Shown in pieces: positions 1 to 64,000 of a stretch of DNA of 64,000 bases. The notes under the pieces are model-generated. The model did not search any database. It saw nothing but the letters and a program-made list of their open reading frames with translations, and was not told where the DNA came from. The DNA is from Enteroscipio rubneri (lineage in GTDB: Bacteria; Actinomycetota; Coriobacteriia; Coriobacteriales; Eggerthellaceae): NCBI RefSeq assembly GCF_002899715.1, contig NZ_PPEK01000001.1:62001-126000 (forward strand), in the 5' to 3' direction. The translations under genes and the position numbers were made by a program. Position 1 is the stretch's first letter, and each line of letters opens with the position of its first letter.

Positions 1-68
1 CGGTGCCTCGCCTCGCCGGCCCCCTGGTTCCTCGCGTTGTGCTTCGGAGCTGCCACAGCGCCGGGCGG

Positions 69-122
69 TTGCGCCGGATGGACGCCATGCGCTACAGTAA
101 GCGCGTGCGCGAAGCGCGCACG
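69..122 (+). promoter_or_regulatory. Candidate promoter and palindrome upstream of the LytTR regulator
   Basis: TTGCGC (69-74) and TACAGT (93-98) are spaced 18 bp and resemble -35 and -10 boxes. Directly downstream lies an inverted repeat with 8-bp arms, CGTGCGCG (104-111) and CGCGCACG (115-122), which could be an operator or a 5' leader hairpin. The first 68 bases hold no recognisable gene. Inference from sequence only. Confidence 0.4.
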
Positions 123-154
123 TCCGTCGACTGCATACCGGGGGGGGGTATTCA

Positions 155-871
155 ATGTATCGTGCGCTTATACTCGATGACGAGCCTGCGCACGCGCAGC
201 GGCTCGCTCGGATGATCGGCTCTTCGCGGTTCGGCGTGCGGTTCGAGCTTGCATGCGCGCAGGACGTCTCCATGCTGTGCGCCGATACGGTTGAGCGGCC
301 TGATGCGCTGTTCGCGGACATCCGGCTCGACGGCGCGTCGGATGTGGCAGGCGGCATCGAGCTTGTGCGCTCCCGGTTCCCGCGCGGGTGCGGCACGCAG
401 GTGGTGTACGTGACCGGGTATGCGGAATACTGCACGCCAGTGTACGAGACCGAGCACGTGTACTTTCTGACGAAGCCCGTGCGGCAGGCCGAGCTAGACA
501 ACGCTCTGCGCGCTGTGCTGGCCAACCTCGATGAGCGGCGCACGGCGGCGACTCCCGTGCAAACCGGCGGTCGGTTGATCGGCCTCGTCCCGGGTCGCGT
601 GCGCTACCTGGAGAGCGACCGGCGCAAGGTGCTCGTGCACGGCGAGGGACCTTGCATCGAGACGTATGCGACACTGTCGGGGCTCAAGGCCCAGTTCCCA
701 TCCTCGTTCATCCAGTGCCACAAGAGCTTCCTCGTGAATATGGCTGCCATCGAGGAGATTGGCGCGCGCACGGTGAAACTGCGCACGGGCGAGTCGGTGC
801 CCCTCAGCCGCCATCGGCGTGCGGATGTGAAAGAGGCGTACATCGCATTTTTGCGCGAGCAGCTTGCGTGA
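155..871 (+). CDS. LytTR-family response regulator
   Basis: A 238-residue cytoplasmic response regulator of the AgrA/LytR type. The receiver domain (about 1-120) shows the acidic pair D8/D9, the phospho-acceptor D55 and the conserved K107 in FLTKPV. A LytTR DNA-binding domain follows (about 140-236) with the family's FIQCHKSFLVN segment. The ATG at 155 is preceded by a run of nine G (140-148) that would act as the Shine-Dalgarno sequence, six bases from the start. It is followed after 15 bp by two overlapping membrane kinase-like genes, so the three probably form one two-component operon. Targets are unknown; the lipoprotein gene at 2949 is the nearest candidate. Family assignment is firm. 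Confidence 0.9.
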   Translation: MYRALILDDEPAHAQRLARMIGSSRFGVRFELACAQDVSMLCADTVERPDALFADIRLDGASDVAGGIELVRSRFPRGCGTQVVYVTGYAEYCTPVYETEHVYFLTKPVRQAELDNALRAVLANLDERRTAATPVQTGGRLIGLVPGRVRYLESDRRKVLVHGEGPCIETYATLSGLKAQFPSSFIQCHKSFLVNMAAIEEIGARTVKLRTGESVPLSRHRRADVKEAYIAFLREQLA

Positions 872-886
872 AGGGAGGCGCGCATC

Positions 887-1798
887 ATGCCGACGGAGCT
901 CCTTCTTTCCAACGCCGCGCTTGAGATGGTTTCGTTTCTCATCGTGGGAATCGCCGCAGCGTGGGGCATGGTCAAGCTGCTCTCTGTGCGCCATGCCGGT
1001 CTGTTCGCGGTCGTCTACGCCGGGGTGCCGGCGCTCGTGAACGCGTTTGGGTACGGGATTCTGAGCGGCGAGGTTGGTTTCATCCTCCTTCTACTCTCGT
1101 ATATCGCGCTGCCGGTTGCGCTGTCCGAGGGCGGTCTCGCGCTCAGAATCGTCGTCGCGGTAGCGGCTTTGATCTGCGTCACGGCGACCGAAGCAGTCGA
1201 GTGGGCGCTCTGGGGCGTCGTCCTCGCTGGGCCGGTGCCGGAAGGGTTCGAACAGTATTTCGATACGGTGCGCCGGAACGTGCCCGTGTGGATGGCCGTG
1301 CAGCTCGTGCGCGCCGCCATCGTGCTGCTCCTGCTGCGCGCGCTGCGGGCGGCGGTGCGGCGGTGCGGCTCGTGGGGTTCTGCGGAGGCCTGGCCGTTCG
1401 TCGTGCTGGCGGCAAGCCAGCTGGGGCTTTTTCTCCTGGCCGCCATACCCGGCTGTCTGGTTGATCTCGATGCCTGGTGGTATGGAGCGGTCGTCGTCCT
1501 CGCTCTCGCATGCGTGGCGGTCGACGCGATCGTACTCGTCCTTCTGGGCCATCAGGAGCGGGCACTCGTCGAGGGACGTCGGGCCGCATTGCTGCAGAAG
1601 CGGCTCGATGAGCAGCGCGCCTGCTACGCTGCGACCATGGATGAGCTGGAGAAGATCGCGTGCATCCGTCACGACGCGCGCAATCAGCTGCAGACCATCG
1701 AGGAGCTGACGGAGCGGGGCGAATTCGGGCGGGCGCGCATGCTCGCGGCGGATCTGCGCGCGGCGTGCGAGTCGGGGGAAGGGGAGGCGCGGCGATGA
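887..1798 (+). CDS. Membrane sensor with HPK10-type phospho-acceptor helix but no ATPase domain
   Basis: 303 residues. About six hydrophobic segments span residues 10-225, followed by a coiled-coil-like stretch and the sequence IRHDARNQLQTIEEL, which matches the phospho-acceptor region of AgrC/ComD-type (HPK10) kinases; the acceptor would be H262. The protein stops about 40 residues later, exactly where a GHKL ATPase domain should begin. The next gene starts in a 4-bp ATGA overlap and does carry a GHKL ATPase, so the two may work as one split kinase. The start follows AGGGAGGCGCGCATC. A frameshift splitting one gene is less likely because the second protein has its own start and membrane segments. 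Confidence 0.8.
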   Translation: MPTELLLSNAALEMVSFLIVGIAAAWGMVKLLSVRHAGLFAVVYAGVPALVNAFGYGILSGEVGFILLLLSYIALPVALSEGGLALRIVVAVAALICVTATEAVEWALWGVVLAGPVPEGFEQYFDTVRRNVPVWMAVQLVRAAIVLLLLRALRAAVRRCGSWGSAEAWPFVVLAASQLGLFLLAAIPGCLVDLDAWWYGAVVVLALACVAVDAIVLVLLGHQERALVEGRRAALLQKRLDEQRACYAATMDELEKIACIRHDARNQLQTIEELTERGEFGRARMLAADLRAACESGEGEARR

Positions 1799-2766
1799 GC
1801 GCGGTCTTCATGGCGCTTCCGCTTGCGGCGCTGGCGGGCGTGTTTGTATTCTACGCGCTTCGTCCGGGGCTGCCGTCGGCGGAAAGCCGCGTTGCCGCGA
1901 TCCTGATTCCGGCGAGCCAACTGGCCATCGTGGCGTTTCTGGCCGCGGCGGTCCTGTTCTACAGCCTTCCCGTGCCCCTCGCGGCCGCTGTTGCCTGTGC
2001 GGGCATCGCCTGCGCGGCGACCGATCTGGCGCTCGTGCGCGTCCTGCGCGCGGCTGAGGGACGGAAGCTCGCGCGCGAGCGGACCCGCATCGCGGCTGAG
2101 CGGCTTGAGGCGCAGCGCGCGTGTCGGGAGCGAACCGAGCGCGAGGCGAGGGCTGCGCGCGACGAGCGTCGGACGCTGGCCGAAACGCTGCGGCGGATGG
2201 AGTGGCTGTTGGGCGCGGCGCAGGGCGAGCAGGCCCTGGCCTGCTCGCACGCGGCCTCCGATGCGCTCGGCGGCGAGAGGCGGATATGCGGGCATCCCGC
2301 CGTCGATGCGCTGCTTGCGCTCAAGCGGCGGGCATGCGAGGAGGCGGGAGTCCGTGTCGTCTTCGCCGTCGAGCTGCCGACCGAGGCGGCCATTCCCGAC
2401 ATCGATGTGTGCGCCGCATGCTCGAACATGCTCGACAATGCGCTGCAGGCGGCGCGCGCAGCTGCCGGCGACATGCGGTTCATCGAGTTTCGCGCCCGCC
2501 TCGACGGAGGCTACCTCGTCATCGACGCGCGCAACGGATGCGCTGCGCCGCCTGCTGCGCCCGACGGCGGCGCTTTGCAGCGGGAGCGCCGGGCTTCGAC
2601 CGAGCCGGCCGAAGGCGAGTCGGACGCGATCGTTCCCGAGCACGGATGGGGTCTTGTTATCCTGCAGGATCTGGCGCAGCGGTACCGGGGGAGCTTCGAG
2701 GCGGGCGCGAGCAAAGGGGTGTGGCGCACGACGGTCGCGCTCGAAAACAGGCCGGTCGCCCGGTAG
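1795..2766 (+). CDS. Membrane protein with GHKL histidine-kinase ATPase domain, acceptor His missing
   Basis: 323 residues from the ATG that overlaps the stop of the preceding gene. Three hydrophobic segments lie within about residues 1-85, then a long charged helix (85-150), then a GHKL-type ATPase with the N-box SNMLDNALQAA (N211/N215) and a C-terminal HGWGLVILQDLAQRYRG glycine-box-like segment. Where HPK10 kinases have R-H-D-x-x-N, this protein reads ARDERRTLAE, so no acceptor His is visible. Established knowledge: AgrC-type kinases join both parts in one chain. Inference: this subunit phosphorylates the His of the upstream partner, which then signals to the LytTR regulator. Confidence 0.8.
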   Translation: MSAVFMALPLAALAGVFVFYALRPGLPSAESRVAAILIPASQLAIVAFLAAAVLFYSLPVPLAAAVACAGIACAATDLALVRVLRAAEGRKLARERTRIAAERLEAQRACRERTEREARAARDERRTLAETLRRMEWLLGAAQGEQALACSHAASDALGGERRICGHPAVDALLALKRRACEEAGVRVVFAVELPTEAAIPDIDVCAACSNMLDNALQAARAAAGDMRFIEFRARLDGGYLVIDARNGCAAPPAAPDGGALQRERRASTEPAEGESDAIVPEHGWGLVILQDLAQRYRGSFEAGASKGVWRTTVALENRPVAR

Positions 2767-2948
2767 CGGGACGCAATTCATGACATCGGAGGAGCCTGTT
2801 GCGACGTTCGCGTTGATCGTCGGCGCGGCGATGCGCACAATACCCTTCATGCCCGGCACGCTGCAAGCCGGGCCGAAGCGGCCCTCCGGCGCATCGGCTC
2901 AGCCGGAGCGGACGCTCATAGCATCCGACGAACCAAGGAGGGTATTGC

Positions 2949-3674
2949 ATGAACGTATCGTCTCAAACGACCGCGCGCTCGTCGAGGCGCACCCTGGCGG
3001 CTGCGCTTGCACTCAGCGCGGTCCTGGCAGGTGGGCTTTTAGCCGGCTGTGCGAGCGGCCAGCAGGAGAAAAGCGCCGAGGCTCCCCAGCAGAGCGAGCA
3101 GCAGGAGCCTGCCGCTGCAACCGAACAGGTGACGTATCCGTTCCGCGCGGTGATCGATCGAGCGAATTTGGATCCTGCGTACACGGGGGCCTTGGAGTGC
3201 GTGGCAACGAAGCACCTGGAAAGCCAAGGCATCGAGAACATTTGTATTGCATGCGACGGCACGGCCAAGGTCGAAGCTCCCGAGGGGACGTGGGACGAGC
3301 TTAAGGCGTACGTGTTCGAGTTCGCGTCTGCACAGGCGGCTCAAGAGGCGACCTACACCTCCTCCGACGAGGCCGGCAACGCGCAGGAGGCGGCGGCTGC
3401 ACCGTTGTCGTGCGAGATCGGGGACGACTTCGCAACGCTGTCGATCGGCGCCGATTTCGCACGCGACGCCTTCGGCATGGCGCAGGGCGCAAGCTCCGTG
3501 GTGACGCAGGCGGTCGGCTGTGCGGCCGAGTACCGCACGTTCGCGGGGCTCGATTCGACGATCCATCTGACCATTGCCGATGAGACAGGCGCGGTGCTGT
3601 TCGACCAGGACGTCGACGTGTCGAATTCTGATTACTTCACTCAGCTCGAGCCCTTGTTCTACCCTGCCGCCTAG
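2949..3674 (+). CDS. Secreted lipoprotein of unknown function
   Basis: 241 residues with a classical lipoprotein signal: basic N-terminus, hydrophobic stretch and lipobox LLAGC (C34). An acidic Gln/Glu-rich linker follows (35-60), then an unrecognised soluble domain containing CVATKHLESQ and CIACDGTAKVE, with several Cys. It starts after AAGGAGGG at 2936-2943. It lies 180 bp downstream of the split-kinase operon in the same direction and may be its target or sensor partner (inference). A hairpin at 3733-3764 would end its transcript. I do not recognise the family. Confidence 0.75.
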   Translation: MNVSSQTTARSSRRTLAAALALSAVLAGGLLAGCASGQQEKSAEAPQQSEQQEPAAATEQVTYPFRAVIDRANLDPAYTGALECVATKHLESQGIENICIACDGTAKVEAPEGTWDELKAYVFEFASAQAAQEATYTSSDEAGNAQEAAAAPLSCEIGDDFATLSIGADFARDAFGMAQGASSVVTQAVGCAAEYRTFAGLDSTIHLTIADETGAVLFDQDVDVSNSDYFTQLEPLFYPAA

Positions 3675-3732
3675 CGGGAGGCATCTGTACGCTCTCAGGG
3701 AGCGGGTCCATGTCCCTTCCAGCCCGTTGCAA

Positions 3733-3764
3733 GGCGCCGCGCGGTTCTGCGACTGCGCGGCGCC
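3733..3764 (+). terminator. Hairpin after lipoprotein gene
   Basis: Perfect 10-bp arms GGCGCCGCGC and GCGCGGCGCC around a 12-nt loop, 60 bp after the lipoprotein stop. There is no U tract, so it may be only an mRNA end or pause structure. Confidence 0.5.
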
Positions 3765-3832
3765 GTCTCGCCGTCTCGCCGCCGCCTCCTCCCGAAGGGC
3801 CTCTGTGTTTTCGTGGGAGAGCGGTCCGGGGA

Positions 3833-3841
3833 TGCTATCAT
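3833..3841 (+). promoter_or_regulatory. Extended -10 element for amidohydrolase gene
   Basis: TGCTATCAT, an extended -10 (TGn plus TATCAT), lies 47 bp upstream of the chosen amidohydrolase start. The partly palindromic GTGCACACGATCGTGC sits just after it and could bind a regulator. Confidence 0.4.
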
Positions 3842-3888
3842 ACAGTGCACACGATCGTGCCCGGCACCGGGAGATAGACGAGGCAGCT

Positions 3889-5244
3889 ATGTTATTGTGC
3901 GCACAGTACGTTCTTCCTATTACCTCCGAGCCGTTCCAGCATGGTGCGGTGCTCATCAGAGACGGTGTTATTCGTGACATCGGCTCGGTCGACATGCTCA
4001 AGCTCCGCTATCCCGACGAGGAGATCAAGGACTTCGGCCTTGCAGCGCTCATGCCGGGCTTCGTCGATCTGCATACCCATCTGGAAAACTCCGTCATGCG
4101 CGGCGTCGTGCATGACGTGCCCTACACCACCTGGATCATGTCGGTGGTGGAGAAGAGCGCGAAGATGGACGTGAGCGATTGGTACGACTCTGCCATTCTC
4201 GGCGGGCTCGAGGCCCTTTCAAGCGGTATCACCTGCGTTGCCGATATCACGGGGACGGGTGCGGCCTGCACCGCTACGCAGAAGCTCGGCATGCGTAGCG
4301 TCATCTACCGCGAAGTGGGCGCCATGGATAAACGACGCGTCGACTACGCCATGCGCGTGGCGGAGAACGATATCATGCACTGGCGCGAAGAGGTGGACGA
4401 GAGCCGCATCACCATCGGCATTGCACCGGCGGCCATGTACGCATGCCATCCCTCCGTGTACGGCAAGGTTTCGGAGTTCGCCCGGCGCGAGGAGCTCCCC
4501 GTGGCCATGCACCTCGCAGGCAACCGGGAGGAGTACAACTTTATCAAATACGGCTCGTCGCCGTTTTCCGTGCACACGATGGACCAGAAGCGCGGCTACG
4601 TGGAGATCCCACCGTGGCTTCCCACGGGCACCACGCCCGTTCGCTATGCACTGAACTGGGGCGCGTTCGAATCGGACAACGTGCTGGCCATCCATTGCGT
4701 GCACGTGGACGACACGGACGTGAAGAAGTTGAGGGAATACGACGTGGCGGTTGCCGTCTGCCCGCGCTGCAACGCGCAGCTGGGTATGGGCGTGGCGCCT
4801 CTCGACGAGTTCATGCGCTCCGATTTGCGGTTGGGCTTGGGAACCGATTCGCCGGCGGCCACCGATTCTACCGACATGCTCATGGAGATGCGCATCGGCA
4901 TGCTCGTGCAACGCGCGGTTAACGTCGGTCAGTTCCTCGATTCTGCGACCATGCTCGAAATGGCCACCATCGGCGGCGCGCGGGCGCTCAAGCTCGACGA
5001 CAAGATCGGATCGCTCGATGTCGGCAAGCGCGCCGACATCATCGCGGTCGACCTTTCGAGTTCGCACCAGACGCCCACCACCGATCCGGTGTCCGCCGTC
5101 GTGAACACGTGCAGCGGCGCCGACATCCTCATGACCATGGTGGACGGCGTGGCCTTGTATGAGAAGAACAAGTGGAACGTGGGCGTGGAGGTCGCCAAGA
5201 GCATCGCCCGCGTCATCGAGATCCGCGGCAAGTTGAGGGTGTAG
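3889..5244 (+). CDS. Amidohydrolase, TRZ/ATZ (SsnA-like deaminase) family
   Basis: 451 residues from ATG 3889 (MLLCAQYVLP); the frame is open further upstream but the family homology begins here. Metal-dependent hydrolase of the cytosine-deaminase/chlorohydrolase superfamily: HxH pair H62/H64 in GFVDLHTH, HLAGNREE (second His site), AIHCVHVDD (third His) and LGTDSPAATDS (metal Asp). These enzymes deaminate nucleoside-like or s-triazine-like rings. The actual substrate cannot be read from sequence; aminodeoxyfutalosine deamination in menaquinone synthesis (MqnX) is one possibility because this family includes it and the organism clearly respires anaerobically. A 64-residue membrane protein follows after 4 bp. 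Confidence 0.85.
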   Translation: MLLCAQYVLPITSEPFQHGAVLIRDGVIRDIGSVDMLKLRYPDEEIKDFGLAALMPGFVDLHTHLENSVMRGVVHDVPYTTWIMSVVEKSAKMDVSDWYDSAILGGLEALSSGITCVADITGTGAACTATQKLGMRSVIYREVGAMDKRRVDYAMRVAENDIMHWREEVDESRITIGIAPAAMYACHPSVYGKVSEFARREELPVAMHLAGNREEYNFIKYGSSPFSVHTMDQKRGYVEIPPWLPTGTTPVRYALNWGAFESDNVLAIHCVHVDDTDVKKLREYDVAVAVCPRCNAQLGMGVAPLDEFMRSDLRLGLGTDSPAATDSTDMLMEMRIGMLVQRAVNVGQFLDSATMLEMATIGGARALKLDDKIGSLDVGKRADIIAVDLSSSHQTPTTDPVSAVVNTCSGADILMTMVDGVALYEKNKWNVGVEVAKSIARVIEIRGKLRV

Positions 5245-5248
5245 CGCT

Positions 5249-5443
5249 ATGGCAACGAATCAAAAGCTCACCGCAAAGCAGAGAAGCGAACGCGTCAAGG
5301 CGGCGCAGGAACGGGAGAGGCTCGAAAAAGAGCGCCGCGAGGCGGCCGAGCGCACAAAGAGGATATTCACCATCGTCGTGTGCGTGATCCTCGTGCTCGC
5401 ACTCGGCATTCCCACGGTGGCACTCTCGTTCCTCAGCATGTAG
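5249..5443 (+). CDS. Small single-pass membrane protein, unknown function
   Basis: 64 residues: a highly charged Lys/Arg/Glu helix (about 1-37, coiled-coil-like, AQERERLEKERREAAER) followed by one transmembrane helix (about 39-62). It begins 4 bp after the amidohydrolase stop, so it is probably cotranscribed. The topology suggests a cytoplasmic basic/acidic helix tethered to the membrane. No family recognised. Confidence 0.65.
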   Translation: MATNQKLTAKQRSERVKAAQERERLEKERREAAERTKRIFTIVVCVILVLALGIPTVALSFLSM

Positions 5444-5590
5444 CAAGGTGGTGCGAACCGTCGGCTGCTCCACGCGAACCGCCGGCTTCGGCCCGAAGCC
5501 CCGCCTTCCCTCCCTGCCGTGACGCGTGCGGGAGTGCGTACCATGCTTTTTCTGAAGTGGTCACTCGTTCGGCTCGCTCTCATACGTTTG

Positions 5591-5599
5591 TGATACTAT
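5591..5599 (+). promoter_or_regulatory. Extended -10 upstream of tatB/A
   Basis: TGATACTAT is an extended -10 element about 87 bp upstream of the likely TTG start of the Tat gene. A direct repeat of GCAACGAGAG follows in the leader (about 5624 and 5641). No convincing -35. Confidence 0.4.
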
Positions 5600-5685
5600 G
5601 AATCGTTGCCGCGCATGTCGTGGCAACGAGAGCTGCATTTGCAACGAGAGATGAGTTCAACCTCAACCGCACAAAGGGGACTACG

Positions 5686-6459
5686 TTGTTTGGCATAGGT
5701 TCATTCGAGCTTTTCCTCATTCTGCTGTTCGGGTTCCTCGTATTCGGACCCGACAAGCTGCCCGCGATGGCCAAGACGCTGGGGAAGGCGATCAATAAAT
5801 TTAGAAGCGCTCAGGAGGAGATGAACAAGGTCATCAAGACCGAGGTCTACGATCCGAACTCCGACGAGCCGTTCAAGAACCCCCTCGAGGCGCTCTCCAA
5901 GGTCGCCGAAGGATCGGACGACAAAAAGGATGCCAAGCAGGAGAGCTTCTCCGAGCGCAAGGCCAAGTACGACAAGGAGCGCGCTGCAAAGAAGGAAGCG
6001 GAGGCCAAGAAGGCCGAGGCTTCGGGAGCAGCCGCTGCGGCCGCAGGCGCCGCGGCGAAGGCCAGCGACGATGCCAAGGCCGACGCTGCGAAGAAGCCCG
6101 CTGCCGCATCGAGCGCGAAGCCGAAGCCGAGCGCCGATGAGTTGTACGGCACGAAGCCTCCTGCTAAGAAGCCGGCCGCCTCCTCCTCGACATCCGGCGC
6201 TGCATCTGCCGCTCCGACTTCAACGGCTGGTGCCAAGCCCTCCGCCGCGGCGGCTGCCGCAAAACCTGCGACAGATTCCGCCGCCCAGCCCGCGGATTCC
6301 AAGCCCGCTTCTGCAGCGAAGCCCGCCGCCAAGACGGAAGCCGAAAAGGCGGCGGCTCGCTCGGCTGCCGCGAAGAAGGCCGCTGCGACGCGGGCTGCGA
6401 ACAAGGCCGCTGCGGCAGGCGGTGCCGCAAAGCCCGAGACGAACGAGAAGGGGGAGTAA
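5686..6459 (+). CDS. tatB: Twin-arginine translocase subunit TatB/TatA with long Ala/Lys/Pro-rich tail
   Basis: 257 residues if started at TTG 5686, which has the Shine-Dalgarno AAAGGGGA at 5673-5680 and yields the canonical N-terminus FGIGSFELFLILLFGFLVFGPDKLP. A longer in-frame ATG exists at 5620 but would place 22 polar residues before the membrane helix. Residues 1-20 form the membrane helix with the FGP hinge, 20-70 the amphipathic helix. From about residue 90 the chain is low-complexity Ala, Lys, Ser and Pro, far longer than usual for the family. tatC follows after 3 bp. It acts with TatC to receive and export folded RR-signal proteins such as the flavoproteins in this window. TatA versus TatB is not certain. 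Confidence 0.85.
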   Translation: MFGIGSFELFLILLFGFLVFGPDKLPAMAKTLGKAINKFRSAQEEMNKVIKTEVYDPNSDEPFKNPLEALSKVAEGSDDKKDAKQESFSERKAKYDKERAAKKEAEAKKAEASGAAAAAAGAAAKASDDAKADAAKKPAAASSAKPKPSADELYGTKPPAKKPAASSSTSGAASAAPTSTAGAKPSAAAAAAKPATDSAAQPADSKPASAAKPAAKTEAEKAAARSAAAKKAAATRAANKAAAAGGAAKPETNEKGE

Positions 6460-6462
6460 GTC

Positions 6463-7281
6463 ATGCCCATCGGACCGGCACGTATGCCCCTGTTCGACCA
6501 TTTGGGCGAGTTGCGCATGCGCCTCGTGCGCATCCTTGCAGTCCTCGCCATTTCGGTTGTCGTGTTCTATCTTGCCTCGGCCACGGTCGTCGACTTCCTC
6601 ATAATGCCGATCTCCGAGTACCTGCCGTCGGGAGCGCTCACCACGCTCACGCCGTTCGAAGGTTTCAGCGTGCGCTTCAAAGTGTCGCTGTGGGCCTCCG
6701 TCGTCGCTTGCTCGCCGGTCATTCTGTGGCAGATCCTTGCATTCTTTCTGCCGGCGCTGAAGCCGAGCGAGCGCAAGTGGTTCATCCCGACGTTCGCTGC
6801 CGCAGTCGGCTTGTTCATTTTCGGCACGGTGTTCTGCTACCTCATTATTCTTGATCCGGCGTTCCAGTGGCTCACTGACCAGTCGGCCGGGTTCGCTACT
6901 GTGCAGGCTCAGGCGAGTTCGTTCATCGATACTATCGTCAAGTTCGAGATTGGTTTCGGCTTCGCCTTCGAACTCCCGTTGGTCATCTTCTACCTGGTTA
7001 TCTTCGACGTGATTCCGTACAAGAAGCTGCGCGGCTCGTGGCGGACGGTGTACATAGCGCTCATGGTGATCTCGGCCATGGTGACGCCCGATGCCTCGCC
7101 GGTCACGATGCTGCTCATGTTCGCAGCGCTCGTGGTGCTGTACGAGGCGAGTCTTTTGATCTCGCGTATCGTGCTCTCGAAGCGCATCAAGCAACAGAAC
7201 GAGGACATGGAGCGGGAAGAGGCCGAAGAAGCTGCCGCCGAGCAGGCAGCGCAGAAGAAGGCGCTCAAGGCGAAGAAGTAA
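6463..7281 (+). CDS. tatC: Sec-independent protein translocase TatC
   Basis: 272 residues, the usual size of TatC. The N-terminal signature LFDHLGELRMRL is present, followed by six hydrophobic segments and a charged Glu/Ala/Lys C-terminal tail. TatC is the membrane receptor that binds the twin-arginine signal. It starts 3 bp after the tatB/A stop, giving a tatBC operon. The abundance of RR-signal redox proteins in the window gives it obvious clients. Confidence 0.95.
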   Translation: MPIGPARMPLFDHLGELRMRLVRILAVLAISVVVFYLASATVVDFLIMPISEYLPSGALTTLTPFEGFSVRFKVSLWASVVACSPVILWQILAFFLPALKPSERKWFIPTFAAAVGLFIFGTVFCYLIILDPAFQWLTDQSAGFATVQAQASSFIDTIVKFEIGFGFAFELPLVIFYLVIFDVIPYKKLRGSWRTVYIALMVISAMVTPDASPVTMLLMFAALVVLYEASLLISRIVLSKRIKQQNEDMEREEAEEAAAEQAAQKKALKAKK

Positions 7282-7586
7282 GCATGGCGCTTCTCCCCAT
7301 CGGCCTGCATAGCCGTCGTGCGCCGCAGATGGCCCCGACGCCGAAAACTCCGGTTCGATGTGCGCCCGCAGGCGCCTCGAGGCGGTGCGCAACGGTCGCA
7401 TGCAAGCCGTCTTGCATGCGAAGACATGCAGTGCGTCTCGGATAAGCGCAGGAGCCGATCTCGCCCGGAATGATCTTCGTAGACGATTTCGTGTCCGCCG
7501 GCGTGTCGCAGTGCGCTTTCTCTGGGCCTATCGGCTACTATGGTGTTTGAAAACGAACATCGAAAGCCATCGTCGATAGGAGCGTC
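7282..7586. other. Intergenic region between tatC and hypA
   Basis: 305 bp with no credible gene. It contains a perfect inverted repeat, GCATGCAAG and CTTGCATGC (7398-7419, 4-nt loop), which may terminate the tat transcript or bind a protein, and a possible -10 TACTAT near 7536 ahead of hypA. Confidence 0.5.
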
Positions 7587-7949
7587 ATGCACGAGTTGGG
7601 AATCATGACGGGCGTCATGGATGCGGTGTGTGCTTCAGCGAAGCAGGCGGGCGCGACAAGCGTTCTCAAAGTCAGCCTTTCGGTGGGCGAGATGACCGAG
7701 GCGATCGAGGATGCGCTGAGGTTTGCCTTCGAAGCCCTGTCCGAGCAGTCGGACTACGCGCTGTGTGCGAACGCCGAGCTAGAGATAGCCATGGTCGCAC
7801 CTCGGAGCCGCTGCTTGGAGTGCGGCGCGGAGTACGAGCACGACAGATTCCATATGCTGTGCCCGGAGTGCGGCAGCTTCGCAACCCAGCTCATTGCCGG
7901 TCGTGAATTGCAGATCGATTCGATCGAGGTTGATATCCCGGACGAGTAG
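7587..7949 (+). CDS. hypA: Hydrogenase maturation nickel metallochaperone HypA
   Basis: 120 residues, full family length. The N-terminal MHELGI carries the nickel ligand H2, and the zinc site is formed by C76, C79, C92 and C95 (CLECG and CPECG). HypA passes nickel, together with HypB, to NiFe-hydrogenase large subunits (or urease). hypB lies 190 bp downstream on the same strand. No hydrogenase structural gene is in the window, so the client must be encoded elsewhere. Confidence 0.95.
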   Translation: MHELGIMTGVMDAVCASAKQAGATSVLKVSLSVGEMTEAIEDALRFAFEALSEQSDYALCANAELEIAMVAPRSRCLECGAEYEHDRFHMLCPECGSFATQLIAGRELQIDSIEVDIPDE

Positions 7950-8137
7950 CGCCCTTTCGAGCGCATCGAGGCTCCATGACCCCGCAATGACGAAGAGCGC
8001 GGCTTCGCCCTCGGCGCTTCGCTTGTCCGCATGTGCCAGTCGGGCCGAACAGCTCGGCGATCTTGCACACGTTGATGCTTTCCGCTGATTTTGTTTGCTC
8101 GATGAACTAAACTGCAAGGCAGACCAAAGGAGTCAGT

Positions 8138-8791
8138 ATGCAGATTGATATGAAGCAACCGATCCTCGACAAAAACGACCAACTGGCATCCGAGCTGCGC
8201 GAGCGGTTCGCAACGAATCGCGTGTTCGTACTCGACCTTCTAGCCAGTCCCGGATCGGGCAAGACGTCCACCATCCTGGCCACCATCGACGCGTTGCGCG
8301 ACGAGTTCAACATCGCCGTCATCGAAGGCGACATTGCCAGCAGCGTCGATGCGGAGAAGATCAAGGCGCAGGGTATACCTGCGGTGCAGATCAACACCGG
8401 TGGCGCGTGTCATTTGGAAAGCGCTATGCTGAAGCGAGCCGTCGATGTGCTGGATCTCGAGCGCCTCGACCTCATCATCGTCGAAAACGTGGGAAACCTC
8501 GTGTGCCCCACCGATTTCGATTTGGGCGAGAACGCGAAGGTTATGATCCTTTCGGTGCCTGAAGGCGACGACAAGCCGCTCAAGTATCCTGGAGTGTTCC
8601 AGGCGGCCGAGGCGGTGGTACTCAACAAAGTGGACACGATGCCCGTGTTCGACTTCGATCGCGAGGCATTCGAATCCGCCGTCAAGCAGCTCAACCCGCA
8701 AGCGCCCATATTCCCCATCGCGGCCACGAAGGGCGACGGGGTGGAGGCATGGGCTGAATGGCTGGCGGAACGCGTGCGCGCTATCCAGTAG
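8138..8791 (+). CDS. hypB: Hydrogenase maturation GTPase HypB
   Basis: 217 residues. G1/Walker A loop SPGSGKTS (about 37-44), the metal-site region TGGACHLE and the guanine-specificity motif NKVD are all visible. The His-rich or CxxCGC N-terminal nickel-store found in some HypB proteins is absent, so this is the short form. The start is supported by AAAGGAG at 8130. It provides the GTP-dependent step of nickel insertion with HypA. Confidence 0.95.
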   Translation: MQIDMKQPILDKNDQLASELRERFATNRVFVLDLLASPGSGKTSTILATIDALRDEFNIAVIEGDIASSVDAEKIKAQGIPAVQINTGGACHLESAMLKRAVDVLDLERLDLIIVENVGNLVCPTDFDLGENAKVMILSVPEGDDKPLKYPGVFQAAEAVVLNKVDTMPVFDFDREAFESAVKQLNPQAPIFPIAATKGDGVEAWAEWLAERVRAIQ

Positions 8792-9013
8792 GAGGTGCTC
8801 GATCGGCGTCTGAATGCGCGGGCAGCGTGCGCGTCTGGTCGACGCCGAACCAGCTTGTAGCGGATACGCGCAAATCCACGAGCGACCGGCGGACTCGAAC
8901 GATGCCGAACGACAGAACGAGCTCGGTGGAAGCCGAATGCGCGAACGGTTCCAAAGTCGAAACAATCCGAGCCTACACTGGGGTGTGTCGAAGCTGCTGA
9001 GGAAAGGAAGACC

Positions 9014-9832
9014 ATGAACACCGAAGAGCGGTATCGCGCGTGCGTCGACGCGCTGAAGGACTATGCGGACGGCGCGGGCTTCACCGATGTCGTTATCGGT
9101 CTGTCGGGCGGTATGGATTCAAGCCTCGTTGCCGTTATGAGCGTGGATGCGTTCGGGGCCGACCATGTGCACGGCGTGATGCTGCCCGGACCGTATTCAA
9201 CCGAGCACTCGCTCGACGATGCACGGCAGTTGGCCGATGCCCTCGGCATCGACGCATGCGTCGTTTCGATTTGCGAGCCGTTCGAGGCCTTCGAGCAGGT
9301 GCTTGCGCGTGCATGCGGCGGCGAACTGGCGGGATTGGCCGCGGAGAACACGCAGGCTCGCTGTCGCACGGTGTGCCTCATGGCGTTGTCGAACCGCTTC
9401 GGCTGGATGCTCGTGAACACGGGCAACAAAAGCGAATCCATGATGGGCTACTCGACGCTCTACGGCGATACCGCCGGTGCGTTCGCCCCTCTTGGAGGCT
9501 TATACAAGATCGATGTGTACGAAGTCGCGCGCTGGCGCAACGAGGCGGCGGTGGCTGAAGGGGCCGTTCCCCCTATCCCCGAGCACGTGTTCGTCAAGCC
9601 GCCGAGCGCCGAGCTCTCGCCCGATCAGGAGGACGAGAAGAGCATGGGCATCGACTATCCGACGCTCGACGTGCTGCTCGTCGCCCATAAGGAGCGCGGT
9701 CTCGGGCCGGAAGAGCTCATCGCGGAAGGCTTCGACGCCGCCACCGTGGAGCGCATCGTAGCCACGGTGGCGGCGAACGCTTTCAAGCGCGCTTTGGAGC
9801 CGCCGTTCCCCTCCGCGCCCTTCTACGACTGA
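9014..9832 (+). CDS. nadE: NH3-dependent NAD+ synthetase
   Basis: 272 residues. The PP-loop ATP-binding motif SGGMDS (31-36) and the NTGNKSESMMGYSTLYGD signature of NadE are present. There is no N-terminal glutaminase domain, so ammonia is the likely nitrogen donor. It amidates nicotinate adenine dinucleotide to NAD+ in the cytoplasm. Shine-Dalgarno GAGGAAAGGAAG precedes the ATG. It stands alone, 222 bp after hypB. Confidence 0.95.
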   Translation: MNTEERYRACVDALKDYADGAGFTDVVIGLSGGMDSSLVAVMSVDAFGADHVHGVMLPGPYSTEHSLDDARQLADALGIDACVVSICEPFEAFEQVLARACGGELAGLAAENTQARCRTVCLMALSNRFGWMLVNTGNKSESMMGYSTLYGDTAGAFAPLGGLYKIDVYEVARWRNEAAVAEGAVPPIPEHVFVKPPSAELSPDQEDEKSMGIDYPTLDVLLVAHKERGLGPEELIAEGFDAATVERIVATVAANAFKRALEPPFPSAPFYD

Positions 9833-10531
9833 TCTGCGTTGGCGCTCCTGATAGGCGTGAGTTGAAGCATGGCGTCGATGCGTTGGCCGAGCATGTTCCG
9901 TGGAGCCTTCATGGGCCACTACGATCTGCGCACGCGGCTTCGTGCGAAATGATGTTGCGAATCTTCGCCTCCCGCGTCGCAGGTCCGCGCGGAATCGCGC
10001 CTGCATTTCATCATCCTGATCGGAGTGCGCAGCACCCCCGTCGTCCCGTGCGAAGCGCGCAGTCGAAGGGCCTTGCGCCGCGTCGACCTCGGCTCGGCTG
10101 CTGAAAAACCGAATTCCGTCAAGAAAACGAGGTATGGGAAGCCCGAAGCCGGTTTTCGGGCCGCCTGCGAAGAAAGCAGGCGAGCCTTCAGCTTCGTTTG
10201 CGCAGGTCGCGCGATGGTGTCTAGAGTTCGAAGGCTCGCCGGCCCTCCCATACCTCGTTTTTCTCGCAGAATTCGCGGATTCCGCCGCTGAACCGACGGG
10301 GCGCGGCGGGACTTCTGCGCAGCGAGCGGGGGCGGGAGCGGGGCCTAAACGGCCTCCTGTGCTGCATCCGGCGGCCGCGCCGGCACGAGGCCGGCTGCTG
10401 CAGATGCGCGCGCATGCCGCACACTTTGCGAAGATTGCATGACGCTGCGCCGCGCCGCCCTCGCCTTTTCGGCGCGCTCTCTATACTCTGATGCCCATCG
10501 GAAACGGATAGAGCAAAGGGGCGTAAGTGCA
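9833..10531. other. Gene-free region holding inverted-repeat element copy A
   Basis: 699 bp without a credible gene. 9833-10083 has no clear feature beyond a stretch (10012-10070) resembling the ATCCTGA...CGAAGG type of intergenic repeat. 10084-10298 is the inverted-repeat element. A possible -10 TATACT (10482-10487) precedes the flavoprotein at 10532. Confidence 0.6.
10084..10298 (+). repeat. Inverted-repeat (MITE-like) element, copy A
   Basis: About 215 bp. The left side reads GAATTCCGTCAAGAAAACG then AGGTATGGGA (10111-10139); the right side is its near reverse complement (10246-10273). An interior block GCGCAGGTCGCGCGATGG (10200-10216) is shared with a second copy lying in the opposite orientation at 55185-55401. 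It contains no ORF with family features. Non-autonomous mobile element or large structured intergenic repeat; which of these cannot be told here. Confidence 0.75.
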
Positions 10532-12049
10532 ATGGAGCGACGCGCGTTCTTCAAACTGGCGGGCATCTCGGCGGCGTCGCTGGCTGCGCTCGGCGCGCTC
10601 GGCGCGTGCGACGCCGGGATTGTTGAAGATAATCCCCTGATGGGCGCTTTGGAATCCGATGACGCGTCCGAATCCTTGTCACCCGCAGGTTCGCCCGCGG
10701 TCTCGTTTTCTGCTGAGGTTGACGTCCTGATCGTGGGCAGCGGCGTCGCGGGCCTGTCCGCGGCAATAGCTCCCGTCAAGGCGGGGCGGTCGGTAATGAT
10801 CGTGGACAAGCTCGAGCTGCTGGGCGGGGAGAGCTACGAATCGAACGGCGTCATATGCGTCGCCGGGAGCGACGTGCAGCGCGCCGCGGGCGCCGATCGC
10901 TCGATCGACGAGGCGTGGCAGGTTGTTCAGAAGAAGTTGAGCGAGGTCGGCGTCGTCGAACTTGCGCTCGCCCAGCGTCTGTTCGAGGCGGCTCCGCGAT
11001 GGGTCGATCTTCTTGCAAGCGAGTACGGTGCGCAGTTTTCCGATCCGTCCATCGTCGAGTCGGACGACGTGAAGGGCCTGATCCTGCTGCCGAAGAACGG
11101 CTTGGGCGACATGGAGAGCATCATGGTTCCATTGCGCGACGGACTTCTCGATGCCGGTGCCGTATTCCATACCGATTACCGGGCGACAGCAGTCATCCTC
11201 TCGGAGGCAGCGGTGGTGCGCGGCGTGCGCTTCTCTGTAGCGAAGGGGACTTCGACGGTCGATGTAGGCGCCCGCCGCGTCGTTGTGGCTGCGGGCGGTT
11301 TCTCGAGCAGCCAGCCGCTCGTTCACAGCTACCTGCCCGACCAAGAGCGCATCGCCTGCTATACGACCGCATCGATGGGCGAGGGCCAAATGCTGTGCGA
11401 GGCCGTCGGCGGTCAGCTCGAAGGCATGGACGTAGCGGCTCCGCTCACGAGCGATATCCCCCAAGCTGCGGCATGGGGGCTGTTCGGGCCGACGCTCATC
11501 GTCGATGCGCTTGGCAATCGGTTCGCACGCGAGGACAGTATCGATGCGGCGGCGAACGCCTGCGCGGCCGACGAACGCGGCTATTGGTGGACGATCTTCG
11601 ACGAGGAGCTGGTAAACGGCGGCCAGTCGCGCAGCTTGGCGCAGGTGACGAGCGGGAACTCCCGGCGGGTTGTCGGACCCTGCAACGATCTTGCCGCGCT
11701 CGCCGCGCAGGCGGGCATTCCGTCCGAAACGCTGGAGGGCACGTTCGCTCGCTTCGATGCCGCCATCGAAGCCGGCAAAGATGAGGATTTTGGGCGCACG
11801 TCCTTCCTGCAGAAGCTCAACCCGCCGTACTACGCCATCAAGCAGATGCCCGTTCGCTACAAGACGCGCGGCGGAGTGCGAACCGATGAAGACGGGCGTG
11901 TGCTCGGATCGCTCGATGCGGCGATTTCGGGCATCTATTGCTGCGGCGCATCGGCGGCTATCGGCATGGCGGGTATCGCGGCGAGCGGCGCATCGGGCAT
12001 GCTGGTGGGCGAAGCGGTGGCTGCCTCGCTTGAAGGCGACGACGCCTAG
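10532..12049 (+). CDS. Tat-exported FAD-dependent oxidoreductase (fumarate reductase flavoprotein family)
   Basis: 505 residues from ATG 10532, chosen because it begins the Tat signal MERRAFFKLAG; upstream in-frame codons would bury it. Lipobox-like LGAC follows, so a membrane-anchored lipoprotein outside the cytoplasmic membrane is likely. FAD-binding dinucleotide fold VLIVGSGVAGLSAAIAPVKAG at about 65-90, and the C-terminal GIYCCGASAAIGMAG segment of the FAD_binding_2 family. These enzymes reduce unsaturated organic acids; the substrate is unknown. It is shorter than the other four flavoproteins here and lacks an adjacent regulator. A second, different flavoprotein follows after a large hairpin. 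Confidence 0.85.
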   Translation: MERRAFFKLAGISAASLAALGALGACDAGIVEDNPLMGALESDDASESLSPAGSPAVSFSAEVDVLIVGSGVAGLSAAIAPVKAGRSVMIVDKLELLGGESYESNGVICVAGSDVQRAAGADRSIDEAWQVVQKKLSEVGVVELALAQRLFEAAPRWVDLLASEYGAQFSDPSIVESDDVKGLILLPKNGLGDMESIMVPLRDGLLDAGAVFHTDYRATAVILSEAAVVRGVRFSVAKGTSTVDVGARRVVVAAGGFSSSQPLVHSYLPDQERIACYTTASMGEGQMLCEAVGGQLEGMDVAAPLTSDIPQAAAWGLFGPTLIVDALGNRFAREDSIDAAANACAADERGYWWTIFDEELVNGGQSRSLAQVTSGNSRRVVGPCNDLAALAAQAGIPSETLEGTFARFDAAIEAGKDEDFGRTSFLQKLNPPYYAIKQMPVRYKTRGGVRTDEDGRVLGSLDAAISGIYCCGASAAIGMAGIAASGASGMLVGEAVAASLEGDDA

Positions 12050-12065
12050 GGGCCAGGGCGGTCGG

Positions 12066-12126
12066 GAGGGCGGCGGATCCGAGCGGCTGCTCGCTTCGCT
12101 CGCAGGATTGCGGACCCGCCGCCCTC
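12066..12126 (+). terminator. Large hairpin between two flavoprotein genes
   Basis: 16-nt arms 12066-12081 and 12111-12126 pair with one mismatch. The 29-nt loop carries GCTCGCTTCGCTCGCAGGAT, nearly the same as the loop of the hairpin at 13938-14016. There is no U tract. Confidence 0.6.
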
Positions 12127-12279
12127 GCTCTGCGGCGTTGCCGTGAGGTTGCCGACCTGCAAGAAGGCGGCAACCGGTTCTTGATGACCTCATGACACAA
12201 TGACAGCACGTACTCGCCAAAGCGGCGCCGATTGCGCATGGGCGCCAGCGTCGCTATGGACAAGGAAGTGGAGGTCAGC

Positions 12280-13923
12280 ATGGCTGAGGACAACACAGGA
12301 CTTACAAGCGCTGCGAAGCGGACGGTATCGCGACGGTCGTTTTTGACGGGAGCATGCGCGGCAGGCGCGCTTGCGGCTGTCGGCGGATTGACGGCGTGTG
12401 CAGGCACGCCCCAGAATGACGGGCAGGGGACCGAGGGCGGATCCGGCAGCGGCACGAACGGCGACGGGGCGGCAGGCAATGCGGCTCCCAGCTCGATCGA
12501 CAAGACCTACGATACCGATCTGCTTATCGTCGGCGCCGGCGGCAGCGGTCTTGCGTGCGCGGTGCAGGCGGCGCTTAACAACATGAACTTCATCGTGGTG
12601 GATCGAAACAGCCAGGTAGGCGGTAATGCGAGCTTTGTCGAAGGCATGTTCGCCGTCAACTCCTCGCTTCAGCGCGAGCAGGGGATCGATATCAAGCCCG
12701 CCGACGTCATCGAGGCCGAGCTGACGCGCGGCCAGCATCGCCAGAACGGCGATTACTGGCTTGATCTGGTAAACAATTCGGCTGACAACATCTCTTGGTG
12801 TCAAGAGCAGGGCGTGCAGTATTCGGGTACGGTGGACGACTACTACGGTGGCCTGTTCCCGACGTTCCATTGGTTCAAAGAAGGCAAGGCGGCGGTCGGC
12901 TACGTCGAGCCCATGAAGAACCGTCTGGACGAGCTTGGCGTCGAGCTGCACCTCAATACGACGGTGAACGGTCTGATCATGCAGGATAAGAAGGTTGCCG
13001 GGGCCTATGCTGACGGCGACGAAGGCACAGTGCAGTACAACGCGAAGGCGGTCGTGTTCGCGACGGGCGGGTTCGGCGGCAACGCCGAGGTCATCGCCGA
13101 GCAGGGTTGGGACACCGATGGTGTTCATATCGTTGGATCGCCGAATGCCGCTGGCGACGGCTACCGCCTTGCCATGGACAATGGCGGGAAGAACATGATG
13201 GCGGGCTCGGCCCAATCCATCCTGTACGCCATCCAGGCCTTCCCGGCCATCGACTTCCACGACGCGGCCGAGAACCCCATCAACGGGTATTTCGGCATAG
13301 CTGCGGGCGGTCCGGTGCTGTGGGTGAACGAGGCGTGCGAGCGCTACAGTCGCGAGAACCTCACGGCCGACAACCTGGTGCTCCAGTGCATTCCCGGCAA
13401 GGACAACAAGGCCAACTACGTATTGTTCGACCAGGCCATCTTCGATCAATTCTTCGGCAAAGACGATGACGCCAAGAAGATGTTCCAGGACGGTTTGGCC
13501 AGCAACGACGGTAACAGCCTGTTCCAAGCCGATACGGTTGAGGACCTGGCTGGCAAATTCGATCTCGACGCCGATGCGCTCAAGGCGACGGTCGATCATT
13601 ACAACGAGCTGTGCAAGGCAGGAGCCGACACCGATTTCGGCAAAGCGGCCGACCTCATGGTGCCCGTCGAAACCGCGCCGCTCTATATGGCGAAGCTTTC
13701 GTACAGCTACTTCTTCTCCGTCGGGGGTATTGCCACCGACAAGAAGCGCCGCGTGCTCGACGGCGATATGAACCCTATCGAAGGCCTCTATGCCATCGGC
13801 AACGACGGCAACATGCTCTACCGCAACGTGTACACCATCAACATGCCGGGCACTGCGTTCGGGAACCAGGTGAATTCGGGCCGCGAGGCCGCGAACGCCG
13901 CCATGGAGTACGTGCAGGGCTAA
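12280..13923 (+). CDS. Tat-exported FAD-dependent oxidoreductase (urocanate/fumarate reductase-like)
   Basis: 547 residues from ATG 12280, preceded by GGAGG at 12271; in-frame ATGs at 12232 and 12256 lack good ribosome sites. Tat motif SRRSFLTG with a Cys after the hydrophobic stretch (GGLTAC) suggests a Tat lipoprotein. A Gly/Ser/Asn-rich linker is followed by the FAD fold LLIVGAGGSGLACAVQAAL and the C-terminal GLYAIGNDGNMLYRNVYTINMPG typical of the group. It resembles the 40379 flavoprotein in its C-terminal motif. Probably a terminal reductase of anaerobic respiration; the electron donor is not encoded beside it. Confidence 0.88.
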   Translation: MAEDNTGLTSAAKRTVSRRSFLTGACAAGALAAVGGLTACAGTPQNDGQGTEGGSGSGTNGDGAAGNAAPSSIDKTYDTDLLIVGAGGSGLACAVQAALNNMNFIVVDRNSQVGGNASFVEGMFAVNSSLQREQGIDIKPADVIEAELTRGQHRQNGDYWLDLVNNSADNISWCQEQGVQYSGTVDDYYGGLFPTFHWFKEGKAAVGYVEPMKNRLDELGVELHLNTTVNGLIMQDKKVAGAYADGDEGTVQYNAKAVVFATGGFGGNAEVIAEQGWDTDGVHIVGSPNAAGDGYRLAMDNGGKNMMAGSAQSILYAIQAFPAIDFHDAAENPINGYFGIAAGGPVLWVNEACERYSRENLTADNLVLQCIPGKDNKANYVLFDQAIFDQFFGKDDDAKKMFQDGLASNDGNSLFQADTVEDLAGKFDLDADALKATVDHYNELCKAGADTDFGKAADLMVPVETAPLYMAKLSYSYFFSVGGIATDKKRRVLDGDMNPIEGLYAIGNDGNMLYRNVYTINMPGTAFGNQVNSGREAANAAMEYVQG

Positions 13924-13937
13924 TCCGATCGGGCGAG

Positions 13938-14016
13938 GGAGGGGGTCCTGAAAGGGCTCCGAAAGACCGCTCGCTGCGCTCGCAGGATCTTTCGGAGCCC
14001 TTTCAGGACCCCCTCC
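13938..14016 (+). terminator. Exceptionally long perfect hairpin after flavoprotein gene
   Basis: Two 29-nt arms (13938-13966 and 13988-14016) are perfectly complementary, enclosing a 21-nt loop, CCGCTCGCTGCGCTCGCAGG plus A. It begins 15 bp after the flavoprotein stop. No U tract follows. Likely transcript-end or processing structure; its length is far beyond a normal intrinsic terminator. Confidence 0.75.
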
Positions 14017-14086
14017 TCCGGTTGCATGCCAGCAGAACTGCGGGCGCGCGGCCGGACCTCGGACGGCTGGGAGCCCTTGGGGGAAC

Positions 14087-14112
14087 CGCTCGCTGCGCTC
14101 GCGGTTTCGGGG
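14087..14112 (+). repeat. Third copy of the CGCTCGCTGCGCTCGC loop motif
   Basis: AACCGC and GCGGTT form a short stem around TCGCTGCGCTC, reproducing the loop sequence of the hairpins at 12066 and 13938. It lies just before the histidine kinase gene. Confidence 0.5.
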
Positions 14113-14174
14113 GGCTTTCGAAATACCTCTGCTGATGTATGGCGCTTGCGGTGTCGGGCGCGTACCATGACGGC

Positions 14175-15407
14175 ATGGACAACTTTCTTGTGAACAATCG
14201 TGCGATGACTCCGAAAGATTGGGGAGTCGACGCCGCCGTGGCCGTGATGGCGTTTCTCATTGGGTGCGGCCAGCTCATGCTGGCGGCGTCTTCCATTGTG
14301 ATTCCCGACTTGGCCATGCGGCAATATTTGGGCATCGTGAATGTCGTGCCCAGCGCTTCGGTGTTCGTGGCGCTTGCCCTCACCACGTTGCCGCTTGCGG
14401 TGCGCCGCCGGTTTCCGTGGCCGGTGTTCCTGTTCACCTTCGTCGCCTTCATCGGGTTGCAGAATGCGTTCAGCGGTTTCTCGCTTTCCATCATCGGCCC
14501 GGTCGTAGCCGTCTACACCATCGCCTGCGAACTCAGCCGCGTTGAGGCGGCAATTGCCGTCGCCCTCGCCGTGCTCGGCCTCGTGTTCTCTGAAGCGCCT
14601 TCGCGCACGGCGAGCCTTGCGTTCTTCACGCGCGCGACCAACATCGCGCTCGTCGCGGCTGCAGCGTTGGGCGGATATGCGTATCGCACGCACCGCGCCT
14701 ACGTGGAGGCGGTGGAGCAGCGCGCCGAAGAGGCCGAACGCGCAGGCGCACAGGAAGCGGCTCGTCGGGTCGAAGAGGAGCGTGTGCGCATAGCCCGGGA
14801 GGTGCACGACATCACGGCGCATTCCCTTTCCGCGGTCAGCGTCCAGGCCGCAGCAGCCGAGCGCCTGGTCGATCGCGACCCTGCGGCGGCGAAGGAGGCT
14901 ATAGCCGCGGTGCGTGCAACCGCGAAGGGCGCGCTCGACGACATCCGCAGCATGATCGGCGTGCTGCGGCATGGCGATGCGGCCGCCGACATGGCTCCAA
15001 CGGTGGGCACGGACCGTCTTGATGATCTGGTTGTCTATCTGGGCAAGGCGGGTATCGTTGCGTCCCTCGACGATGCCGGGTATGATCGCAGCCGCGTGCC
15101 CGCCCACGTGGATGTGGCCCTTTTCGGCATTGCGCGCGAGGCGGCCACCAATATCGTGCGCCATGCGCATGCCAAAACTGCTGTGCTGTCTCTTGCGCTC
15201 GAAGGAGGCCGCGCACGGCTCGTCGTCGAGGACGACGGACGTGGATTCGACGTGGCGGATTCGGAGCATGGACATGGGATCGAGGGCATGCGCGAACGCG
15301 CGCGACTGCTTGGCGGCACGCTCGAGGCAGATGCGCGTCCAGCCGGCGGATTCCGCGTGACGGCGGTGCTGCCGACGGGCGCCGGAACGGAAGGACGCGA
15401 GGCATGA
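14175..15407 (+). CDS. NarX/DesK-type sensor histidine kinase
   Basis: 410 residues from ATG 14175 (MDNFLVNNRAM); an ATG at 14139 is in frame and no strong ribosome site favours either. TACCAT (14163-14168) lies seven bases before 14175, so the message could be leaderless. About six transmembrane segments (residues 15-170), then a HisKA_3 dimerisation domain with acceptor His in AREVHDITAH, N-box REAATNIVRHA, G1 VEDDGRGFD and G2 GHGIEGMRERARLLGG. It phosphorylates the response regulator that starts in the overlapping ATGA at its stop. Stimulus unknown. Confidence 0.9.
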   Translation: MDNFLVNNRAMTPKDWGVDAAVAVMAFLIGCGQLMLAASSIVIPDLAMRQYLGIVNVVPSASVFVALALTTLPLAVRRRFPWPVFLFTFVAFIGLQNAFSGFSLSIIGPVVAVYTIACELSRVEAAIAVALAVLGLVFSEAPSRTASLAFFTRATNIALVAAAALGGYAYRTHRAYVEAVEQRAEEAERAGAQEAARRVEEERVRIAREVHDITAHSLSAVSVQAAAAERLVDRDPAAAKEAIAAVRATAKGALDDIRSMIGVLRHGDAAADMAPTVGTDRLDDLVVYLGKAGIVASLDDAGYDRSRVPAHVDVALFGIAREAATNIVRHAHAKTAVLSLALEGGRARLVVEDDGRGFDVADSEHGHGIEGMRERARLLGGTLEADARPAGGFRVTAVLPTGAGTEGREA

Positions 15408-16156
15408 GAGACGAGCGGACAGCTGCGATGGCTTCTGGAAATGGACGGATCGGCCCCGATTCGCCGCGGGACGTTCCGCTGCGCGTGCTCGTAGCCGACG
15501 ATCAAGACTTGGTGCGCAGCGGATTCCGGCTCATTCTTTTGTCCTATGACGGCATCGAGGTGGTGGGTGAGGCGCGCGACGGCGAGCAGGCGGTCGAGCT
15601 GGCGCGACGTTTGCGTCCTGACGTGGTGCTCATGGATATTCGCATGCCGCACATGGATGGGATCGAAGCCACGCGCACCATCAGAAACGATACTGCGCTG
15701 GACGAGGTGCACGTGCTCATTCTCACCACGTTCGACCTGGATGAATACGTGTATGATGCGCTTGCGGCCGGGGCGAGTGGTTTCCTGCTCAAGGACGCCG
15801 ATCCCGACGAGATCGCTTCGGCTGTGCGTGTCGTTTCCCAGGGCGACGCGCTCATTGCGCCTTCCATCACTCGGCGGCTTGTCGAAGCGTTCGTCGCATC
15901 GCGTCCCGCGAGCGCGGGAGCCGCTGGCAGAACCGCCGCTCTGCGTGCGCTGACCGATCGCGAGCGCGAGATACTTGTGTACGTGGCCCGGGGCCTGTCG
16001 AACGACGAGATAGGCGCGCGCCTCTTCATTTCGCCTGCCACGGTGAAGACCCACCTTGCACGCATCATGGCCAAGCTCGATGCGCATGACCGCGCTCAGC
16101 TTGTCGTGGCCGCCTACGAGGGAGGGCTCGTCAAGCCCGGACCGACCCTGCCGTAA
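15404..16156 (+). CDS. NarL/LuxR-family response regulator
   Basis: 250 residues. The receiver domain begins about residue 26 (LRVLVADDQDLVRSGF), phospho-acceptor Asp in VVLMDIRMPHMDG, Lys in LLKDADPDE. C-terminal LuxR HTH: LTDREREILVYVARGLSNDE to ATVKTHLARIMAKL. It overlaps the kinase stop by 4 bp, so the pair is translationally coupled. An internal ATG at 15428 would remove the non-conserved first eight residues. The operon may regulate itself or nearby stress genes; the target is unknown. Confidence 0.93.
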   Translation: MRDERTAAMASGNGRIGPDSPRDVPLRVLVADDQDLVRSGFRLILLSYDGIEVVGEARDGEQAVELARRLRPDVVLMDIRMPHMDGIEATRTIRNDTALDEVHVLILTTFDLDEYVYDALAAGASGFLLKDADPDEIASAVRVVSQGDALIAPSITRRLVEAFVASRPASAGAAGRTAALRALTDREREILVYVARGLSNDEIGARLFISPATVKTHLARIMAKLDAHDRAQLVVAAYEGGLVKPGPTLP

Positions 16157-16236
16157 TGGTCACGACCAGTTGTGGCGAAAATTTGACGATTCGTTTAAAC
16201 CTTAGTCAAAGCGACTGAGGTTTTCTGCAAATTCTC

Positions 16237-16264
16237 TTGAAATCCGAATCAAGGGTGTTATGAT
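16237..16264 (+). promoter_or_regulatory. Sigma-A promoter of groES-groEL
   Basis: TTGAAA (16237-16242) and TATGAT (16259-16264) with a 16-bp spacer. The predicted start falls just ahead of the CIRCE operator. Confidence 0.75.
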
Positions 16265-16274
16265 AACGCAGTGT

Positions 16275-16301
16275 TTAGCACTCGTTACCGCGGAGTGCTA
16301 G
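16275..16301 (+). promoter_or_regulatory. CIRCE operator (HrcA binding site)
   Basis: TTAGCACTC, nine bases, GAGTGCTAG: an almost perfect match to the CIRCE element TTAGCACTC-N9-GAGTGCTAA. HrcA binding here represses the groE operon and heat releases it. hrcA is not in the window. Confidence 0.95.
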
Positions 16302-16385
16302 CAGTCGCCACAACCGAGTGGTTAAATAGGGTATCAACGCGGCAACCGGCTTCGTGGATGAGACGGACGAAAGGAAGGCAACGTT

Positions 16386-16673
16386 ATGAACTTGAAACCA
16401 TTGGGTGATCGCGTCATCATCAAGCAGGACGAGGCGGAAGAGAAGACCGCTTCCGGCTTGTATCTCGCCTCCGAGGCGAAGGAAAAGCCCCAGACGGGCG
16501 TTGTGCTGGCTGTGGGAGAAGGCAAGCTCGATAAGGAGGGCACGCTGGTTCCCGTTCCGGTGAAGGTGGGCGACAAGGTCATCTACGGCAAGTACGGCGG
16601 CACGGAAATCCATGTCGACGGCGAAGACGTGCTCATCGTGCGCGCAGACGACTTGTACGCGGTGTTCGAGTAA
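16386..16673 (+). CDS. groS: Co-chaperonin GroES
   Basis: 95 residues, the normal length. N-terminal LKPLGDRVIIKQDEAEEKTASG is the GroES signature; the mobile loop and the C-terminal EDVLIVRADDLYAVFE are intact. GroES caps the GroEL cylinder during ATP-driven folding. It lies behind a sigma-A promoter and CIRCE operator and 53 bp ahead of groEL, so the two are an HrcA-controlled heat-shock operon. Confidence 0.98.
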   Translation: MNLKPLGDRVIIKQDEAEEKTASGLYLASEAKEKPQTGVVLAVGEGKLDKEGTLVPVPVKVGDKVIYGKYGGTEIHVDGEDVLIVRADDLYAVFE

Positions 16674-16690
16674 GTCTCATTCCTTGTTGA

Positions 16691-18361
<1,671 letters not shown>

Positions 18362-18366
18362 TCTGG

Positions 18367-18417
18367 GTTCCGCCGGCTTTCAGCCGGCGGAACAGCCCAG
18401 CGCCCTTTGCGGGCGCT
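18367..18417 (+). terminator. Tandem hairpins after groEL
   Basis: First hairpin: perfect 12-bp arms GTTCCGCCGGCT and AGCCGGCGGAAC (18367-18393, loop TTC). Second: GCGCCC and GGGCGC (18401-18417). A further GC-rich hairpin ending in CCCCGTTTTG lies at about 18463-18490. Confidence 0.75.
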
Positions 18418-18635
18418 TCGGTTCGCGTGTTGGACCGAAACCACCTCAAACTTGGAAACGCAGGGCGGTCCCGTCGGGGCCGCCCCGTTTTGTGCGTCGG
18501 GCGCGGCATGCTCCCCGGACGAGCGTTCCGGGCATGTGCGGTCCCGGCAACCACGTGATCGGCGCTTTCGGAAAATAGTGACCGTTCGGCTACGCCGAAG
18601 CCGCGACAGGATCCTTCGACTACAATAGCAGGGCT

Positions 18636-19517
18636 ATGGAAGAATTCGCACATATCGCTGGGCATGTCCTCGAGCATTCGGTCGCCGACACGCTCTACAT
18701 CATCCCGTTCCTCTTCGTCACCTACCTCGTTATGGAGTGGCTTGAACACAAGACGAGCGGCAGGACCGAGGCGGCCGTGCAGCGCGCGGGCGCGGCGGGG
18801 CCCGCGGTAGGCGCTCTTGTGGGCGTCGTGCCGCAATGCGGCTTCTCGGCTGCGGCGGCAACGCTGTGGGCGGGACGCGTGATCACGCTCGGCACACTGT
18901 TCGCGGTCTTTTTGTCTACGTCCGATGAGATGCTGCCTATCTTCATCGCCGAGCAGGTGCCGGTGGTCGTCATCCTGAAGATCCTCGCTGCGAAGATCGT
19001 CATCGGCATGGTGATGGGCTTTTTGGTTGATGCGGGCATGCGCATCGCACGTCGCATCGATTCGCCTCTGCACATTCACGAGCTATGCGAGCGCGACCAC
19101 TGCCACTGCCATGATGGCGAAGGCGGCATCCTAAAAAGCGCCATCAAGCACACCTTGCAGGTCACCCTGTTCGTCTTCCTCATCACCCTTGTCCTGAACG
19201 GCGTCTTGGAAGTGGTGGGCGAGGACGTGCTGGGAGAGTTTCTGAGCGCGAACCCGGCGCTTTCGGTTTTCGGGGCGGCACTTGTGGGCCTCGTGCCTAA
19301 CTGCGCCGCCAGCATCGTTGTCGCGCAGCTCTATGTGAGCGGCGTGCTCGGTTCAGGCGCGATGCTCGCCGGCCTGCTTGTGAGCGCAGGCGTGGGCTTG
19401 CTTGTGCTCGTGCGCACGAACCGCCACTGGAAGCAGAATGTCGCCATCATCGCAGTGCTGTACGTCACCGGTGTCGTATGGGGCTTCATAGCGAATGCGC
19501 TCGGAGTTGTATTCTAG
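18636..19517 (+). CDS. Putative polytopic heavy-metal exporter (ArsP_2 / putative manganese transporter family)
   Basis: 293 residues with about eight to ten hydrophobic segments in two related halves. Each half holds a Pro-x-Cys motif in a membrane segment: VGVVPQCGFSA (about 63-72) and VGLVPNCAAS (about 225). Between the halves is a His/Cys-rich loop, HIHELCERDHCHCH (146-159), well suited to metal binding. This layout matches the putative 10-TM metal exporter family. The transported metal is unknown. TACAAT (18613-18618) lies close to the ATG, so the leader is very short. Confidence 0.75.
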   Translation: MEEFAHIAGHVLEHSVADTLYIIPFLFVTYLVMEWLEHKTSGRTEAAVQRAGAAGPAVGALVGVVPQCGFSAAAATLWAGRVITLGTLFAVFLSTSDEMLPIFIAEQVPVVVILKILAAKIVIGMVMGFLVDAGMRIARRIDSPLHIHELCERDHCHCHDGEGGILKSAIKHTLQVTLFVFLITLVLNGVLEVVGEDVLGEFLSANPALSVFGAALVGLVPNCAASIVVAQLYVSGVLGSGAMLAGLLVSAGVGLLVLVRTNRHWKQNVAIIAVLYVTGVVWGFIANALGVVF

Positions 19518-19779
19518 CCGTCCGAGCCTCCCGGCGACGATGCGCATGCAGGACGCGGGAGCTGCCAGGGAGCCTCGCAGCAGCGTTTCAGCGCGGGCCT
19601 CCCATACGGTTTCCAGCATGAAGCGCGCGGCTGCGCCGGGTATGTCGAAAGGGATGGGAACGACTTCGCCGGAGCGGGCATGCCGTGCGAGCTGCGTTGC
19701 TCAGCCGGGCTCGCAAAAGGGCTGTCCGCGAGCGTGCGATTTGCGGTAGCATAAGCGAACAACGTCGAGAGGAGATTAC

Positions 19780-20385
19780 ATGGCCACGCTTGAAGCCGGC
19801 ATGACGCGCGATGAGGCGTTTGCGTTGTTGCAGGAGCATAACAAGGATCCGTTCCACATTGAGCATGCGGAGACGGTGGAGCAGACCATGCGGTACTTCG
19901 CGCGCGAGTACGATCCGGACAATGAGGAGTTCTGGGGCATCGTGGGCCTGCTGCACGACCTGGATTGGGAGGAGCACGACGACGAACCCGAGCTGCACAC
20001 CGTCTATGCGGCCAAGGACATCGAAGCAGCAGGCGGCACGTCCGAGCTTATCCGCGCCATTCAGAGCCACACGTCGGACTTCAACACCGAGCTTCCCAAG
20101 CCGGAACTCCAGATGGAGAAGATCCTGTTTGCCACCGAGGAGCTGACGGGCCTCATCGGCGCGGCCATCGTCATGCGCCCGAGCAAGAGCGTCATGGACT
20201 TCGAGGTGAAGTCACTCAAGAAGAAGTTCAAGGACAAGCGCTTCGCCGCCGGCGTGAGCCGCGACGTCATCCGTTCCGGAGCCGAGATGCTCGGTTGGGA
20301 GCTGGACGAACTGTTCGCCCGTACCATCGAGGCCATGCAGTCCTTCGCTCCCGACAAGGATACGTTCGTCCCAATCGAAGGGTAG
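19780..20385 (+). CDS. HD-domain phosphohydrolase
   Basis: 201 residues. Metal-binding HD motif in VGLLHDLDWEEHDDE (about 55-68) with an upstream His in PFHIEHAETVEQ and a downstream His in IQSHTSD, the pattern of small HD hydrolases. Substrate unknown; many act on nucleotides. GAGAGGAG precedes the start and TAGCAT (about 19747) could be its -10. It is convergent with the MFS gene at 20436, 50 bp away. Confidence 0.8.
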   Translation: MATLEAGMTRDEAFALLQEHNKDPFHIEHAETVEQTMRYFAREYDPDNEEFWGIVGLLHDLDWEEHDDEPELHTVYAAKDIEAAGGTSELIRAIQSHTSDFNTELPKPELQMEKILFATEELTGLIGAAIVMRPSKSVMDFEVKSLKKKFKDKRFAAGVSRDVIRSGAEMLGWELDELFARTIEAMQSFAPDKDTFVPIEG

Positions 20386-20435
20386 GCAAGCCTCTGCGAG
20401 CGCTTCCCGCTCTCGATGCCCATGGGCCAAGTGCC

Positions 20436-21725
20436 CTACGACTCGTCGAGCTCTTTCAGCTTGCGCCGCATAGTGCCGTTCGCTCGGCTCACCCACAGGT
20501 AGGCCGCAAGGGCGATGATGGCTACGCCGGCCATGGCGGTGAACAGGCCGTCGTAGCCCCAGAGCGGCTGGATGATGCCGAGCAGAAACGGTCCGGCCCC
20601 TACGCCGATGTCGAGCAGCGCGTAGAAGGTCGAGTTTGCCAGACTCAGCCGATCGTCAGGCGCGATGCGCACCGCCAATGCGAGGCCGCTTGCCTGCACG
20701 GTTCCCACACCGAAGCCCAGCAACGCGGCGGCGATGAGCATCGCGGCGGGTCGGTAGACGGTCGCAAGCAGTGCCATGCCGCATATGAACGCGATGAACG
20801 CGGGCACCATGACCACGCGGTCTCCCTTCCGGTCGAACAGCTTGCCTGTGAAGGGGCGGGTGACGAACGTTGCGATGGCGTACACGACGAAAAAGAAGCT
20901 CGCAGGAGTCTCCAACCCACGTTCGGCGGCGAAGGGCGTAAGGAACGCGAGCAGGCTCGAATAGCAGAAGAAGAGCAGCGCACAGACGGCACTGATGGGA
21001 ATAATGCTCCGCTCGAGATAATTGGACAGACGGGGCTGCGGAACACGGAATCCGCCTGCACGTTCGTCGCGCTCCTCCTCAGCGATCTCGCGTGCCTTCT
21101 GCTCCACGCTTTCATGCGTGGAGCCTGCGGCGGCTTCTATGCGCTCGTCGCGCAGCTCGGGAACCTTCAGCTGCGTTGCGGCAAGCAGACCCAAAGCAGC
21201 GGCGATGGCTGCCACCACGAACAGCGTTTCCGCGCCGGCAGTCTGCGTCAGGTACATTCCCAGAAAGGGGCCGACAGCCGCTCCGAGCGTGACGGACAAC
21301 ATATAGTAGCCCACGCCTTCGCCCTTGCGATCGTCGGGCACAAGGGCCGTTACGATGGTGCCGATTGACGTCGAGCAGGCACCGAAGGCGAAGCCGTGCA
21401 GGAAGCGCAGCACGAACAGCATGCCGAAGTCCATGCCAGCCAAATACAGCGCCGAGAATGCCACCTCGAGCGCCGCTCCGATCACGAGCATCCGCTTGCG
21501 GCCGATACGATCCAGAATGCGTCCGGTTGCGATGCGCGCAATCAGCGTGCCGATGATGAAGATGCTCGCAGCCAGGCCTGCCAACGAAGCCGGTGCGTCG
21601 TAGAGGCGCATGGCGTAGTTTGCGACGACCACCATGAGCCCATAGTAGTTCACCATGAGCAGAAAATTCACTCCTGTGCCCAGGACAAAGTCCTTCGTCC
21701 AAAGCTTTGCGTGCGAAGAGGCCAT
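20436..21725 (-). CDS. Major facilitator superfamily transporter
   Basis: 429 residues with twelve predicted membrane helices. The first intracellular loop carries the MFS motif A-like RIATGRILDRIGRKRMLVIG, and the second half repeats it in FVTRPFTGKLFDRKGDRVVM. The central loop (about 195-230) is charged. It starts one base after the stop of the universal stress gene, so both are on one transcript. The substrate cannot be deduced; drug or metabolite efflux is the usual role. Confidence 0.88.
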   Translation of the reverse strand: MASSHAKLWTKDFVLGTGVNFLLMVNYYGLMVVVANYAMRLYDAPASLAGLAASIFIIGTLIARIATGRILDRIGRKRMLVIGAALEVAFSALYLAGMDFGMLFVLRFLHGFAFGACSTSIGTIVTALVPDDRKGEGVGYYMLSVTLGAAVGPFLGMYLTQTAGAETLFVVAAIAAALGLLAATQLKVPELRDERIEAAAGSTHESVEQKAREIAEEERDERAGGFRVPQPRLSNYLERSIIPISAVCALLFFCYSSLLAFLTPFAAERGLETPASFFFVVYAIATFVTRPFTGKLFDRKGDRVVMVPAFIAFICGMALLATVYRPAAMLIAAALLGFGVGTVQASGLALAVRIAPDDRLSLANSTFYALLDIGVGAGPFLLGIIQPLWGYDGLFTAMAGVAIIALAAYLWVSRANGTMRRKLKELDES

Positions 21726-21726
21726 A

Positions 21727-22197
21727 TTAGCTGAGCGGCTTCTTGTCCGGCGTGTCCTTTGCGATGAGCACTGCCACCGGAGACCCCTGCACCACGGCGT
21801 AGCTCACGCTGCCCAGATATCCTTTAACGCCTCCCTGTCCCCTGCTGCCCATGATAATGAGGTCACAGCCTTCATCCTGGGCGCATTTGAGGATGAGGTC
21901 AGCGGGCGAGGTTCCTTTCAGCAGCTTGGCATGCGCGTTGTTCGGCACTTCGTCTGCGGTGCGCTGCAGATCATGCAGGATGCGGTCGGCTTCGTCGAAA
22001 AGCGCAGCTTCAGCACCGGTGCCCATGCCATACAGCTTGAGCACATGGACGAGCACAAGTTCGACACGTTCGTCTTGCGCCGCAATGGCGCGCGCGAGGT
22101 CAATGGCCTTGGCTGAAGGGGCTGATCCGTCGTAGGCGACCAGTATCTTGGAGCACCACATGAGAGCTGTCACGCCTTTCATCGAGGGGGTGCGCAT
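21727..22197 (-). CDS. Universal stress protein (UspA family)
   Basis: 156 residues from ATG 22197, which has GAAGGGG seven bases upstream; the conserved domain itself begins at an internal Met (22161, MWCSKILVAYDGS). The ATP-binding signature G-x2-G-x9-G-S is present in IIMGSRGQGGVKGYLGS, so it is the nucleotide-binding type. It is cotranscribed with the downstream MFS transporter, suggesting it modulates or accompanies transport under stress (inference). Confidence 0.92.
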   Translation of the reverse strand: MRTPSMKGVTALMWCSKILVAYDGSAPSAKAIDLARAIAAQDERVELVLVHVLKLYGMGTGAEAALFDEADRILHDLQRTADEVPNNAHAKLLKGTSPADLILKCAQDEGCDLIIMGSRGQGGVKGYLGSVSYAVVQGSPVAVLIAKDTPDKKPLS

Positions 22198-22367
22198 GAG
22201 GAAACCCCTTCATTATACGCTTCCTGTTCTGCTTCAAGATTTCACCACGATGCCTTCATTCTGACGGGTTGCCTTCACCCTGCCTCGTTCGCCCTCCTGG
22301 ACGCCCCGCGTCCCCGATCCGCGATTCTGTTGGCATTATGCACCGTTTGCATCTCCGAATATAATCA

Positions 22368-22396
22368 TTGACCCGCTCCGCACGCCCGGCTAAAAT
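22368..22396 (+). promoter_or_regulatory. Promoter of the tRNA-Lys/tRNA-Gln pair
   Basis: TTGACC (22368-22373) and TAAAAT (22391-22396) with an ideal 17-bp spacer, 25 bp ahead of the first tRNA. Confidence 0.75.
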
Positions 22397-22421
22397 GGGT
22401 ACTCGCGCATGCAGCGGACGT

Positions 22422-22497
22422 GGGCCGTTAGCTCAGTTGGTAGAGCAGGGGACTTTTAATCCCAAGGTCGCGGGTTCGATTCCCTCACGGCCCACCA
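22422..22497 (+). tRNA. tRNA-Lys (anticodon UUU)
   Basis: 76 nt including encoded CCA. Acceptor stem GGGCCGT pairs with ACGGCCC; D arm GCTCAGTTGGTAGAGC; anticodon loop CTTTTAA gives UUU; T arm GCGGGTTCGATTCCCTC. Thirty-seven bases separate it from tRNA-Gln. Confidence 0.97.
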
Positions 22498-22534
22498 TTT
22501 TCTTCTCCCTGCACGTTTCGCGGTTCGATTCCAC

Positions 22535-22608
22535 TGGGCCATCGTCCAACGGCAGGACTCTGGTTTTTGGTACCAGCTATCCAGGTTCGAATCCTGGTGG
22601 CCCAGCCA
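22535..22608 (+). tRNA. tRNA-Gln (anticodon UUG)
   Basis: 74 nt including encoded CCA. Acceptor TGGGCCA pairs with TGGCCCA; anticodon stem CTGGT/ACCAG with loop TTTTGGT gives UUG; T arm CCAGGTTCGAATCCTGG. Probably cotranscribed with tRNA-Lys. Confidence 0.97.
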
Positions 22609-23069
22609 TCGTAGTCTCATGCGAGCTTTCGCCGAAATTCGTATGTCGATTGATTGGCCCCGCTATCGCAAACGGGGGGGGGCAACATCCTCTGCAACCT
22701 CCTCAATCCCATGTTCTCGCATCGCTGCTTCCGATCTGAGGATACCGCGGTTTCTGAAATCCTCCCTTGACCATGCGCCCAAAACACGTATCATTGATGC
22801 AATCGTTCGCAAGACTGCCGCGCGCCGCTAGTTCGAGCGTTGCGGATACGTCGAAGCCGACAAGGCGGCTGCGCAGTGCGCAAATACCTGGCGGTCCCGT
22901 TTCTGCGACGAGGACTGCGCGGCACAGACCGCAGGCCTGGCATGCAGGCATGTTCCGAACCAGCAGGTTTGTTGGTATCGTGCGCTCGTATTTTCTCTTG
23001 CACATCTTGTCAATAATTTGGTATCATTTGCAGCTGCTGCTTAACGACCATTTGCTTGAAGGAGCACTT
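22609..23069. other. Leader region ahead of infA
   Basis: 461 bp without a gene. It holds a G9 tract (22674-22682) and two promoters reading towards infA: TTGACC (22767-22772) with TATCAT (22789-22794), 16-bp spacer; and TTGCAC (22998-23003) with extended -10 TGGTATCAT (23019-23027), 18-bp spacer. The long frame running into infA from 22767 has no family features upstream of the TTG start. Confidence 0.65.
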
Positions 23070-23288
23070 TTGACCAAAGAAGATGTCATCGAGCTCGAGG
23101 GAACGGTCCTCGAGGCGTTGCCAAACGCTATGTTTAGGGTGGAACTCGAAAACGGGCACAAGATATTGGCCCACATTTCCGGCAAGATGCGCATGCACTA
23201 CATCAAGATCCTGCCGGGTGACAAAGTGACGGTCGAGCTTTCCGTCTACGATCTCAATCGAGGTCGCATCACCTATCGGTTCAAATAG
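23070..23288 (+). CDS. infA: Translation initiation factor IF-1
   Basis: 72 residues, exactly the family length, started at TTG 23070 with GAAGGAGC at 23058-23065. The S1-like OB fold is complete ([20 protein letters not shown] to [11 protein letters not shown]). IF-1 binds the ribosomal A site and aids initiation. It heads the cluster rpmJ-rpsM-rpsK-rpsD-rpoA-rplQ, although adk and map, usual neighbours upstream, are not here. Confidence 0.97.
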
Positions 23289-23498
23289 GGCGGTATCTGC
23301 GCGGCGCGTGGATGCGGTGTGCAGATTCTGTGATGAGAAGGACGATCGTCGAAAGGTTTCGACGGGTGTCGGAGCGTAGTGTGTCGGCAGGGGTGCAGGT
23401 CGGTCGGGCATGGGGTTGGGCAAACAGTGAGGAAAATCATCGTCTGCGGCTGGACGTGACAGATAGATATAAGAACGCATAACCGAAAGGAAGCAATT

Positions 23499-23612
23499 AT
23501 GAAGGTACGCCCTTCGGTCAAGAAAATGTGCGACAAGTGCAAAATCATCCGACGCCATGGCAAGGTGCTCGTCATTTGCGAGAACCCGCGCCATAAGCAG
23601 CGTCAGGGCTAG
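23499..23612 (+). CDS. rpmJ: Ribosomal protein L36 (bL36)
   Basis: 37 residues: [20 protein letters not shown] then [17 protein letters not shown]. The zinc ligands C11, C14, C27 and H32 identify the zinc-binding (C+) form. GAAAGGAAG precedes the start. It lies 210 bp after infA and 21 bp before rpsM. Confidence 0.97.
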
Positions 23613-23633
23613 GAAGAAAGAGGAGAATAACCT

Positions 23634-24002
23634 ATGGCACGTCTTGTTGGTGTCGACCTTCCTCGCGACAAGCGCATTGAAGTCGGCTTGACCTACATCT
23701 ACGGCATTGGCCTGACCACCTCCAAGAAGATTCTCGCCGAGACCGGCGTCGATCCTGACGTCCGCGTCAAGGACCTCACGGAGGATGATCTCACGAAGCT
23801 GCGCGACTACATCCAGGCGAACATCAAGGTGGAGGGCGACCTGCACCGCGAGGTTTCTCAGAACGTCAAGCGCCTCATGGAGATCGGTTGCTACCGAGGG
23901 CTGCGTCATCGTCGCGGTCTGCCTGTTCGCGGTCAGCGCACGCACACGAACGCGCGCACGCGCAAGGGTCCTCGTAAGCAAATCGGCGGAAAGAAGAAGT
24001 GA
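23634..24002 (+). CDS. rpsM: Ribosomal protein S13 (uS13)
   Basis: 122 residues, standard length, starting [19 protein letters not shown] and ending in the basic [11 protein letters not shown] tail. It sits in the 30S head and contacts tRNA and the 50S subunit. Second member of the alpha-operon-type cluster. Confidence 0.98.
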
Positions 24003-24013
24003 GGTAGCGAGAA

Positions 24014-24412
24014 GTGGCAGCTAAGAAAAACGTGCGCACCCGCATCAAGCGCTCCGAGCGCAAGAATATCGCCGTGGGTGCCGCGCACATCAAGTCTACG
24101 TTCAACAACACCATCGTGAGCATCACCGATCCTCAGGGCAATGTGATCTCATGGCAGTCCGCTGGCACGGTTGGCTTCAAGGGCTCCCGCAAGTCCACGC
24201 CGTTTGCGGCGCAGATGGCCGCCGAGGCCGCTGCGAAGACGGCGATGGAGCACGGCCTGAAGAAGGTCGCCGTGTTCGTCAAGGGCCCGGGTTCGGGCCG
24301 CGAGACGGCCATACGCTCGCTTCAGGCCGCTGGCCTGGAAGTCTCCAGCATTCAGGATTGCACACCCATCCCGCACAACGGTTGCCGTCCCCGCAAGCGT
24401 CGTCGCGTGTAG
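24014..24412 (+). CDS. rpsK: Ribosomal protein S11 (uS11)
   Basis: 132 residues. The [20 protein letters not shown] segment and the basic C-terminus [10 protein letters not shown] are diagnostic. It forms part of the 30S platform near the mRNA exit. Eleven bases separate it from rpsM. Confidence 0.98.
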
Positions 24413-24432
24413 TTTGAAAGGATCGATTAACT

Positions 24433-25029
24433 ATGGCAATCAATAGAACTCCGGTTCTAAAGCGCTGCCGTCAGCTTGGCCTGGATCCGGTGGTGCTGGG
24501 TTACAGCAGCAGCAAGACCTCCATCCGCGAGCCCAAGCGCCGTCGCAAGGAAAGCGAATACGGCATGCAGCTTCGCGAGAAGCAGAAGGTCAAGTTCATC
24601 TACGGGGTGCTCGAGAAGCAGTTCCGCGGATACTACAAGAAGGCCAAGTCCATGCCGGGCGTCACGGGCGAGAACCTTATGCGCATCCTGGAGTCCCGTA
24701 TCGACAACGTTATCTTCCGCCTCGGGTTCGCCCGCACGCGCAAGGAGGCTCGTCAGATCGTGACCCACGGCCACATTACCGTGAATGGCAAGCGCGTCGA
24801 CATCCCGTCGTTGCGCGTGAAGGCCGGCGACGTCGTGGCCGTCGCTCCCAAGTCGAAGGACCTGCTGGTCATCAAGAGCGCACTCGTGTCGAATGCGCGC
24901 TTCCAGGTGCCGGCATGGCTCGAAGTTGATATCGAGAAGCTGCAGGGCAGCGTGTTGGCTCTCCCGCAACGCGATCAAATCGATCTGGACATTCGCGAAC
25001 AGCTCATCGTCGAACTCTACTCGAAGTAA
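24433..25029 (+). CDS. rpsD: Ribosomal protein S4 (uS4)
   Basis: 198 residues, with the S4 RNA-binding domain (LRLGFARTRKEARQIVTHGH) in the middle. The N-terminal region lacks the zinc-ribbon Cys found in some S4 proteins, so it is the Cys-free type. S4 nucleates 30S assembly and in other bacteria can repress its own operon. Confidence 0.98.
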   Translation: MAINRTPVLKRCRQLGLDPVVLGYSSSKTSIREPKRRRKESEYGMQLREKQKVKFIYGVLEKQFRGYYKKAKSMPGVTGENLMRILESRIDNVIFRLGFARTRKEARQIVTHGHITVNGKRVDIPSLRVKAGDVVAVAPKSKDLLVIKSALVSNARFQVPAWLEVDIEKLQGSVLALPQRDQIDLDIREQLIVELYSK

Positions 25030-25058
25030 TCGCGGCGTAGTAAGGAGGCTTATACAGC

Positions 25059-26009
25059 ATGACAGAGTTCATGAGGCCTACAGTAACAACGGAAGAAGTT
25101 AACGAGACCGTAGCGCGTTTCATCGTGGAACCGCTGGAGCGCGGCTATGGCTATACGCTGGGAAACTGCATGCGCCGTGTGCTGCTCTCGTCGCTGGACG
25201 GCGCGAAAGCGACCGCGATCCAGATCGATGGCGTGCAGCATGAGTTCACGACCGCCGAAGGCGTTATCGAGGATATCACCGATATCGTCCTGAACGTCAA
25301 GGGGCTCGTGTTCTCCGCGCTCAACGACGATATCGAAGAGGCTACGGCGCATGTGTCGGCGGAAGGACCCTGCACGGTGACGGGCGCCGATCTCGACATC
25401 CCGACCGAATTCACGCTTGTCAACCCGGAGCATGTTATCGCTACGGTTGCCGATGGCGGTCAGCTGGACATGACGATCCGCATCGGCGTGGGCCGCGGCT
25501 ATGTGTCGGCCGAGCGCAACAAGCGCACCGAGGACCCCATCGGCATCATCCATGTCGACTCGCTGTTCTCGCCGGTGCGCCGTTGCACGCTCAATGTCAC
25601 GGATACCCGCGTCGGCCAGCGCACGGACTACGACAAGCTGGTGCTGGAAGTGGAGACGGATGGCAGCATCCTGCCTTCCGAGGCCGTGTGCCGCGCTTCC
25701 AATATCATCAACCAGTATATGGGCGCCTTCCTGAGCCTGTCCGACGTCATCGACGAAGAAGAGGGCGAGGTTCCCTCCATCTTCGCGCCGGAGGGGCAGG
25801 AGTCCAACGCAGAGCTCGATAAGCAGATCGAGGATCTGGACTTGTCGGTGCGCTCGTACAACTGCCTGAAGCGCGCCGGAATCCATTCCGTCCGACAGCT
25901 CGTCGAGTTCTCCGAGAACGATCTGCTGAACATCAGGAACTTTGGTGCGAAGTCCATCGAGGAAGTGAAGGACAAACTCATTTCCATGGACCTCAATTTG
26001 AAGCTATAG
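25059..26009 (+). CDS. rpoA: RNA polymerase alpha subunit
   Basis: 316 residues. Alpha N-terminal assembly domain (FIVEPLERGYGYTLGNCMRR at about 19-38) and a C-terminal domain with the DNA-contact helix-hairpin (NCLKRAGIHSVRQLVEFSEN DLLNIRNFG). It forms the dimer that nucleates RNA polymerase and contacts activators and UP elements. Cotranscribed with rplQ. Confidence 0.98.
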   Translation: MTEFMRPTVTTEEVNETVARFIVEPLERGYGYTLGNCMRRVLLSSLDGAKATAIQIDGVQHEFTTAEGVIEDITDIVLNVKGLVFSALNDDIEEATAHVSAEGPCTVTGADLDIPTEFTLVNPEHVIATVADGGQLDMTIRIGVGRGYVSAERNKRTEDPIGIIHVDSLFSPVRRCTLNVTDTRVGQRTDYDKLVLEVETDGSILPSEAVCRASNIINQYMGAFLSLSDVIDEEEGEVPSIFAPEGQESNAELDKQIEDLDLSVRSYNCLKRAGIHSVRQLVEFSENDLLNIRNFGAKSIEEVKDKLISMDLNLKL

Positions 26010-26022
26010 GAGACACGAGATC

Positions 26023-26634
26023 ATGAGACACAACTACAAGGGCCGCAAGCTGGGCACTGACTTCAGCCACACCAAGGCCATGAAGAAGAGCTTGGTGAAC
26101 GCCCTGTTCCTGAACGACCGCATCAAGACGGTCGAGTCGCGCGCCAAGGAGATCCGTCCTGACGTCGACAAGATCATCACGTGGGCGAAGAAGGGCGACC
26201 TGCATTCCCGTCGTCTTGCCATCGCGGCAACCGGCGATAAGGAAATCGTGCGCGAGATCTTCGAGAAGGTTGCGCAGGGCATGTTCGCCGATCGCCAGGG
26301 CGGCTATACCCGCATTATGAAGCTGGGCAACCGCAAGGGCGACAACGCCCCCATGGTTATCATGGAGCTGGTGACCGAGCCCGTAGCCAAGAAGGCCAAG
26401 GATGAGGAGAAGCCTGCTGCCAAGAAGGCAGCGAAGAAGGCCACTCCGAAGAAGGTCGAGGCTGCGGACGAGACGCCGGCTGAGGAGAAGGCTGCCGAGG
26501 CCGAGGAGCCGAAGGTCGAAGCCGAGGAAGCTCGGGAGGCAGAGGCTCAGGTTGAGGAGGCCGACAAGGCCGAGGAAGCCGCTGCTGAGGATGCCGAAGC
26601 CGCCAAGGCGGAGGAGAAGGACAAGGCCGAATAG
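26023..26634 (+). CDS. rplQ: Ribosomal protein L17 (bL17) with long acidic/Ala-rich tail
   Basis: 203 residues. Residues 1-117 are a normal L17 (MRHNYKGRKLGTDFSHTKAM to APMVIMELV). The remaining 85 or so are Lys/Ala/Glu-rich (KPAAKKAAKKAT, then EEAREAEAQVEEADKAEEAA), ending KAEEKDKAE. Actinobacterial L17 proteins often have C-terminal extensions; their role is not known. A terminator follows at 26696. Confidence 0.95.
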   Translation: MRHNYKGRKLGTDFSHTKAMKKSLVNALFLNDRIKTVESRAKEIRPDVDKIITWAKKGDLHSRRLAIAATGDKEIVREIFEKVAQGMFADRQGGYTRIMKLGNRKGDNAPMVIMELVTEPVAKKAKDEEKPAAKKAAKKATPKKVEAADETPAEEKAAEAEEPKVEAEEAREAEAQVEEADKAEEAAAEDAEAAKAEEKDKAE

Positions 26635-26695
26635 TCCGTTCTTCGCTCAGTCTGCAACGATGCATCGAGCGGGCTGCAACAAAAGCCCTAGGTGA

Positions 26696-26730
26696 AAGAG
26701 CCGAAGCCCAGCCGGGTTTCGGCTCTTCTG
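26696..26730 (+). terminator. Rho-independent terminator of the rpoA-rplQ operon
   Basis: Arms AAGAGCCGAAGCCC and GGGTTTCGGCTCTT pair over 14 bp with one G-U, followed by a short pyrimidine run CTTCT. Confidence 0.75.
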
Positions 26731-26900
26731 CTGCGAGGGCTTGCGCGCCTTTTCTTTCGCGCCCATTCCCGCAAGCAGCAGTTGTGCGCATGCAGGTGAG
26801 CATATGCGTTCCAGATGGTATGCGCGCCTGTTCCAGCCGTGAGAAGGCGCATGGGAAGATGCGACTCCGTCCAGGTCTTTTCAAGAGGCGATGTGCGAAT

Positions 26901-27512
26901 TTAGTGGCACGTCTCACAATCGTAGATGTCTGCATGGTGGCAGTTCTGGCATGCTTGAGGCGCTCTCTCCAGAACGTCGGTGGATTCATGTGCGCTATGG
27001 CAGTCGGTGCAGCCAATCTTCGAGTGCCCTTTGTTCTCCGGCAATGCATGGGGGTTCATCGTTGTTTGGTTGCTGTCGACGAGGGCGATGCTGTCACGTG
27101 TCCTATCGGCGAGGTCGGCCTTGTCGTGGCAGCCCGTGCAGGCGTCGTTCTCAACTGCGGTGTGCATGAGCTCTGCGGTGGGCTTGGCATTCCGGATGCC
27201 TGTATGGACGGTTGTCAGCTCCGGGGCGTCATCATGGCAGTTCACGCAGTTCGATGGCGCATCGGAAAAATCCGTGCAAGCAGAGGCGGCTGCTGTTTTC
27301 GCCTCGAGGGAATGGCACGGTGCGCACTCGAGCTCCGGTTTCCAAGTAAAATCTTCTTGCAGGGAGACCTGTTCGACCGCCACGATTCCGGGCATCAACG
27401 CTTTGTCCGCAGATGTCGATTGACAGCCGATTAAAACAGTTGCAACGAGCAGGCAGAATACGAAACCCGCCATGACGGGCGCTTCCGGTTTCCTCCCTGC
27501 GTTTCTCCGCAT
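26901..27512 (-). CDS. Multiheme c-type cytochrome lipoprotein
   Basis: 203 residues. Signal peptide with lipobox VLIGC, then six CxxCH heme sites: CAPCH, CVNCH, CTGCH, CTDCH, CQNCH and CETCH; the last is the final five residues before the stop. Many additional His can serve as distal ligands. It is probably an outer-face electron carrier between a membrane quinol oxidase and a reductase. It lies 5 bp after the slipin gene in a GntR-slipin-cytochrome operon and opposite a ferredoxin-NrfD-flavoprotein operon, so the flavoprotein at 30834 is the obvious electron acceptor (inference). An internal Met (14th residue) could also be the start. Confidence 0.88.
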   Translation of the reverse strand: MRRNAGRKPEAPVMAGFVFCLLVATVLIGCQSTSADKALMPGIVAVEQVSLQEDFTWKPELECAPCHSLEAKTAAASACTDFSDAPSNCVNCHDDAPELTTVHTGIRNAKPTAELMHTAVENDACTGCHDKADLADRTRDSIALVDSNQTTMNPHALPENKGHSKIGCTDCHSAHESTDVLERAPQACQNCHHADIYDCETCH

Positions 27513-27517
27513 TTCGA

Positions 27518-28459
27518 TTATCCTTGTTTCGCGAAGAGATCCTTGAGGTCCTTCATGGTTCCGGCATTAAATCCCTCGCTGAAGGAACTGGGAACCACGA
27601 TGAGATTGTTGCCGCCGCCCTCTTTCACGCTTTCGTTCACCATGCTTGCCATACGTATCTGGAGCGCGATCTCATCCTGGCGATAGAGCTCTGCCGCCTC
27701 CACGTACAGCTCTGCGATTTGGTTTTCGATCTCCGCGAGGATCACGCGCGCATTGCTTTCCTGTTGAGCCTGCGCCTCCCGCGACATCGCATCCTGCAGA
27801 TTCTCGGGAATGAGGATGTTGCGGATTTCGACGGATAGGATCGAGATGCCCCAATCACTCGTTTTCGCGCTCAGCGTTTCCCGCAGTTCGGAATCGAGCT
27901 GCGAACGTCGCGTCGAAATATCGGCAAGGTTGATTCTGCCAATGGCATCGCGCAACGCCGTTTGCGCCGACCATGAAACGGCGTTGGGGTAGTTGTCCAC
28001 TTCGCACCATGCCTTTTGAGGGTTCACTACCATCCAGAAAAGAACGGCATCGATATCGGTTGGCACGAGATCGGCGGTAAGCGCCTCTTCCGCAGAGAAC
28101 GGCGTTACGATGATACGCTGGTCAACGCGCAGTGCGGCCGATTCAAGGAAAGGGATGGTGAAGAAGATGCCCGGTCCTTTCACTCGATTGAAGCGTCCCA
28201 GGCGCAGCACGACTACTTTCTCCCATTGTTGCGTGACGTGCACCGTCAATAAGGCGGTAACCAGATAAGCGAGGGCGATGAGCACCAACCCGAAGTGCCA
28301 GCCGTTATACAACACGAGGCCTAAGGGAAGAGCGGAGACGATGAACGTGAAAATCTCGAAAAGCCAAACGCCCATACGGGAAGAAAGGGGTTTCTTGGAG
28401 CGCACGGCGACGGGCAATCTGCTCTTTCGCTTTGCGTTCTTCCTCTTCTTACCCGACAC
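27518..28459 (-). CDS. SPFH/Band 7 membrane protein (slipin-type stomatin homologue)
   Basis: 313 residues. Basic N-terminus, two hydrophobic segments (about 30-75), then a Band 7 domain (QQWEKVVVLRLGRFNRVKGPGIFFTIPFLE) and a C-terminal coiled coil (REAQAQQESNARVILAEIENQIAELYVEAA). Slipins assemble on membranes and organise protein complexes. The first codons overlap the end of the GntR gene by 11 bp. The position between a regulator and a multiheme cytochrome suggests it stabilises a respiratory assembly. No NfeD partner protease is present. Confidence 0.88.
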   Translation of the reverse strand: MSGKKRKNAKRKSRLPVAVRSKKPLSSRMGVWLFEIFTFIVSALPLGLVLYNGWHFGLVLIALAYLVTALLTVHVTQQWEKVVVLRLGRFNRVKGPGIFFTIPFLESAALRVDQRIIVTPFSAEEALTADLVPTDIDAVLFWMVVNPQKAWCEVDNYPNAVSWSAQTALRDAIGRINLADISTRRSQLDSELRETLSAKTSDWGISILSVEIRNILIPENLQDAMSREAQAQQESNARVILAEIENQIAELYVEAAELYRQDEIALQIRMASMVNESVKEGGGNNLIVVPSSFSEGFNAGTMKDLKDLFAKQG

Positions 28460-28898
28460 GCTGCGCCCTTTCCCCCATAGGAGCGTTCTTTGAATTCGAG
28501 TCGATCGTAATGCAGACGCCCAGGCAATCCGCCACGATTCGCACGACCTCTTCGGCGGTCATGCCCAGCTGGAGAAGCTTGGAGACGTATTCGGACGTTA
28601 TCATATGCGGCTCGCCCTCGAATGCGATAAAGCGCGAATCGTCGAGGTCGGCGACATGGGATCCCCGACCGGCCTGCACTTCGATAAGCCCGCTGCCTTC
28701 CAGCTCGTGATAGACCTTGTTCACGGTGTGGTAGTTGATGTCCAGCTGAACGGCCAGCTCTCGTACGGTCGGAAGCTGATCGCCCGGTTTGTACGTGCCC
28801 GATGCGATGAGATATGCGAGGCGTTGCTTCAGCTGCACCCAGATTGGGATATCGCTCTTCTTGTCGATCGAAAAGGAGTCGAACGGGTTCATGGACAA
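28449..28898 (-). CDS. GntR-family transcriptional regulator, YtrA-like
   Basis: 149 residues. N-terminal winged helix: IPIWVQLKQRLAYLIASGTY then PGDQLPTVRELAVQLDINYHT, with a short C-terminal region of about 70 residues, as in the YtrA subfamily rather than FadR types. ATG 28892 is an alternative start. It leads the slipin-cytochrome operon and faces the ferredoxin-NrfD-flavoprotein operon. The minus-strand promoter TTGATT-17-TACTAT lies at 28923-28951. It probably controls both arms, with a candidate operator at 30757. Confidence 0.9.
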   Translation of the reverse strand: MSMNPFDSFSIDKKSDIPIWVQLKQRLAYLIASGTYKPGDQLPTVRELAVQLDINYHTVNKVYHELEGSGLIEVQAGRGSHVADLDDSRFIAFEGEPHMITSEYVSKLLQLGMTAEEVVRIVADCLGVCITIDSNSKNAPMGERAQRVG

Positions 28899-28922
28899 CC
28901 CTCTCTTTTGCCTGTTGATGAT

Positions 28923-28951
28923 ATAGTATTCTATTGCTTGCGAACAATCAA
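28923..28951 (-). promoter_or_regulatory. Promoter of the GntR-slipin-cytochrome operon
   Basis: On the minus strand, TTGATT (28946-28951) and TACTAT (28923-28928) are spaced 17 bp. The -10 region overlaps the small inverted repeat ATAG-TATT-CTAT (28923-28934), which includes one TTCTAT half-site like that of the palindrome at 30757. Confidence 0.55.
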
Positions 28952-28969
28952 CAGCCGCCCCCGGCTGCC

Positions 28970-28991
28970 ATCCTGAGCGAAATCGAAGGAT
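28970..28991. repeat. ATCCT...AGGAT interrupted palindrome, possible intergenic repeat
   Basis: CATCCTGAGCGAAATCGAAG followed by GA resembles short intergenic repeats of the form ATCCTGAGCGAAG...AGGAT seen in many unrelated genomes (recollection, not checked). One related but diverged stretch may lie at 10012-10070. Confidence 0.35.
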
Positions 28992-29044
28992 CTTTACAAG
29001 AAGCGCATGTACGACACTCGATTGGAGGAGTGGGAGTGGATCGT

Positions 29045-29689
29045 ATGAAGCCGGCGCGTTCGGTCACGCGGCGTTCCGCATTGGCGGCGTGCGTCGCAGC
29101 GGCGTCAACAGCAGCGCTTTCCTCCTGCGTTCCCTCCGGCTCGGCCGCTTCCTCCGAGGCTCCCAAGAAGGGGCTTGCCCAATACGGTTTCTGGATGGAT
29201 TCAAGGGTCTGTGCCGGATGCGCTTCGTGTGTGGCGGCCTGCCGCGAGGCAAACAGCACGCCCGATGACTGCGAAGCGCGCAGAAGGATTATCTCGTACG
29301 TTTTTGATCGAGGGGAGTCGAGGTTCGTCTCGGTTTCGTGCATGCATTGCGCACAGCCCGCCTGCGTTGCCGCCTGCCCTGCTGGAGCCATAACCAAGCG
29401 CGCAGACGGAATTGTGGAGGTAGATCAGAGCCGGTGCATCGGGTGCAAGTACTGCCATGCGTCTTGCCCTTTCGGGGTGCCGCATTACACGTCGCTCGGC
29501 ATGGACAAGTGCGACTGCTGCCTCGGTGCCGGTATAAAACCCGGTAAGGATCCATACTGTGTACAGGCTTGTCCGGCGAAAGCGCTGCAGTATGGAAAAC
29601 TCGAAGACCTGCATCGGCGGGCAGAAGAGGCGGTGGGGAAGGTTGGGCTGCTCGAATCGCCTACCGAGCCTTCGTTCTATCTGACTTGA
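29045..29689 (+). CDS. Tat-exported 4Fe-4S ferredoxin subunit (DmsB/NrfC-like)
   Basis: 214 residues from ATG 29045. Tat-type signal SVTRRSALAAC with a later Cys (LSSC). Four cysteine clusters of the DmsB/NrfC type: CAGCASCVAAC, CMHCAQPACVAACP, CIGCKYCHASCP and CDCCLGAG...CVQACP, enough for four 4Fe-4S centres. It would relay electrons from the NrfD-type membrane protein encoded 45 bp downstream to an exported acceptor. Unlike cytoplasmic DmsB of typical complexes it has its own export signal. An upstream GTG at 29036 is a possible alternative start. Confidence 0.88.
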   Translation: MKPARSVTRRSALAACVAAASTAALSSCVPSGSAASSEAPKKGLAQYGFWMDSRVCAGCASCVAACREANSTPDDCEARRRIISYVFDRGESRFVSVSCMHCAQPACVAACPAGAITKRADGIVEVDQSRCIGCKYCHASCPFGVPHYTSLGMDKCDCCLGAGIKPGKDPYCVQACPAKALQYGKLEDLHRRAEEAVGKVGLLESPTEPSFYLT

Positions 29690-29734
29690 CCTTTCATGAA
29701 GGCGTCTGATGGCTGAAACCGGCAAGGATCGCAC

Positions 29735-30706
29735 ATGATCGAACTGCAAACGGCATGGGGATGGCAGGTCGCGCTCTACCTCTTTCTCGGGGGGCTGGGC
29801 GCGGGAACGTTCATCGCCGCAACCTTGCTGGGATTCGTGCGCCGCAAGCGGCATCGACGGGCGCTTGCGGCTTCTTACTGGATAGCCGTCGCGTGCATCG
29901 CGGCGGGGCTGCTTTCGCTACTCTCCGAGGTCGTTCATCCCGGCAGGGCGTTGCTCATGTGGCAGAGCTTCAGCCACCTTGCCTCATGGATGGCGTTGGG
30001 CGCGTGGGCGGCGCTTGCGGCTCTGGTCGTTTTTTCTGTCACCGCGTTCCTTACGACGAGGAACACATCGGAATTGCTTTCCGGAGTGTGGGAAGAGCAT
30101 CCTGGTTTGCGCAAAAGGCTGCGAACAGTTTTTTCGCTGGTCGGCCTCGTCCTCGCGTTTTTCATGGCGTTGTATACGGGGATGCTGCTCAAGGCAGCCC
30201 CGGGCATTCCCTTCTGGAATTCCTGGCTTCTGCCGTGTCTGTTCGTTGCAAGTGCGCTGGGAGCAGGCTTGAACGTTGTTGCCTCGCTTGCGGTTCTCAC
30301 AGGTAGCGCTCGAAAGGTTTCACGCACACGGCGCCGGCTTTTCGCGGGCATCGTTATCGGCGTGGTGGCCGTCGAGAGCGCGCTGCTGTTCTTCTACTTG
30401 GCGAATATGCTGCAAGGCGGATCGGGCGCGCAGCCCTCCCAGCAATTCGCCGCTCAGGTTTCGGCCGAGTTGCTCCTGTCCGGCAGCTGCTCTTTGCCGT
30501 TCTGGGGGCTTGTGATCGCGGGGGGTCTCGTCGCGCCGCTCATCTTATCGGTATTGAGCCTGTTCCTGAGGGGAAGAGCAGGGTGGAGGATCCTTGCGAT
30601 TGGCACCATGCTTACGGTGGTAGGCGATTGCGCCCTTCGTTTTCTTTTCCTTCATGTAGGCATGGGCGCAGACTACATAGGGCAAGCGCTGCTCTTGATA
30701 TTGTAA
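29735..30706 (+). CDS. NrfD/PsrC-type quinol-interacting membrane subunit
   Basis: 323 residues with eight or nine hydrophobic helices. N-terminal WGWQVALYLFLGGLGAGTFI is the NrfD family signature. These proteins bind menaquinol and pass electrons to a ferredoxin-like partner, here the gene just upstream. AAGGA lies before the ATG. The flavoprotein at 30834 follows, with its own promoter beginning 7 bp after this stop. Confidence 0.9.
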   Translation: MIELQTAWGWQVALYLFLGGLGAGTFIAATLLGFVRRKRHRRALAASYWIAVACIAAGLLSLLSEVVHPGRALLMWQSFSHLASWMALGAWAALAALVVFSVTAFLTTRNTSELLSGVWEEHPGLRKRLRTVFSLVGLVLAFFMALYTGMLLKAAPGIPFWNSWLLPCLFVASALGAGLNVVASLAVLTGSARKVSRTRRRLFAGIVIGVVAVESALLFFYLANMLQGGSGAQPSQQFAAQVSAELLLSGSCSLPFWGLVIAGGLVAPLILSVLSLFLRGRAGWRILAIGTMLTVVGDCALRFLFLHVGMGADYIGQALLLIL

Positions 30707-30713
30707 AAGCATG

Positions 30714-30742
30714 TTGACAGGGGAATATTGAGAGTCTATGAT
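30714..30742 (+). promoter_or_regulatory. Strong consensus promoter for flavoprotein 30834
   Basis: TTGACA (30714-30719), 17-bp spacer, TATGAT (30737-30742). Predicted start near 30749. Confidence 0.85.
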
Positions 30743-30756
30743 GCAGCAATCGGGAA

Positions 30757-30774
30757 GTTCTATATATATAGAAC
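30757..30774. promoter_or_regulatory. Perfect 18-bp palindromic operator candidate
   Basis: GTTCTATATATATAGAAC is a perfect palindrome beginning about 8 bp after the predicted transcription start, the classic place for a repressor. The GntR regulator at 28449 is the nearest candidate protein. The AT-only core stands out sharply from the GC-rich background. Confidence 0.7.
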
Positions 30775-30833
30775 GATGGATAAATGGGGAGCCCGATGGA
30801 ATTGCTGCATCGAAAACGGGGAAAGGGGTAAAG

Positions 30834-32738
30834 ATGGACGTTTCAAGAAGGGACCTGTTGAAAGGCGGAGCCGTTTTAGGGGCTGGTCTCGCCGTAAGCG
30901 CCGGGTTGGCTACGGGCGCTGCCGTTTTGCCGGGTTGCACTCCTTCATCGACGAAGCCGGGCGAGGCGGATTCGAGCGACGCCGTTTCGACGGGCGGCGC
31001 CTCGGGTAATCCGAACGACTATTATCAAACGGGCATAGACTGGTTGGGCGCGCCTCCCGAGATCGACGAAGCCGATGTCGCCGAGACTTTCGACGGAGAC
31101 ATCGTCGTCTGCGGCGGAGGAAACGCAGGAATCCAAGCCGCCTTGGCTGCAACGGAGGGCGGGGCGAAGGTTCACGTGCTCGAATCCTCGTCTGAGAAGT
31201 TCCGGAAGGTCAAGGGCAGGGACGTGGGCCACGTCAATTCGCAGTGGCTCATCGATCAGGGCTTCGGCCCCTACGACGAGGGCGAGATCGTCAACGAGTT
31301 CATGATGAGGTGTGCGGGCAGGAACAACGCCGAGATTATCAAGCGCTTCGTCTACAACTCGGGCGAGACGTTCGACCATATGATCAGTCTGGTCAACTGG
31401 CCGGACGATCGGATCAAACCGGTCAAGCGCTCGGATCCGAACGTCAGCCCTATCGATCCCAGCTCGATGTACGTTCCGCAGGCTGCAGGAGTTCTGGACG
31501 GGCCGGTGGAATACCCGGTCATGCAGGGCGGGTTTAAAACGTGGGCATCCACAGCTTCCGTGGTAGGGGAGATCAGCCATGTCATCGGCGATGAGTCCGG
31601 CATCGAGTCGAACGACTACTCTCGCCTTGACGAGATCCAGCAGTTCTCCATCCTGAAGAGCCAGGAGCTGGGCGCCGAGTGGCATTACGAGCAGCGTGCG
31701 CGCCGCCTCATCACCGACGATTCCGGCGCCGTTGTCGGGGTGTACGCCGAGAACGCGGACGGAACGTACACGCGCTACAACGCGTCGAAGGGCGTCATCC
31801 TCTGTGCGGGCGACTTCGGCGGCAACGTCGATATGGCCTGGGCGCTGCTCGCCGAGATATCGGAGTTCGCGGCGCGCGCGGGCAAGGGGCCGGAGGACAT
31901 CCGCGCCGAGAGCTTCTGCGAGGGCGACGGCCATAAGATGGCCTGCTGGGTTGGCGGCCAGATCGAGCCGCTTCCGAGGCCCATCCTCAACTACCACTGG
32001 ACGGGCGCTCCTTGGGGCACGGTTCCCTATCTGTGGCTCAATAGTGAGGGGAAGCGCTTCATGAACGAGGCCGCCGTCACCAATGCCTGGGCGAACAGCC
32101 TCAGGCAGCCGCTCGGCCCGATCTGCACCATTTCCGACAGCAAGTGGTTCGATGTCTTGAAGAGGGGTGGCATCGAGCTCGGCGCCCCCAATGCCGGCAG
32201 GCAAGAGTACATAACGGAGCTTAAGGAAGACGTCGACAACGTGCCGGTGGGAGACCCTAACGGAGGCAGATGCCGCGACAGCGTCGAGTGCGAGCGCCAG
32301 CCGCATATCGTGTACAAGGCAGATACCATCGAGGAGCTGTGCGGTTTCATGGGATTTTCCGACGAAGCGGCAAAGGAGGCGGCAGCTTCGGTCGAACGCT
32401 ACAACGAGCTCTGCAAGCAGGGACACGATGCGGATTTCGACAAAGATGACAAGTTCATGTCTCCCATCGACGAGCCTCCCTACATCGGCTCCTTCTTCGA
32501 GAACGAGCGCTGGAGCGGCATAGGCCTCGTGTGCTTCGCCGGTCTGCTCACCGACGGCCATCTGCAGGTCTTGGACGGCGACGGGAAGAAGATTCCAGGA
32601 CTCTGGGCGGCGGGGAACTGCCTCGGCGGACGCTTCGGCACGGGGTACGTAACCCCGATAGCGGGCAATTCCGTGGGCATGGCGATCACGCACGGCCGTG
32701 TTGCGGGGAAGGTTGCCACCGGACAAGAAGTGCGTTAG
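30834..32738 (+). CDS. Tat-exported FAD-dependent reductase of the respiratory island
   Basis: 634 residues from ATG 30834, just after GAAAGGGGTAAAG; the frame is open 32 codons upstream but those lie on top of the promoter and operator. Tat motif SRRDLLKGG, hydrophobic stretch, Cys in VLPGC (probable lipoprotein). FAD fold IVVCGGGNAGIQAALAATEG (about 85-105) and C-terminal GGRFGTGYVTPIAGNSVGMA. It belongs to the fumarate-reductase/3-oxosteroid-dehydrogenase flavoprotein family; substrate unknown. The adjacent ferredoxin, NrfD and multiheme cytochrome genes can supply electrons from menaquinol. A hairpin at 32790 ends the transcript. Confidence 0.88.
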   Translation: MDVSRRDLLKGGAVLGAGLAVSAGLATGAAVLPGCTPSSTKPGEADSSDAVSTGGASGNPNDYYQTGIDWLGAPPEIDEADVAETFDGDIVVCGGGNAGIQAALAATEGGAKVHVLESSSEKFRKVKGRDVGHVNSQWLIDQGFGPYDEGEIVNEFMMRCAGRNNAEIIKRFVYNSGETFDHMISLVNWPDDRIKPVKRSDPNVSPIDPSSMYVPQAAGVLDGPVEYPVMQGGFKTWASTASVVGEISHVIGDESGIESNDYSRLDEIQQFSILKSQELGAEWHYEQRARRLITDDSGAVVGVYAENADGTYTRYNASKGVILCAGDFGGNVDMAWALLAEISEFAARAGKGPEDIRAESFCEGDGHKMACWVGGQIEPLPRPILNYHWTGAPWGTVPYLWLNSEGKRFMNEAAVTNAWANSLRQPLGPICTISDSKWFDVLKRGGIELGAPNAGRQEYITELKEDVDNVPVGDPNGGRCRDSVECERQPHIVYKADTIEELCGFMGFSDEAAKEAAASVERYNELCKQGHDADFDKDDKFMSPIDEPPYIGSFFENERWSGIGLVCFAGLLTDGHLQVLDGDGKKIPGLWAAGNCLGGRFGTGYVTPIAGNSVGMAITHGRVAGKVATGQEVR

Positions 32739-32789
32739 GACGATCGTCGGCTACCTGCCAGAAAAAGAACAGCGAACGTGCCATCGACC

Positions 32790-32819
32790 TGGAGCTGCAT
32801 CGTTTTCGATGCAGCTCCA
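32790..32819 (+). terminator. Hairpin after flavoprotein 30834
   Basis: Perfect 13-bp arms TGGAGCTGCATCG and CGATGCAGCTCCA around TTTT, 52 bp after the stop. No trailing U tract. Confidence 0.65.
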
Positions 32820-33031
32820 TCTGCGCGCGGTACGCTCGGCATGCGCACGCGTAACGCATGGGAGTTTCGAGTGCACCCCAAGCGCATCGCGCCGCTGTTC
32901 CCTCTTGCGTCGTTCAGCCGTTGCGGCACCGTAGCTCCCCGGTGGTCGTGTCCGCCCTGCGCCGTGCGTAGAATGATGCGGACAAGACGCGCGGGCGCGG
33001 CCCGTGCCGCTCGGAAGGAAAGGAGCGATCG

Positions 33032-33298
33032 ATGGATATCGATATTTTGGAGGAAGAAACTTTGCTCGACGACTCGACGGCCGAGGCCGAGCAGGCCCGC
33101 ATGGCAGCCGACGATCTCCGCCATATCGAGGAAGAGGTCAAGCAGGAGGCCGAGGCCTCCGTCGAGGACTTCGACGATGAAGGCGACGAGAAACGCTCGG
33201 TCGAGGCGGCTGGCACCGCGTTCGACTTCGACAAGGCGGAGAGCATCACCGCCAGCATCGAAGACGATGTCGAAGAAGGCATCGAAAGCGATAGCTAA
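33032..33298 (+). CDS. Small acidic protein, unknown function
   Basis: 88 residues, strongly acidic (DIDILEEETLLDDSTAEAEQ; IEDDVEEGIESDS) with no hydrophobic segment and predicted helical/disordered character. It has a good ribosome site (GAAAGGAAAGGAG) and a possible -10 TAGAAT near 32970, and is closed by a 14-bp hairpin at 33388, so it looks like a genuine monocistronic gene. Family not recognised. Confidence 0.6.
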   Translation: MDIDILEEETLLDDSTAEAEQARMAADDLRHIEEEVKQEAEASVEDFDDEGDEKRSVEAAGTAFDFDKAESITASIEDDVEEGIESDS

Positions 33299-33387
33299 GA
33301 GCTTCATCCCCATTGTCGGTACCGGCCGCCCGTGCGCGTTGTGCAGGGGCGGCCGACCGCTGTTGTTCGTCGTGCCGTCTGCGGATC

Positions 33388-33418
33388 CGTGCGCCCGTGC
33401 GTCCCGCACGGGCGCACG
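33388..33418 (+). terminator. Hairpin after small acidic protein gene
   Basis: Perfect 14-bp arms CGTGCGCCCGTGCG and CGCACGGGCGCACG with loop TCC, no U tract. A second GC-rich hairpin (GGCCGCCC/GGGCGGCC) lies at about 33325-33355. Confidence 0.6.
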
Positions 33419-33533
33419 ACTTCCGTCTCCATGCAACCGTATGGTCGCCGTTACCCCACGGCATCCGACGCGCCGCGCCGCTTGGCTAGAATGCAAGCTT
33501 CAGTGGTGATACGCAGGCGAAAGGAGCACGACC

Positions 33534-33899
33534 ATGGTTGATCGAGCATACAAGACCGGCGACGCATCCGTCGACATGAAGAACGGTGCGAAGGACATGG
33601 CGCACGATGTCAAAAACAACGTAAAGGATGCCTTCCATGAGGCGAAGGCGGGCGTGAACGAGCGCAAGGCTGAAGACGAAGCCGCCAAGCGCGAACACGA
33701 CATCGCCCAGAAGACCGGAGATCCTGCTGCGGCAATGCGCGCTCAGCAGCACGAGCAGCGCAAGGACGAGAAGGGCGAGGGCTTCCTCGACTCCGTCAAG
33801 GAGTCGCTCGGCAAAGCGGGTGAGGCGGTCAAAGAGGCCGCTGTAGATGCCAAGGACAACGTGAAGCAGGGCGTGGAGAACATGCGCGAAGGCCGCTAG
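33534..33899 (+). CDS. Charged repetitive helix protein (LEA/CsbD-like stress protein candidate)
   Basis: 121 residues, almost entirely hydrophilic, rich in Lys, Asp, Glu, Ala and Val with 11-residue-like amphipathic periodicity: NGAKDMAHDVKNNVKDAFHE near the N-terminus and ESLGKAGEAVKEAAVDAKDN near the C-terminus. Such proteins resemble LEA group or CsbD-like stress proteins, but I cannot assign the family. GAAAGGAG precedes the ATG, TAGAAT (33489-33494) may be its -10, and a clear terminator follows at 33996. Confidence 0.6.
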   Translation: MVDRAYKTGDASVDMKNGAKDMAHDVKNNVKDAFHEAKAGVNERKAEDEAAKREHDIAQKTGDPAAAMRAQQHEQRKDEKGEGFLDSVKESLGKAGEAVKEAAVDAKDNVKQGVENMREGR

Positions 33900-33995
33900 C
33901 CAGCACGCTCGTCCGCAGACGACGACGGCGAACCGCAGTCGCCGCCTTCGCCGTCGCCGTCGGGCGCGCTTGGCAACGAGCGCGTCCGGCACCCC

Positions 33996-34026
33996 GAGGC
34001 CCGCAGCCGAGCTGCGGGCCTCTTTG
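33996..34026 (+). terminator. Terminator after charged helix protein gene
   Basis: Perfect 12-bp arms GAGGCCCGCAGC and GCTGCGGGCCTC, loop CGA, followed by TTT. Confidence 0.75.
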
Positions 34027-34050
34027 GCGGTCCGATTCCCATGCTTCGAC

Positions 34051-34075
34051 GGAAGCTCGCAGTTGTGGCATACTT
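34051..34075 (+). promoter_or_regulatory. Possible leaderless promoter of ecfT
   Basis: TTCGAC lies about 18 bp before CATACT (34069-34074), which carries an upstream TG (TGGCATACT). The ATG of the gene at 34082 begins 7 bases after the -10, so transcription would start at or next to the start codon. Confidence 0.45.
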
Positions 34076-34081
34076 TTCAAT

Positions 34082-34939
34082 ATGCGGATCAACGTCAGCT
34101 CCTACATCTCCGGGTCGTCCCCTGTCCATGTGTGCGATGCGCGCGTAAAAATCGTGTTGCTTGCGGCGTACTCGATCACGCTGTTTTTCGTGCGCACATG
34201 GACCGGGCTCGCGGCATGCGCGCTGCTGTTCTTCGTCGTGGCCGCTGTCTCTCGCATCCCGCTGCGACGGTACTTCGCGCTGCTCGTTCCCGTGTACGTC
34301 ATCGTGGGGTTTACCATACTCTTCAACGGGTTCGCATTCGACGTCTCCCAGGCGACTGCGAGCGGTGCACCTGCGGGTTTGGGAAACGTATCCGCCGGGG
34401 TGCTGTCTGATCTGCCGCCTATCGCGCTCGTCGGCTCGTTCGGCTTCGTGCCCGCCGGGTTCGCGCGCGGATGCTTCTTTGCGCTGCGCATCGTGCTGCT
34501 CGTGGTGGCCAGCCTCGTGGTGACGTACACCACTACCTCCACTGAACTGACGGCGGCGCTCGGCGATTTTCTTCGTCCGCTGCGGCGGTTGCGCCTGCCT
34601 GTCGACGATATCGCGACCGTGTTCTCGCTCGCACTTCGGTTTATCCCGGTGACGGCTGAAGAATTCGGTCGAGTGCATGATGCCCAACAAGCGCGCGGCG
34701 CCGCCTTCGACGACGGCCCGCTTTGGGAACGTTTGCGCGCGTGGCAAACCGTGCTCATCCCGCTGTTCGTCGGACTGTTTCGCCGCGCCGATGCGCTTGC
34801 CACGGCCATGGATGCCCGCTGCTACGGTGCGCCTGAGGTGGCGCGCACATCGCTCGCGGATCGGCGGTTCGCGCCGCGCTCGGTTGCCGTCCTTGCAGGC
34901 GGCTTGGCTGTTTGCGCTGCGCTGGCCGCGCTTCTGTAA
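34082..34939 (+). CDS. ECF-transporter transmembrane subunit EcfT (CbiQ family)
   Basis: 285 residues with five or six membrane helices and two Ala-Arg coupling motifs in the long cytoplasmic helices: HDAQQARGAAFD and ATAMDARCYGAP. These couple to the ATPases EcfA/EcfA'. Neither the ATPase nor an S component is nearby, so the gene is a solitary T component, perhaps of the shared (group II) type or missing its partners. No Shine-Dalgarno is visible; the message may be leaderless. Confidence 0.88.
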   Translation: MRINVSSYISGSSPVHVCDARVKIVLLAAYSITLFFVRTWTGLAACALLFFVVAAVSRIPLRRYFALLVPVYVIVGFTILFNGFAFDVSQATASGAPAGLGNVSAGVLSDLPPIALVGSFGFVPAGFARGCFFALRIVLLVVASLVVTYTTTSTELTAALGDFLRPLRRLRLPVDDIATVFSLALRFIPVTAEEFGRVHDAQQARGAAFDDGPLWERLRAWQTVLIPLFVGLFRRADALATAMDARCYGAPEVARTSLADRRFAPRSVAVLAGGLAVCAALAALL

Positions 34940-35154
34940 TGCGCCGATCTCGAATGCGGCCTGGCGCCCCTCATTCGAGTCTAACATCCGAGGACTACTC
35001 TTTGGGAATGCAGATGGCGCGCCGCTTCGCGGCTTCGTCTTGGACGATCGACGGCCGGAGCATGTCAAGAGCCCGGACGCGAAGGGGAGGGGGCGTCCGG
35101 GCTCGGTAGGCGGTACCGCCGCGGGTATGCGCCCGCGGCGGCAGAGGATGGCGC

Positions 35155-36888
35155 TTACTCGGCGCCGGCCAGCTTACGGCCGGTCACGTAGCCGAAGGTG
35201 AGGCACGTGCCGCCCAGGTTGTGACCAGGGAAGTGCGTGGAGTAGCAGTTGTTGTACATGTCGCCCACCGTGGAGCCCAGGCAGTACAGGCCCTCGATGA
35301 CCTCGTCGTCGGCGTTCATGACCTGCAGGTTGTCGTTGCAGCGGATGCCGCCGGTGGTGGACAGGAACCACGGCGTGCACTCGATGCCGTAGAACGGGCC
35401 CTTCTTGATGGGCAGCAGCAGCTCTTTGCGCTTGCCGAATTCCTCGTCGACGCCCGCGTCGCAGTAGCCGTTATACGCCTCGACGGTCTTGAGCGTCTCA
35501 TCCTTCGGCAGGCCCAGCTTCTCCACCAGCTCCTCCACGGTGTCGGCCTTGATCATCTTCACCGGGATGTCGCCCGAGCCGTTCATGTTGATGGTGCCGG
35601 GGCCGTCCACCACGGTCTGCCAGTAGGCGCGCACGTCGTCGGGCGTGTCGAACACCTTCGGGCCGTCCACGTAGCGGTGGTTCTGCCACTGCGGCTCGTT
35701 CGCGTAGTCGTCGTCCCAGATGGCGAACGCGTGGTTGCCTTTCTGGTGCATGAGCGCCAGGCCGCCGTGCGAGATGACGTTGTCCTCGTTGTCGTAGCGG
35801 CGGCCGTCCTCGTTCACCATGAGGCCCTGGAACGCGCGCACCTGGCGCGTGATGGAGCGCCACTGGAAGCAGAAGATCATGGGCGCGGGCGTCTCGCTCT
35901 TGTCGACCGCGGCGCCAGCCCAGTACGCCATCTTGTGGCCCGAGCCGTCCCAGATGCCGCCGAACTCGGTCTGATGCGCCGCCCAGGGGATGAACTTTTC
36001 CAGCATGTCCTTGTCTTGGCCGAAGTCGCCCGTTGCGATAACCACGCCGTTCTTGCCGTTGACGCGAACGTAGCCGTCGCCGCTCTTCGCTATGACGCCC
36101 ACCACCTTGTCGCCGTCCTTCGCGAGCTGCTTCGCTTCGGTGGAGTAGCGGATGTCGACGCCGGCTTTCTCGCAGTACAGCGCCATGTTCGCGCACACGT
36201 CCTGCTGCGGGTTGTCGTCGGGGCCCTTGCCGTTGGGACCGTCGAGGAACTCGTGCGTGCCGGGGAACTCGCCGTTGATGTTCTCGGGGTCCTCGTACCA
36301 ATGCTCCATGACGGGGGTGAGGTCGTCGCCGCCCACGGAACTGGCCGTGGTCATGCGGTCGATGAGCCAGTCCATGGCCTCGCCCGAGCGGTTGAAGTGC
36401 AGCATCCACTTGCGACCGTCCACGCGGTAGGAGTGGTAGCCCATCATGCGCTTGTAGCGCTGGGCCACTTCTTCGACGGAGCACGCGTAGCCCTTCTCCT
36501 TCGTCAGCTTCGAGTTCATGGCGTAGATGGAGCCGCCGCGACCGATGACGTGGTCCATGCGCTCGATCATGACGACATTCGCGCCGTTCTCGGCCGCCGA
36601 GAGCGCGCAGCACAGGCCCGAGAATCCGGCACCGATGACCACGATGTCGGCGTCCACGGTTTCGGTAATGTCGCTTTCAGGAATGGGGTCGGGTGCGACC
36701 TCGAAATCGTACGCGCCGCCGCCCTTGCTGTCGGAACCCGACGACCCTGCCGAGCCGGACTGAGGCTGCGCAGCGCAGCCGGAAAGCGCGCCCACGCCCG
36801 TGACGGCGACCGCACCTGCGGCACCGGTGGCGAGCGCACCCTTCAAAAAGCTGCGCCGGTCCATGTTCAGAATGCCGTTGTCTTTCAT
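35155..36888 (-). CDS. Tat-exported FAD-dependent reductase paired with a membrane LuxR regulator
   Basis: 577 residues from ATG 36888, which has GGAGGAAGGG upstream; the frame is open 30 codons further but without signal-peptide logic. Tat motif MDRRSFLKGALATG and Cys in ALSGC (probable lipoprotein). FAD fold IVVIGAGFSGLCCALSAAEN (about 85-105), C-terminal GLYCLGSTVGDMYNNCYSTH. Fumarate/urocanate-reductase-like; substrate unknown. A LuxR-type membrane regulator is divergently encoded 213 bp away, so induction by its substrate through that protein is likely. Confidence 0.88.
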   Translation of the reverse strand: MKDNGILNMDRRSFLKGALATGAAGAVAVTGVGALSGCAAQPQSGSAGSSGSDSKGGGAYDFEVAPDPIPESDITETVDADIVVIGAGFSGLCCALSAAENGANVVMIERMDHVIGRGGSIYAMNSKLTKEKGYACSVEEVAQRYKRMMGYHSYRVDGRKWMLHFNRSGEAMDWLIDRMTTASSVGGDDLTPVMEHWYEDPENINGEFPGTHEFLDGPNGKGPDDNPQQDVCANMALYCEKAGVDIRYSTEAKQLAKDGDKVVGVIAKSGDGYVRVNGKNGVVIATGDFGQDKDMLEKFIPWAAHQTEFGGIWDGSGHKMAYWAGAAVDKSETPAPMIFCFQWRSITRQVRAFQGLMVNEDGRRYDNEDNVISHGGLALMHQKGNHAFAIWDDDYANEPQWQNHRYVDGPKVFDTPDDVRAYWQTVVDGPGTINMNGSGDIPVKMIKADTVEELVEKLGLPKDETLKTVEAYNGYCDAGVDEEFGKRKELLLPIKKGPFYGIECTPWFLSTTGGIRCNDNLQVMNADDEVIEGLYCLGSTVGDMYNNCYSTHFPGHNLGGTCLTFGYVTGRKLAGAE

Positions 36889-37016
36889 TGCGAATCCCTT
36901 CCTCCCTTGCGGTGTTCGCGGCATGTCCTTCGGACTTGCCGCTCGACCGACGCCCTCCGCGCCGGTCGATGGGGGCACCCTAGCATGACGCGTCGATGCG
37001 TTTCGTCCCCCCGCGG

Positions 37017-37057
37017 CAGGGAAAACGGCGTTTTCCCTGTTTTCACCCTACAGGGTG
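37017..37057. promoter_or_regulatory. Two adjacent palindromes between flavoprotein and membrane LuxR gene
   Basis: First: CAGGGAAAACG-G-CGTTTTCCCTG (11-bp arms, 37017-37039). Second: CACCCT-AC-AGGGTG (37044-37057). They lie in the divergent promoter region and are good candidates for the binding site of the LuxR protein at 37102. Confidence 0.6.
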
Positions 37058-37101
37058 AGACGTTGAGCGGTATGCTATGCGAAAGGAGAGAAGGGGAGGT
37101 C

Positions 37102-38640
37102 ATGCCGAACGATCAGGTTCGCACGCTTTTCAACGCTCCGAACGAGCGTCGTAGCGTGGTAGCGGGTATCGTGCAGTCTGGCGCGGGACGCGGACGCATC
37201 GCCTTGACGATGGCGTGCTACACAGTGTGGATGGTCGCCTGCTGCTCCGGCCCGGCCGTGGCCGTGCAGCAGGAGCCGGGCCTTGGCGCGGAGGGGGCGG
37301 GGCTGCCAGCATGGATGGGGCCGTTGGCTGTGATGGCTGTGGCCAGCCTGATCATCGCGCTGTGGTTCAAGCGTACGAGGAAAGTGCCCGAGGGAGCTTC
37401 CTGGCTCATGGCCCTCGCGTCCGTCATGACCTTGGGCTCGGCGCTCCACTTGGTCTGGGCGCTTGATAGGTCGCTGCCCCTGGGCGCCGACATGGCGCTT
37501 TACGTTGCTATGAGTGTGCTCGTTGGGATCGGAGCGGCGCTGTTTCGCGTGGAAATCGATCGGGTATTCGGTTGGATAGGCACGCAGCAAACACTGTACC
37601 AGGGCATGATAGGAACAGCGGTGGCCATTGCGGTCTTCGTGTTCTGCTCGTCTGCGGGCGACTCCGGTCAGGCGCCCGTGGCGCTCTACGGGCTCGCGCT
37701 CGCCCTGCCGTTCGCATCCCAAGCTCTTTTGCGCCATGTGGTTCGCGGGTTTCCTCGCAGCCGGTACTTCGCGCATGGCAAGGACGTGCCGCTGCCGTTT
37801 CCCGCTACATTCGTCGCCACATCAGGCGTGCAGGGCGTCGCAGCCGGCATGCTGTACATGGGCCTGTTCCTCTACGGCGGGGGCATAGTGTTCGGCTCGG
37901 TTGAGATACTGGCCGGCCAGCTTGCGGCGGCGACGTTGCTGCTCGCCACGCTCGTGTTTCTGCGCATGGACTTCAATCGCCTCATCTACAAGGTGGCGTT
38001 TCCTTTTGCGGCGGCAGGGTTCGTGCTGCTTGCCGCCGCTCCGGCGTTCCAGACGATCGGCGTCATGGTGCTCATGGCCGGCTTCTGCTATCTCGATCTC
38101 GTGTTGTGGAGCTTGGGCGCGTGCCTGATGAAGAACATGGGCCTGCCGGCCACCTGGATAGCCAGCTGCCCGGGCGCGGCGCTGTTCTTCGGGGTGGTTG
38201 CCGGAGGGCTGCTTGCCGCTCTGCTGCTGGATGGTCGGGTGCTCGGCCAAGCGCTCGTGCTTGGGAGCTTCGTTGCCTGCTTTCTGCTTGCGGCGGCGTT
38301 ATTCCTTTCGAGCGGCAGCAACTTGAAGTATGGATGGGGGACGGTGCAGCCGGGGGAGGGAGGGCCGGAGATGGGCGAGCTTGCCGGCGTAGCTCGCTTC
38401 TCCGCGATAGAGCATGGTCTGACGCAGCGCGAGAGCGAGGTGATGGTGCTGCTTGTGCGGGGCAAGGCGCGGCGTGCGATCTGCGAGGAGCTCATGGTGT
38501 CGCCCGATACCGTGAAAACCCACGTGCGTGCCGTGTACCGCAAGTTCGACGTGCACTCCCAGCAGGAGCTCATCGATTATGTCGTACGAGAGCGGGAAAG
38601 CCTCGCCCCCGATGATTCAGAGCGACTGCTCGGCACGTGA
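37102..38640 (+). CDS. Membrane-spanning LuxR-family transcriptional regulator
   Basis: 512 residues from ATG 37102 (GGAGAGAAGGGGAGG upstream). The frame stays open far upstream across the antisense of the flavoprotein gene, which is a GC-rich shadow. About twelve hydrophobic segments (residues 30-420) replace the usual sensor, then a LuxR HTH (LTQRESEVMVLLVRGKARRA to DTVKTHVRAVYRKFDV). This architecture is that of a large regulator family described in Eggerthella lenta, thought to sense substrates at the membrane and control the neighbouring reductase. The divergent flavoprotein at 35155 is the presumed target. Confidence 0.88.
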   Translation: MPNDQVRTLFNAPNERRSVVAGIVQSGAGRGRIALTMACYTVWMVACCSGPAVAVQQEPGLGAEGAGLPAWMGPLAVMAVASLIIALWFKRTRKVPEGASWLMALASVMTLGSALHLVWALDRSLPLGADMALYVAMSVLVGIGAALFRVEIDRVFGWIGTQQTLYQGMIGTAVAIAVFVFCSSAGDSGQAPVALYGLALALPFASQALLRHVVRGFPRSRYFAHGKDVPLPFPATFVATSGVQGVAAGMLYMGLFLYGGGIVFGSVEILAGQLAAATLLLATLVFLRMDFNRLIYKVAFPFAAAGFVLLAAAPAFQTIGVMVLMAGFCYLDLVLWSLGACLMKNMGLPATWIASCPGAALFFGVVAGGLLAALLLDGRVLGQALVLGSFVACFLLAAALFLSSGSNLKYGWGTVQPGEGGPEMGELAGVARFSAIEHGLTQRESEVMVLLVRGKARRAICEELMVSPDTVKTHVRAVYRKFDVHSQQELIDYVVRERESLAPDDSERLLGT

Positions 38641-38828
38641 GGCCGCTGTGCAGGTCGCCCCTCCAGCGCCTGCCAGCTTCCCTCGGCTCTTGTCGACTCC
38701 TGCCAAGATCTCTCAGCTTTCCCAACTCCTCTCAACGATCAACCGTTTATCGCCGGTGTTGTGGGAAACGCTCGCAAAGCGGGGGATTGCGCTTCCGACG
38801 TGCTATGATTGCCGATAGGGTCAGACTT

Positions 38829-38846
38829 CGCCGGAACGGTCCGGCG
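38829..38846 (+). promoter_or_regulatory. Leader hairpin and -10 ahead of enolase
   Basis: CGCCGGA and TCCGGCG form a hairpin 28 bp before the ribosome binding site AAGGAGG. TATGAT (38804-38809) is a possible -10, so the hairpin would be near the 5' end of the message. Confidence 0.4.
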
Positions 38847-38861
38847 AGGCGGATTGCTTGA

Positions 38862-40172
<1,311 letters not shown>

Positions 40173-40309
40173 CCAGCCCCGATCCAGCGGTTCGACATTC
40201 GTGCGAGCCGTAGCCGGCGTCTCGGCGGGCGGGAGGGGACGACTCAGGCTCTTCAACGGTGCCAGGTTCGATCGGGTACGGGCTCCTCGTCCCGCTACCA
40301 TGCAGGGGA

Positions 40310-40340
40310 AGCCCTCGCAAGCGCGAAGCTTGCGAGGGCT
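40310..40340. terminator. Shared terminator of enolase and flavoprotein 40379
   Basis: Perfect 13-bp arms AGCCCTCGCAAGC and GCTTGCGAGGGCT, loop GCGAA, between convergent genes. Confidence 0.7.
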
Positions 40341-40378
40341 CGGGAAAGCAGTGCAGGGCGAGGCGGCTCGGTATGCCC

Positions 40379-41947
40379 TTACTGCACGCAGGTTTCGTAG
40401 GCGCTGCGGGCGGCGGTGCGGCCGGAATTACAGTTGTTGGCGTTGCACGAGGCGGGCACGCTCATGGTGTACGTCTCGCGATACAGGTTGCAGCCGTCGG
40501 TACCGGCTGCGTATAGGCCGGGAACGGGCTCTCCTTTAGCCGTGATCACTTCCATCTTGCGGTTCGTGTCGACGCCGCCGATGGACGTCCAGAACGCCAT
40601 ATCCTGGCGAAAGATGTAAAACGGGGCGGTCTTGAGCGCGACAAGGTCTTCAGCCGTCTTGTTGAAGTCCTCGTCGACCGCCTTGCCGCACAGCTCGTTG
40701 TAGCGTTCGACGGTTTCTTCGAGCGCGGCGGCATCGAGGCCCTGCAGCTCGGCCAGTTCTTTGATGCTGTCGGCCCGGTACACGTTTTCACCAGGGCACT
40801 GCTCGACGGCTTCGTCCATATCGGCCTGCAGCCCTTCGTAGCCGGTGCGAGCGACAAACTCGTCGATGACGTCTTTGCTCATTACCAGATATGACGTGGC
40901 TTGCGTGTGTACGGCATTGCCGACGCATTGCGGCACGAAGGAGCCGCATCCCTCGTTTGTGTAGCGTTCGGCATCCTGGTTGACCCACAGCACCGGCCCG
41001 CCGCGGTGGATGGTCTGGCTCATGTCGGCGAAGAAGTCGATGCCGTAGGAGTAGGCCTCGCGCAAGAAGCAGCGCTCGCGCGAGACGTCGTGCGCACCGG
41101 CAGAGACGGCCATGCGCAAGCCGTCGCCGTCGTGGCCCTCCACGCCGTTGTTGTGGGAGTAGGTGAGGTTCCAGCCGCGTTCGGCCATGGTCTCCGCGTT
41201 CTGGGCGTAGCCGCCGGAGGTGAGGATGACCGCTTTGGCGTTCACCTGCAGGATGCTGCCGTCCTCCTTCTCGGCGTAGAGGCCGCGAACAGCACCGTCC
41301 TCGATGACGAGGTCGAGCGCGGGCGTCTCGGTCATGACGGTGGCGCCCAGATTCTGCGCGCTTTCCAGCATCGGATCGATGTAGTTGCTGCCGCGACCGT
41401 CCACGAACCAGTGGAAGCAGTCGAACTTGCCTAAGCCGTGGTAGTCGTCCACCACGCCGGAGAACTTCACGCCGTGCGACGCCATCCAGTCTATGTTGTC
41501 GCCGGAAGCATCCACCATGTCCTTCCACAGCAGGTTGTTGATGCGATAGTTGAAGAACTCCTGCTCGGCTGCGATGATATCGGTAAAGGTCACGCCGTCG
41601 CCCACGCCCAGCTGCTTCTGCATCTGCGAGTTGATGGCAAACATGCCCTCGGTCAGTCGCCCATTGCCGCCCGTCTGCGTGCTCTTCTCCAAAAGCAGCG
41701 TCTTCGCTCCCAGCTCGGCGGCTTGAACGGCGGCGGCCACTCCCGACGAACCCGATCCCACGACTACGATGTCCACATCCATGGTTTCGCTTGGCTCATA
41801 CGTTGCAACCTGGTTCTGCGCCGCAGTATCCGCCTCCGTATTGCCCTTGGCGCTGCATCCGCCCAGCATGCTCACAGCAGCAATTGAAGCGGCGGTCATG
41901 CCCGCTCCCTGCAAGAACCTGCGTCGCGTGACGTTCGTTTCCCTCAT
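40379..41947 (-). CDS. Tat-exported FAD-dependent reductase (urocanate reductase-like)
   Basis: 522 residues, start supported by CAAGGAGGGACATC. Tat motif VTRRRFLQGAG with Cys in MLGGC (probable lipoprotein). FAD fold IVVVGSGSSGVAAAVQAAELG (about 60-80) and C-terminal GLYAAGTDGCNLYRETYTMS close to the 12280 protein. The C-terminal region is Cys/Asn-rich (SCNANNCNSG). A membrane LuxR regulator begins divergently about 160 bp away. Substrate unknown. Confidence 0.88.
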   Translation of the reverse strand: MRETNVTRRRFLQGAGMTAASIAAVSMLGGCSAKGNTEADTAAQNQVATYEPSETMDVDIVVVGSGSSGVAAAVQAAELGAKTLLLEKSTQTGGNGRLTEGMFAINSQMQKQLGVGDGVTFTDIIAAEQEFFNYRINNLLWKDMVDASGDNIDWMASHGVKFSGVVDDYHGLGKFDCFHWFVDGRGSNYIDPMLESAQNLGATVMTETPALDLVIEDGAVRGLYAEKEDGSILQVNAKAVILTSGGYAQNAETMAERGWNLTYSHNNGVEGHDGDGLRMAVSAGAHDVSRERCFLREAYSYGIDFFADMSQTIHRGGPVLWVNQDAERYTNEGCGSFVPQCVGNAVHTQATSYLVMSKDVIDEFVARTGYEGLQADMDEAVEQCPGENVYRADSIKELAELQGLDAAALEETVERYNELCGKAVDEDFNKTAEDLVALKTAPFYIFRQDMAFWTSIGGVDTNRKMEVITAKGEPVPGLYAAGTDGCNLYRETYTMSVPASCNANNCNSGRTAARSAYETCVQ

Positions 41948-42104
41948 GATGTCCCTCCTTGTACCGACCTGTGTTCACCAAGACGCTCTTTCTTGCGTTT
42001 TTGATTTTTGTTCGCGAGCCTCAAGCGCCTCAGGGCATACGATAGGCGTACGCAGGCGTTCGAGCCATCCGCTTCCGCGGTGGATTTTCGGGCGAAAAAG
42101 GGAA

Positions 42105-43781
42105 ATGCGTGTCGGCTATTGCAGGGGATGGGGTGCGATCGTGCTTGGTCGAGCAGGGAAAACGGCACAATATGCAAGCGATGCGAAAGCGGGTGATTGC
42201 AGGCGGATCGATCGCTTGGATGCGGCATCCGTACCAAAGAGCAGTCCGTATTCGGCCGAGTGGCTGGTGCTCCATTGCTTGGGGTTCGGGGCATGCTGGG
42301 GCTGGGTGCATGTCGCATTCTTCTCGACGGTGTTATGGGGAGACGCTGGCGAAGCGCTGAGCCTGAGCGCCTGGCTCATCAACGTTTTGACGAACGGATG
42401 CGCGATGGTCGCGTTTGGCTGCCTCTCGCTGCGCTTCGCACCACTTGGGAGGATCCGCGCACTCGGAGCGATCCTGGTGGTGTTTACCGCTGCTGGCACG
42501 CTGGGCCTGGCACTCGGGTGTTCCTCGTCTGACATGCTCGTCTATATCGCTTCGGTCGCGTCGGGGGTGGGTACCGCCGGGCTGCTGCTCTTGTGGGCGG
42601 AGGCGTACCGCAGCATACCGCCGACGTTGGCGAAGCGGCGGACTATACCGGCCGCGATGGTGATGGGCGTGTTCTATTACCTGCTCATCAATATGCTGCC
42701 GGGCATCGCAGCCGTTATCGCCACGATGCTGCTGCCCCTGATATCCGTTGCAATGCTGTATCAGACACAGCGAATGGTCCGGACTGATGATGAGGCTGAG
42801 GCCGCCCACGAGGATGAGACGGCGCGAGAGGCTGGGACGGCGCCCGAACCGTCGCAGGGGGAGGATGCGGCGCGCCATGGCGCGCATCGGCCCGGTCGCT
42901 CATGGCGCAGCGCGCTCCCCGTTCGCTTTGCCGTCTTTACGGCTGTGTATTGCCTGGCGCCGGGTTTCATGCGTGGGCACACGTCGGCGCTGCCCTTCGC
43001 ATCGACGGGCGGCATCGGGGAGGCGATGTTCGCGGGTGTTGCCGTGGTAATGATCGCCGTTGCTGTTGCCAGTATCGTCCTGTTCGGGAGAACGAAGATC
43101 GACCTCGCCTACAAGCTGGTCGTACCGCTTATGGCGGCTGGTTTGCTGCTGCTGCCGTTTCTGGCCGCGGGTCAGGAGGCGCTCGCCGCTGTGGCCATCA
43201 TGTCAGGGTACATTCTATTCGAGATGTACGTATGGGCGTCGCTGACCGACATGGCGTCAAACGTGGGAGCCCCCAACGCATTTGTATTCGGTATCGGAAA
43301 ATCGGGCATGAACGTGGGTTTGCTCATAGGAACGTTCGTCGGATTCAACTTCGGTTCCAGCTCGTCCATGCTGTTCGTAGGCGTGTCGGTGCTCATCGTG
43401 TACCTGTTCATCGTTATGGAGAGCGTTGCATCTCCCGGCATTGGCGTCGCGCTGTCCCTTGAACGGCCCGACGAAACGTCGGGCGCCGCTGTGGCGCCCG
43501 AGAAGGTAACCCTTGCCGAAGCCGCCCAAATGGATTTGTCCGAAGTGTTCGACGCCATGCTCAAAGAGCGCTGCGCGGAGGTTTCACGCGTGCACGGTCT
43601 GTCTGCGCGGGAGACCGAAGTGCTCGCGCTGCTCGCGCGCGGTCGAAGCCTCCAATCCATCGCTGATGCTCTGTGCGTGGCGTATAGCACCGTGAAAACC
43701 CACACCGATCGCATCTATGCGAAAACCAATGTGCATTCGCGCCAGGAGCTGATCGCGCTGCTTGAAAAGACAGGCGAATGA
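42105..43781 (+). CDS. Membrane-spanning LuxR-family transcriptional regulator
   Basis: 558 residues if started at ATG 42105 (after AAAAAGGG); a TTG at 42216 is another option because the membrane domain begins soon after (SAEWLVLHCLGFGACWGWVH). Roughly twelve hydrophobic segments, interrupted by an acidic/Glu-Ala loop (about residues 230-265), then a LuxR HTH (LSARETEVLALLARGRSLQS to STVKTHTDRIYAKTNV). Divergent from flavoprotein 40379, its presumed target. Convergent with the MFS-CBS gene, which ends 18 bp away. Confidence 0.85.
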   Translation: MRVGYCRGWGAIVLGRAGKTAQYASDAKAGDCRRIDRLDAASVPKSSPYSAEWLVLHCLGFGACWGWVHVAFFSTVLWGDAGEALSLSAWLINVLTNGCAMVAFGCLSLRFAPLGRIRALGAILVVFTAAGTLGLALGCSSSDMLVYIASVASGVGTAGLLLLWAEAYRSIPPTLAKRRTIPAAMVMGVFYYLLINMLPGIAAVIATMLLPLISVAMLYQTQRMVRTDDEAEAAHEDETAREAGTAPEPSQGEDAARHGAHRPGRSWRSALPVRFAVFTAVYCLAPGFMRGHTSALPFASTGGIGEAMFAGVAVVMIAVAVASIVLFGRTKIDLAYKLVVPLMAAGLLLLPFLAAGQEALAAVAIMSGYILFEMYVWASLTDMASNVGAPNAFVFGIGKSGMNVGLLIGTFVGFNFGSSSSMLFVGVSVLIVYLFIVMESVASPGIGVALSLERPDETSGAAVAPEKVTLAEAAQMDLSEVFDAMLKERCAEVSRVHGLSARETEVLALLARGRSLQSIADALCVAYSTVKTHTDRIYAKTNVHSRQELIALLEKTGE

Positions 43782-43799
43782 GCACGATGTTGCAGTCTT

Positions 43800-45686
43800 T
43801 TACGCTTCCTGCCGCTCCACGAACGATCCCATGAGGTGGCGCGTCACGTCGGTTCTGCTCACCGTGCCAACCAGTACGCCTTCTTCTACGACGGGCGCTT
43901 TCTTGATGCGCTTGGCGCCGAGGATACGGCAGACGTCTTCAATGGACGCATTGGCATCGATCGCAACGACGGTGGGAGTTGCAAGCTCCATGACGTTCAG
44001 CTTCATGACCTCGCTCAGCCGTTCGTTGAATTCATCGTCGTCGCGGTAAACCGCCAATCCATACGCCAGGTCGTAGCCCGAGGGCTTCTGCACGGCCAGC
44101 GTCTTCATAATATCGCCGTCCGAGATGAACCCCACCACGTTATTGCGCACGTCCACGACGGGCAGCCCGCTTGTTTTGTGCTCGAGAAGAAGGTGCATGG
44201 CTTCGTGCACGGTCGCCGTGCTGGGCACGGTGAAGGCATCGTGTTTCATGATCGTTCCCACGTCAGGTTTTGTAGGCAGCGGCGTGGGGGCGGTGGCCGT
44301 CTGCGGCGCCTTGGCGCGCATGCTCTGCGCGTAGAAGAACGAGACGAGCAGGCCCGCGAAGGCCACGGCCGCAGCTGTGGCGACAGCCGATGAAAAGCCG
44401 TACGCCTGCGCGGAAGAGGCATCGGCGCCCGAGGCGGCTGCGCCGGCGGATGTCGTCGAGAGGATGCCGATAAAGAGCGAAGGTCCGATGCAGGCTGCCA
44501 CCTGGATGAAGGTGTTGATGATGGCCACGCCGTGCGAGTTCTGCTCAGGTTCGAGCGTTTGAAGCCCCGCAGTTTGCGACGGAGAGAAGATCAGCCCGAC
44601 GCCCGCGTATACGGCGATCGATCCGACCAGCACGGCAGCCCACGACAAACTCGGTGCGATGAGGCAGATGGCAAGCTGCCCGACTGCGATGAGGGCGAAG
44701 CCCACCGGGAGCAGCGGCCATGCGCCGCGCCGATCCATGGTGCGACCGCCTGCAAGCGCCGTGCCTGCATTCACGAGAATGGGCACGAGCAGCAGGGCGC
44801 CCGAGGCGAATGCTGTCATGCCGAGCGATCCCTCAAAGTACAGCGGCAGAAGCACGCTCATAGAGAACGTGGTCATCATGGCTACGACCACGAGGACGCA
44901 GGCGAGGGAAAAACGAGGGTTTCGCAGAGGGCTCAGGTCGAGCAGCGGATGGGTCAGACGCCGCTGGCGAAAAACGAAGCCGGCAATGCCCGCCAGACCA
45001 AGGGCCATCGCGATCAAGGCAACCGGCAGGGCCGTGGTGACGACGGACAGGCCGTTTACGAGTGCGAACAGGCCGAGGGCCGAAAGCGCGACCGACATCA
45101 GGTCGAGCTTGACCTGCTCGGGTTCAGCTATGTTTCGAATCAGCAGCGCACCGCACACCACCAGCAACACCACGATGACGGCGGAGGGAAGAAAGACGCT
45201 GCGCCATCCGAATGCCGTCACCATGAGGCCCGACACGACGGGGGCGAAAGCCGGGCCGAAGGTGATCATGCAGCTTCCGATGGACAGGTAGGTTCCCAGC
45301 CGCTTGCGTGGCGCGACGGCCAGCACGGTGCTCATCATGGCCGGGATGAAAATCCCCGTGCCGATGGCCTGCACGAGACGGGCGACAAGCAGCACGGGAA
45401 ATACGGGCGCAATCATGCAGGCGAGTGATCCGACGATCAGAAACCCCGCAGCGCCAAAAAACAGCGAGCGGAGGCGCAGGCGCTTCGAGAGGAAGGCGGT
45501 TGCCGTGACGACGATGGCGGTGACGATCATATATCCAGTGACCAGCCACTGCGCCATTTCGGCACCGATGGAGAACTCGCCCATGATGCTGACGAGGGCG
45601 ACATTGACGATGTTTTCGTTGAATGCGGCTACAAATGCACTGCCGTACAGCACGGCAAGCATGGACATACTGTTCGATTGAACCAT
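43800..45686 (-). CDS. DHA2-type MFS transporter fused to a C-terminal CBS-domain pair
   Basis: 628 residues from ATG 45686 (AAGGAAAGGATC upstream); an ATG at 45752 is also in frame. The first 490 or so residues have about fourteen hydrophobic segments with the EmrB/QacA-like NENIVNVALVSIMGEFSIG and QWLVTGYMIV signatures. After a Pro/Thr linker come two CBS domains: MKHDAFTVPSTATVHEAMHL through FISDGDIMKT, and ELATPTVVAIDANASIEDV through VGTVSRTDVTRHLM. CBS pairs bind adenine nucleotides and gate channels or transporters. A fusion to a drug-efflux-type MFS is unusual in my knowledge. Substrate unknown. Confidence 0.85.
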   Translation of the reverse strand: MVQSNSMSMLAVLYGSAFVAAFNENIVNVALVSIMGEFSIGAEMAQWLVTGYMIVTAIVVTATAFLSKRLRLRSLFFGAAGFLIVGSLACMIAPVFPVLLVARLVQAIGTGIFIPAMMSTVLAVAPRKRLGTYLSIGSCMITFGPAFAPVVSGLMVTAFGWRSVFLPSAVIVVLLVVCGALLIRNIAEPEQVKLDLMSVALSALGLFALVNGLSVVTTALPVALIAMALGLAGIAGFVFRQRRLTHPLLDLSPLRNPRFSLACVLVVVAMMTTFSMSVLLPLYFEGSLGMTAFASGALLLVPILVNAGTALAGGRTMDRRGAWPLLPVGFALIAVGQLAICLIAPSLSWAAVLVGSIAVYAGVGLIFSPSQTAGLQTLEPEQNSHGVAIINTFIQVAACIGPSLFIGILSTTSAGAAASGADASSAQAYGFSSAVATAAAVAFAGLLVSFFYAQSMRAKAPQTATAPTPLPTKPDVGTIMKHDAFTVPSTATVHEAMHLLLEHKTSGLPVVDVRNNVVGFISDGDIMKTLAVQKPSGYDLAYGLAVYRDDDEFNERLSEVMKLNVMELATPTVVAIDANASIEDVCRILGAKRIKKAPVVEEGVLVGTVSRTDVTRHLMGSFVERQEA

Positions 45687-45893
45687 GAAGAAAAGATCCT
45701 TTCCTTGCTCCGGCGCGCGGCGGTAGGCGAAGAAAGGCAAGCGGCCGCGCAACTGGACTTACGTTGTGCAACTGCTCGTTGGTAAGAAGATTGTAGCGGA
45801 AAGCTTCTCACATCTGAGGGCGAACGTGGGAAAACGATCATGTTCGACCGGTGGAAGGACGAATGCGCCGGGTTGGTAATATTCTCGAAGCGC

Positions 45894-45899
45894 TATAAT
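45894..45899 (+). promoter_or_regulatory. -10 element of moeA
   Basis: TATAAT, 87 bp before the moeA start; TTGGTA (45873-45878) could be a weak -35 at a short 15-bp spacing. Confidence 0.5.
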
Positions 45900-45985
45900 A
45901 GCGGCATCGGACAGCAGGTGCGGGCGGTGGCCGCTTGACGGGCGTTCAAGGCGGTGCGGGTCCGTGCTTTCATGGGAGGATCGCC

Positions 45986-47242
45986 ATGCCAGAAATGATC
46001 TCACTCGAAGAAGCGCGCGCGCTCGTGCTTGCACACGTCGAGCCCCTGCCAGTTGAAACAGTTCCCGTTCTCGATGCCGTTGGGCGCGTTGCTGCGGTCC
46101 CGCTTGCCAGTGATATCGACATCGCGCCCTTTGCCCATTCGGCTATGGACGGTTTCGCGGTGCGGGCAGGCGACCTTGCTGCTGCAAGCGCCGAAACCCC
46201 CATTGAGCTTGACGTCATCGCCGAGATCGCCGCGGGGGATACGTACGAAGGTCCTCTGGCGTCCGGTCAATGCGTGCGCATCATGACGGGCGCGCCGTTG
46301 CCCGACGCGGCTGACGCCGTGGTGAAATACGAAATTGTGGACGTGGTCTCCGGAGACGGCATGCCGGGCAGCCGCGTGGCGTTTACCGCTCCCACGAAGG
46401 TGCGCTCCAACGTTCGCGAGGCGGGCGAAGAGGCCAAGGCCGGCGAGGTCATCGTGAAGGCCGGCGAGGTGGTGGGTACGGCGGGCGTCGGTTTTCTTGC
46501 GGGGTGCGGCGTCGTTGAAATGCCAACCTATTTACGGCCGCGCGTTGCCATCATTTCCATCGGCTCGGAGCTGGTCGATCCCGACCGGGTGCCCGCGGGC
46601 GGCAAGATTCGCAATTCCAACAGCTACGCGCTGGCCGCATGCGCAAAGGCGGCCGGGGCGCTGCCCGTCATACTGCCTATCGTCGAGGACACGCATGAGG
46701 CGTTGGCTGCGGCGGTGCTGCACGCCGTCGCCAACTTCGACTTCGTCGTCACAAGCGGCGGCGCGTCGAATGGCGACTTCGACTTCATTAAACCTGTGGT
46801 GGAAGAGCTGGGCGCATTGCTCATGACAACGGTGAACATGCGGCCCGGCAAGGCGCAGACCTTCGGCATCGTGAACGACATTCCCGTGTTCGGCCTGCCC
46901 GGTAATCCGGCGGCCGCCTACGTGGGGTTCGAAATGATCATCCGTCCGGCGCTGCGCAAAATGCAGGGCTATACGCATTTCGAGCGTCCGCACGTACGGG
47001 CCAGGCTGACCCGCGATGTCAAAAAGAAGGATCCGCGCCGCATCTTTATGCGATCGACGCTCTACCGCAACGCCGAGGGCGCCTACGAGGTGGAGCCGGC
47101 GCAGAACCAAAGCTCGGGCCTGTTCGGCGTCATCCAGCGGAGCAATTGCATGGCCATCATGCCCGAAGGGTTGGAAGGCTGCACGGCGGGTTCGCTCGTC
47201 GAATGCGTGCTGCTGGACGTGCCCGAAGAAATCGTGCTGTAG
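45986..47242 (+). CDS. moeA: Molybdopterin molybdotransferase MoeA
   Basis: 418 residues from ATG 45986 (GGGAGGATCGCC upstream). N-terminal MISLEEARALVLAH, the substrate loop HSAMDGFAVRAGDL, the central MPT-binding TSGGASNGDFDF and the C-terminal GLPGNPAAAYVGFEM are all typical. MoeA inserts molybdate into adenylated molybdopterin. mogA follows after 13 bp, and the dms molybdoenzyme operon lies convergently downstream, giving it a local client. Confidence 0.97.
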   Translation: MPEMISLEEARALVLAHVEPLPVETVPVLDAVGRVAAVPLASDIDIAPFAHSAMDGFAVRAGDLAAASAETPIELDVIAEIAAGDTYEGPLASGQCVRIMTGAPLPDAADAVVKYEIVDVVSGDGMPGSRVAFTAPTKVRSNVREAGEEAKAGEVIVKAGEVVGTAGVGFLAGCGVVEMPTYLRPRVAIISIGSELVDPDRVPAGGKIRNSNSYALAACAKAAGALPVILPIVEDTHEALAAAVLHAVANFDFVVTSGGASNGDFDFIKPVVEELGALLMTTVNMRPGKAQTFGIVNDIPVFGLPGNPAAAYVGFEMIIRPALRKMQGYTHFERPHVRARLTRDVKKKDPRRIFMRSTLYRNAEGAYEVEPAQNQSSGLFGVIQRSNCMAIMPEGLEGCTAGSLVECVLLDVPEEIVL

Positions 47243-47255
47243 AAGGGAAGGATCG

Positions 47256-47738
47256 ATGTCCGAAAACCCCCTCCGCTTTGCGCTTGTCACCTGCTCGGAC
47301 ACGCGCGACCTGAAGCGGGATACCGCCGGTGCTGCGCTGGAGGCGCTCATCAGTCAGCACGGTTGGGAATGTGCAAGCCACGTGGTGGTGAAGGACGAGC
47401 GTGCCGCTATTGCCGCCGCCATTGTGCACGCCTGCGACGAGGTGGACGCCGACATCGTGCTGACCTGCGGGGGCAGCGGCCTTTCGCTGCGGGATGTGAC
47501 GCCCGAGGCCACGATGGACGCGTGCGACCGCAATGTGCCCGGCATCGCCGAGGCCATGCGCGCGCACTCGCTGGCCATCACGCCGTACGCCATGCTCTCG
47601 CGCGCGTTGTGCATGCAGCGCGGCCGGCATTTGGTCGTCAACCTGCCCGGCAGCGAGAAAGCTGCCCGCGAGAACTGGGGCGGTATCGTGGATGCGCTCC
47701 CGCATGCCGCTCGCATGATGGCCGGCGAAGGTCACTGA
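47256..47738 (+). CDS. mog: Molybdopterin adenylyltransferase (MogA/MoaB family)
   Basis: 160 residues from ATG 47256 (AGAAGGGAAGGA upstream). The TCGGSGLSLRDVTPEA motif is the MPT-binding signature, and RHLVVNLPGSEKAARENW matches the C-terminal part. It adenylates molybdopterin before MoeA acts. Cotranscribed with moeA. MogA and MoaB cannot be cleanly told apart here. Confidence 0.94.
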   Translation: MSENPLRFALVTCSDTRDLKRDTAGAALEALISQHGWECASHVVVKDERAAIAAAIVHACDEVDADIVLTCGGSGLSLRDVTPEATMDACDRNVPGIAEAMRAHSLAITPYAMLSRALCMQRGRHLVVNLPGSEKAARENWGGIVDALPHAARMMAGEGH

Positions 47739-47967
47739 TCGTTGCCGTTCCGGCCTCGTTCTGCACACTTTTATGTCTGTGCGTTCTGTTTTCCGAGGGT
47801 ACCTTGCGATTTCGCGTACGATACAAGCATAATGCCTGTTCAGGTTTCGCCAGATGCACCTATATTCGCAAGTTAACTTCATCGAACAGTCTGCACAGAC
47901 GCAAATAAATGTGTCAGACGGGTCGCCCGGATAAGATGGGGCGGATCGCTTGTGCGGACTGCGATTC

Positions 47968-48822
47968 CTAGAATCCCACCGTCATGTGCAGGTTGTAGAA
48001 GACGAGGCGCGTGACGAACACGGCGGCCAGAACGAGCGCGCTCGCCGCGATGCGCAGCGCGAGTGTCGACCGGGCCGGTTGCACGCGGCGCAGCGATAAG
48101 CCGGCGGCGGCTATCCCGGCGAGTCCGAGCGCGAAGTGCGCGACGATGGCCATGGGATAACGTGGCGCGAGAGCGGTGGCGGTGAACTCGTAGTTCGCCA
48201 CCGAGGCGAGGCTTGCCTGGTGCAGGGCGAGCACGATCGTACCTGCGACAAGAGCAGCTGCAGCCACGACGACGAGAGCGCACTCGAGCCATCGCGCTCG
48301 GACGCGGGCGATCTGCAGGAACAGCGCTCCGAGCACCGGTCCCGCCAAGAGCGCCGAAAGCGCGAGGTTCGCGGGTGTGTACGGCGTACTCCACGTGGGC
48401 ACGGTGGTCACGTCGTAGGCAAGTGATGTCCCCACGATCAGCGCGATTCCCGCAAGGCAGGCCAGCACGAGCCACGGCTTTGCAACTGCATCGGGAAACC
48501 GTTCCTTGAAGGCCATCATCCAATACGATCCAACAAGAAGCAGGAATACGACTGCGGCCAGCACCTCGTTGGAGAGCGGTGAGCGGCCCACCCCCGAGAA
48601 CACGTGCAGCGCGTTCGCCGGCGTGCCGAGGTGCGTCGCCGACGCGATGAATCCGACGAGTACGACTGCGAACGGCAAGGAGATCATGCGATCGATACGG
48701 ACGGCTGCCGCATGGTCGTGCGCTCCCAGGCGCGCGATGGCGAGCGAAAGGAACGCCACGACGCCGGCCGGTGCGAGCGAGGTGAACACGGCAAGCGAAA
48801 GCCCGTCGAAACCGCTTGTCAT
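47968..48822 (-). CDS. dmsC: DmsC-type membrane anchor of a DMSO-reductase family enzyme
   Basis: 284 residues from ATG 48822, overlapping the preceding ferredoxin stop by 4 bp; a much longer frame upstream is only antisense shadow of that gene. Eight hydrophobic helices; TSGFDGLSLAVFTSLAPAGV at the N-terminus is DmsC-like. It binds menaquinol and anchors the catalytic and iron-sulfur subunits. Last gene of the dms operon. Confidence 0.88.
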   Translation of the reverse strand: MTSGFDGLSLAVFTSLAPAGVVAFLSLAIARLGAHDHAAAVRIDRMISLPFAVVLVGFIASATHLGTPANALHVFSGVGRSPLSNEVLAAVVFLLLVGSYWMMAFKERFPDAVAKPWLVLACLAGIALIVGTSLAYDVTTVPTWSTPYTPANLALSALLAGPVLGALFLQIARVRARWLECALVVVAAAALVAGTIVLALHQASLASVANYEFTATALAPRYPMAIVAHFALGLAGIAAAGLSLRRVQPARSTLALRIAASALVLAAVFVTRLVFYNLHMTVGF

Positions 48823-49442
48823 AGTCCTGCCTCCGCACGGTTCACGATAGATCCGCCCTTTTCGGCAGCACACTCGGCTGCAGCTGAGGGCAAAATGAGC
48901 AGGTTCGGGCTCGTTGCGCTCTCGTCGGGCATGGGCACGATGGAGCGCACGGTTCCAGGGTGGCGTTCGGACAGTTCGTAAGGCGTTCCGAAATCGAGCG
49001 CACGCAGTGGGCATGCTTCGACGCAGATGGGAGTCAGACCTCGAGCGACGCGCTCGCGGCACCCGTCGCATTTGGAACTGCGCTTGAGGTCCTCGTCGAT
49101 GCGGGGGGCATGGTAGGGGCAGGCCATGGTGCAGTAGCCGCATCCGATACATTTGGTTGTATCGGGCCAGACCAGTCCTAGGTCGTCCTTGTGCATGGCG
49201 CCCGTCGGACACACTTTTGTGCAGGCGGGTTGATTGCAGTGGTTGCAGGACAGCGAGATGTGGTAGGCAAAGACGTCCTGGGTTACGGTGTTGTCGGGCG
49301 CTAATTCGCATGAGCCGCCCTCGTAGTCGATGACGCGTCGAAATGTCCGATCGGCATCAAGGTCACGGTAATCCTTGCATGCGAGCATGCAGGTTCTGCA
49401 TCCCGTGCAGCGCGTATTGTCGAAGAAGAATCCTCGGGGCAT
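48819..49442 (-). CDS. dmsB: DmsB-type 4Fe-4S ferredoxin subunit (second copy)
   Basis: 207 residues. Four cysteine clusters: CTGCRTCMLAC, CNHCNQPACTKVCP, CIGCGYCTMACP and CDGCRERV...CVEACP. It should transfer electrons from DmsC to DmsA. It has no export signal and probably travels by hitchhiking with a Tat partner. A different DmsB (49593) lies upstream, separated by a terminator-like hairpin, so this copy pairs most directly with dmsC. Shine-Dalgarno is weak. Confidence 0.9.
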   Translation of the reverse strand: MPRGFFFDNTRCTGCRTCMLACKDYRDLDADRTFRRVIDYEGGSCELAPDNTVTQDVFAYHISLSCNHCNQPACTKVCPTGAMHKDDLGLVWPDTTKCIGCGYCTMACPYHAPRIDEDLKRSSKCDGCRERVARGLTPICVEACPLRALDFGTPYELSERHPGTVRSIVPMPDESATSPNLLILPSAAAECAAEKGGSIVNRAEAGL

Positions 49443-49503
49443 GCGCAGGTTCGCTTTCGTTGCGGGCGGTACCTATTTCTCGTCTCGTTCGAACTCAGTA
49501 TAC

Positions 49504-49535
49504 CCGAGTGCCCGCGCAAGGACGCGGGCACTCGG
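49504..49535 (-). terminator. Hairpin between the two dmsB genes
   Basis: Perfect 13-bp arms CCGAGTGCCCGCG and CGCGGGCACTCGG around CAAGGA. Another, weaker inverted repeat (AGCTTCGA/TCGAAGCT) lies at 49557-49592 right after the upstream gene. They would reduce transcription of the downstream dmsB-dmsC pair. Confidence 0.65.
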
Positions 49536-49592
49536 AAGAACGGGTATGGAGGGAGCTTCGAGGCTGCTCTCGCCACACCGCGATTCGAAGCT

Positions 49593-50237
49593 TTAGGCGC
49601 CGGCAGCGACCAGGGTCACTTCTTTCTCGTTGGCGATGGCGCCGGTCGTGTCACCGGGTTCCTTCGCCGCCGGACAGGCGTTGATGGCGATGGACGGCGT
49701 GGTCTCGTCGCCTGTGGGCATGGGTGCGATGCCGTCCACGGTATCGGCGTGTGCGGCGCGCAGCTCCTCGATATCGCCGAACTCGAGTGCGCGCAGCGGA
49801 CAGGCTTCCACGCAGATGGGACTCAGGCCTGCGGCAACCCGGTCGGCGCAGCCATCGCACTTCATGCCGAGCTTCGTCTCCTCGTTGAGGACGGGCACGT
49901 TGTAGGGGCAGGTCTCGACGCACATGCCCGCGCCGGTGCATTTCTCGTCGATGATGTGGACGAGGCCGGTGTCGGCGTCCTTCTCAATGGCGCCGGAGGG
50001 GCAGTTCGCCATGCACTGCGGCATGGCGCAGTGGTTGCAGCCGAGCGACACATGGTAGGCGTACGTGTCGGACGTGTACGTGCCGTCCCCGGCGTCCGTC
50101 CATGTGCCGCCCTCGTAGTCGTACACGCGGCGAAACGCGATGGTCTGGGGCAGGTCCTTGTAATCCTTGCACGCCATTTCGCAGGTGCGGCAGCCCGTGC
50201 AGCGCGCGCTATCGAAGTAGAATCCGTACTGGGTCAT
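49593..50237 (-). CDS. dmsB: DmsB-type 4Fe-4S ferredoxin subunit (first copy, next to dmsA)
   Basis: 214 residues. Begins MTQYGFYFDSARCTGCRTCE. Cysteine clusters CTGCRTCEMAC, CNHCAMPQCMANCP, CTGAGMCVETCP and CDGCADRV...CVEACP. In the third cluster GA replaces the usual second Cys (CTGAGMC instead of CxxCxxC), so one centre may lack a ligand or use another. It follows dmsA by 15 bp with AGGAGG in the gap and is its likely partner. Confidence 0.9.
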   Translation of the reverse strand: MTQYGFYFDSARCTGCRTCEMACKDYKDLPQTIAFRRVYDYEGGTWTDAGDGTYTSDTYAYHVSLGCNHCAMPQCMANCPSGAIEKDADTGLVHIIDEKCTGAGMCVETCPYNVPVLNEETKLGMKCDGCADRVAAGLSPICVEACPLRALEFGDIEELRAAHADTVDGIAPMPTGDETTPSIAINACPAAKEPGDTTGAIANEKEVTLVAAGA

Positions 50238-50252
50238 GGTGTCCTCCTTTCT

Positions 50253-52739
50253 TTAAGCCTTGGCAACTTGAGCGATCATGGAATGCGCAGGTCCATTGCC
50301 CTTCGCGTAGGGTGTGGGCTTGTAGGTCGTGAGCGTGTTGACGCATGCGCCCTCGTCGACCCGGTCGCCGTTCATGTCGGCCTTGTGCCAGGCTCCCTGG
50401 GGGATCGCGATGGTGCCCGGAACGATACGCGGCGTCACCTTCGCCTCGATGCGGATTTCGCCAGCCGGGCTCTTCACCGATACGGTGTCGCCTTGGGCGA
50501 TGCCACGTTGCTCTGCGTCCGCAGGGTTAATCCAAAGCTGCTGGCGCGCCACCTGCTCGAGCTCGGGGATGAAGCCGAAAGACGAGTGCGTGCGGCTCTT
50601 GTGATGGAAGCCTGTGCAGTACAGCGGATACTCGTCGTTGACGCTGCCATATCCCTGGAAGCCGGGCGTGAACACCGGAATGGGGTTGATGACTTCGTCC
50701 TCGGCAAGCTCCCATGTGTTCGCGATCTCGGCCAGCGTTTCGGAGTAGATTTCGATCTTGCCAGAAGGCGTCGCCAGTGGGTTCGCGGTTGGGTCGGTGC
50801 GGAATGCCTCGAGGCCGATGACCGGTTCGAGCGCGCGCTTGTACATGCCCTGCGCCTTTATCTCGTCCCACGTGGGCATGTTGCCATCGGCTTCGGCGCC
50901 CTGCTCGTAGAGGTACTGAATCCACTCGTCATGCGTGCGGCCCTCGGTGAAGTCGTCCTTGATGCCGAACTTGTCGGCGATGTCGGCGCACACGTCGTAG
51001 CTGGAGCGGCACTCCGCAGGGGGCTCCTGAGCCGGGCCACCCACGACGACGGCGGTGTAGAACTCAGAGTAGCCCTGGGTCTGCATGTTTAGCTGTTCGG
51101 AGCGCATGGCATCGGGCAGCAGGATGTCGGCGTACTTGGCCGAGTCGGTCATCACCGTGTCCCACACCAGGATGAACTCGCACTTGCTCTCGTCGGCGAG
51201 GATCTCGTGGGTGTAGTTGATGTCGCCATGCTGGTTGGTCAGGCAGTTGCCGGCGTAGTTCCAGATGAACTTGATGTCGTTGTTCAGCTTTTCAGCGCCC
51301 ATGACACCCGCGTTGGTGGCGGTCATCTCGTGGCCGTGATCCACCGCGTTCACCCACTGGTAGACGGGGATGGTCTTGGTGATGGGGTTGGAGAACGGGA
51401 TGCCTCCCACCAGGTACGTAGGCGGCTCGGCCTCGCGCTGGCCGGTGTTCGTGCCGGGCAGGCCAAGCTTGCCGATAAGGATGGGCAGCATGCAAATGGC
51501 GCGCGTGGTGTCCTCGCCGTTGGTGTGACGCTGCGGACCCCAGCCCTGCACAATGAACGGAGCCTCGGCGGCCGCGATTTCGGCCGCAAGCGCGCGGATG
51601 GTGTCGGCGGGAACCTGCGTGATGGGGGCGGCCCATTCGGGCGTCTTCTCGACCATGTCGTAGCCGGTGCCCATGATGTAGTCCTTGTATGACTTGTTCT
51701 GGCCCTTGGCGGACTCGGGCATGGTGTCCTCGTCGTAGCCCACGCAGTACTTGTCAAGGAACTCCTTGTCCACCTGGTCGTTGGCGATCCACTCGTGCGC
51801 GATGGCCGAGCACAGCGCCGCGTCGGTCCCGGGGCGGATGGGAAGCCACTCGTCCGGGTGGCCTGATGCGGTCTCGTTCAGGCGGTAGTCGATGCTGACG
51901 ACTCTGCCGCCGCGGCTTTCAACGGCCTCGCGCACCTTCGCGAAGTCCCATACGGCGTTTGCGCCGCCCATGCGGGTCTCGGCCGGGCTGTTGCCGAACA
52001 TGACGACCAGATCGGACGCGCGCTCGGCCTCGGAGAACGAGGACGCGTTCACGGCATCGTAGGGGCTGAACGCGGTGGCGGGCTTTTTGAGCGTGACGTG
52101 GTTGCCGTCTTCGTCCAGGTTCGCCGCGCTGCCGTACATATGCGGCATGATGGCCTGCAGCATGTTGGTGGAGTAGTCGTAGCCCTGGTTGATGTAACCG
52201 CCCAGCATGCTGAGCAGGCGCAGGCCGGGCTGCTTGCCGGTGGAGCTGTACATGCCGGTAGCGTAGTTCACGTAGATGGCGTCGTTGCCGTAGGTGTCAA
52301 TGACGCGTTTGAGTTCGCTTGCGATGGTGTCGATGGCCTCATCCCAGCTGATCTGCTCAAACTTGCCTTCTCCGCGCTTGCCTACGCGCTTCATGGGGTG
52401 CATCAGGCGGTCGGGGCTGTTTAGCCATCGGCGCATCGAGCGGCCGCGCAGGCAAGCGCGAGCCTGCAGGTCGGCGTCGCCTGTGTTGTCGGACTCCATG
52501 TACAACACTTTGCCGTCCTGGGAATGCCATTGGAAAATGCAGTTGCCGCCGCAGTTGACGTTGCACTGGCTCCACGAGATCTGATCTGTTGTCGCGGTTT
52601 CGCCTGCGCCTGCGCCTCCCTCGCTTTGGGGCGAGCAGCCGTACAGCGCGCCGGTTCCGGCGGCGCCGGCTACGGCAAGGCTCGCAAGCGACCCTTTGAC
52701 GAACGTGCGGCGCGAAAGCGTCGTTTCGTTCATGAGCAT
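50253..52739 (-). CDS. dmsA: DMSO-reductase-family molybdopterin oxidoreductase, catalytic subunit
   Basis: 828 residues, start supported by GAAGGAGGGAACT; Met3 is an alternative. Tat motif LSRRTFVKGSLAS with Cys in ALYGC (C35), so exported and possibly lipid-anchored. A 4Fe-4S site is formed by C59, C63, C67 and C96. S190 in GYDYSTNMLQ aligns with the molybdenum-ligand Ser region of DmsA. The C-terminal domain has the molybdopterin dinucleotide-binding TGFHHKSRTHSSFG. It reduces an S- or N-oxide or another substrate with electrons from DmsB/C. A membrane LuxR regulator is divergent to it. Confidence 0.92.
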   Translation of the reverse strand: MLMNETTLSRRTFVKGSLASLAVAGAAGTGALYGCSPQSEGGAGAGETATTDQISWSQCNVNCGGNCIFQWHSQDGKVLYMESDNTGDADLQARACLRGRSMRRWLNSPDRLMHPMKRVGKRGEGKFEQISWDEAIDTIASELKRVIDTYGNDAIYVNYATGMYSSTGKQPGLRLLSMLGGYINQGYDYSTNMLQAIMPHMYGSAANLDEDGNHVTLKKPATAFSPYDAVNASSFSEAERASDLVVMFGNSPAETRMGGANAVWDFAKVREAVESRGGRVVSIDYRLNETASGHPDEWLPIRPGTDAALCSAIAHEWIANDQVDKEFLDKYCVGYDEDTMPESAKGQNKSYKDYIMGTGYDMVEKTPEWAAPITQVPADTIRALAAEIAAAEAPFIVQGWGPQRHTNGEDTTRAICMLPILIGKLGLPGTNTGQREAEPPTYLVGGIPFSNPITKTIPVYQWVNAVDHGHEMTATNAGVMGAEKLNNDIKFIWNYAGNCLTNQHGDINYTHEILADESKCEFILVWDTVMTDSAKYADILLPDAMRSEQLNMQTQGYSEFYTAVVVGGPAQEPPAECRSSYDVCADIADKFGIKDDFTEGRTHDEWIQYLYEQGAEADGNMPTWDEIKAQGMYKRALEPVIGLEAFRTDPTANPLATPSGKIEIYSETLAEIANTWELAEDEVINPIPVFTPGFQGYGSVNDEYPLYCTGFHHKSRTHSSFGFIPELEQVARQQLWINPADAEQRGIAQGDTVSVKSPAGEIRIEAKVTPRIVPGTIAIPQGAWHKADMNGDRVDEGACVNTLTTYKPTPYAKGNGPAHSMIAQVAKA

Positions 52740-52805
52740 AGTTCCCTCCTTCGATTCGGTTGTTCCTCTCGCCCTTCAAACGATATCGTAGTCGAAGTTG
52801 GCAGG

Positions 52806-52826
52806 AATCACACCTGACATGTGATT
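52806..52826. promoter_or_regulatory. Inverted repeat between dmsA and membrane LuxR gene
   Basis: AATCACA (52806-52812) and TGTGATT (52820-52826), 7-bp spacer, in the divergent region. TAGAAT (52830-52835) just after it could be the -10 for the regulator gene. Candidate operator. Confidence 0.5.
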
Positions 52827-52964
52827 TAATAGAATAAGGCCAGGTCGGTTGAGTGTGGCATCGCATTGTCACCGGTTTTCCGAAAAGTGCAGCAGTCGGA
52901 TAAGGTAGTATGGCGATGCGCGGCCCGGTATGGCGCCGCGGGGTTGAACGTGAAGGAGGAGGCG

Positions 52965-54737
52965 ATGGAGCGGCGGGCTGAAGGCGCATGGGGGCATGCG
53001 CATGTGTCGAGTTGGGGCTACGCTTGCTTCCTCACGGTGAACGCCACCTCCACGTGGGGAGGCATCTTCCCGTTTTTGCCTCTTGAATTCCAGACCGCGG
53101 AAGTCACGCTCACGTTCTTCCTTGCGCAAGCCCTCGCCTTCGGCGGGGCATTCGTGGCAAGTATGTTGGGCGCATACTGTTTTCCCCACGGTGCGCGGAG
53201 GATGCTCGTGTCGCTGAGCGCGGTGCTCGTGTTCTCGGGTTCGGCATGCCTTATCGCCGCCATGTACGTAACGGCCGCAACGCTTTTGCTTGTGGCTGGT
53301 GGCGGCGTGCTGCTCGGCATCGGCTGTGCAGGCCTGTTCATGCTGTGGCAGCGTTACTTCGCATCGCTGCCTCCGGAACCGGGCAATCTGCGCCTGATCG
53401 TGGGCACGGCTCTTGCGCCGCTCGTCTACTTTTCGCTGTACCTTGTCCCCATTGCGCTCACGGCGTTTCTCGTTCCCCTCGTGTTCGTGCCCTTGTGCGG
53501 GCTGTGCATTGCGCTCTCGGTGCGCGAGATGCGCACCGACCAGCCCATGTTCGAAGACGTTCCCCGCCAGCATCCGCGCGTGTACCGCCAGGCTGTCGCC
53601 GATTACTGGCGCAGCGCTCTGTGCGTGGGATCGCTCGCTTTCGCGGGAGGCGTCATCCGTGGTATCGCGTTGCTGCACGAAGAGATAGCCACGGTGGTGA
53701 ACAGCGCTTCTATGGTGGGTTCGCTCGTATCTGCCGTGGTGTTGCTGGTACTGTGGTACCGAATGAGCTTCAGATTTGGACTGACTTCGGTATTCCGCGT
53801 GACGTATCCGCTTGTCATCACAGGATTTCTGCTGTTGCCTTTTTTGGGTGGGGCATACTTGAACCTGTTCGCGGCGTTCATGTACATGGTGTTCTCGCTC
53901 GTGCAGATGCTCATGATGATGCAATGCGCTCAGGTGTCGCGCGACCGTGGCATCAATCCCGTGTTCATCTACGGCTTCTTCGGCGGAATTGCGTACATCA
54001 TGCAAAGCATGGGGTTTTTGCTCGGATGGGTGAGCGATTTCGTTTCGATGGGCGGACGCGAGTGGCTATTCTTCGTGGCCGTCGTGTCGAGCTGGGTGCT
54101 GGGGCTCACGTTGCTTGCGGCGTCCGGCACGTTGTTCAAGCCGCTTGCGTCGAAGGGCACCGTGTCGGCCGATCCTATCGAGTTTCTGCCGCTCGCGCGC
54201 GAAGGCGAAGCGGCTATCGTGCATGCAGGCGAGGAGGCTGCCTCGAGGGCGCGGTGGCTGACGGACGCAGGCGAGCGAGGCGGGCGCATCGCAGAAAAGC
54301 GCGGGGAAGGGACGACTGACGCACGTCGCGGCGTCGGAGCCGATGGGCGTTGCAGCGCGGGGGGCGATAGGCGTTGCGGCGCCGAGACAGAAAGCAGGCG
54401 TGGGGTTCGGGAGGGCAGGTGCGGTACCGGCGCGGCGGACCCGGAGAGGCCCTTGCCGAAGGCGCGCCGCAACCGTCCGTCGGCATCGGAGGATGCCGGC
54501 GTCATCCGCGACCGCACGTCGAAGCAGTGTCGTGCGCTCCAGGAGCGATTCGGCCTCTCCTCCCGCGAGACGGAGGTTATGGAGCTCATCGCCCGCGGCA
54601 ACAGCATGGCCGCCATCGCAGAGCGACTGGTGATCAGCGAAAACACCGTGCGCACGCATGCCAAGCACATCTACACGAAACTCGACATCCACAAGCGCCA
54701 AGAGCTATTAGACATGCTTCACGAGCTGGACGGGTAG
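52965..54737 (+). CDS. Membrane-spanning LuxR-family transcriptional regulator with long charged linker
   Basis: 590 residues from ATG 52965 (GAAGGAGGAGGCG upstream). About twelve hydrophobic segments (20-415), then some 110 residues of Arg/Gly/Glu-rich low-complexity sequence, then a LuxR HTH (LSSRETEVMELIARGNSMAA to NTVRTHAKHIYTKLDI). Divergent from dmsA, its presumed target. The linker is far longer than in the two sister regulators of this window. Sensed ligand unknown. Confidence 0.87.
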   Translation: MERRAEGAWGHAHVSSWGYACFLTVNATSTWGGIFPFLPLEFQTAEVTLTFFLAQALAFGGAFVASMLGAYCFPHGARRMLVSLSAVLVFSGSACLIAAMYVTAATLLLVAGGGVLLGIGCAGLFMLWQRYFASLPPEPGNLRLIVGTALAPLVYFSLYLVPIALTAFLVPLVFVPLCGLCIALSVREMRTDQPMFEDVPRQHPRVYRQAVADYWRSALCVGSLAFAGGVIRGIALLHEEIATVVNSASMVGSLVSAVVLLVLWYRMSFRFGLTSVFRVTYPLVITGFLLLPFLGGAYLNLFAAFMYMVFSLVQMLMMMQCAQVSRDRGINPVFIYGFFGGIAYIMQSMGFLLGWVSDFVSMGGREWLFFVAVVSSWVLGLTLLAASGTLFKPLASKGTVSADPIEFLPLAREGEAAIVHAGEEAASRARWLTDAGERGGRIAEKRGEGTTDARRGVGADGRCSAGGDRRCGAETESRRGVREGRCGTGAADPERPLPKARRNRPSASEDAGVIRDRTSKQCRALQERFGLSSRETEVMELIARGNSMAAIAERLVISENTVRTHAKHIYTKLDIHKRQELLDMLHELDG

Positions 54738-55849
54738 GTTGTGCGCGCGGGCAGCTCTCGCATCTCATACTCGTCGAGTGCAGGGTGATGGTCGGACGTT
54801 CCTCATAGGAAACGCTGTCTTAGGCGCAAATGCCGGATTCGCAGGTATGACCTCAGAGTGTGCCTCATCTAGGGGTCGGGAAAAACTCGGCAGGTGAAAA
54901 CGAAGGGCCGAAGCAAACGGCCAGCGCTCATACGACTGCGCCAGATTTGCGAGCTGTTCGCCTTGGGGAACTTGCAATTCTGTGTATCTTGCCCGCGTCG
55001 TGCCTTATCACGCATTGCCGGAAGTGCCGAAGCGCAAGCTAGCTGCATTAAGCAGCTCGCACAAGCGCAAAAACATGCCGAATGGATTGCGTCCACTGCT
55101 AAACCACCATTGACATGGCACCGGATGTCTTCCTAAGGTTCCGCCCCTCGGTCATTGCGCTCGGACATCCTTCGGCCTATCTATCGATCTTGGTTCGGCA
55201 GCAAAATTCGCGAATTCTGCGAGAAAAACGAGGTATGGGAGGGCTAGCAAGCCTTCGGATCCGCAACTCCATCGCGCGACCTGCGCAAATGCAGCCGAAA
55301 AAATCGTACGCCCCTCGCAAGAAGCCCAAAAGCCGGCTTCGGGCCTCCCATACCTCGTTTTCTTGACAGAATTTGGCTTTTCAGCTGCCGAGCCAAGATC
55401 GTAAGATGCAGCGCGGCAAGTTTTAGTCGGTTACAAGACGCAAGAATACCCTTTGTTCGGTGCGAGGTTGGTTTTAAGCGCCTCACTCAGGTGCCGTGCA
55501 TCCTCACATAGGGGGTAGTAGGGCGAAACACCCTACCACGCAGGATTGCCCCGATGCGTTTCAGGTTCGAGAATCTTCTGAGCCACGCGAAATGAATGCG
55601 CGGCAACGTAAGGCGGTGCAGGGCGCGCGGCCATTCGAGGCAGCTCAGAGAGGCGCAAGGAGGAGCGGAAGATGAAAAAGACCGAAATAAGCGAGCGTGG
55701 AACCGGAGCGCGTGAGAAACTACAACGGCATGCGAAACCGAAACGACATGCGACATCGGAGCGCGTGCGAAACCGGATGCACGTGGGATCTGCGCATGCT
55801 TCCCCGAGTGCTATACTGAAGCGCGTTCGGATACGAAAGGCACAAGCAC
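54738..55849. other. Long gene-poor region holding inverted-repeat element copy B
   Basis: 1,112 bp with no gene I can support. 54738-55184 shows no family feature and is lower in GC in places (for example around 54960-55090). 55185-55401 is the inverted-repeat element. A small hairpin GTAGGG/CCCTAC (55518-55536) follows. TGCTATACT (55809-55817) is an extended -10 for alr. The frame at 55672 has unnatural Arg/His-rich composition. Confidence 0.6.
55185..55401 (-). repeat. Inverted-repeat (MITE-like) element, copy B
   Basis: 217 bp, opposite in orientation to the copy at 10084. Its outermost 18 bp are nearly perfect terminal inverted repeats, CGATCTTGGYTCGGCAGC at both ends. Inner inverted blocks around AAAACGAGGTATGGGA lie at 55223-55240 and 55346-55365. 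The interior block CCATCGCGCGACCTGCGC (55269-55286) matches copy A. No coding capacity. Confidence 0.78.
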
Positions 55850-57247
55850 ATGACGGCAGAAGAGCTTCCCAATGGATTTACCGGCTTCTCGCGGCGCAAG
55901 CCCAACGGCTTCGTGCCCGCGAGTTCGGCTATGGGCATGCCGCGCTATGTGGGCGGACAGCCGCCCGCGGCCGGCAAAAGCGCCTTCGAGGCGACATCCG
56001 CCGCGTTCGGAGGCGGCGCGCAGGGGGCGTTTCAATATGCGCGCGACCATGCGCGTTCGGACACGGGGAGCATGCAGTTCGACCCCGAGAAGTTGCGCAT
56101 GATACCCGCGACCGATCGACGCTGGTCATGGACCGAGATCGACCTGAATGCGGTGCGGCACAACGCACAGGCTGTCAAGCAGCGCGTCGGCGCAGGTGTG
56201 CGCCTCATGGCCGTCGTCAAAGCCGACGCCTATGGGCATGGCGCCGTGCGTTGCGCCAAGACGGCTCTCAACTCGGGTGCGGATTACCTGGGCGTTGCTA
56301 CTGTCGACGAGGCTGTCGAGCTGCGCGAGGCTTTGGTGAACGCGCCCGTCCTCGTCTTGTCGGAGCCACCCGTCTCGTCCATCCCGCTGCTTTTGGCGTA
56401 CAAGGTGATGCCGAGCGTCTACACGCCCGAGTTCGCCATCCGCTACGGCGAGATGGCCGATGCCTACGGGATGCGCGCGCCGTATCACTTGGCCTTGAAT
56501 ACGGGCATGAACCGCATCGGCGTGCGTCACGACGAGGTCGTCGAATTTCTGAGCCAGGTGAGCTTCCACCGCGCGCTTGATCTGGTTGGCACGTTCACCC
56601 ACTTCGCCACGGCGGATTCGGTCGAGACGCTCGATTTCCAGATACAGACGAAGCGCTTCATCGAAGCGATTGCAGCCATGCGCGCAGCCGGCGTGGATCC
56701 CGGCATCGTGCACGCGGCCAACACGGCGGCGGCCATCCGGTATCCGGATGTGCATTTCGACATGGTTCGACTGGGCGTAGGCTTGTACGGGCTGCATCCG
56801 TCCCAGGCGACTCGTACGATGATCGATCTCAAGCCTGTCATGAGCGTGCATGCTCGTATCACCGACGTGCGCACGGTGCCTATGAGCGAAGGCGTGAGTT
56901 ACGGGATGAACTACCGCAGCCCCGGCAGCGTGAAGGTGTGCACCGTTCCCGTGGGCTACGCCGACGGGCTTCGACGCGGGCTGTCCGGGCGAACCGACGT
57001 CATCATGCAGGGCCAGCGCTGCCGCCAGGTGGGCAACATCTGCATGGATCAATGCATGTTCGAGGTCGATCTGCGAGTATATGGCAACCGCCGGCGCCTT
57101 GATCCGCAGATTGGCGATGAGGTGCTGCTCGTGGGTCGCGGGGGCGATTCCGTGATTACCCTCGATGACATGGCCAACACCCTGGGCACGATCAACTACG
57201 AAGTGGCTTGCGGGTTCGGCCTGCGAATGACCAAAGTGTACGTGTAA
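55850..57247 (+). CDS. alr: Alanine racemase with N-terminal extension
   Basis: 465 residues. PLP lysine K124 in [12 protein letters not shown], and the second-site tyrosine region [10 protein letters not shown] with [14 protein letters not shown] are intact. It makes D-alanine for peptidoglycan. The catalytic Lys normally lies near residue 35-40, so about 85 extra residues precede the enzyme; they are Gly/Ala/Arg-rich ([20 protein letters not shown]) with no recognised domain. Start at ATG 55850 follows GAAAGG at slightly long spacing; a later start (for example the Met at residue 75 or 84) cannot be excluded. Cotranscribed with the DNA glycosylase. Confidence 0.93.
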
Positions 57248-57259
57248 AGGAGGCCTTGG

Positions 57260-57943
57260 ATGTCGAAGCCGCATATTCCCTTGGAGGATATTCGCGCGCA
57301 GGTGGAGACCTGCCGTGCGTGTCCGCTCGCCGACGGGCGCACGCAGACCGTGTTCGGCGTCGGCAACCCCGAGGCGCGCGTCATGATCATCGGCGAGGCG
57401 CCCGGCAAGAACGAGGACCTGCAGGGCGAGCCTTTCGTGGGCGCTGCCGGCAAGTACTTGAACGAGCTGCTGGCCATCGCGGGTCTGCGCCGCGAGGACG
57501 TGTTCATCGCGAACGTGCTCAAGTGCCGCCCGCCGGGGAATCGCGATCCGCGCCCCGAGGAGATCGAGCTGTGCACCCCGTACCTGCGCGAGCAGACGCG
57601 CACCATCGACCCCGAGTTCATCGTCACGCTGGGCAACTTCTCTACGAAGTTCATTTTGAAGACGGAGATCGGCATCACGCGCCTGCACGGCACGGTGCAG
57701 CGAGCGGGCAAGTTCAAGGTGTTCCCCATCTTCCATCCGGCTGCCGCGCTCTACGACGGCAGCAAGCGCGAGGCCCTGGAGAACGACTTCGCCACGCTCG
57801 GCGAGCTTCTACGCGCGAGTGACGCGGAGCGTGCGCAGGCAGCGCTCGACGCGGCGGTGGAGAAGGTTGAGCAGGTTGCCGCAGCCGCCGAGCAGCCGAA
57901 CCCGAGCGAACCCCCCGAGCCCGAGCAGCCGCGGCTGCTGTAG
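57260..57943 (+). CDS. Family 4 uracil-DNA glycosylase (iron-sulfur type)
   Basis: 227 residues. Four Cys ligands for a 4Fe-4S cluster: C18 and C21 (ETCRACPL), C89 and C105. Active-site motif [20 protein letters not shown] and the C-terminal [11 protein letters not shown] are those of family 4. It removes uracil from DNA. The last 35 residues are Ala/Glu/Pro-rich. Starts 12 bp after alr, with AAAGGAGG. Confidence 0.94.
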
Positions 57944-57970
57944 AAGGCTACTTTCTGCATTCTGAGCCTC

Positions 57971-57996
57971 GCTAACGAAAGGTTTCTTTCGTTAGC
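57971..57996. terminator. Bidirectional terminator hairpin between udg and corA
   Basis: Perfect 11-bp arms GCTAACGAAAG and CTTTCGTTAGC, loop GTTT, between convergent genes. Confidence 0.75.
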
Positions 57997-58069
57997 AGGG
58001 TGCGATCGGTTCGGGTTCGGACAAGAGAACCGTCCCCCCCGTCCCATCTCGCCGAGGCTCCCGTGTCGT

Positions 58070-58993
58070 TTACAGCCATTTCTTCTTTCGGAAGTACAAC
58101 AGTTCAAGTGCCACAAGAACGAGGCATGCAACGATGATGGCAGGATAGCCCCATTCCCAGTCGAGACCGGGCATGTTCGCGAAGTTCATGCCGAACCAGC
58201 TGGTGATAAGCGTGAGCGGTGCAAACAGTGTTGTGATGACGGTGAAGAACTGCATGGTGTCGTTCTGTCTGATGTCGATCTGCGTCTGGTAGAGTTCGCG
58301 CAGCTGCAGACTGTACTCCTTGAGCGTCTGCGAGCGCTTCAAAAGCCGCTCTGCCTGACGCACGAGCACGAGGAACAAGCGGCTTTCCTCATGGGTGAGC
58401 AGCTTGTTCTCGTTTTCCGCGATGCCGCTTGCCATGTCCACCAGCTGCTGGTAGTACGTGTCGATGCGCAGCAGCTTGCGTCGGAACACGAGCATGCTCT
58501 TGCTCTCGGCGTCCGTGTTATGGTCGAGAATGGCCTCCTCCACGTCTTCCATGCGGTCCTCGATCTGCGCCAGGTATGATAGATCGTTCTTGATCAGCAG
58601 CTTCATGAATTCGAAAAGGCAGTGCGCGACAGTCGGCTCCTTCATGACGCCGCCTGATGCTATCGCATCGAGCAGTCGCGCGGAGGTGCCTTCCTCGTCG
58701 AGGAAGATGAGGTTCGTTTTGTCAAGGTAGAATGCGAAACAGAGGGGGCTTCCCAACACATGGTTCTTGTTCGGCACGGCAAACGATCCGATCAGGAAGC
58801 TGGGGAAAACGTCGAGGTAGGTGTTTTCCACGGTAGCAAGGTTTCGGAGCGATTGCTGCATATCCTGGGTGCCAAAGCTCAGGTCCACGAATTCTTTGGA
58901 CGTCAACACTTCTGCTACGGGCGTTCCTTCCGCGACGGGGGTGTCGGCAGGAACCGCTTCGAGGCGGTCTTTGAGCACGTACTTGTGAGCCAT
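58070..58993 (-). CDS. corA: CorA-family divalent metal transporter
   Basis: 307 residues from ATG 58993 (a GTG at 59002 is in frame). Long helical cytoplasmic domain, two C-terminal membrane helices and the signature GMN in SWFGMNFANMP. C-terminal tail RKKKWL is basic. It imports magnesium (or cobalt). It lies 128 bp downstream of the LysR gene on the same strand, so the two may share a transcript. Confidence 0.93.
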   Translation of the reverse strand: MAHKYVLKDRLEAVPADTPVAEGTPVAEVLTSKEFVDLSFGTQDMQQSLRNLATVENTYLDVFPSFLIGSFAVPNKNHVLGSPLCFAFYLDKTNLIFLDEEGTSARLLDAIASGGVMKEPTVAHCLFEFMKLLIKNDLSYLAQIEDRMEDVEEAILDHNTDAESKSMLVFRRKLLRIDTYYQQLVDMASGIAENENKLLTHEESRLFLVLVRQAERLLKRSQTLKEYSLQLRELYQTQIDIRQNDTMQFFTVITTLFAPLTLITSWFGMNFANMPGLDWEWGYPAIIVACLVLVALELLYFRKKKWL

Positions 58994-59121
58994 GGCGCAC
59001 ACTTTCGGACGGAGGTGCGGGGACGCGGCATGCGCGAGCGCGCAGCCGACGGCATCACGGTAGCATGCGCGTTTGCGCGGATGCGGATCTGTCGGGTATC
59101 CGTTGGCGCTTCGTCATCCGG

Positions 59122-60045
59122 CTATCGAAACAGCTCGTCGCCTATTCCCCTGATGGACGGGATGATCTTCGCCAGTGAGCGCTCCAGCGACACGTACGCG
59201 GGCGACTTATCGTCCTTCTTGCTCACGAGGCAAATTGGAATGTCGACGGCGTCTTCGGGCGCGAACGGGCAGATGACAGCGCCGGGGAACAGCTCTCCGA
59301 ATTCGGGAATGGCCGGCACGACGAAGCAGCCGCGCTCGCGCGCAAGTACCCGATAGACATCGAGCAGCGTGGGCTCGGAAATGTCGAGTCGGACGTCGGG
59401 ATGGCGTTCGGACAGCTCGTCGCGAACCGTTTGAAAGAAAAAGTCGAATTGAGGAGAGACGCAGAGAGGCCTGTCGGCAAAATCGGCAAGGGTCACCGAG
59501 CTCTTCTTGGCGAGGTCCGCGAACTCCATCAGAAGGGCGCCGGTAGAAACGGTGCCGACCTGTAGCACATCGAGCAGCGGGAGCTCGGTGGTTCCAAGCG
59601 TAATGAACGCGTCGATCGATCCCGTGAAGAGCGCGTTGATGCATGCGTCGCGGGAGCCGAGGGTCACGTGCGGTTCGATGTCGATCGATTTTTTAACGAA
59701 CGAGACGATGTGCTTGTTCACGATATGCTTGGTGGCGAACGACGGAGAGCACAGCATGAGGCTGAGCTCCTCTTGCGCTTTGTCGCCGGATGAGGAAGCA
59801 AACGCCGTGAGATCCGAAACGCCAGCGAGCACGTCCTTCGCCTTGTAGTACAGCTTGCAGCCGAACGCGGTGAGCTCGACACCGTGCGATCGGCGCACGA
59901 AGAGATCCTCCTGGAATTGCCGCTCGAACTCGATGAGGCCGCGAGAGACCGCCTGCACAGTGACGTCGAGTTCCTTGGCTGCCGCCGAAAGGCTTCCTCG
60001 CTTCGAAACGGTGACGAAATATGTGAGCTGCTGGATGCTGAACAT
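59122..60045 (-). CDS. LysR-family transcriptional regulator
   Basis: 307 residues from ATG 60045 (MFSIQQLTYFVTVSKRGSLS). N-terminal winged HTH with AAAKELDVTVQAVSRGLIEF, then a substrate-binding-like effector domain. No Shine-Dalgarno is visible; the minus-strand -10 TACAAT lies eight bases before the ATG, so the message may be leaderless. An upstream ATG at 60090 adds 15 residues outside the family. Divergent from nfnAB across a 445-bp region and upstream of corA; its target is not known. Confidence 0.9.
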   Translation of the reverse strand: MFSIQQLTYFVTVSKRGSLSAAAKELDVTVQAVSRGLIEFERQFQEDLFVRRSHGVELTAFGCKLYYKAKDVLAGVSDLTAFASSSGDKAQEELSLMLCSPSFATKHIVNKHIVSFVKKSIDIEPHVTLGSRDACINALFTGSIDAFITLGTTELPLLDVLQVGTVSTGALLMEFADLAKKSSVTLADFADRPLCVSPQFDFFFQTVRDELSERHPDVRLDISEPTLLDVYRVLARERGCFVVPAIPEFGELFPGAVICPFAPEDAVDIPICLVSKKDDKSPAYVSLERSLAKIIPSIRGIGDELFR

Positions 60046-60397
60046 GGGTATGGATTGTACTTCACGTCGTAGAATCGTCGCAGCTGGCAAAGCAGTTCAA
60101 CCTACTTTTGAAGCGGATGGGTCTCCGATCCGTCATCGTTTCGGGTCGATCGGCCATGGTTTATGCGGCCCGGCCGATGGGCGGCTTGCCGTCGCGCTCG
60201 TCTTGCTGTGCTGATGGCGTGCGAGCGCATACTTGTTGGGCGGGGCGGTTTGCTGAGGCCGAACGCCGTTTGCGCTGGATGTTCGACCGCTTGCGACGTG
60301 CGCGGGACCGCTTGCATGAGATTTTGCCCCGTACTGCCTTGGTTTGCAGCCCTTGGCCGTCCGAAACACATTGGAAACACTTCGGCTGAAGTTCGGT

Positions 60398-60406
60398 TGG
60401 TATAAT
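60398..60406 (+). promoter_or_regulatory. Extended -10 promoter of nfnAB
   Basis: TGGTATAAT, a full consensus extended -10. No good -35. Predicted transcription start near 60413. Confidence 0.65.
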
Positions 60407-60428
60407 GCGCGACACTTGCTACCGAGTG

Positions 60429-60456
60429 CGGCACCGTTTTTCAGGTGCTGTTTTTT
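60429..60456 (+). terminator. Intrinsic-terminator-like hairpin in the nfnAB leader
   Basis: CGGCACC and GGTGCTG pair (one G-U) around GTTTTTCA and are followed by TTTTTT. It lies between the promoter and the GTG start at 60491, so it could attenuate the operon. Confidence 0.6.
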
Positions 60457-60490
60457 ATTATGAGCGATGAGCGAGAAGGGATGAGGCAAC

Positions 60491-61387
60491 GTGTATCCCA
60501 TCGAACGGGCAGAGCAACTCAACGCGGAAGTCACGCGCATGGTGGTCCGCGCCCCCGAAATCGCGCGGAAGATCAAGCCGGGCCAGTTCATCATGCTGCG
60601 CATAGACGAGCGGGGCGAGCGCATCCCGCTCACCATGAACGATTGCGATCCCGATGCCGGCACCGTCACGATCGTCTTCCAGGCGGTGGGCGCAACGACG
60701 AAGCGCCTCGCGCAGATGAAGCCGGGAGAAGCGCTGCACGATTTCGTGGGCCCGCTTGGCAACCCGACCGAGCTTGAAGGCGTGCGCCGCGCGTGTGTCA
60801 TCGGAGGCGGTCTGGGCACTGCTATTGCATATCCGCAGGCCAAATGGCTGTACGACCACGGCTGCGAAGTCGACGTGATCACCGGTTTCCGCACGGCGAG
60901 CCTTTCCATACTTGAGGATGAGATTGCGGCATGCTCTGCACGGCAGATCGTCATGACCGACGACGGTTCCAACGGGAACAAGGGACTGGTGACCCAGGCG
61001 CTCCAGCAGCGCATCGACGAGGGCGCGGACTACGATCTCGTGCTGGCTGTGGGACCTGTCGTCATGATGAAGTTCGTAGCTGCTACGACGCGGCCCTACG
61101 GCATCAGAACGCTCGTGAGCATGAATCCGCTCATGATCGACGGCACGGGCATGTGCGGCGGCTGTCGCGTGAAGGTGGGCGACGAGTATCTGCACGCCTG
61201 CGTGGACGGCCCGGACTTCGATGGCCATCTGGTCGATTTCGACGATGCCCTGCGTCGCGGCGTGATGTATCGGAGCTTCGAGGACGAAGCGCGTGCGGCA
61301 GCGACAGGTGCGCCGATCGACGAAGGTCGCGCCTGTGACGGCAAGGCCGCGTCTGAGGTGGCCGCCGGGCAACGGAAGGGGGCGTAG
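60491..61387 (+). CDS. nfnA: NfnA-type ferredoxin/NAD reductase subunit (FAD, 2Fe-2S)
   Basis: 298 residues from GTG 60491 (GAGAAGGGATGAGG upstream). FAD-binding region RIPLTMNDCD, NAD-binding ACVIGGGLGTAIAYPQAKWL, and a 2Fe-2S motif DGTGMCGGCRV with a later HACVDGP. This is the small subunit of electron-bifurcating NADH-dependent ferredoxin:NADP+ oxidoreductase, also annotated as sulfide dehydrogenase beta subunit. The partner follows after 1 bp. Role: balancing NADH, NADPH and reduced ferredoxin. Confidence 0.9.
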   Translation: MYPIERAEQLNAEVTRMVVRAPEIARKIKPGQFIMLRIDERGERIPLTMNDCDPDAGTVTIVFQAVGATTKRLAQMKPGEALHDFVGPLGNPTELEGVRRACVIGGGLGTAIAYPQAKWLYDHGCEVDVITGFRTASLSILEDEIAACSARQIVMTDDGSNGNKGLVTQALQQRIDEGADYDLVLAVGPVVMMKFVAATTRPYGIRTLVSMNPLMIDGTGMCGGCRVKVGDEYLHACVDGPDFDGHLVDFDDALRRGVMYRSFEDEARAAATGAPIDEGRACDGKAASEVAAGQRKGA

Positions 61388-61388
61388 C

Positions 61389-62921
61389 ATGGCGCGTTTG
61401 AGCTACGAGCCGAACAAACAGAAGGAGAAGACTCCCATGCCCGAACTCGACCCCGTCGAGCGGGCGCAGACGTTCGAGGAGGTCGCGCTCGGCTACTCGG
61501 CCGAGGAGGCGGTTAACGAAGCGCGGCGCTGCACCCAGTGCCCCAGCAAGCCGTGCATGGCAGGCTGCCCGGTGGGCGTTCCCATTCCCGGTTTCATCGA
61601 GCAGGTGGCGCTCGGTAATTTTGCGCACGCTTACGCTCTCGTGAAAAGCGCGAACTCGCTGCCGGCCATCTGCGGGCGCGTATGCCCTCAAGAGTCGCAG
61701 TGCGAGAAAAGGTGCACGCGCGGCAAGCAGGGCGAACCGGTGGGCATCGGGCGCTTGGAGCGTTTCACGTCAGATTGGGCGTTCGAGCATCCCGAAGAAG
61801 CTGCCATTGCCATTGAAGAGCTGCGCGAGCAACGGGCTGCTGGCGCTGCCGATGCAAGCCTTCAGACGGATGCAGGCGCGTCCTCATCCGACGATGCGGC
61901 GATGGACGATGCGAACGCCGTCTTTCCTGACGTCGATCTTTCCGGCAAGAGCGTTGCGGTGGTAGGATCGGGCCCAGCGTCGCTGACGTGCGCAGGCGAG
62001 CTTGCCAAGCGCGGGTGCAGCGTCACGATGTTCGAAGCATTGCACAAGCTGGGCGGCGTATTGACGTACGGTATTCCCGAATTCCGCCTACCGAAAGATC
62101 TTGTGGCACGCGAAACGTCCAAGTTGGGGGATCTCGGCGTCACGTTTGCGGTGAACTCCGTCGTGGGCAAACTCTACGATATAGACGAGCTTTTGGAGGA
62201 GCGCGGATTCGACGCTGTCTTCGTGGGCACCGGCGCCGGCTTGCCCAGCTATCTGAACATCGAGGGCGAGGGCCTGAACGGCGTTTCGGTTGCGAGCGAG
62301 CTGCTCACGCGTGTGAACCTGATGAAAGCCTATCGGTTCCCCGCCTATGATACGCCCGTGTACGCGGGAAAGAAGTGCGTCGTGGTGGGCGGCGGCAACG
62401 TGGCGATGGACGCAGCACGCACGGCGAGGCGTCTGGGCGCCGACGTGTGCGTGGTCTACCGTCGCGGACGCGAGGAGATGCCGGCCCGTGCGGAGGAGAT
62501 CCACCATGCCGAGCAGGAGGGGATTGAGTTCAAGCTGCTGACGAATCCCACGCGCATCCTTGGCGATGAGAACGGATGGGTGTCGGGCGTTGAGTGCGTG
62601 CGTATGGAGTTGGGCGAGCCGGATGCGAGCGGGCGGCGGCGTCCCGAGCCTGTCGAAGGCAGCGAGTTCGTCATCGACATCGACATGCTCGTGATCGCTG
62701 CGGGATCGAAGACGAATCCGCTCATCGCGAACACGACGCCCGGGCTTGACGTGACGACGCGCAGCCTGATCGTGGCCGACGAACGTACGTGCGCCACGTC
62801 GAAACCGGGCGTATTCGCCGGGGGCGATGCCGTGATCGGCGCGGCGACGGTTATTCTCGCCATGGGCGCCGGCAAGCGCGCAGCGGCGGGCATCGCCGAG
62901 TATCTGGCCCCGTCGGCTTAA
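61389..62921 (+). CDS. nfnB: NfnB-type / glutamate synthase small-subunit-like oxidoreductase
   Basis: 510 residues from ATG 61389 (GGAAGGGGG upstream). N-terminal 4Fe-4S region (CTQCPSKPCMAGCP, then CGRVCPQESQCEKRC), FAD fold AVVGSGPASLTCAGELAKRG, NADPH fold CVVVGGGNVAMDAARTARRLG, and C-terminal GVFAGGDAVIGAATVILAMG. Paired with nfnA it should form the bifurcating NfnAB complex; alone it would be called GltD-like. A 35-residue Ala/Ser/Asp-rich insert (about 146-180) separates the iron-sulfur and FAD domains and is not typical. Confidence 0.9.
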   Translation: MARLSYEPNKQKEKTPMPELDPVERAQTFEEVALGYSAEEAVNEARRCTQCPSKPCMAGCPVGVPIPGFIEQVALGNFAHAYALVKSANSLPAICGRVCPQESQCEKRCTRGKQGEPVGIGRLERFTSDWAFEHPEEAAIAIEELREQRAAGAADASLQTDAGASSSDDAAMDDANAVFPDVDLSGKSVAVVGSGPASLTCAGELAKRGCSVTMFEALHKLGGVLTYGIPEFRLPKDLVARETSKLGDLGVTFAVNSVVGKLYDIDELLEERGFDAVFVGTGAGLPSYLNIEGEGLNGVSVASELLTRVNLMKAYRFPAYDTPVYAGKKCVVVGGGNVAMDAARTARRLGADVCVVYRRGREEMPARAEEIHHAEQEGIEFKLLTNPTRILGDENGWVSGVECVRMELGEPDASGRRRPEPVEGSEFVIDIDMLVIAAGSKTNPLIANTTPGLDVTTRSLIVADERTCATSKPGVFAGGDAVIGAATVILAMGAGKRAAAGIAEYLAPSA

Positions 62922-62960
62922 TGGCTGTCGGGACGCGTCGTCGCTGCTTGGAGGCCGCCC

Positions 62961-64000
62961 ATGTCGTTCGACCCGATTGCGTATATCAATGAGCCCCGGT
63001 GGCAGGAATCGCGCCTCGGGCTTGATCGCATCCGCGTGCTGCTGGAGCGCCTTGACCGGCCGCAGGATCGACTGAGGTTCGTCCACGTTGCCGGCACGAA
63101 CGGCAAGGGTTCCGTTTGCGCCTACCTGGCCTCGGTTCTGCAGATGGCGGGGTACCGGACGGGTTTGTTCACAAGCCCGTTCATTGAAAGGTTCGAAGAG
63201 CGCATCCGCGTGGACGGGGCCGATATTCCGCGCGACGAGCTGACCGCTGCGACATGCGCCGTCAAGGAGCAGGCCGAGGCTCTCGCGGCCGAGACAGGCG
63301 ATCACCCTACAGAATTCGAGTTGATGACGGCCGTTGCGCTCGTGCACTTCGCGCAGGCGGCGTGCGATATCGTGGTGCTTGAAGTAGGGTTGGGTGGACG
63401 GCTGGACTCGACGAACGTCATTGAGCCTCCGGAGGCGTCGGTTATCGTGCGCATCGGGCGCGACCATACGGCGCTTCTGGGCAACACGCTTGCGGCCATT
63501 GCATCCGAGAAGGCGGGCATCGTGAAGCCGGGTGCTCCGGTCGTTTCATGGCCGCAGGAGCCCGAGGCGATGGCCGTGATCGAGCGCGCCGCCGAAGCGT
63601 GCGGCGATGCGCTTGTGGTGCCGGACTTTTCGGAGCTTCGCGTGGGTTCTGCCAGGTCTGCAGGTGCCGCGACGCAGGGCGCGCTCGTCCGCCCGTTCTC
63701 CTACAAGCGCTTCGCCGACTTGAGCACGCACTTGTTGGGCGGCTATCAGCCGGCTAATGCCGCGCTTGCTATTGAGACGATCGAGGTGCTCCGTACGCGC
63801 GGATGGAGCATCTCCGACGAGGCGTTGCGCACGGGGATCGCACAGGCGCGCTGGCCCGGGCGCTTCGAAGTGGTCGATAGCGGTCCCAACCGACCGACGA
63901 TCGTCGTTGACGGCGGCCATAACCCCCAAGGCGCGCACGCATTGGCCTCGTCGTTGGAAGACATGTTTCCCGGCGCAAGACCCGTGTTCGTGATCGGTGT
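62961..64000 (+). CDS. folC: Folylpolyglutamate/dihydrofolate synthase, 3' end beyond window
   Basis: Partial: 346 codons open to the window edge. Starts ATG 62961 (MSFDPIAYINEPRWQES) after GGAGGCCGCCC. P-loop HVAGTNGKGSVCAYLASVLQ (about 42-61), YRTGLFTSPFIERFEERI, VLEVGLGGRLDSTNV and VVDGGHNPQGAHAL all match FolC. It adds glutamate to folates and, in the bifunctional form, to dihydropteroate. Follows nfnB by 39 bp, probably cotranscribed. Confidence 0.95.
   Translation, partial: MSFDPIAYINEPRWQESRLGLDRIRVLLERLDRPQDRLRFVHVAGTNGKGSVCAYLASVLQMAGYRTGLFTSPFIERFEERIRVDGADIPRDELTAATCAVKEQAEALAAETGDHPTEFELMTAVALVHFAQAACDIVVLEVGLGGRLDSTNVIEPPEASVIVRIGRDHTALLGNTLAAIASEKAGIVKPGAPVVSWPQEPEAMAVIERAAEACGDALVVPDFSELRVGSARSAGAATQGALVRPFSYKRFADLSTHLLGGYQPANAALAIETIEVLRTRGWSISDEALRTGIAQARWPGRFEVVDSGPNRPTIVVDGGHNPQGAHALASSLEDMFPGARPVFVIG

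Follow-up and report, generated by a model that had tools for sequence, protein, structure and literature searches.

According to the survey by Suvorova et al. (2015; PMC4494728), most regulons of the YtrA subfamily of GntR proteins comprise one ABC-transporter operon controlled through one site, and a divergent arrangement is very seldom seen; because of this, the regulon that we propose below is atypical. YtrA sites are long, with GT and AC lying far from the centre, according to that survey and to a study of YtrASa from Sulfolobus acidocaldarius (PMC6746942). The latter study has YtrASa repressing its own operon, which includes a membrane protein, and one further locus. In Eggerthella lenta, membrane LuxR activators of the 10-12-TM type drive the reductase-type enzymes studied in PMC9734109.

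The locus described here shares features with each of these systems. Like the YtrA subfamily in PMC4494728, it has a short GntR protein and a proposed local regulon, and some of its sites, though only a part, show the long AT-rich pattern in which GT and AC stand well away from the centre: GT-N14-AC occurs in an 18-bp palindrome and GT-N16-AC in 6 of 15 sites (two of the five sites called F2 below and four of the five at the GntR promoter). Unlike the regulons in that survey, the one proposed here joins a flavoprotein reductase with a divergently arranged SPFH/cytochrome operon, and relatives carry two sites at one promoter. The likeness to YtrASa is a site over the transcription start with extra half-sites around it and, as proposed here, repression of both self and a further locus, but YtrASa is archaeal, has a 14-bp core, and works with different promoter machinery. 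The E. lenta regulators come from the same bacterial group and are likewise local to reductase-type enzymes; according to PMC9734109, however, they are membrane-bound activators, whereas the protein here is a soluble, short GntR regulator. Among the open-access papers searched, none on this GntR regulator in Eggerthellaceae was listed.

Results

The window, by which we mean the whole stretch of 64,000 nucleotides analysed, contains two divergent groups of genes around a GntR-family regulator. On the minus strand lie genes for a small multihaem c-type cytochrome (26901 to 27512), an SPFH/Band 7 membrane protein (27518 to 28459), and the regulator itself (28449 to 28892), with gntR and the start of the SPFH gene overlapping by 11 bases. 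On the plus strand lie genes for an NrfC-like 4Fe-4S protein (29045 to 29689), an NrfD-like membrane subunit (29735 to 30706), and a Tat-exported FAD-dependent reductase (FAD_binding_2; 30834 to 32738), which is presumed to be the regulated gene, most likely starts at the ATG at 30834, and bears the Tat motif SRRDLLKG. An ABC-transporter operon, which is typical of the YtrA subfamily though not obligatory, is not among these neighbours. The locus brings together an SPFH protein and a respiratory reductase.

The regulator is 147 aa long and YtrA-like, and we propose that it is a repressor. Its match to Pfam GntR (E value 6.4e-16; 58.2 bits against a cut-off of 27) indicates an N-terminal GntR winged helix-turn-helix, and residues 7 to 125 match GntR chains of 125 to 134 aa from the PDB over nearly their full length. 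Its length and these matches to short chains fit a C-terminal domain of YtrA type, about 50 aa long and with two predicted helices.

Among 138 genomes of the family, a GntR orthologue (at least 68% identity) was found in five: the window's own genome (G000), G085, G040 (an uncultured Gordonibacter), G062 (of the same genus as the window), and G087 (Candidatus Rubneribacter avistercoris), four of the five being fairly close relatives. The next GntR matches listed were at about 50% identity or less. All six genes are kept in four of the five (own genome, G085, G040, and G062), where the flavoproteins are 87 to 93% identical to that of the window. In G087 the first five genes are retained and the body of the flavoprotein is another one (28% over a part), but the promoter and first codons still match those of the window (35 bases at 94%). 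On contig C30 of G087 (L047:6140-6520), the promoter, leader, and first 12 or so codons (MDVSRRDLLKGG) are close to the window's reductase and the remainder is distantly related. It looks as if the enzyme in G087 had its catalytic body replaced while promoter and signal peptide stayed in place. The arrangement of gntR and the SPFH gene (27518 to 28892 in the window) with the cytochrome gene behind them is kept in all five genomes, with SPFH proteins 83 to 92% identical in the four relatives. Elsewhere in the window, at 35155 to 38640, a second flavoprotein reductase gene on the minus strand faces a plus-strand frame whose C-terminal part we read as membrane LuxR-like. A flavoprotein reductase with a membrane LuxR regulator is the usual pairing in the group.

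The reductase gene has a consensus promoter of its own on the plus strand (30714 to 30742), which could be aligned in four relatives and reads TTGACA (30714 to 30719), a 17-bp spacer, and TATGAT (30737 to 30742). We regard it as an internal operon promoter because it starts just past the nrfD stop codon, the end of which (30706) it follows at a distance of 8 bases. With the predicted +1 set 7 bases after the -10 element, at 30749, a perfect 18-bp palindrome, GTTCTATATATATAGAAC (30757 to 30774, on neither strand in particular), spans +9 to +26; its right half is TATAGAAC (30767 to 30774). We call this proposed main operator F2. The original prediction described just such a promoter with a palindrome 8 bp past the expected start, and all of these elements are in place.

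The palindrome was also said to be unlikely by chance, a claim that needs qualifying. In a window of such composition, 0.41 perfect palindromes of at least 18 bp and any composition are expected and 1 was found, so length is not the argument. However, GTTCTATATATATAGAAC has no further match in the window when up to three mismatches are allowed (shuffles give an expectation of 0), it surpasses in length the five other perfect palindromes of at least 14 bp, none of which is AT rich, and its 16-bp core has a single exact match in the 2.83-Mb genome. A genome search with the palindrome, suggested as a way to define the regulon, yielded that one exact copy and by this criterion no wider regulon. 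The next best matches in the genome lie in AT-rich DNA, differ at 2 and 3 positions, and were rejected as further members; one (G000:C11) sits between frames that we read as ribonuclease P protein-like and DnaA-like, and the other is G000:C12. Near matches with up to 2 mismatches are scattered over 35 of the 138 family genomes, and by coordinates only those of the own genome and G085 are at the reductase locus. TATAGAACRATNR is too frequent to be diagnostic by itself, occurring in 33 of the 138 genomes, and two of its matches that were inspected (in G083, and a second copy in G085) lie inside or at the edge of open frames.

What is conserved at the reductase promoter is the right half of the palindrome and not the symmetric palindrome of the prediction. 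In the alignment, all five promoters share the -10 element, ATCGG at the predicted start, and TATAGAAC; the -35 element is TTGACA in four and TTAATA in G087. The left half reads GATCTAT in G085, GATATAT in G062 and G040, and has another sequence in G087. Full 18-bp symmetry is nearly private to the own genome, with one mismatch in G085 and no conservation in G062, G040, or G087. A second, upstream copy position, F1, lies over the -35 element and spacer (30706 to 30728, plus strand, located by matrix ranks). It is present in G085, G062, G040, and G087 as ATAGAAC directly behind the -35 element (in G085, ATAGAAT and then ATAGAAC). In the window F1 is eroded to AGGGGAAT, whereas the downstream copy is the perfect palindrome, which may compensate for the eroded one.

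The regulator gene has a promoter of comparable layout on the minus strand (28923 to 28951; TTGATT at 28951 to 28946, a 17-bp spacer, and TACTAT at 28928 to 28923), aligned in five genomes. Over its spacer lies GTATTCTATTGCTTGCGAACAAT (28926 to 28948, plus strand), a proposed autoregulatory operator that is conserved in the five genomes with GAACAAT invariant. A site filling the promoter spacer is the usual layout of autorepression. The prediction had pointed here to a TTCTAT half-site, which is indeed in the spacer (28929 to 28934), but only in the own genome; relatives have TTATAT or TTATAA. The suggestion of autoregulation stands better than the half-site from which it was drawn: the reductase and GntR promoters share a motif above a composition-matched null, and its signal is TAT-N7-GAAC(AAT) rather than TTCTAT.

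The comparison was made with a matrix built from the reductase-promoter sites of other genomes only, the eroded F1 of the own genome being left out of training. Of 127,956 positions in the window, ranks 1 and 2 were the palindrome on its two strands, the GntR-promoter site ranked 3rd, and the eroded F1 ranked 11th. The GntR-promoter site ranked 5th of 21,958 in G085, 8th of 22,958 in G062, 5th of 24,686 in G040, and 2nd of 21,958 in G087, and the GntR-nrfC intergenic region was the best target outside the reductase promoter in five of five loci (11 to 12 kb). Because both intergenic regions are AT rich, the matrix columns were permuted 400 times; AT-richness alone makes the intergenic regions good targets (null median ranks 1 to 6), and the result in all five loci was matched in 0.5% of the permutations (null 0.005). 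The reciprocal matrix, from the GntR sites, gave a weaker result, with target ranks of 2, 2, 1, 1, and 2 matched in 4.5% of permutations (0.045). For G000, G085, G062, G040, and G087 in turn, it ranked F2 at 19, 13, 2, 2, and 1677 and F1 at 947, 4, 3, 3, and 3. With ranks of 24 and 1677, F2 of G087 scored poorly with either leave-out matrix.

Upstream of gntR genes, scores of a reductase-promoter matrix from all five genomes exceeded 10 bits for 5 of 5 orthologues versus 1 of 25 paralogues (Fisher p 4e-5), a control that is not composition matched, as many paralogue upstreams are GC rich or coding; the one paralogue scored 18.4, above four of the five orthologues. The strict core TAT-N7-GAAC occurs in 11 of 15 sites, and GAAC in 13. 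TAT-N7-GAAC-RAT, a pattern chosen after these sites had been seen, has 4 exact occurrences in the own genome versus 2.4 expected by chance: two are the reductase and GntR promoters, one is inside a long open frame, and one is GC rich and not clearly placed. As a negative control, flavoprotein homologues in 9 genomes that are without the locus (48 to 54% identity) gave best upstream matrix scores of -6.8 to 4.8 bits.

Discussion

In our view, the neighbouring short GntR protein probably runs a local switch that also regulates itself, with the palindrome as its main operator. Comparison of the loci supports local repression with autoregulation by a YtrA-type GntR regulator, and from it we infer that the neighbouring protein is the binder and that its effect is repression. 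The idea of an operator bound by GntR, as originally put forward, is upheld to the extent that comparison can uphold it, by the motif shared above the null and by the locus kept in five genomes.

How such a switch might work can be outlined. The divergently encoded, YtrA-like GntR protein would bind TATAGAAC-type sites. At the reductase gene it would sit just downstream of the start, and in relatives it probably binds over the -35 element and spacer as well; in this way, it would keep RNA polymerase from starting at the promoter or moving off it. Bound to the spacer of its own promoter, it would repress gntR together with the downstream SPFH and cytochrome genes, and a signal would release it. 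Repression was first envisaged as a roadblock, which is too narrow a wording. With a dimer at +9 to +26, the blocked step could be initiation, clearance, or early elongation, and the additional -35/spacer site in relatives favours occlusion of polymerase. The lac operator O1 is likewise palindromic and lies a short way past the start site of the promoter that it regulates, but it is bound by a repressor of another family. The proposed switch is of an ordinary kind, and what is new is the putative operator.

The sites might instead be operators of another regulator, such as a different one among the own genome's 8 GntR matches (E at most 1e-10), particularly as the specificity of the neighbouring GntR protein is a prediction. 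We consider this unlikely: the sites are seen at loci that have this GntR orthologue, its own promoter included, and the nine distant flavoprotein homologues that are without the locus have weak matches upstream.

Alternatively, the conserved leader could act as RNA, forming a hairpin by which the mRNA is stabilised or regulated, with the palindrome as no more than its apical stem. The palindrome is flanked on the plus strand by an inverted repeat whose 5' arm, GATGCAGCAATCGGG (30740 to 30754), contains an ATCGGG that begins at the predicted +1 and whose 3' arm is CCCGATGGAATTGCTGCATC (30792 to 30811); ATCGGG pairs with CCCGAT, extended by TGCAGC with GCTGCA. Hairpins fold in this region in all five leaders, with folding-energy (MFE) z scores of -4.5, -1.2, -1.6, -4.8, and -2.1 from the -10 element and -1.2, -1.3, -1.5, -1.9, and -2.1 from +1. 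RNAalifold gave a negligible covariation term (-0.12), in part since the 3' arm was misaligned, and because of this the pairing of the arms was compared with that of shuffled 3' arms. In that test, which treats related sequences as independent, p was 0.001, 0.001, 0.013, 0.001, and 0.087 (the last for G087) with the untranscribed part included and 0.03, 0.03, 0.08, 0.01, and 0.05 from +1. By our reading of the alignment, the outer arm in G040 also changes in step (TGCG/CGCA). The outer arm, however, is upstream of +1, so that only transcripts reading through from nrfCD would contain it; G062 and G040 lack the apical palindrome stem, and Rfam has nothing credible in 28000 to 33000. Moreover, ATAGAAC recurs in the untranscribed spacer of the four relatives, which points to binding at the DNA level. 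A leader working chiefly as RNA is therefore improbable in our estimate, and the hairpin is possible as an addition to the operator rather than as the main function. Were the leader used doubly, as a GntR operator in DNA and as arms folding around that operator in RNA, which we regard as quite improbable, one overlapping element would set both promoter repression and mRNA fate, and especially the read-through nrfCD mRNA, which alone contains the full arms, would be affected. Finally, a chance palindrome in an AT-rich promoter would fit the number of palindromes expected by length and the poor conservation of the symmetry, but strict conservation of TATAGAAC and the motif in common with the GntR promoter make chance very improbable.

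If there is a GntR switch with the palindrome as its main operator, the locus defines an operator and a two-promoter regulon for a GntR regulator in Eggerthellaceae. The regulator would then be a soluble repressor, another means of control than the membrane LuxR activators that are known to act on reductases of this bacterial group. Ultimately, the operator would provide a reporter for finding the substrate of an orphan Tat-exported reductase.
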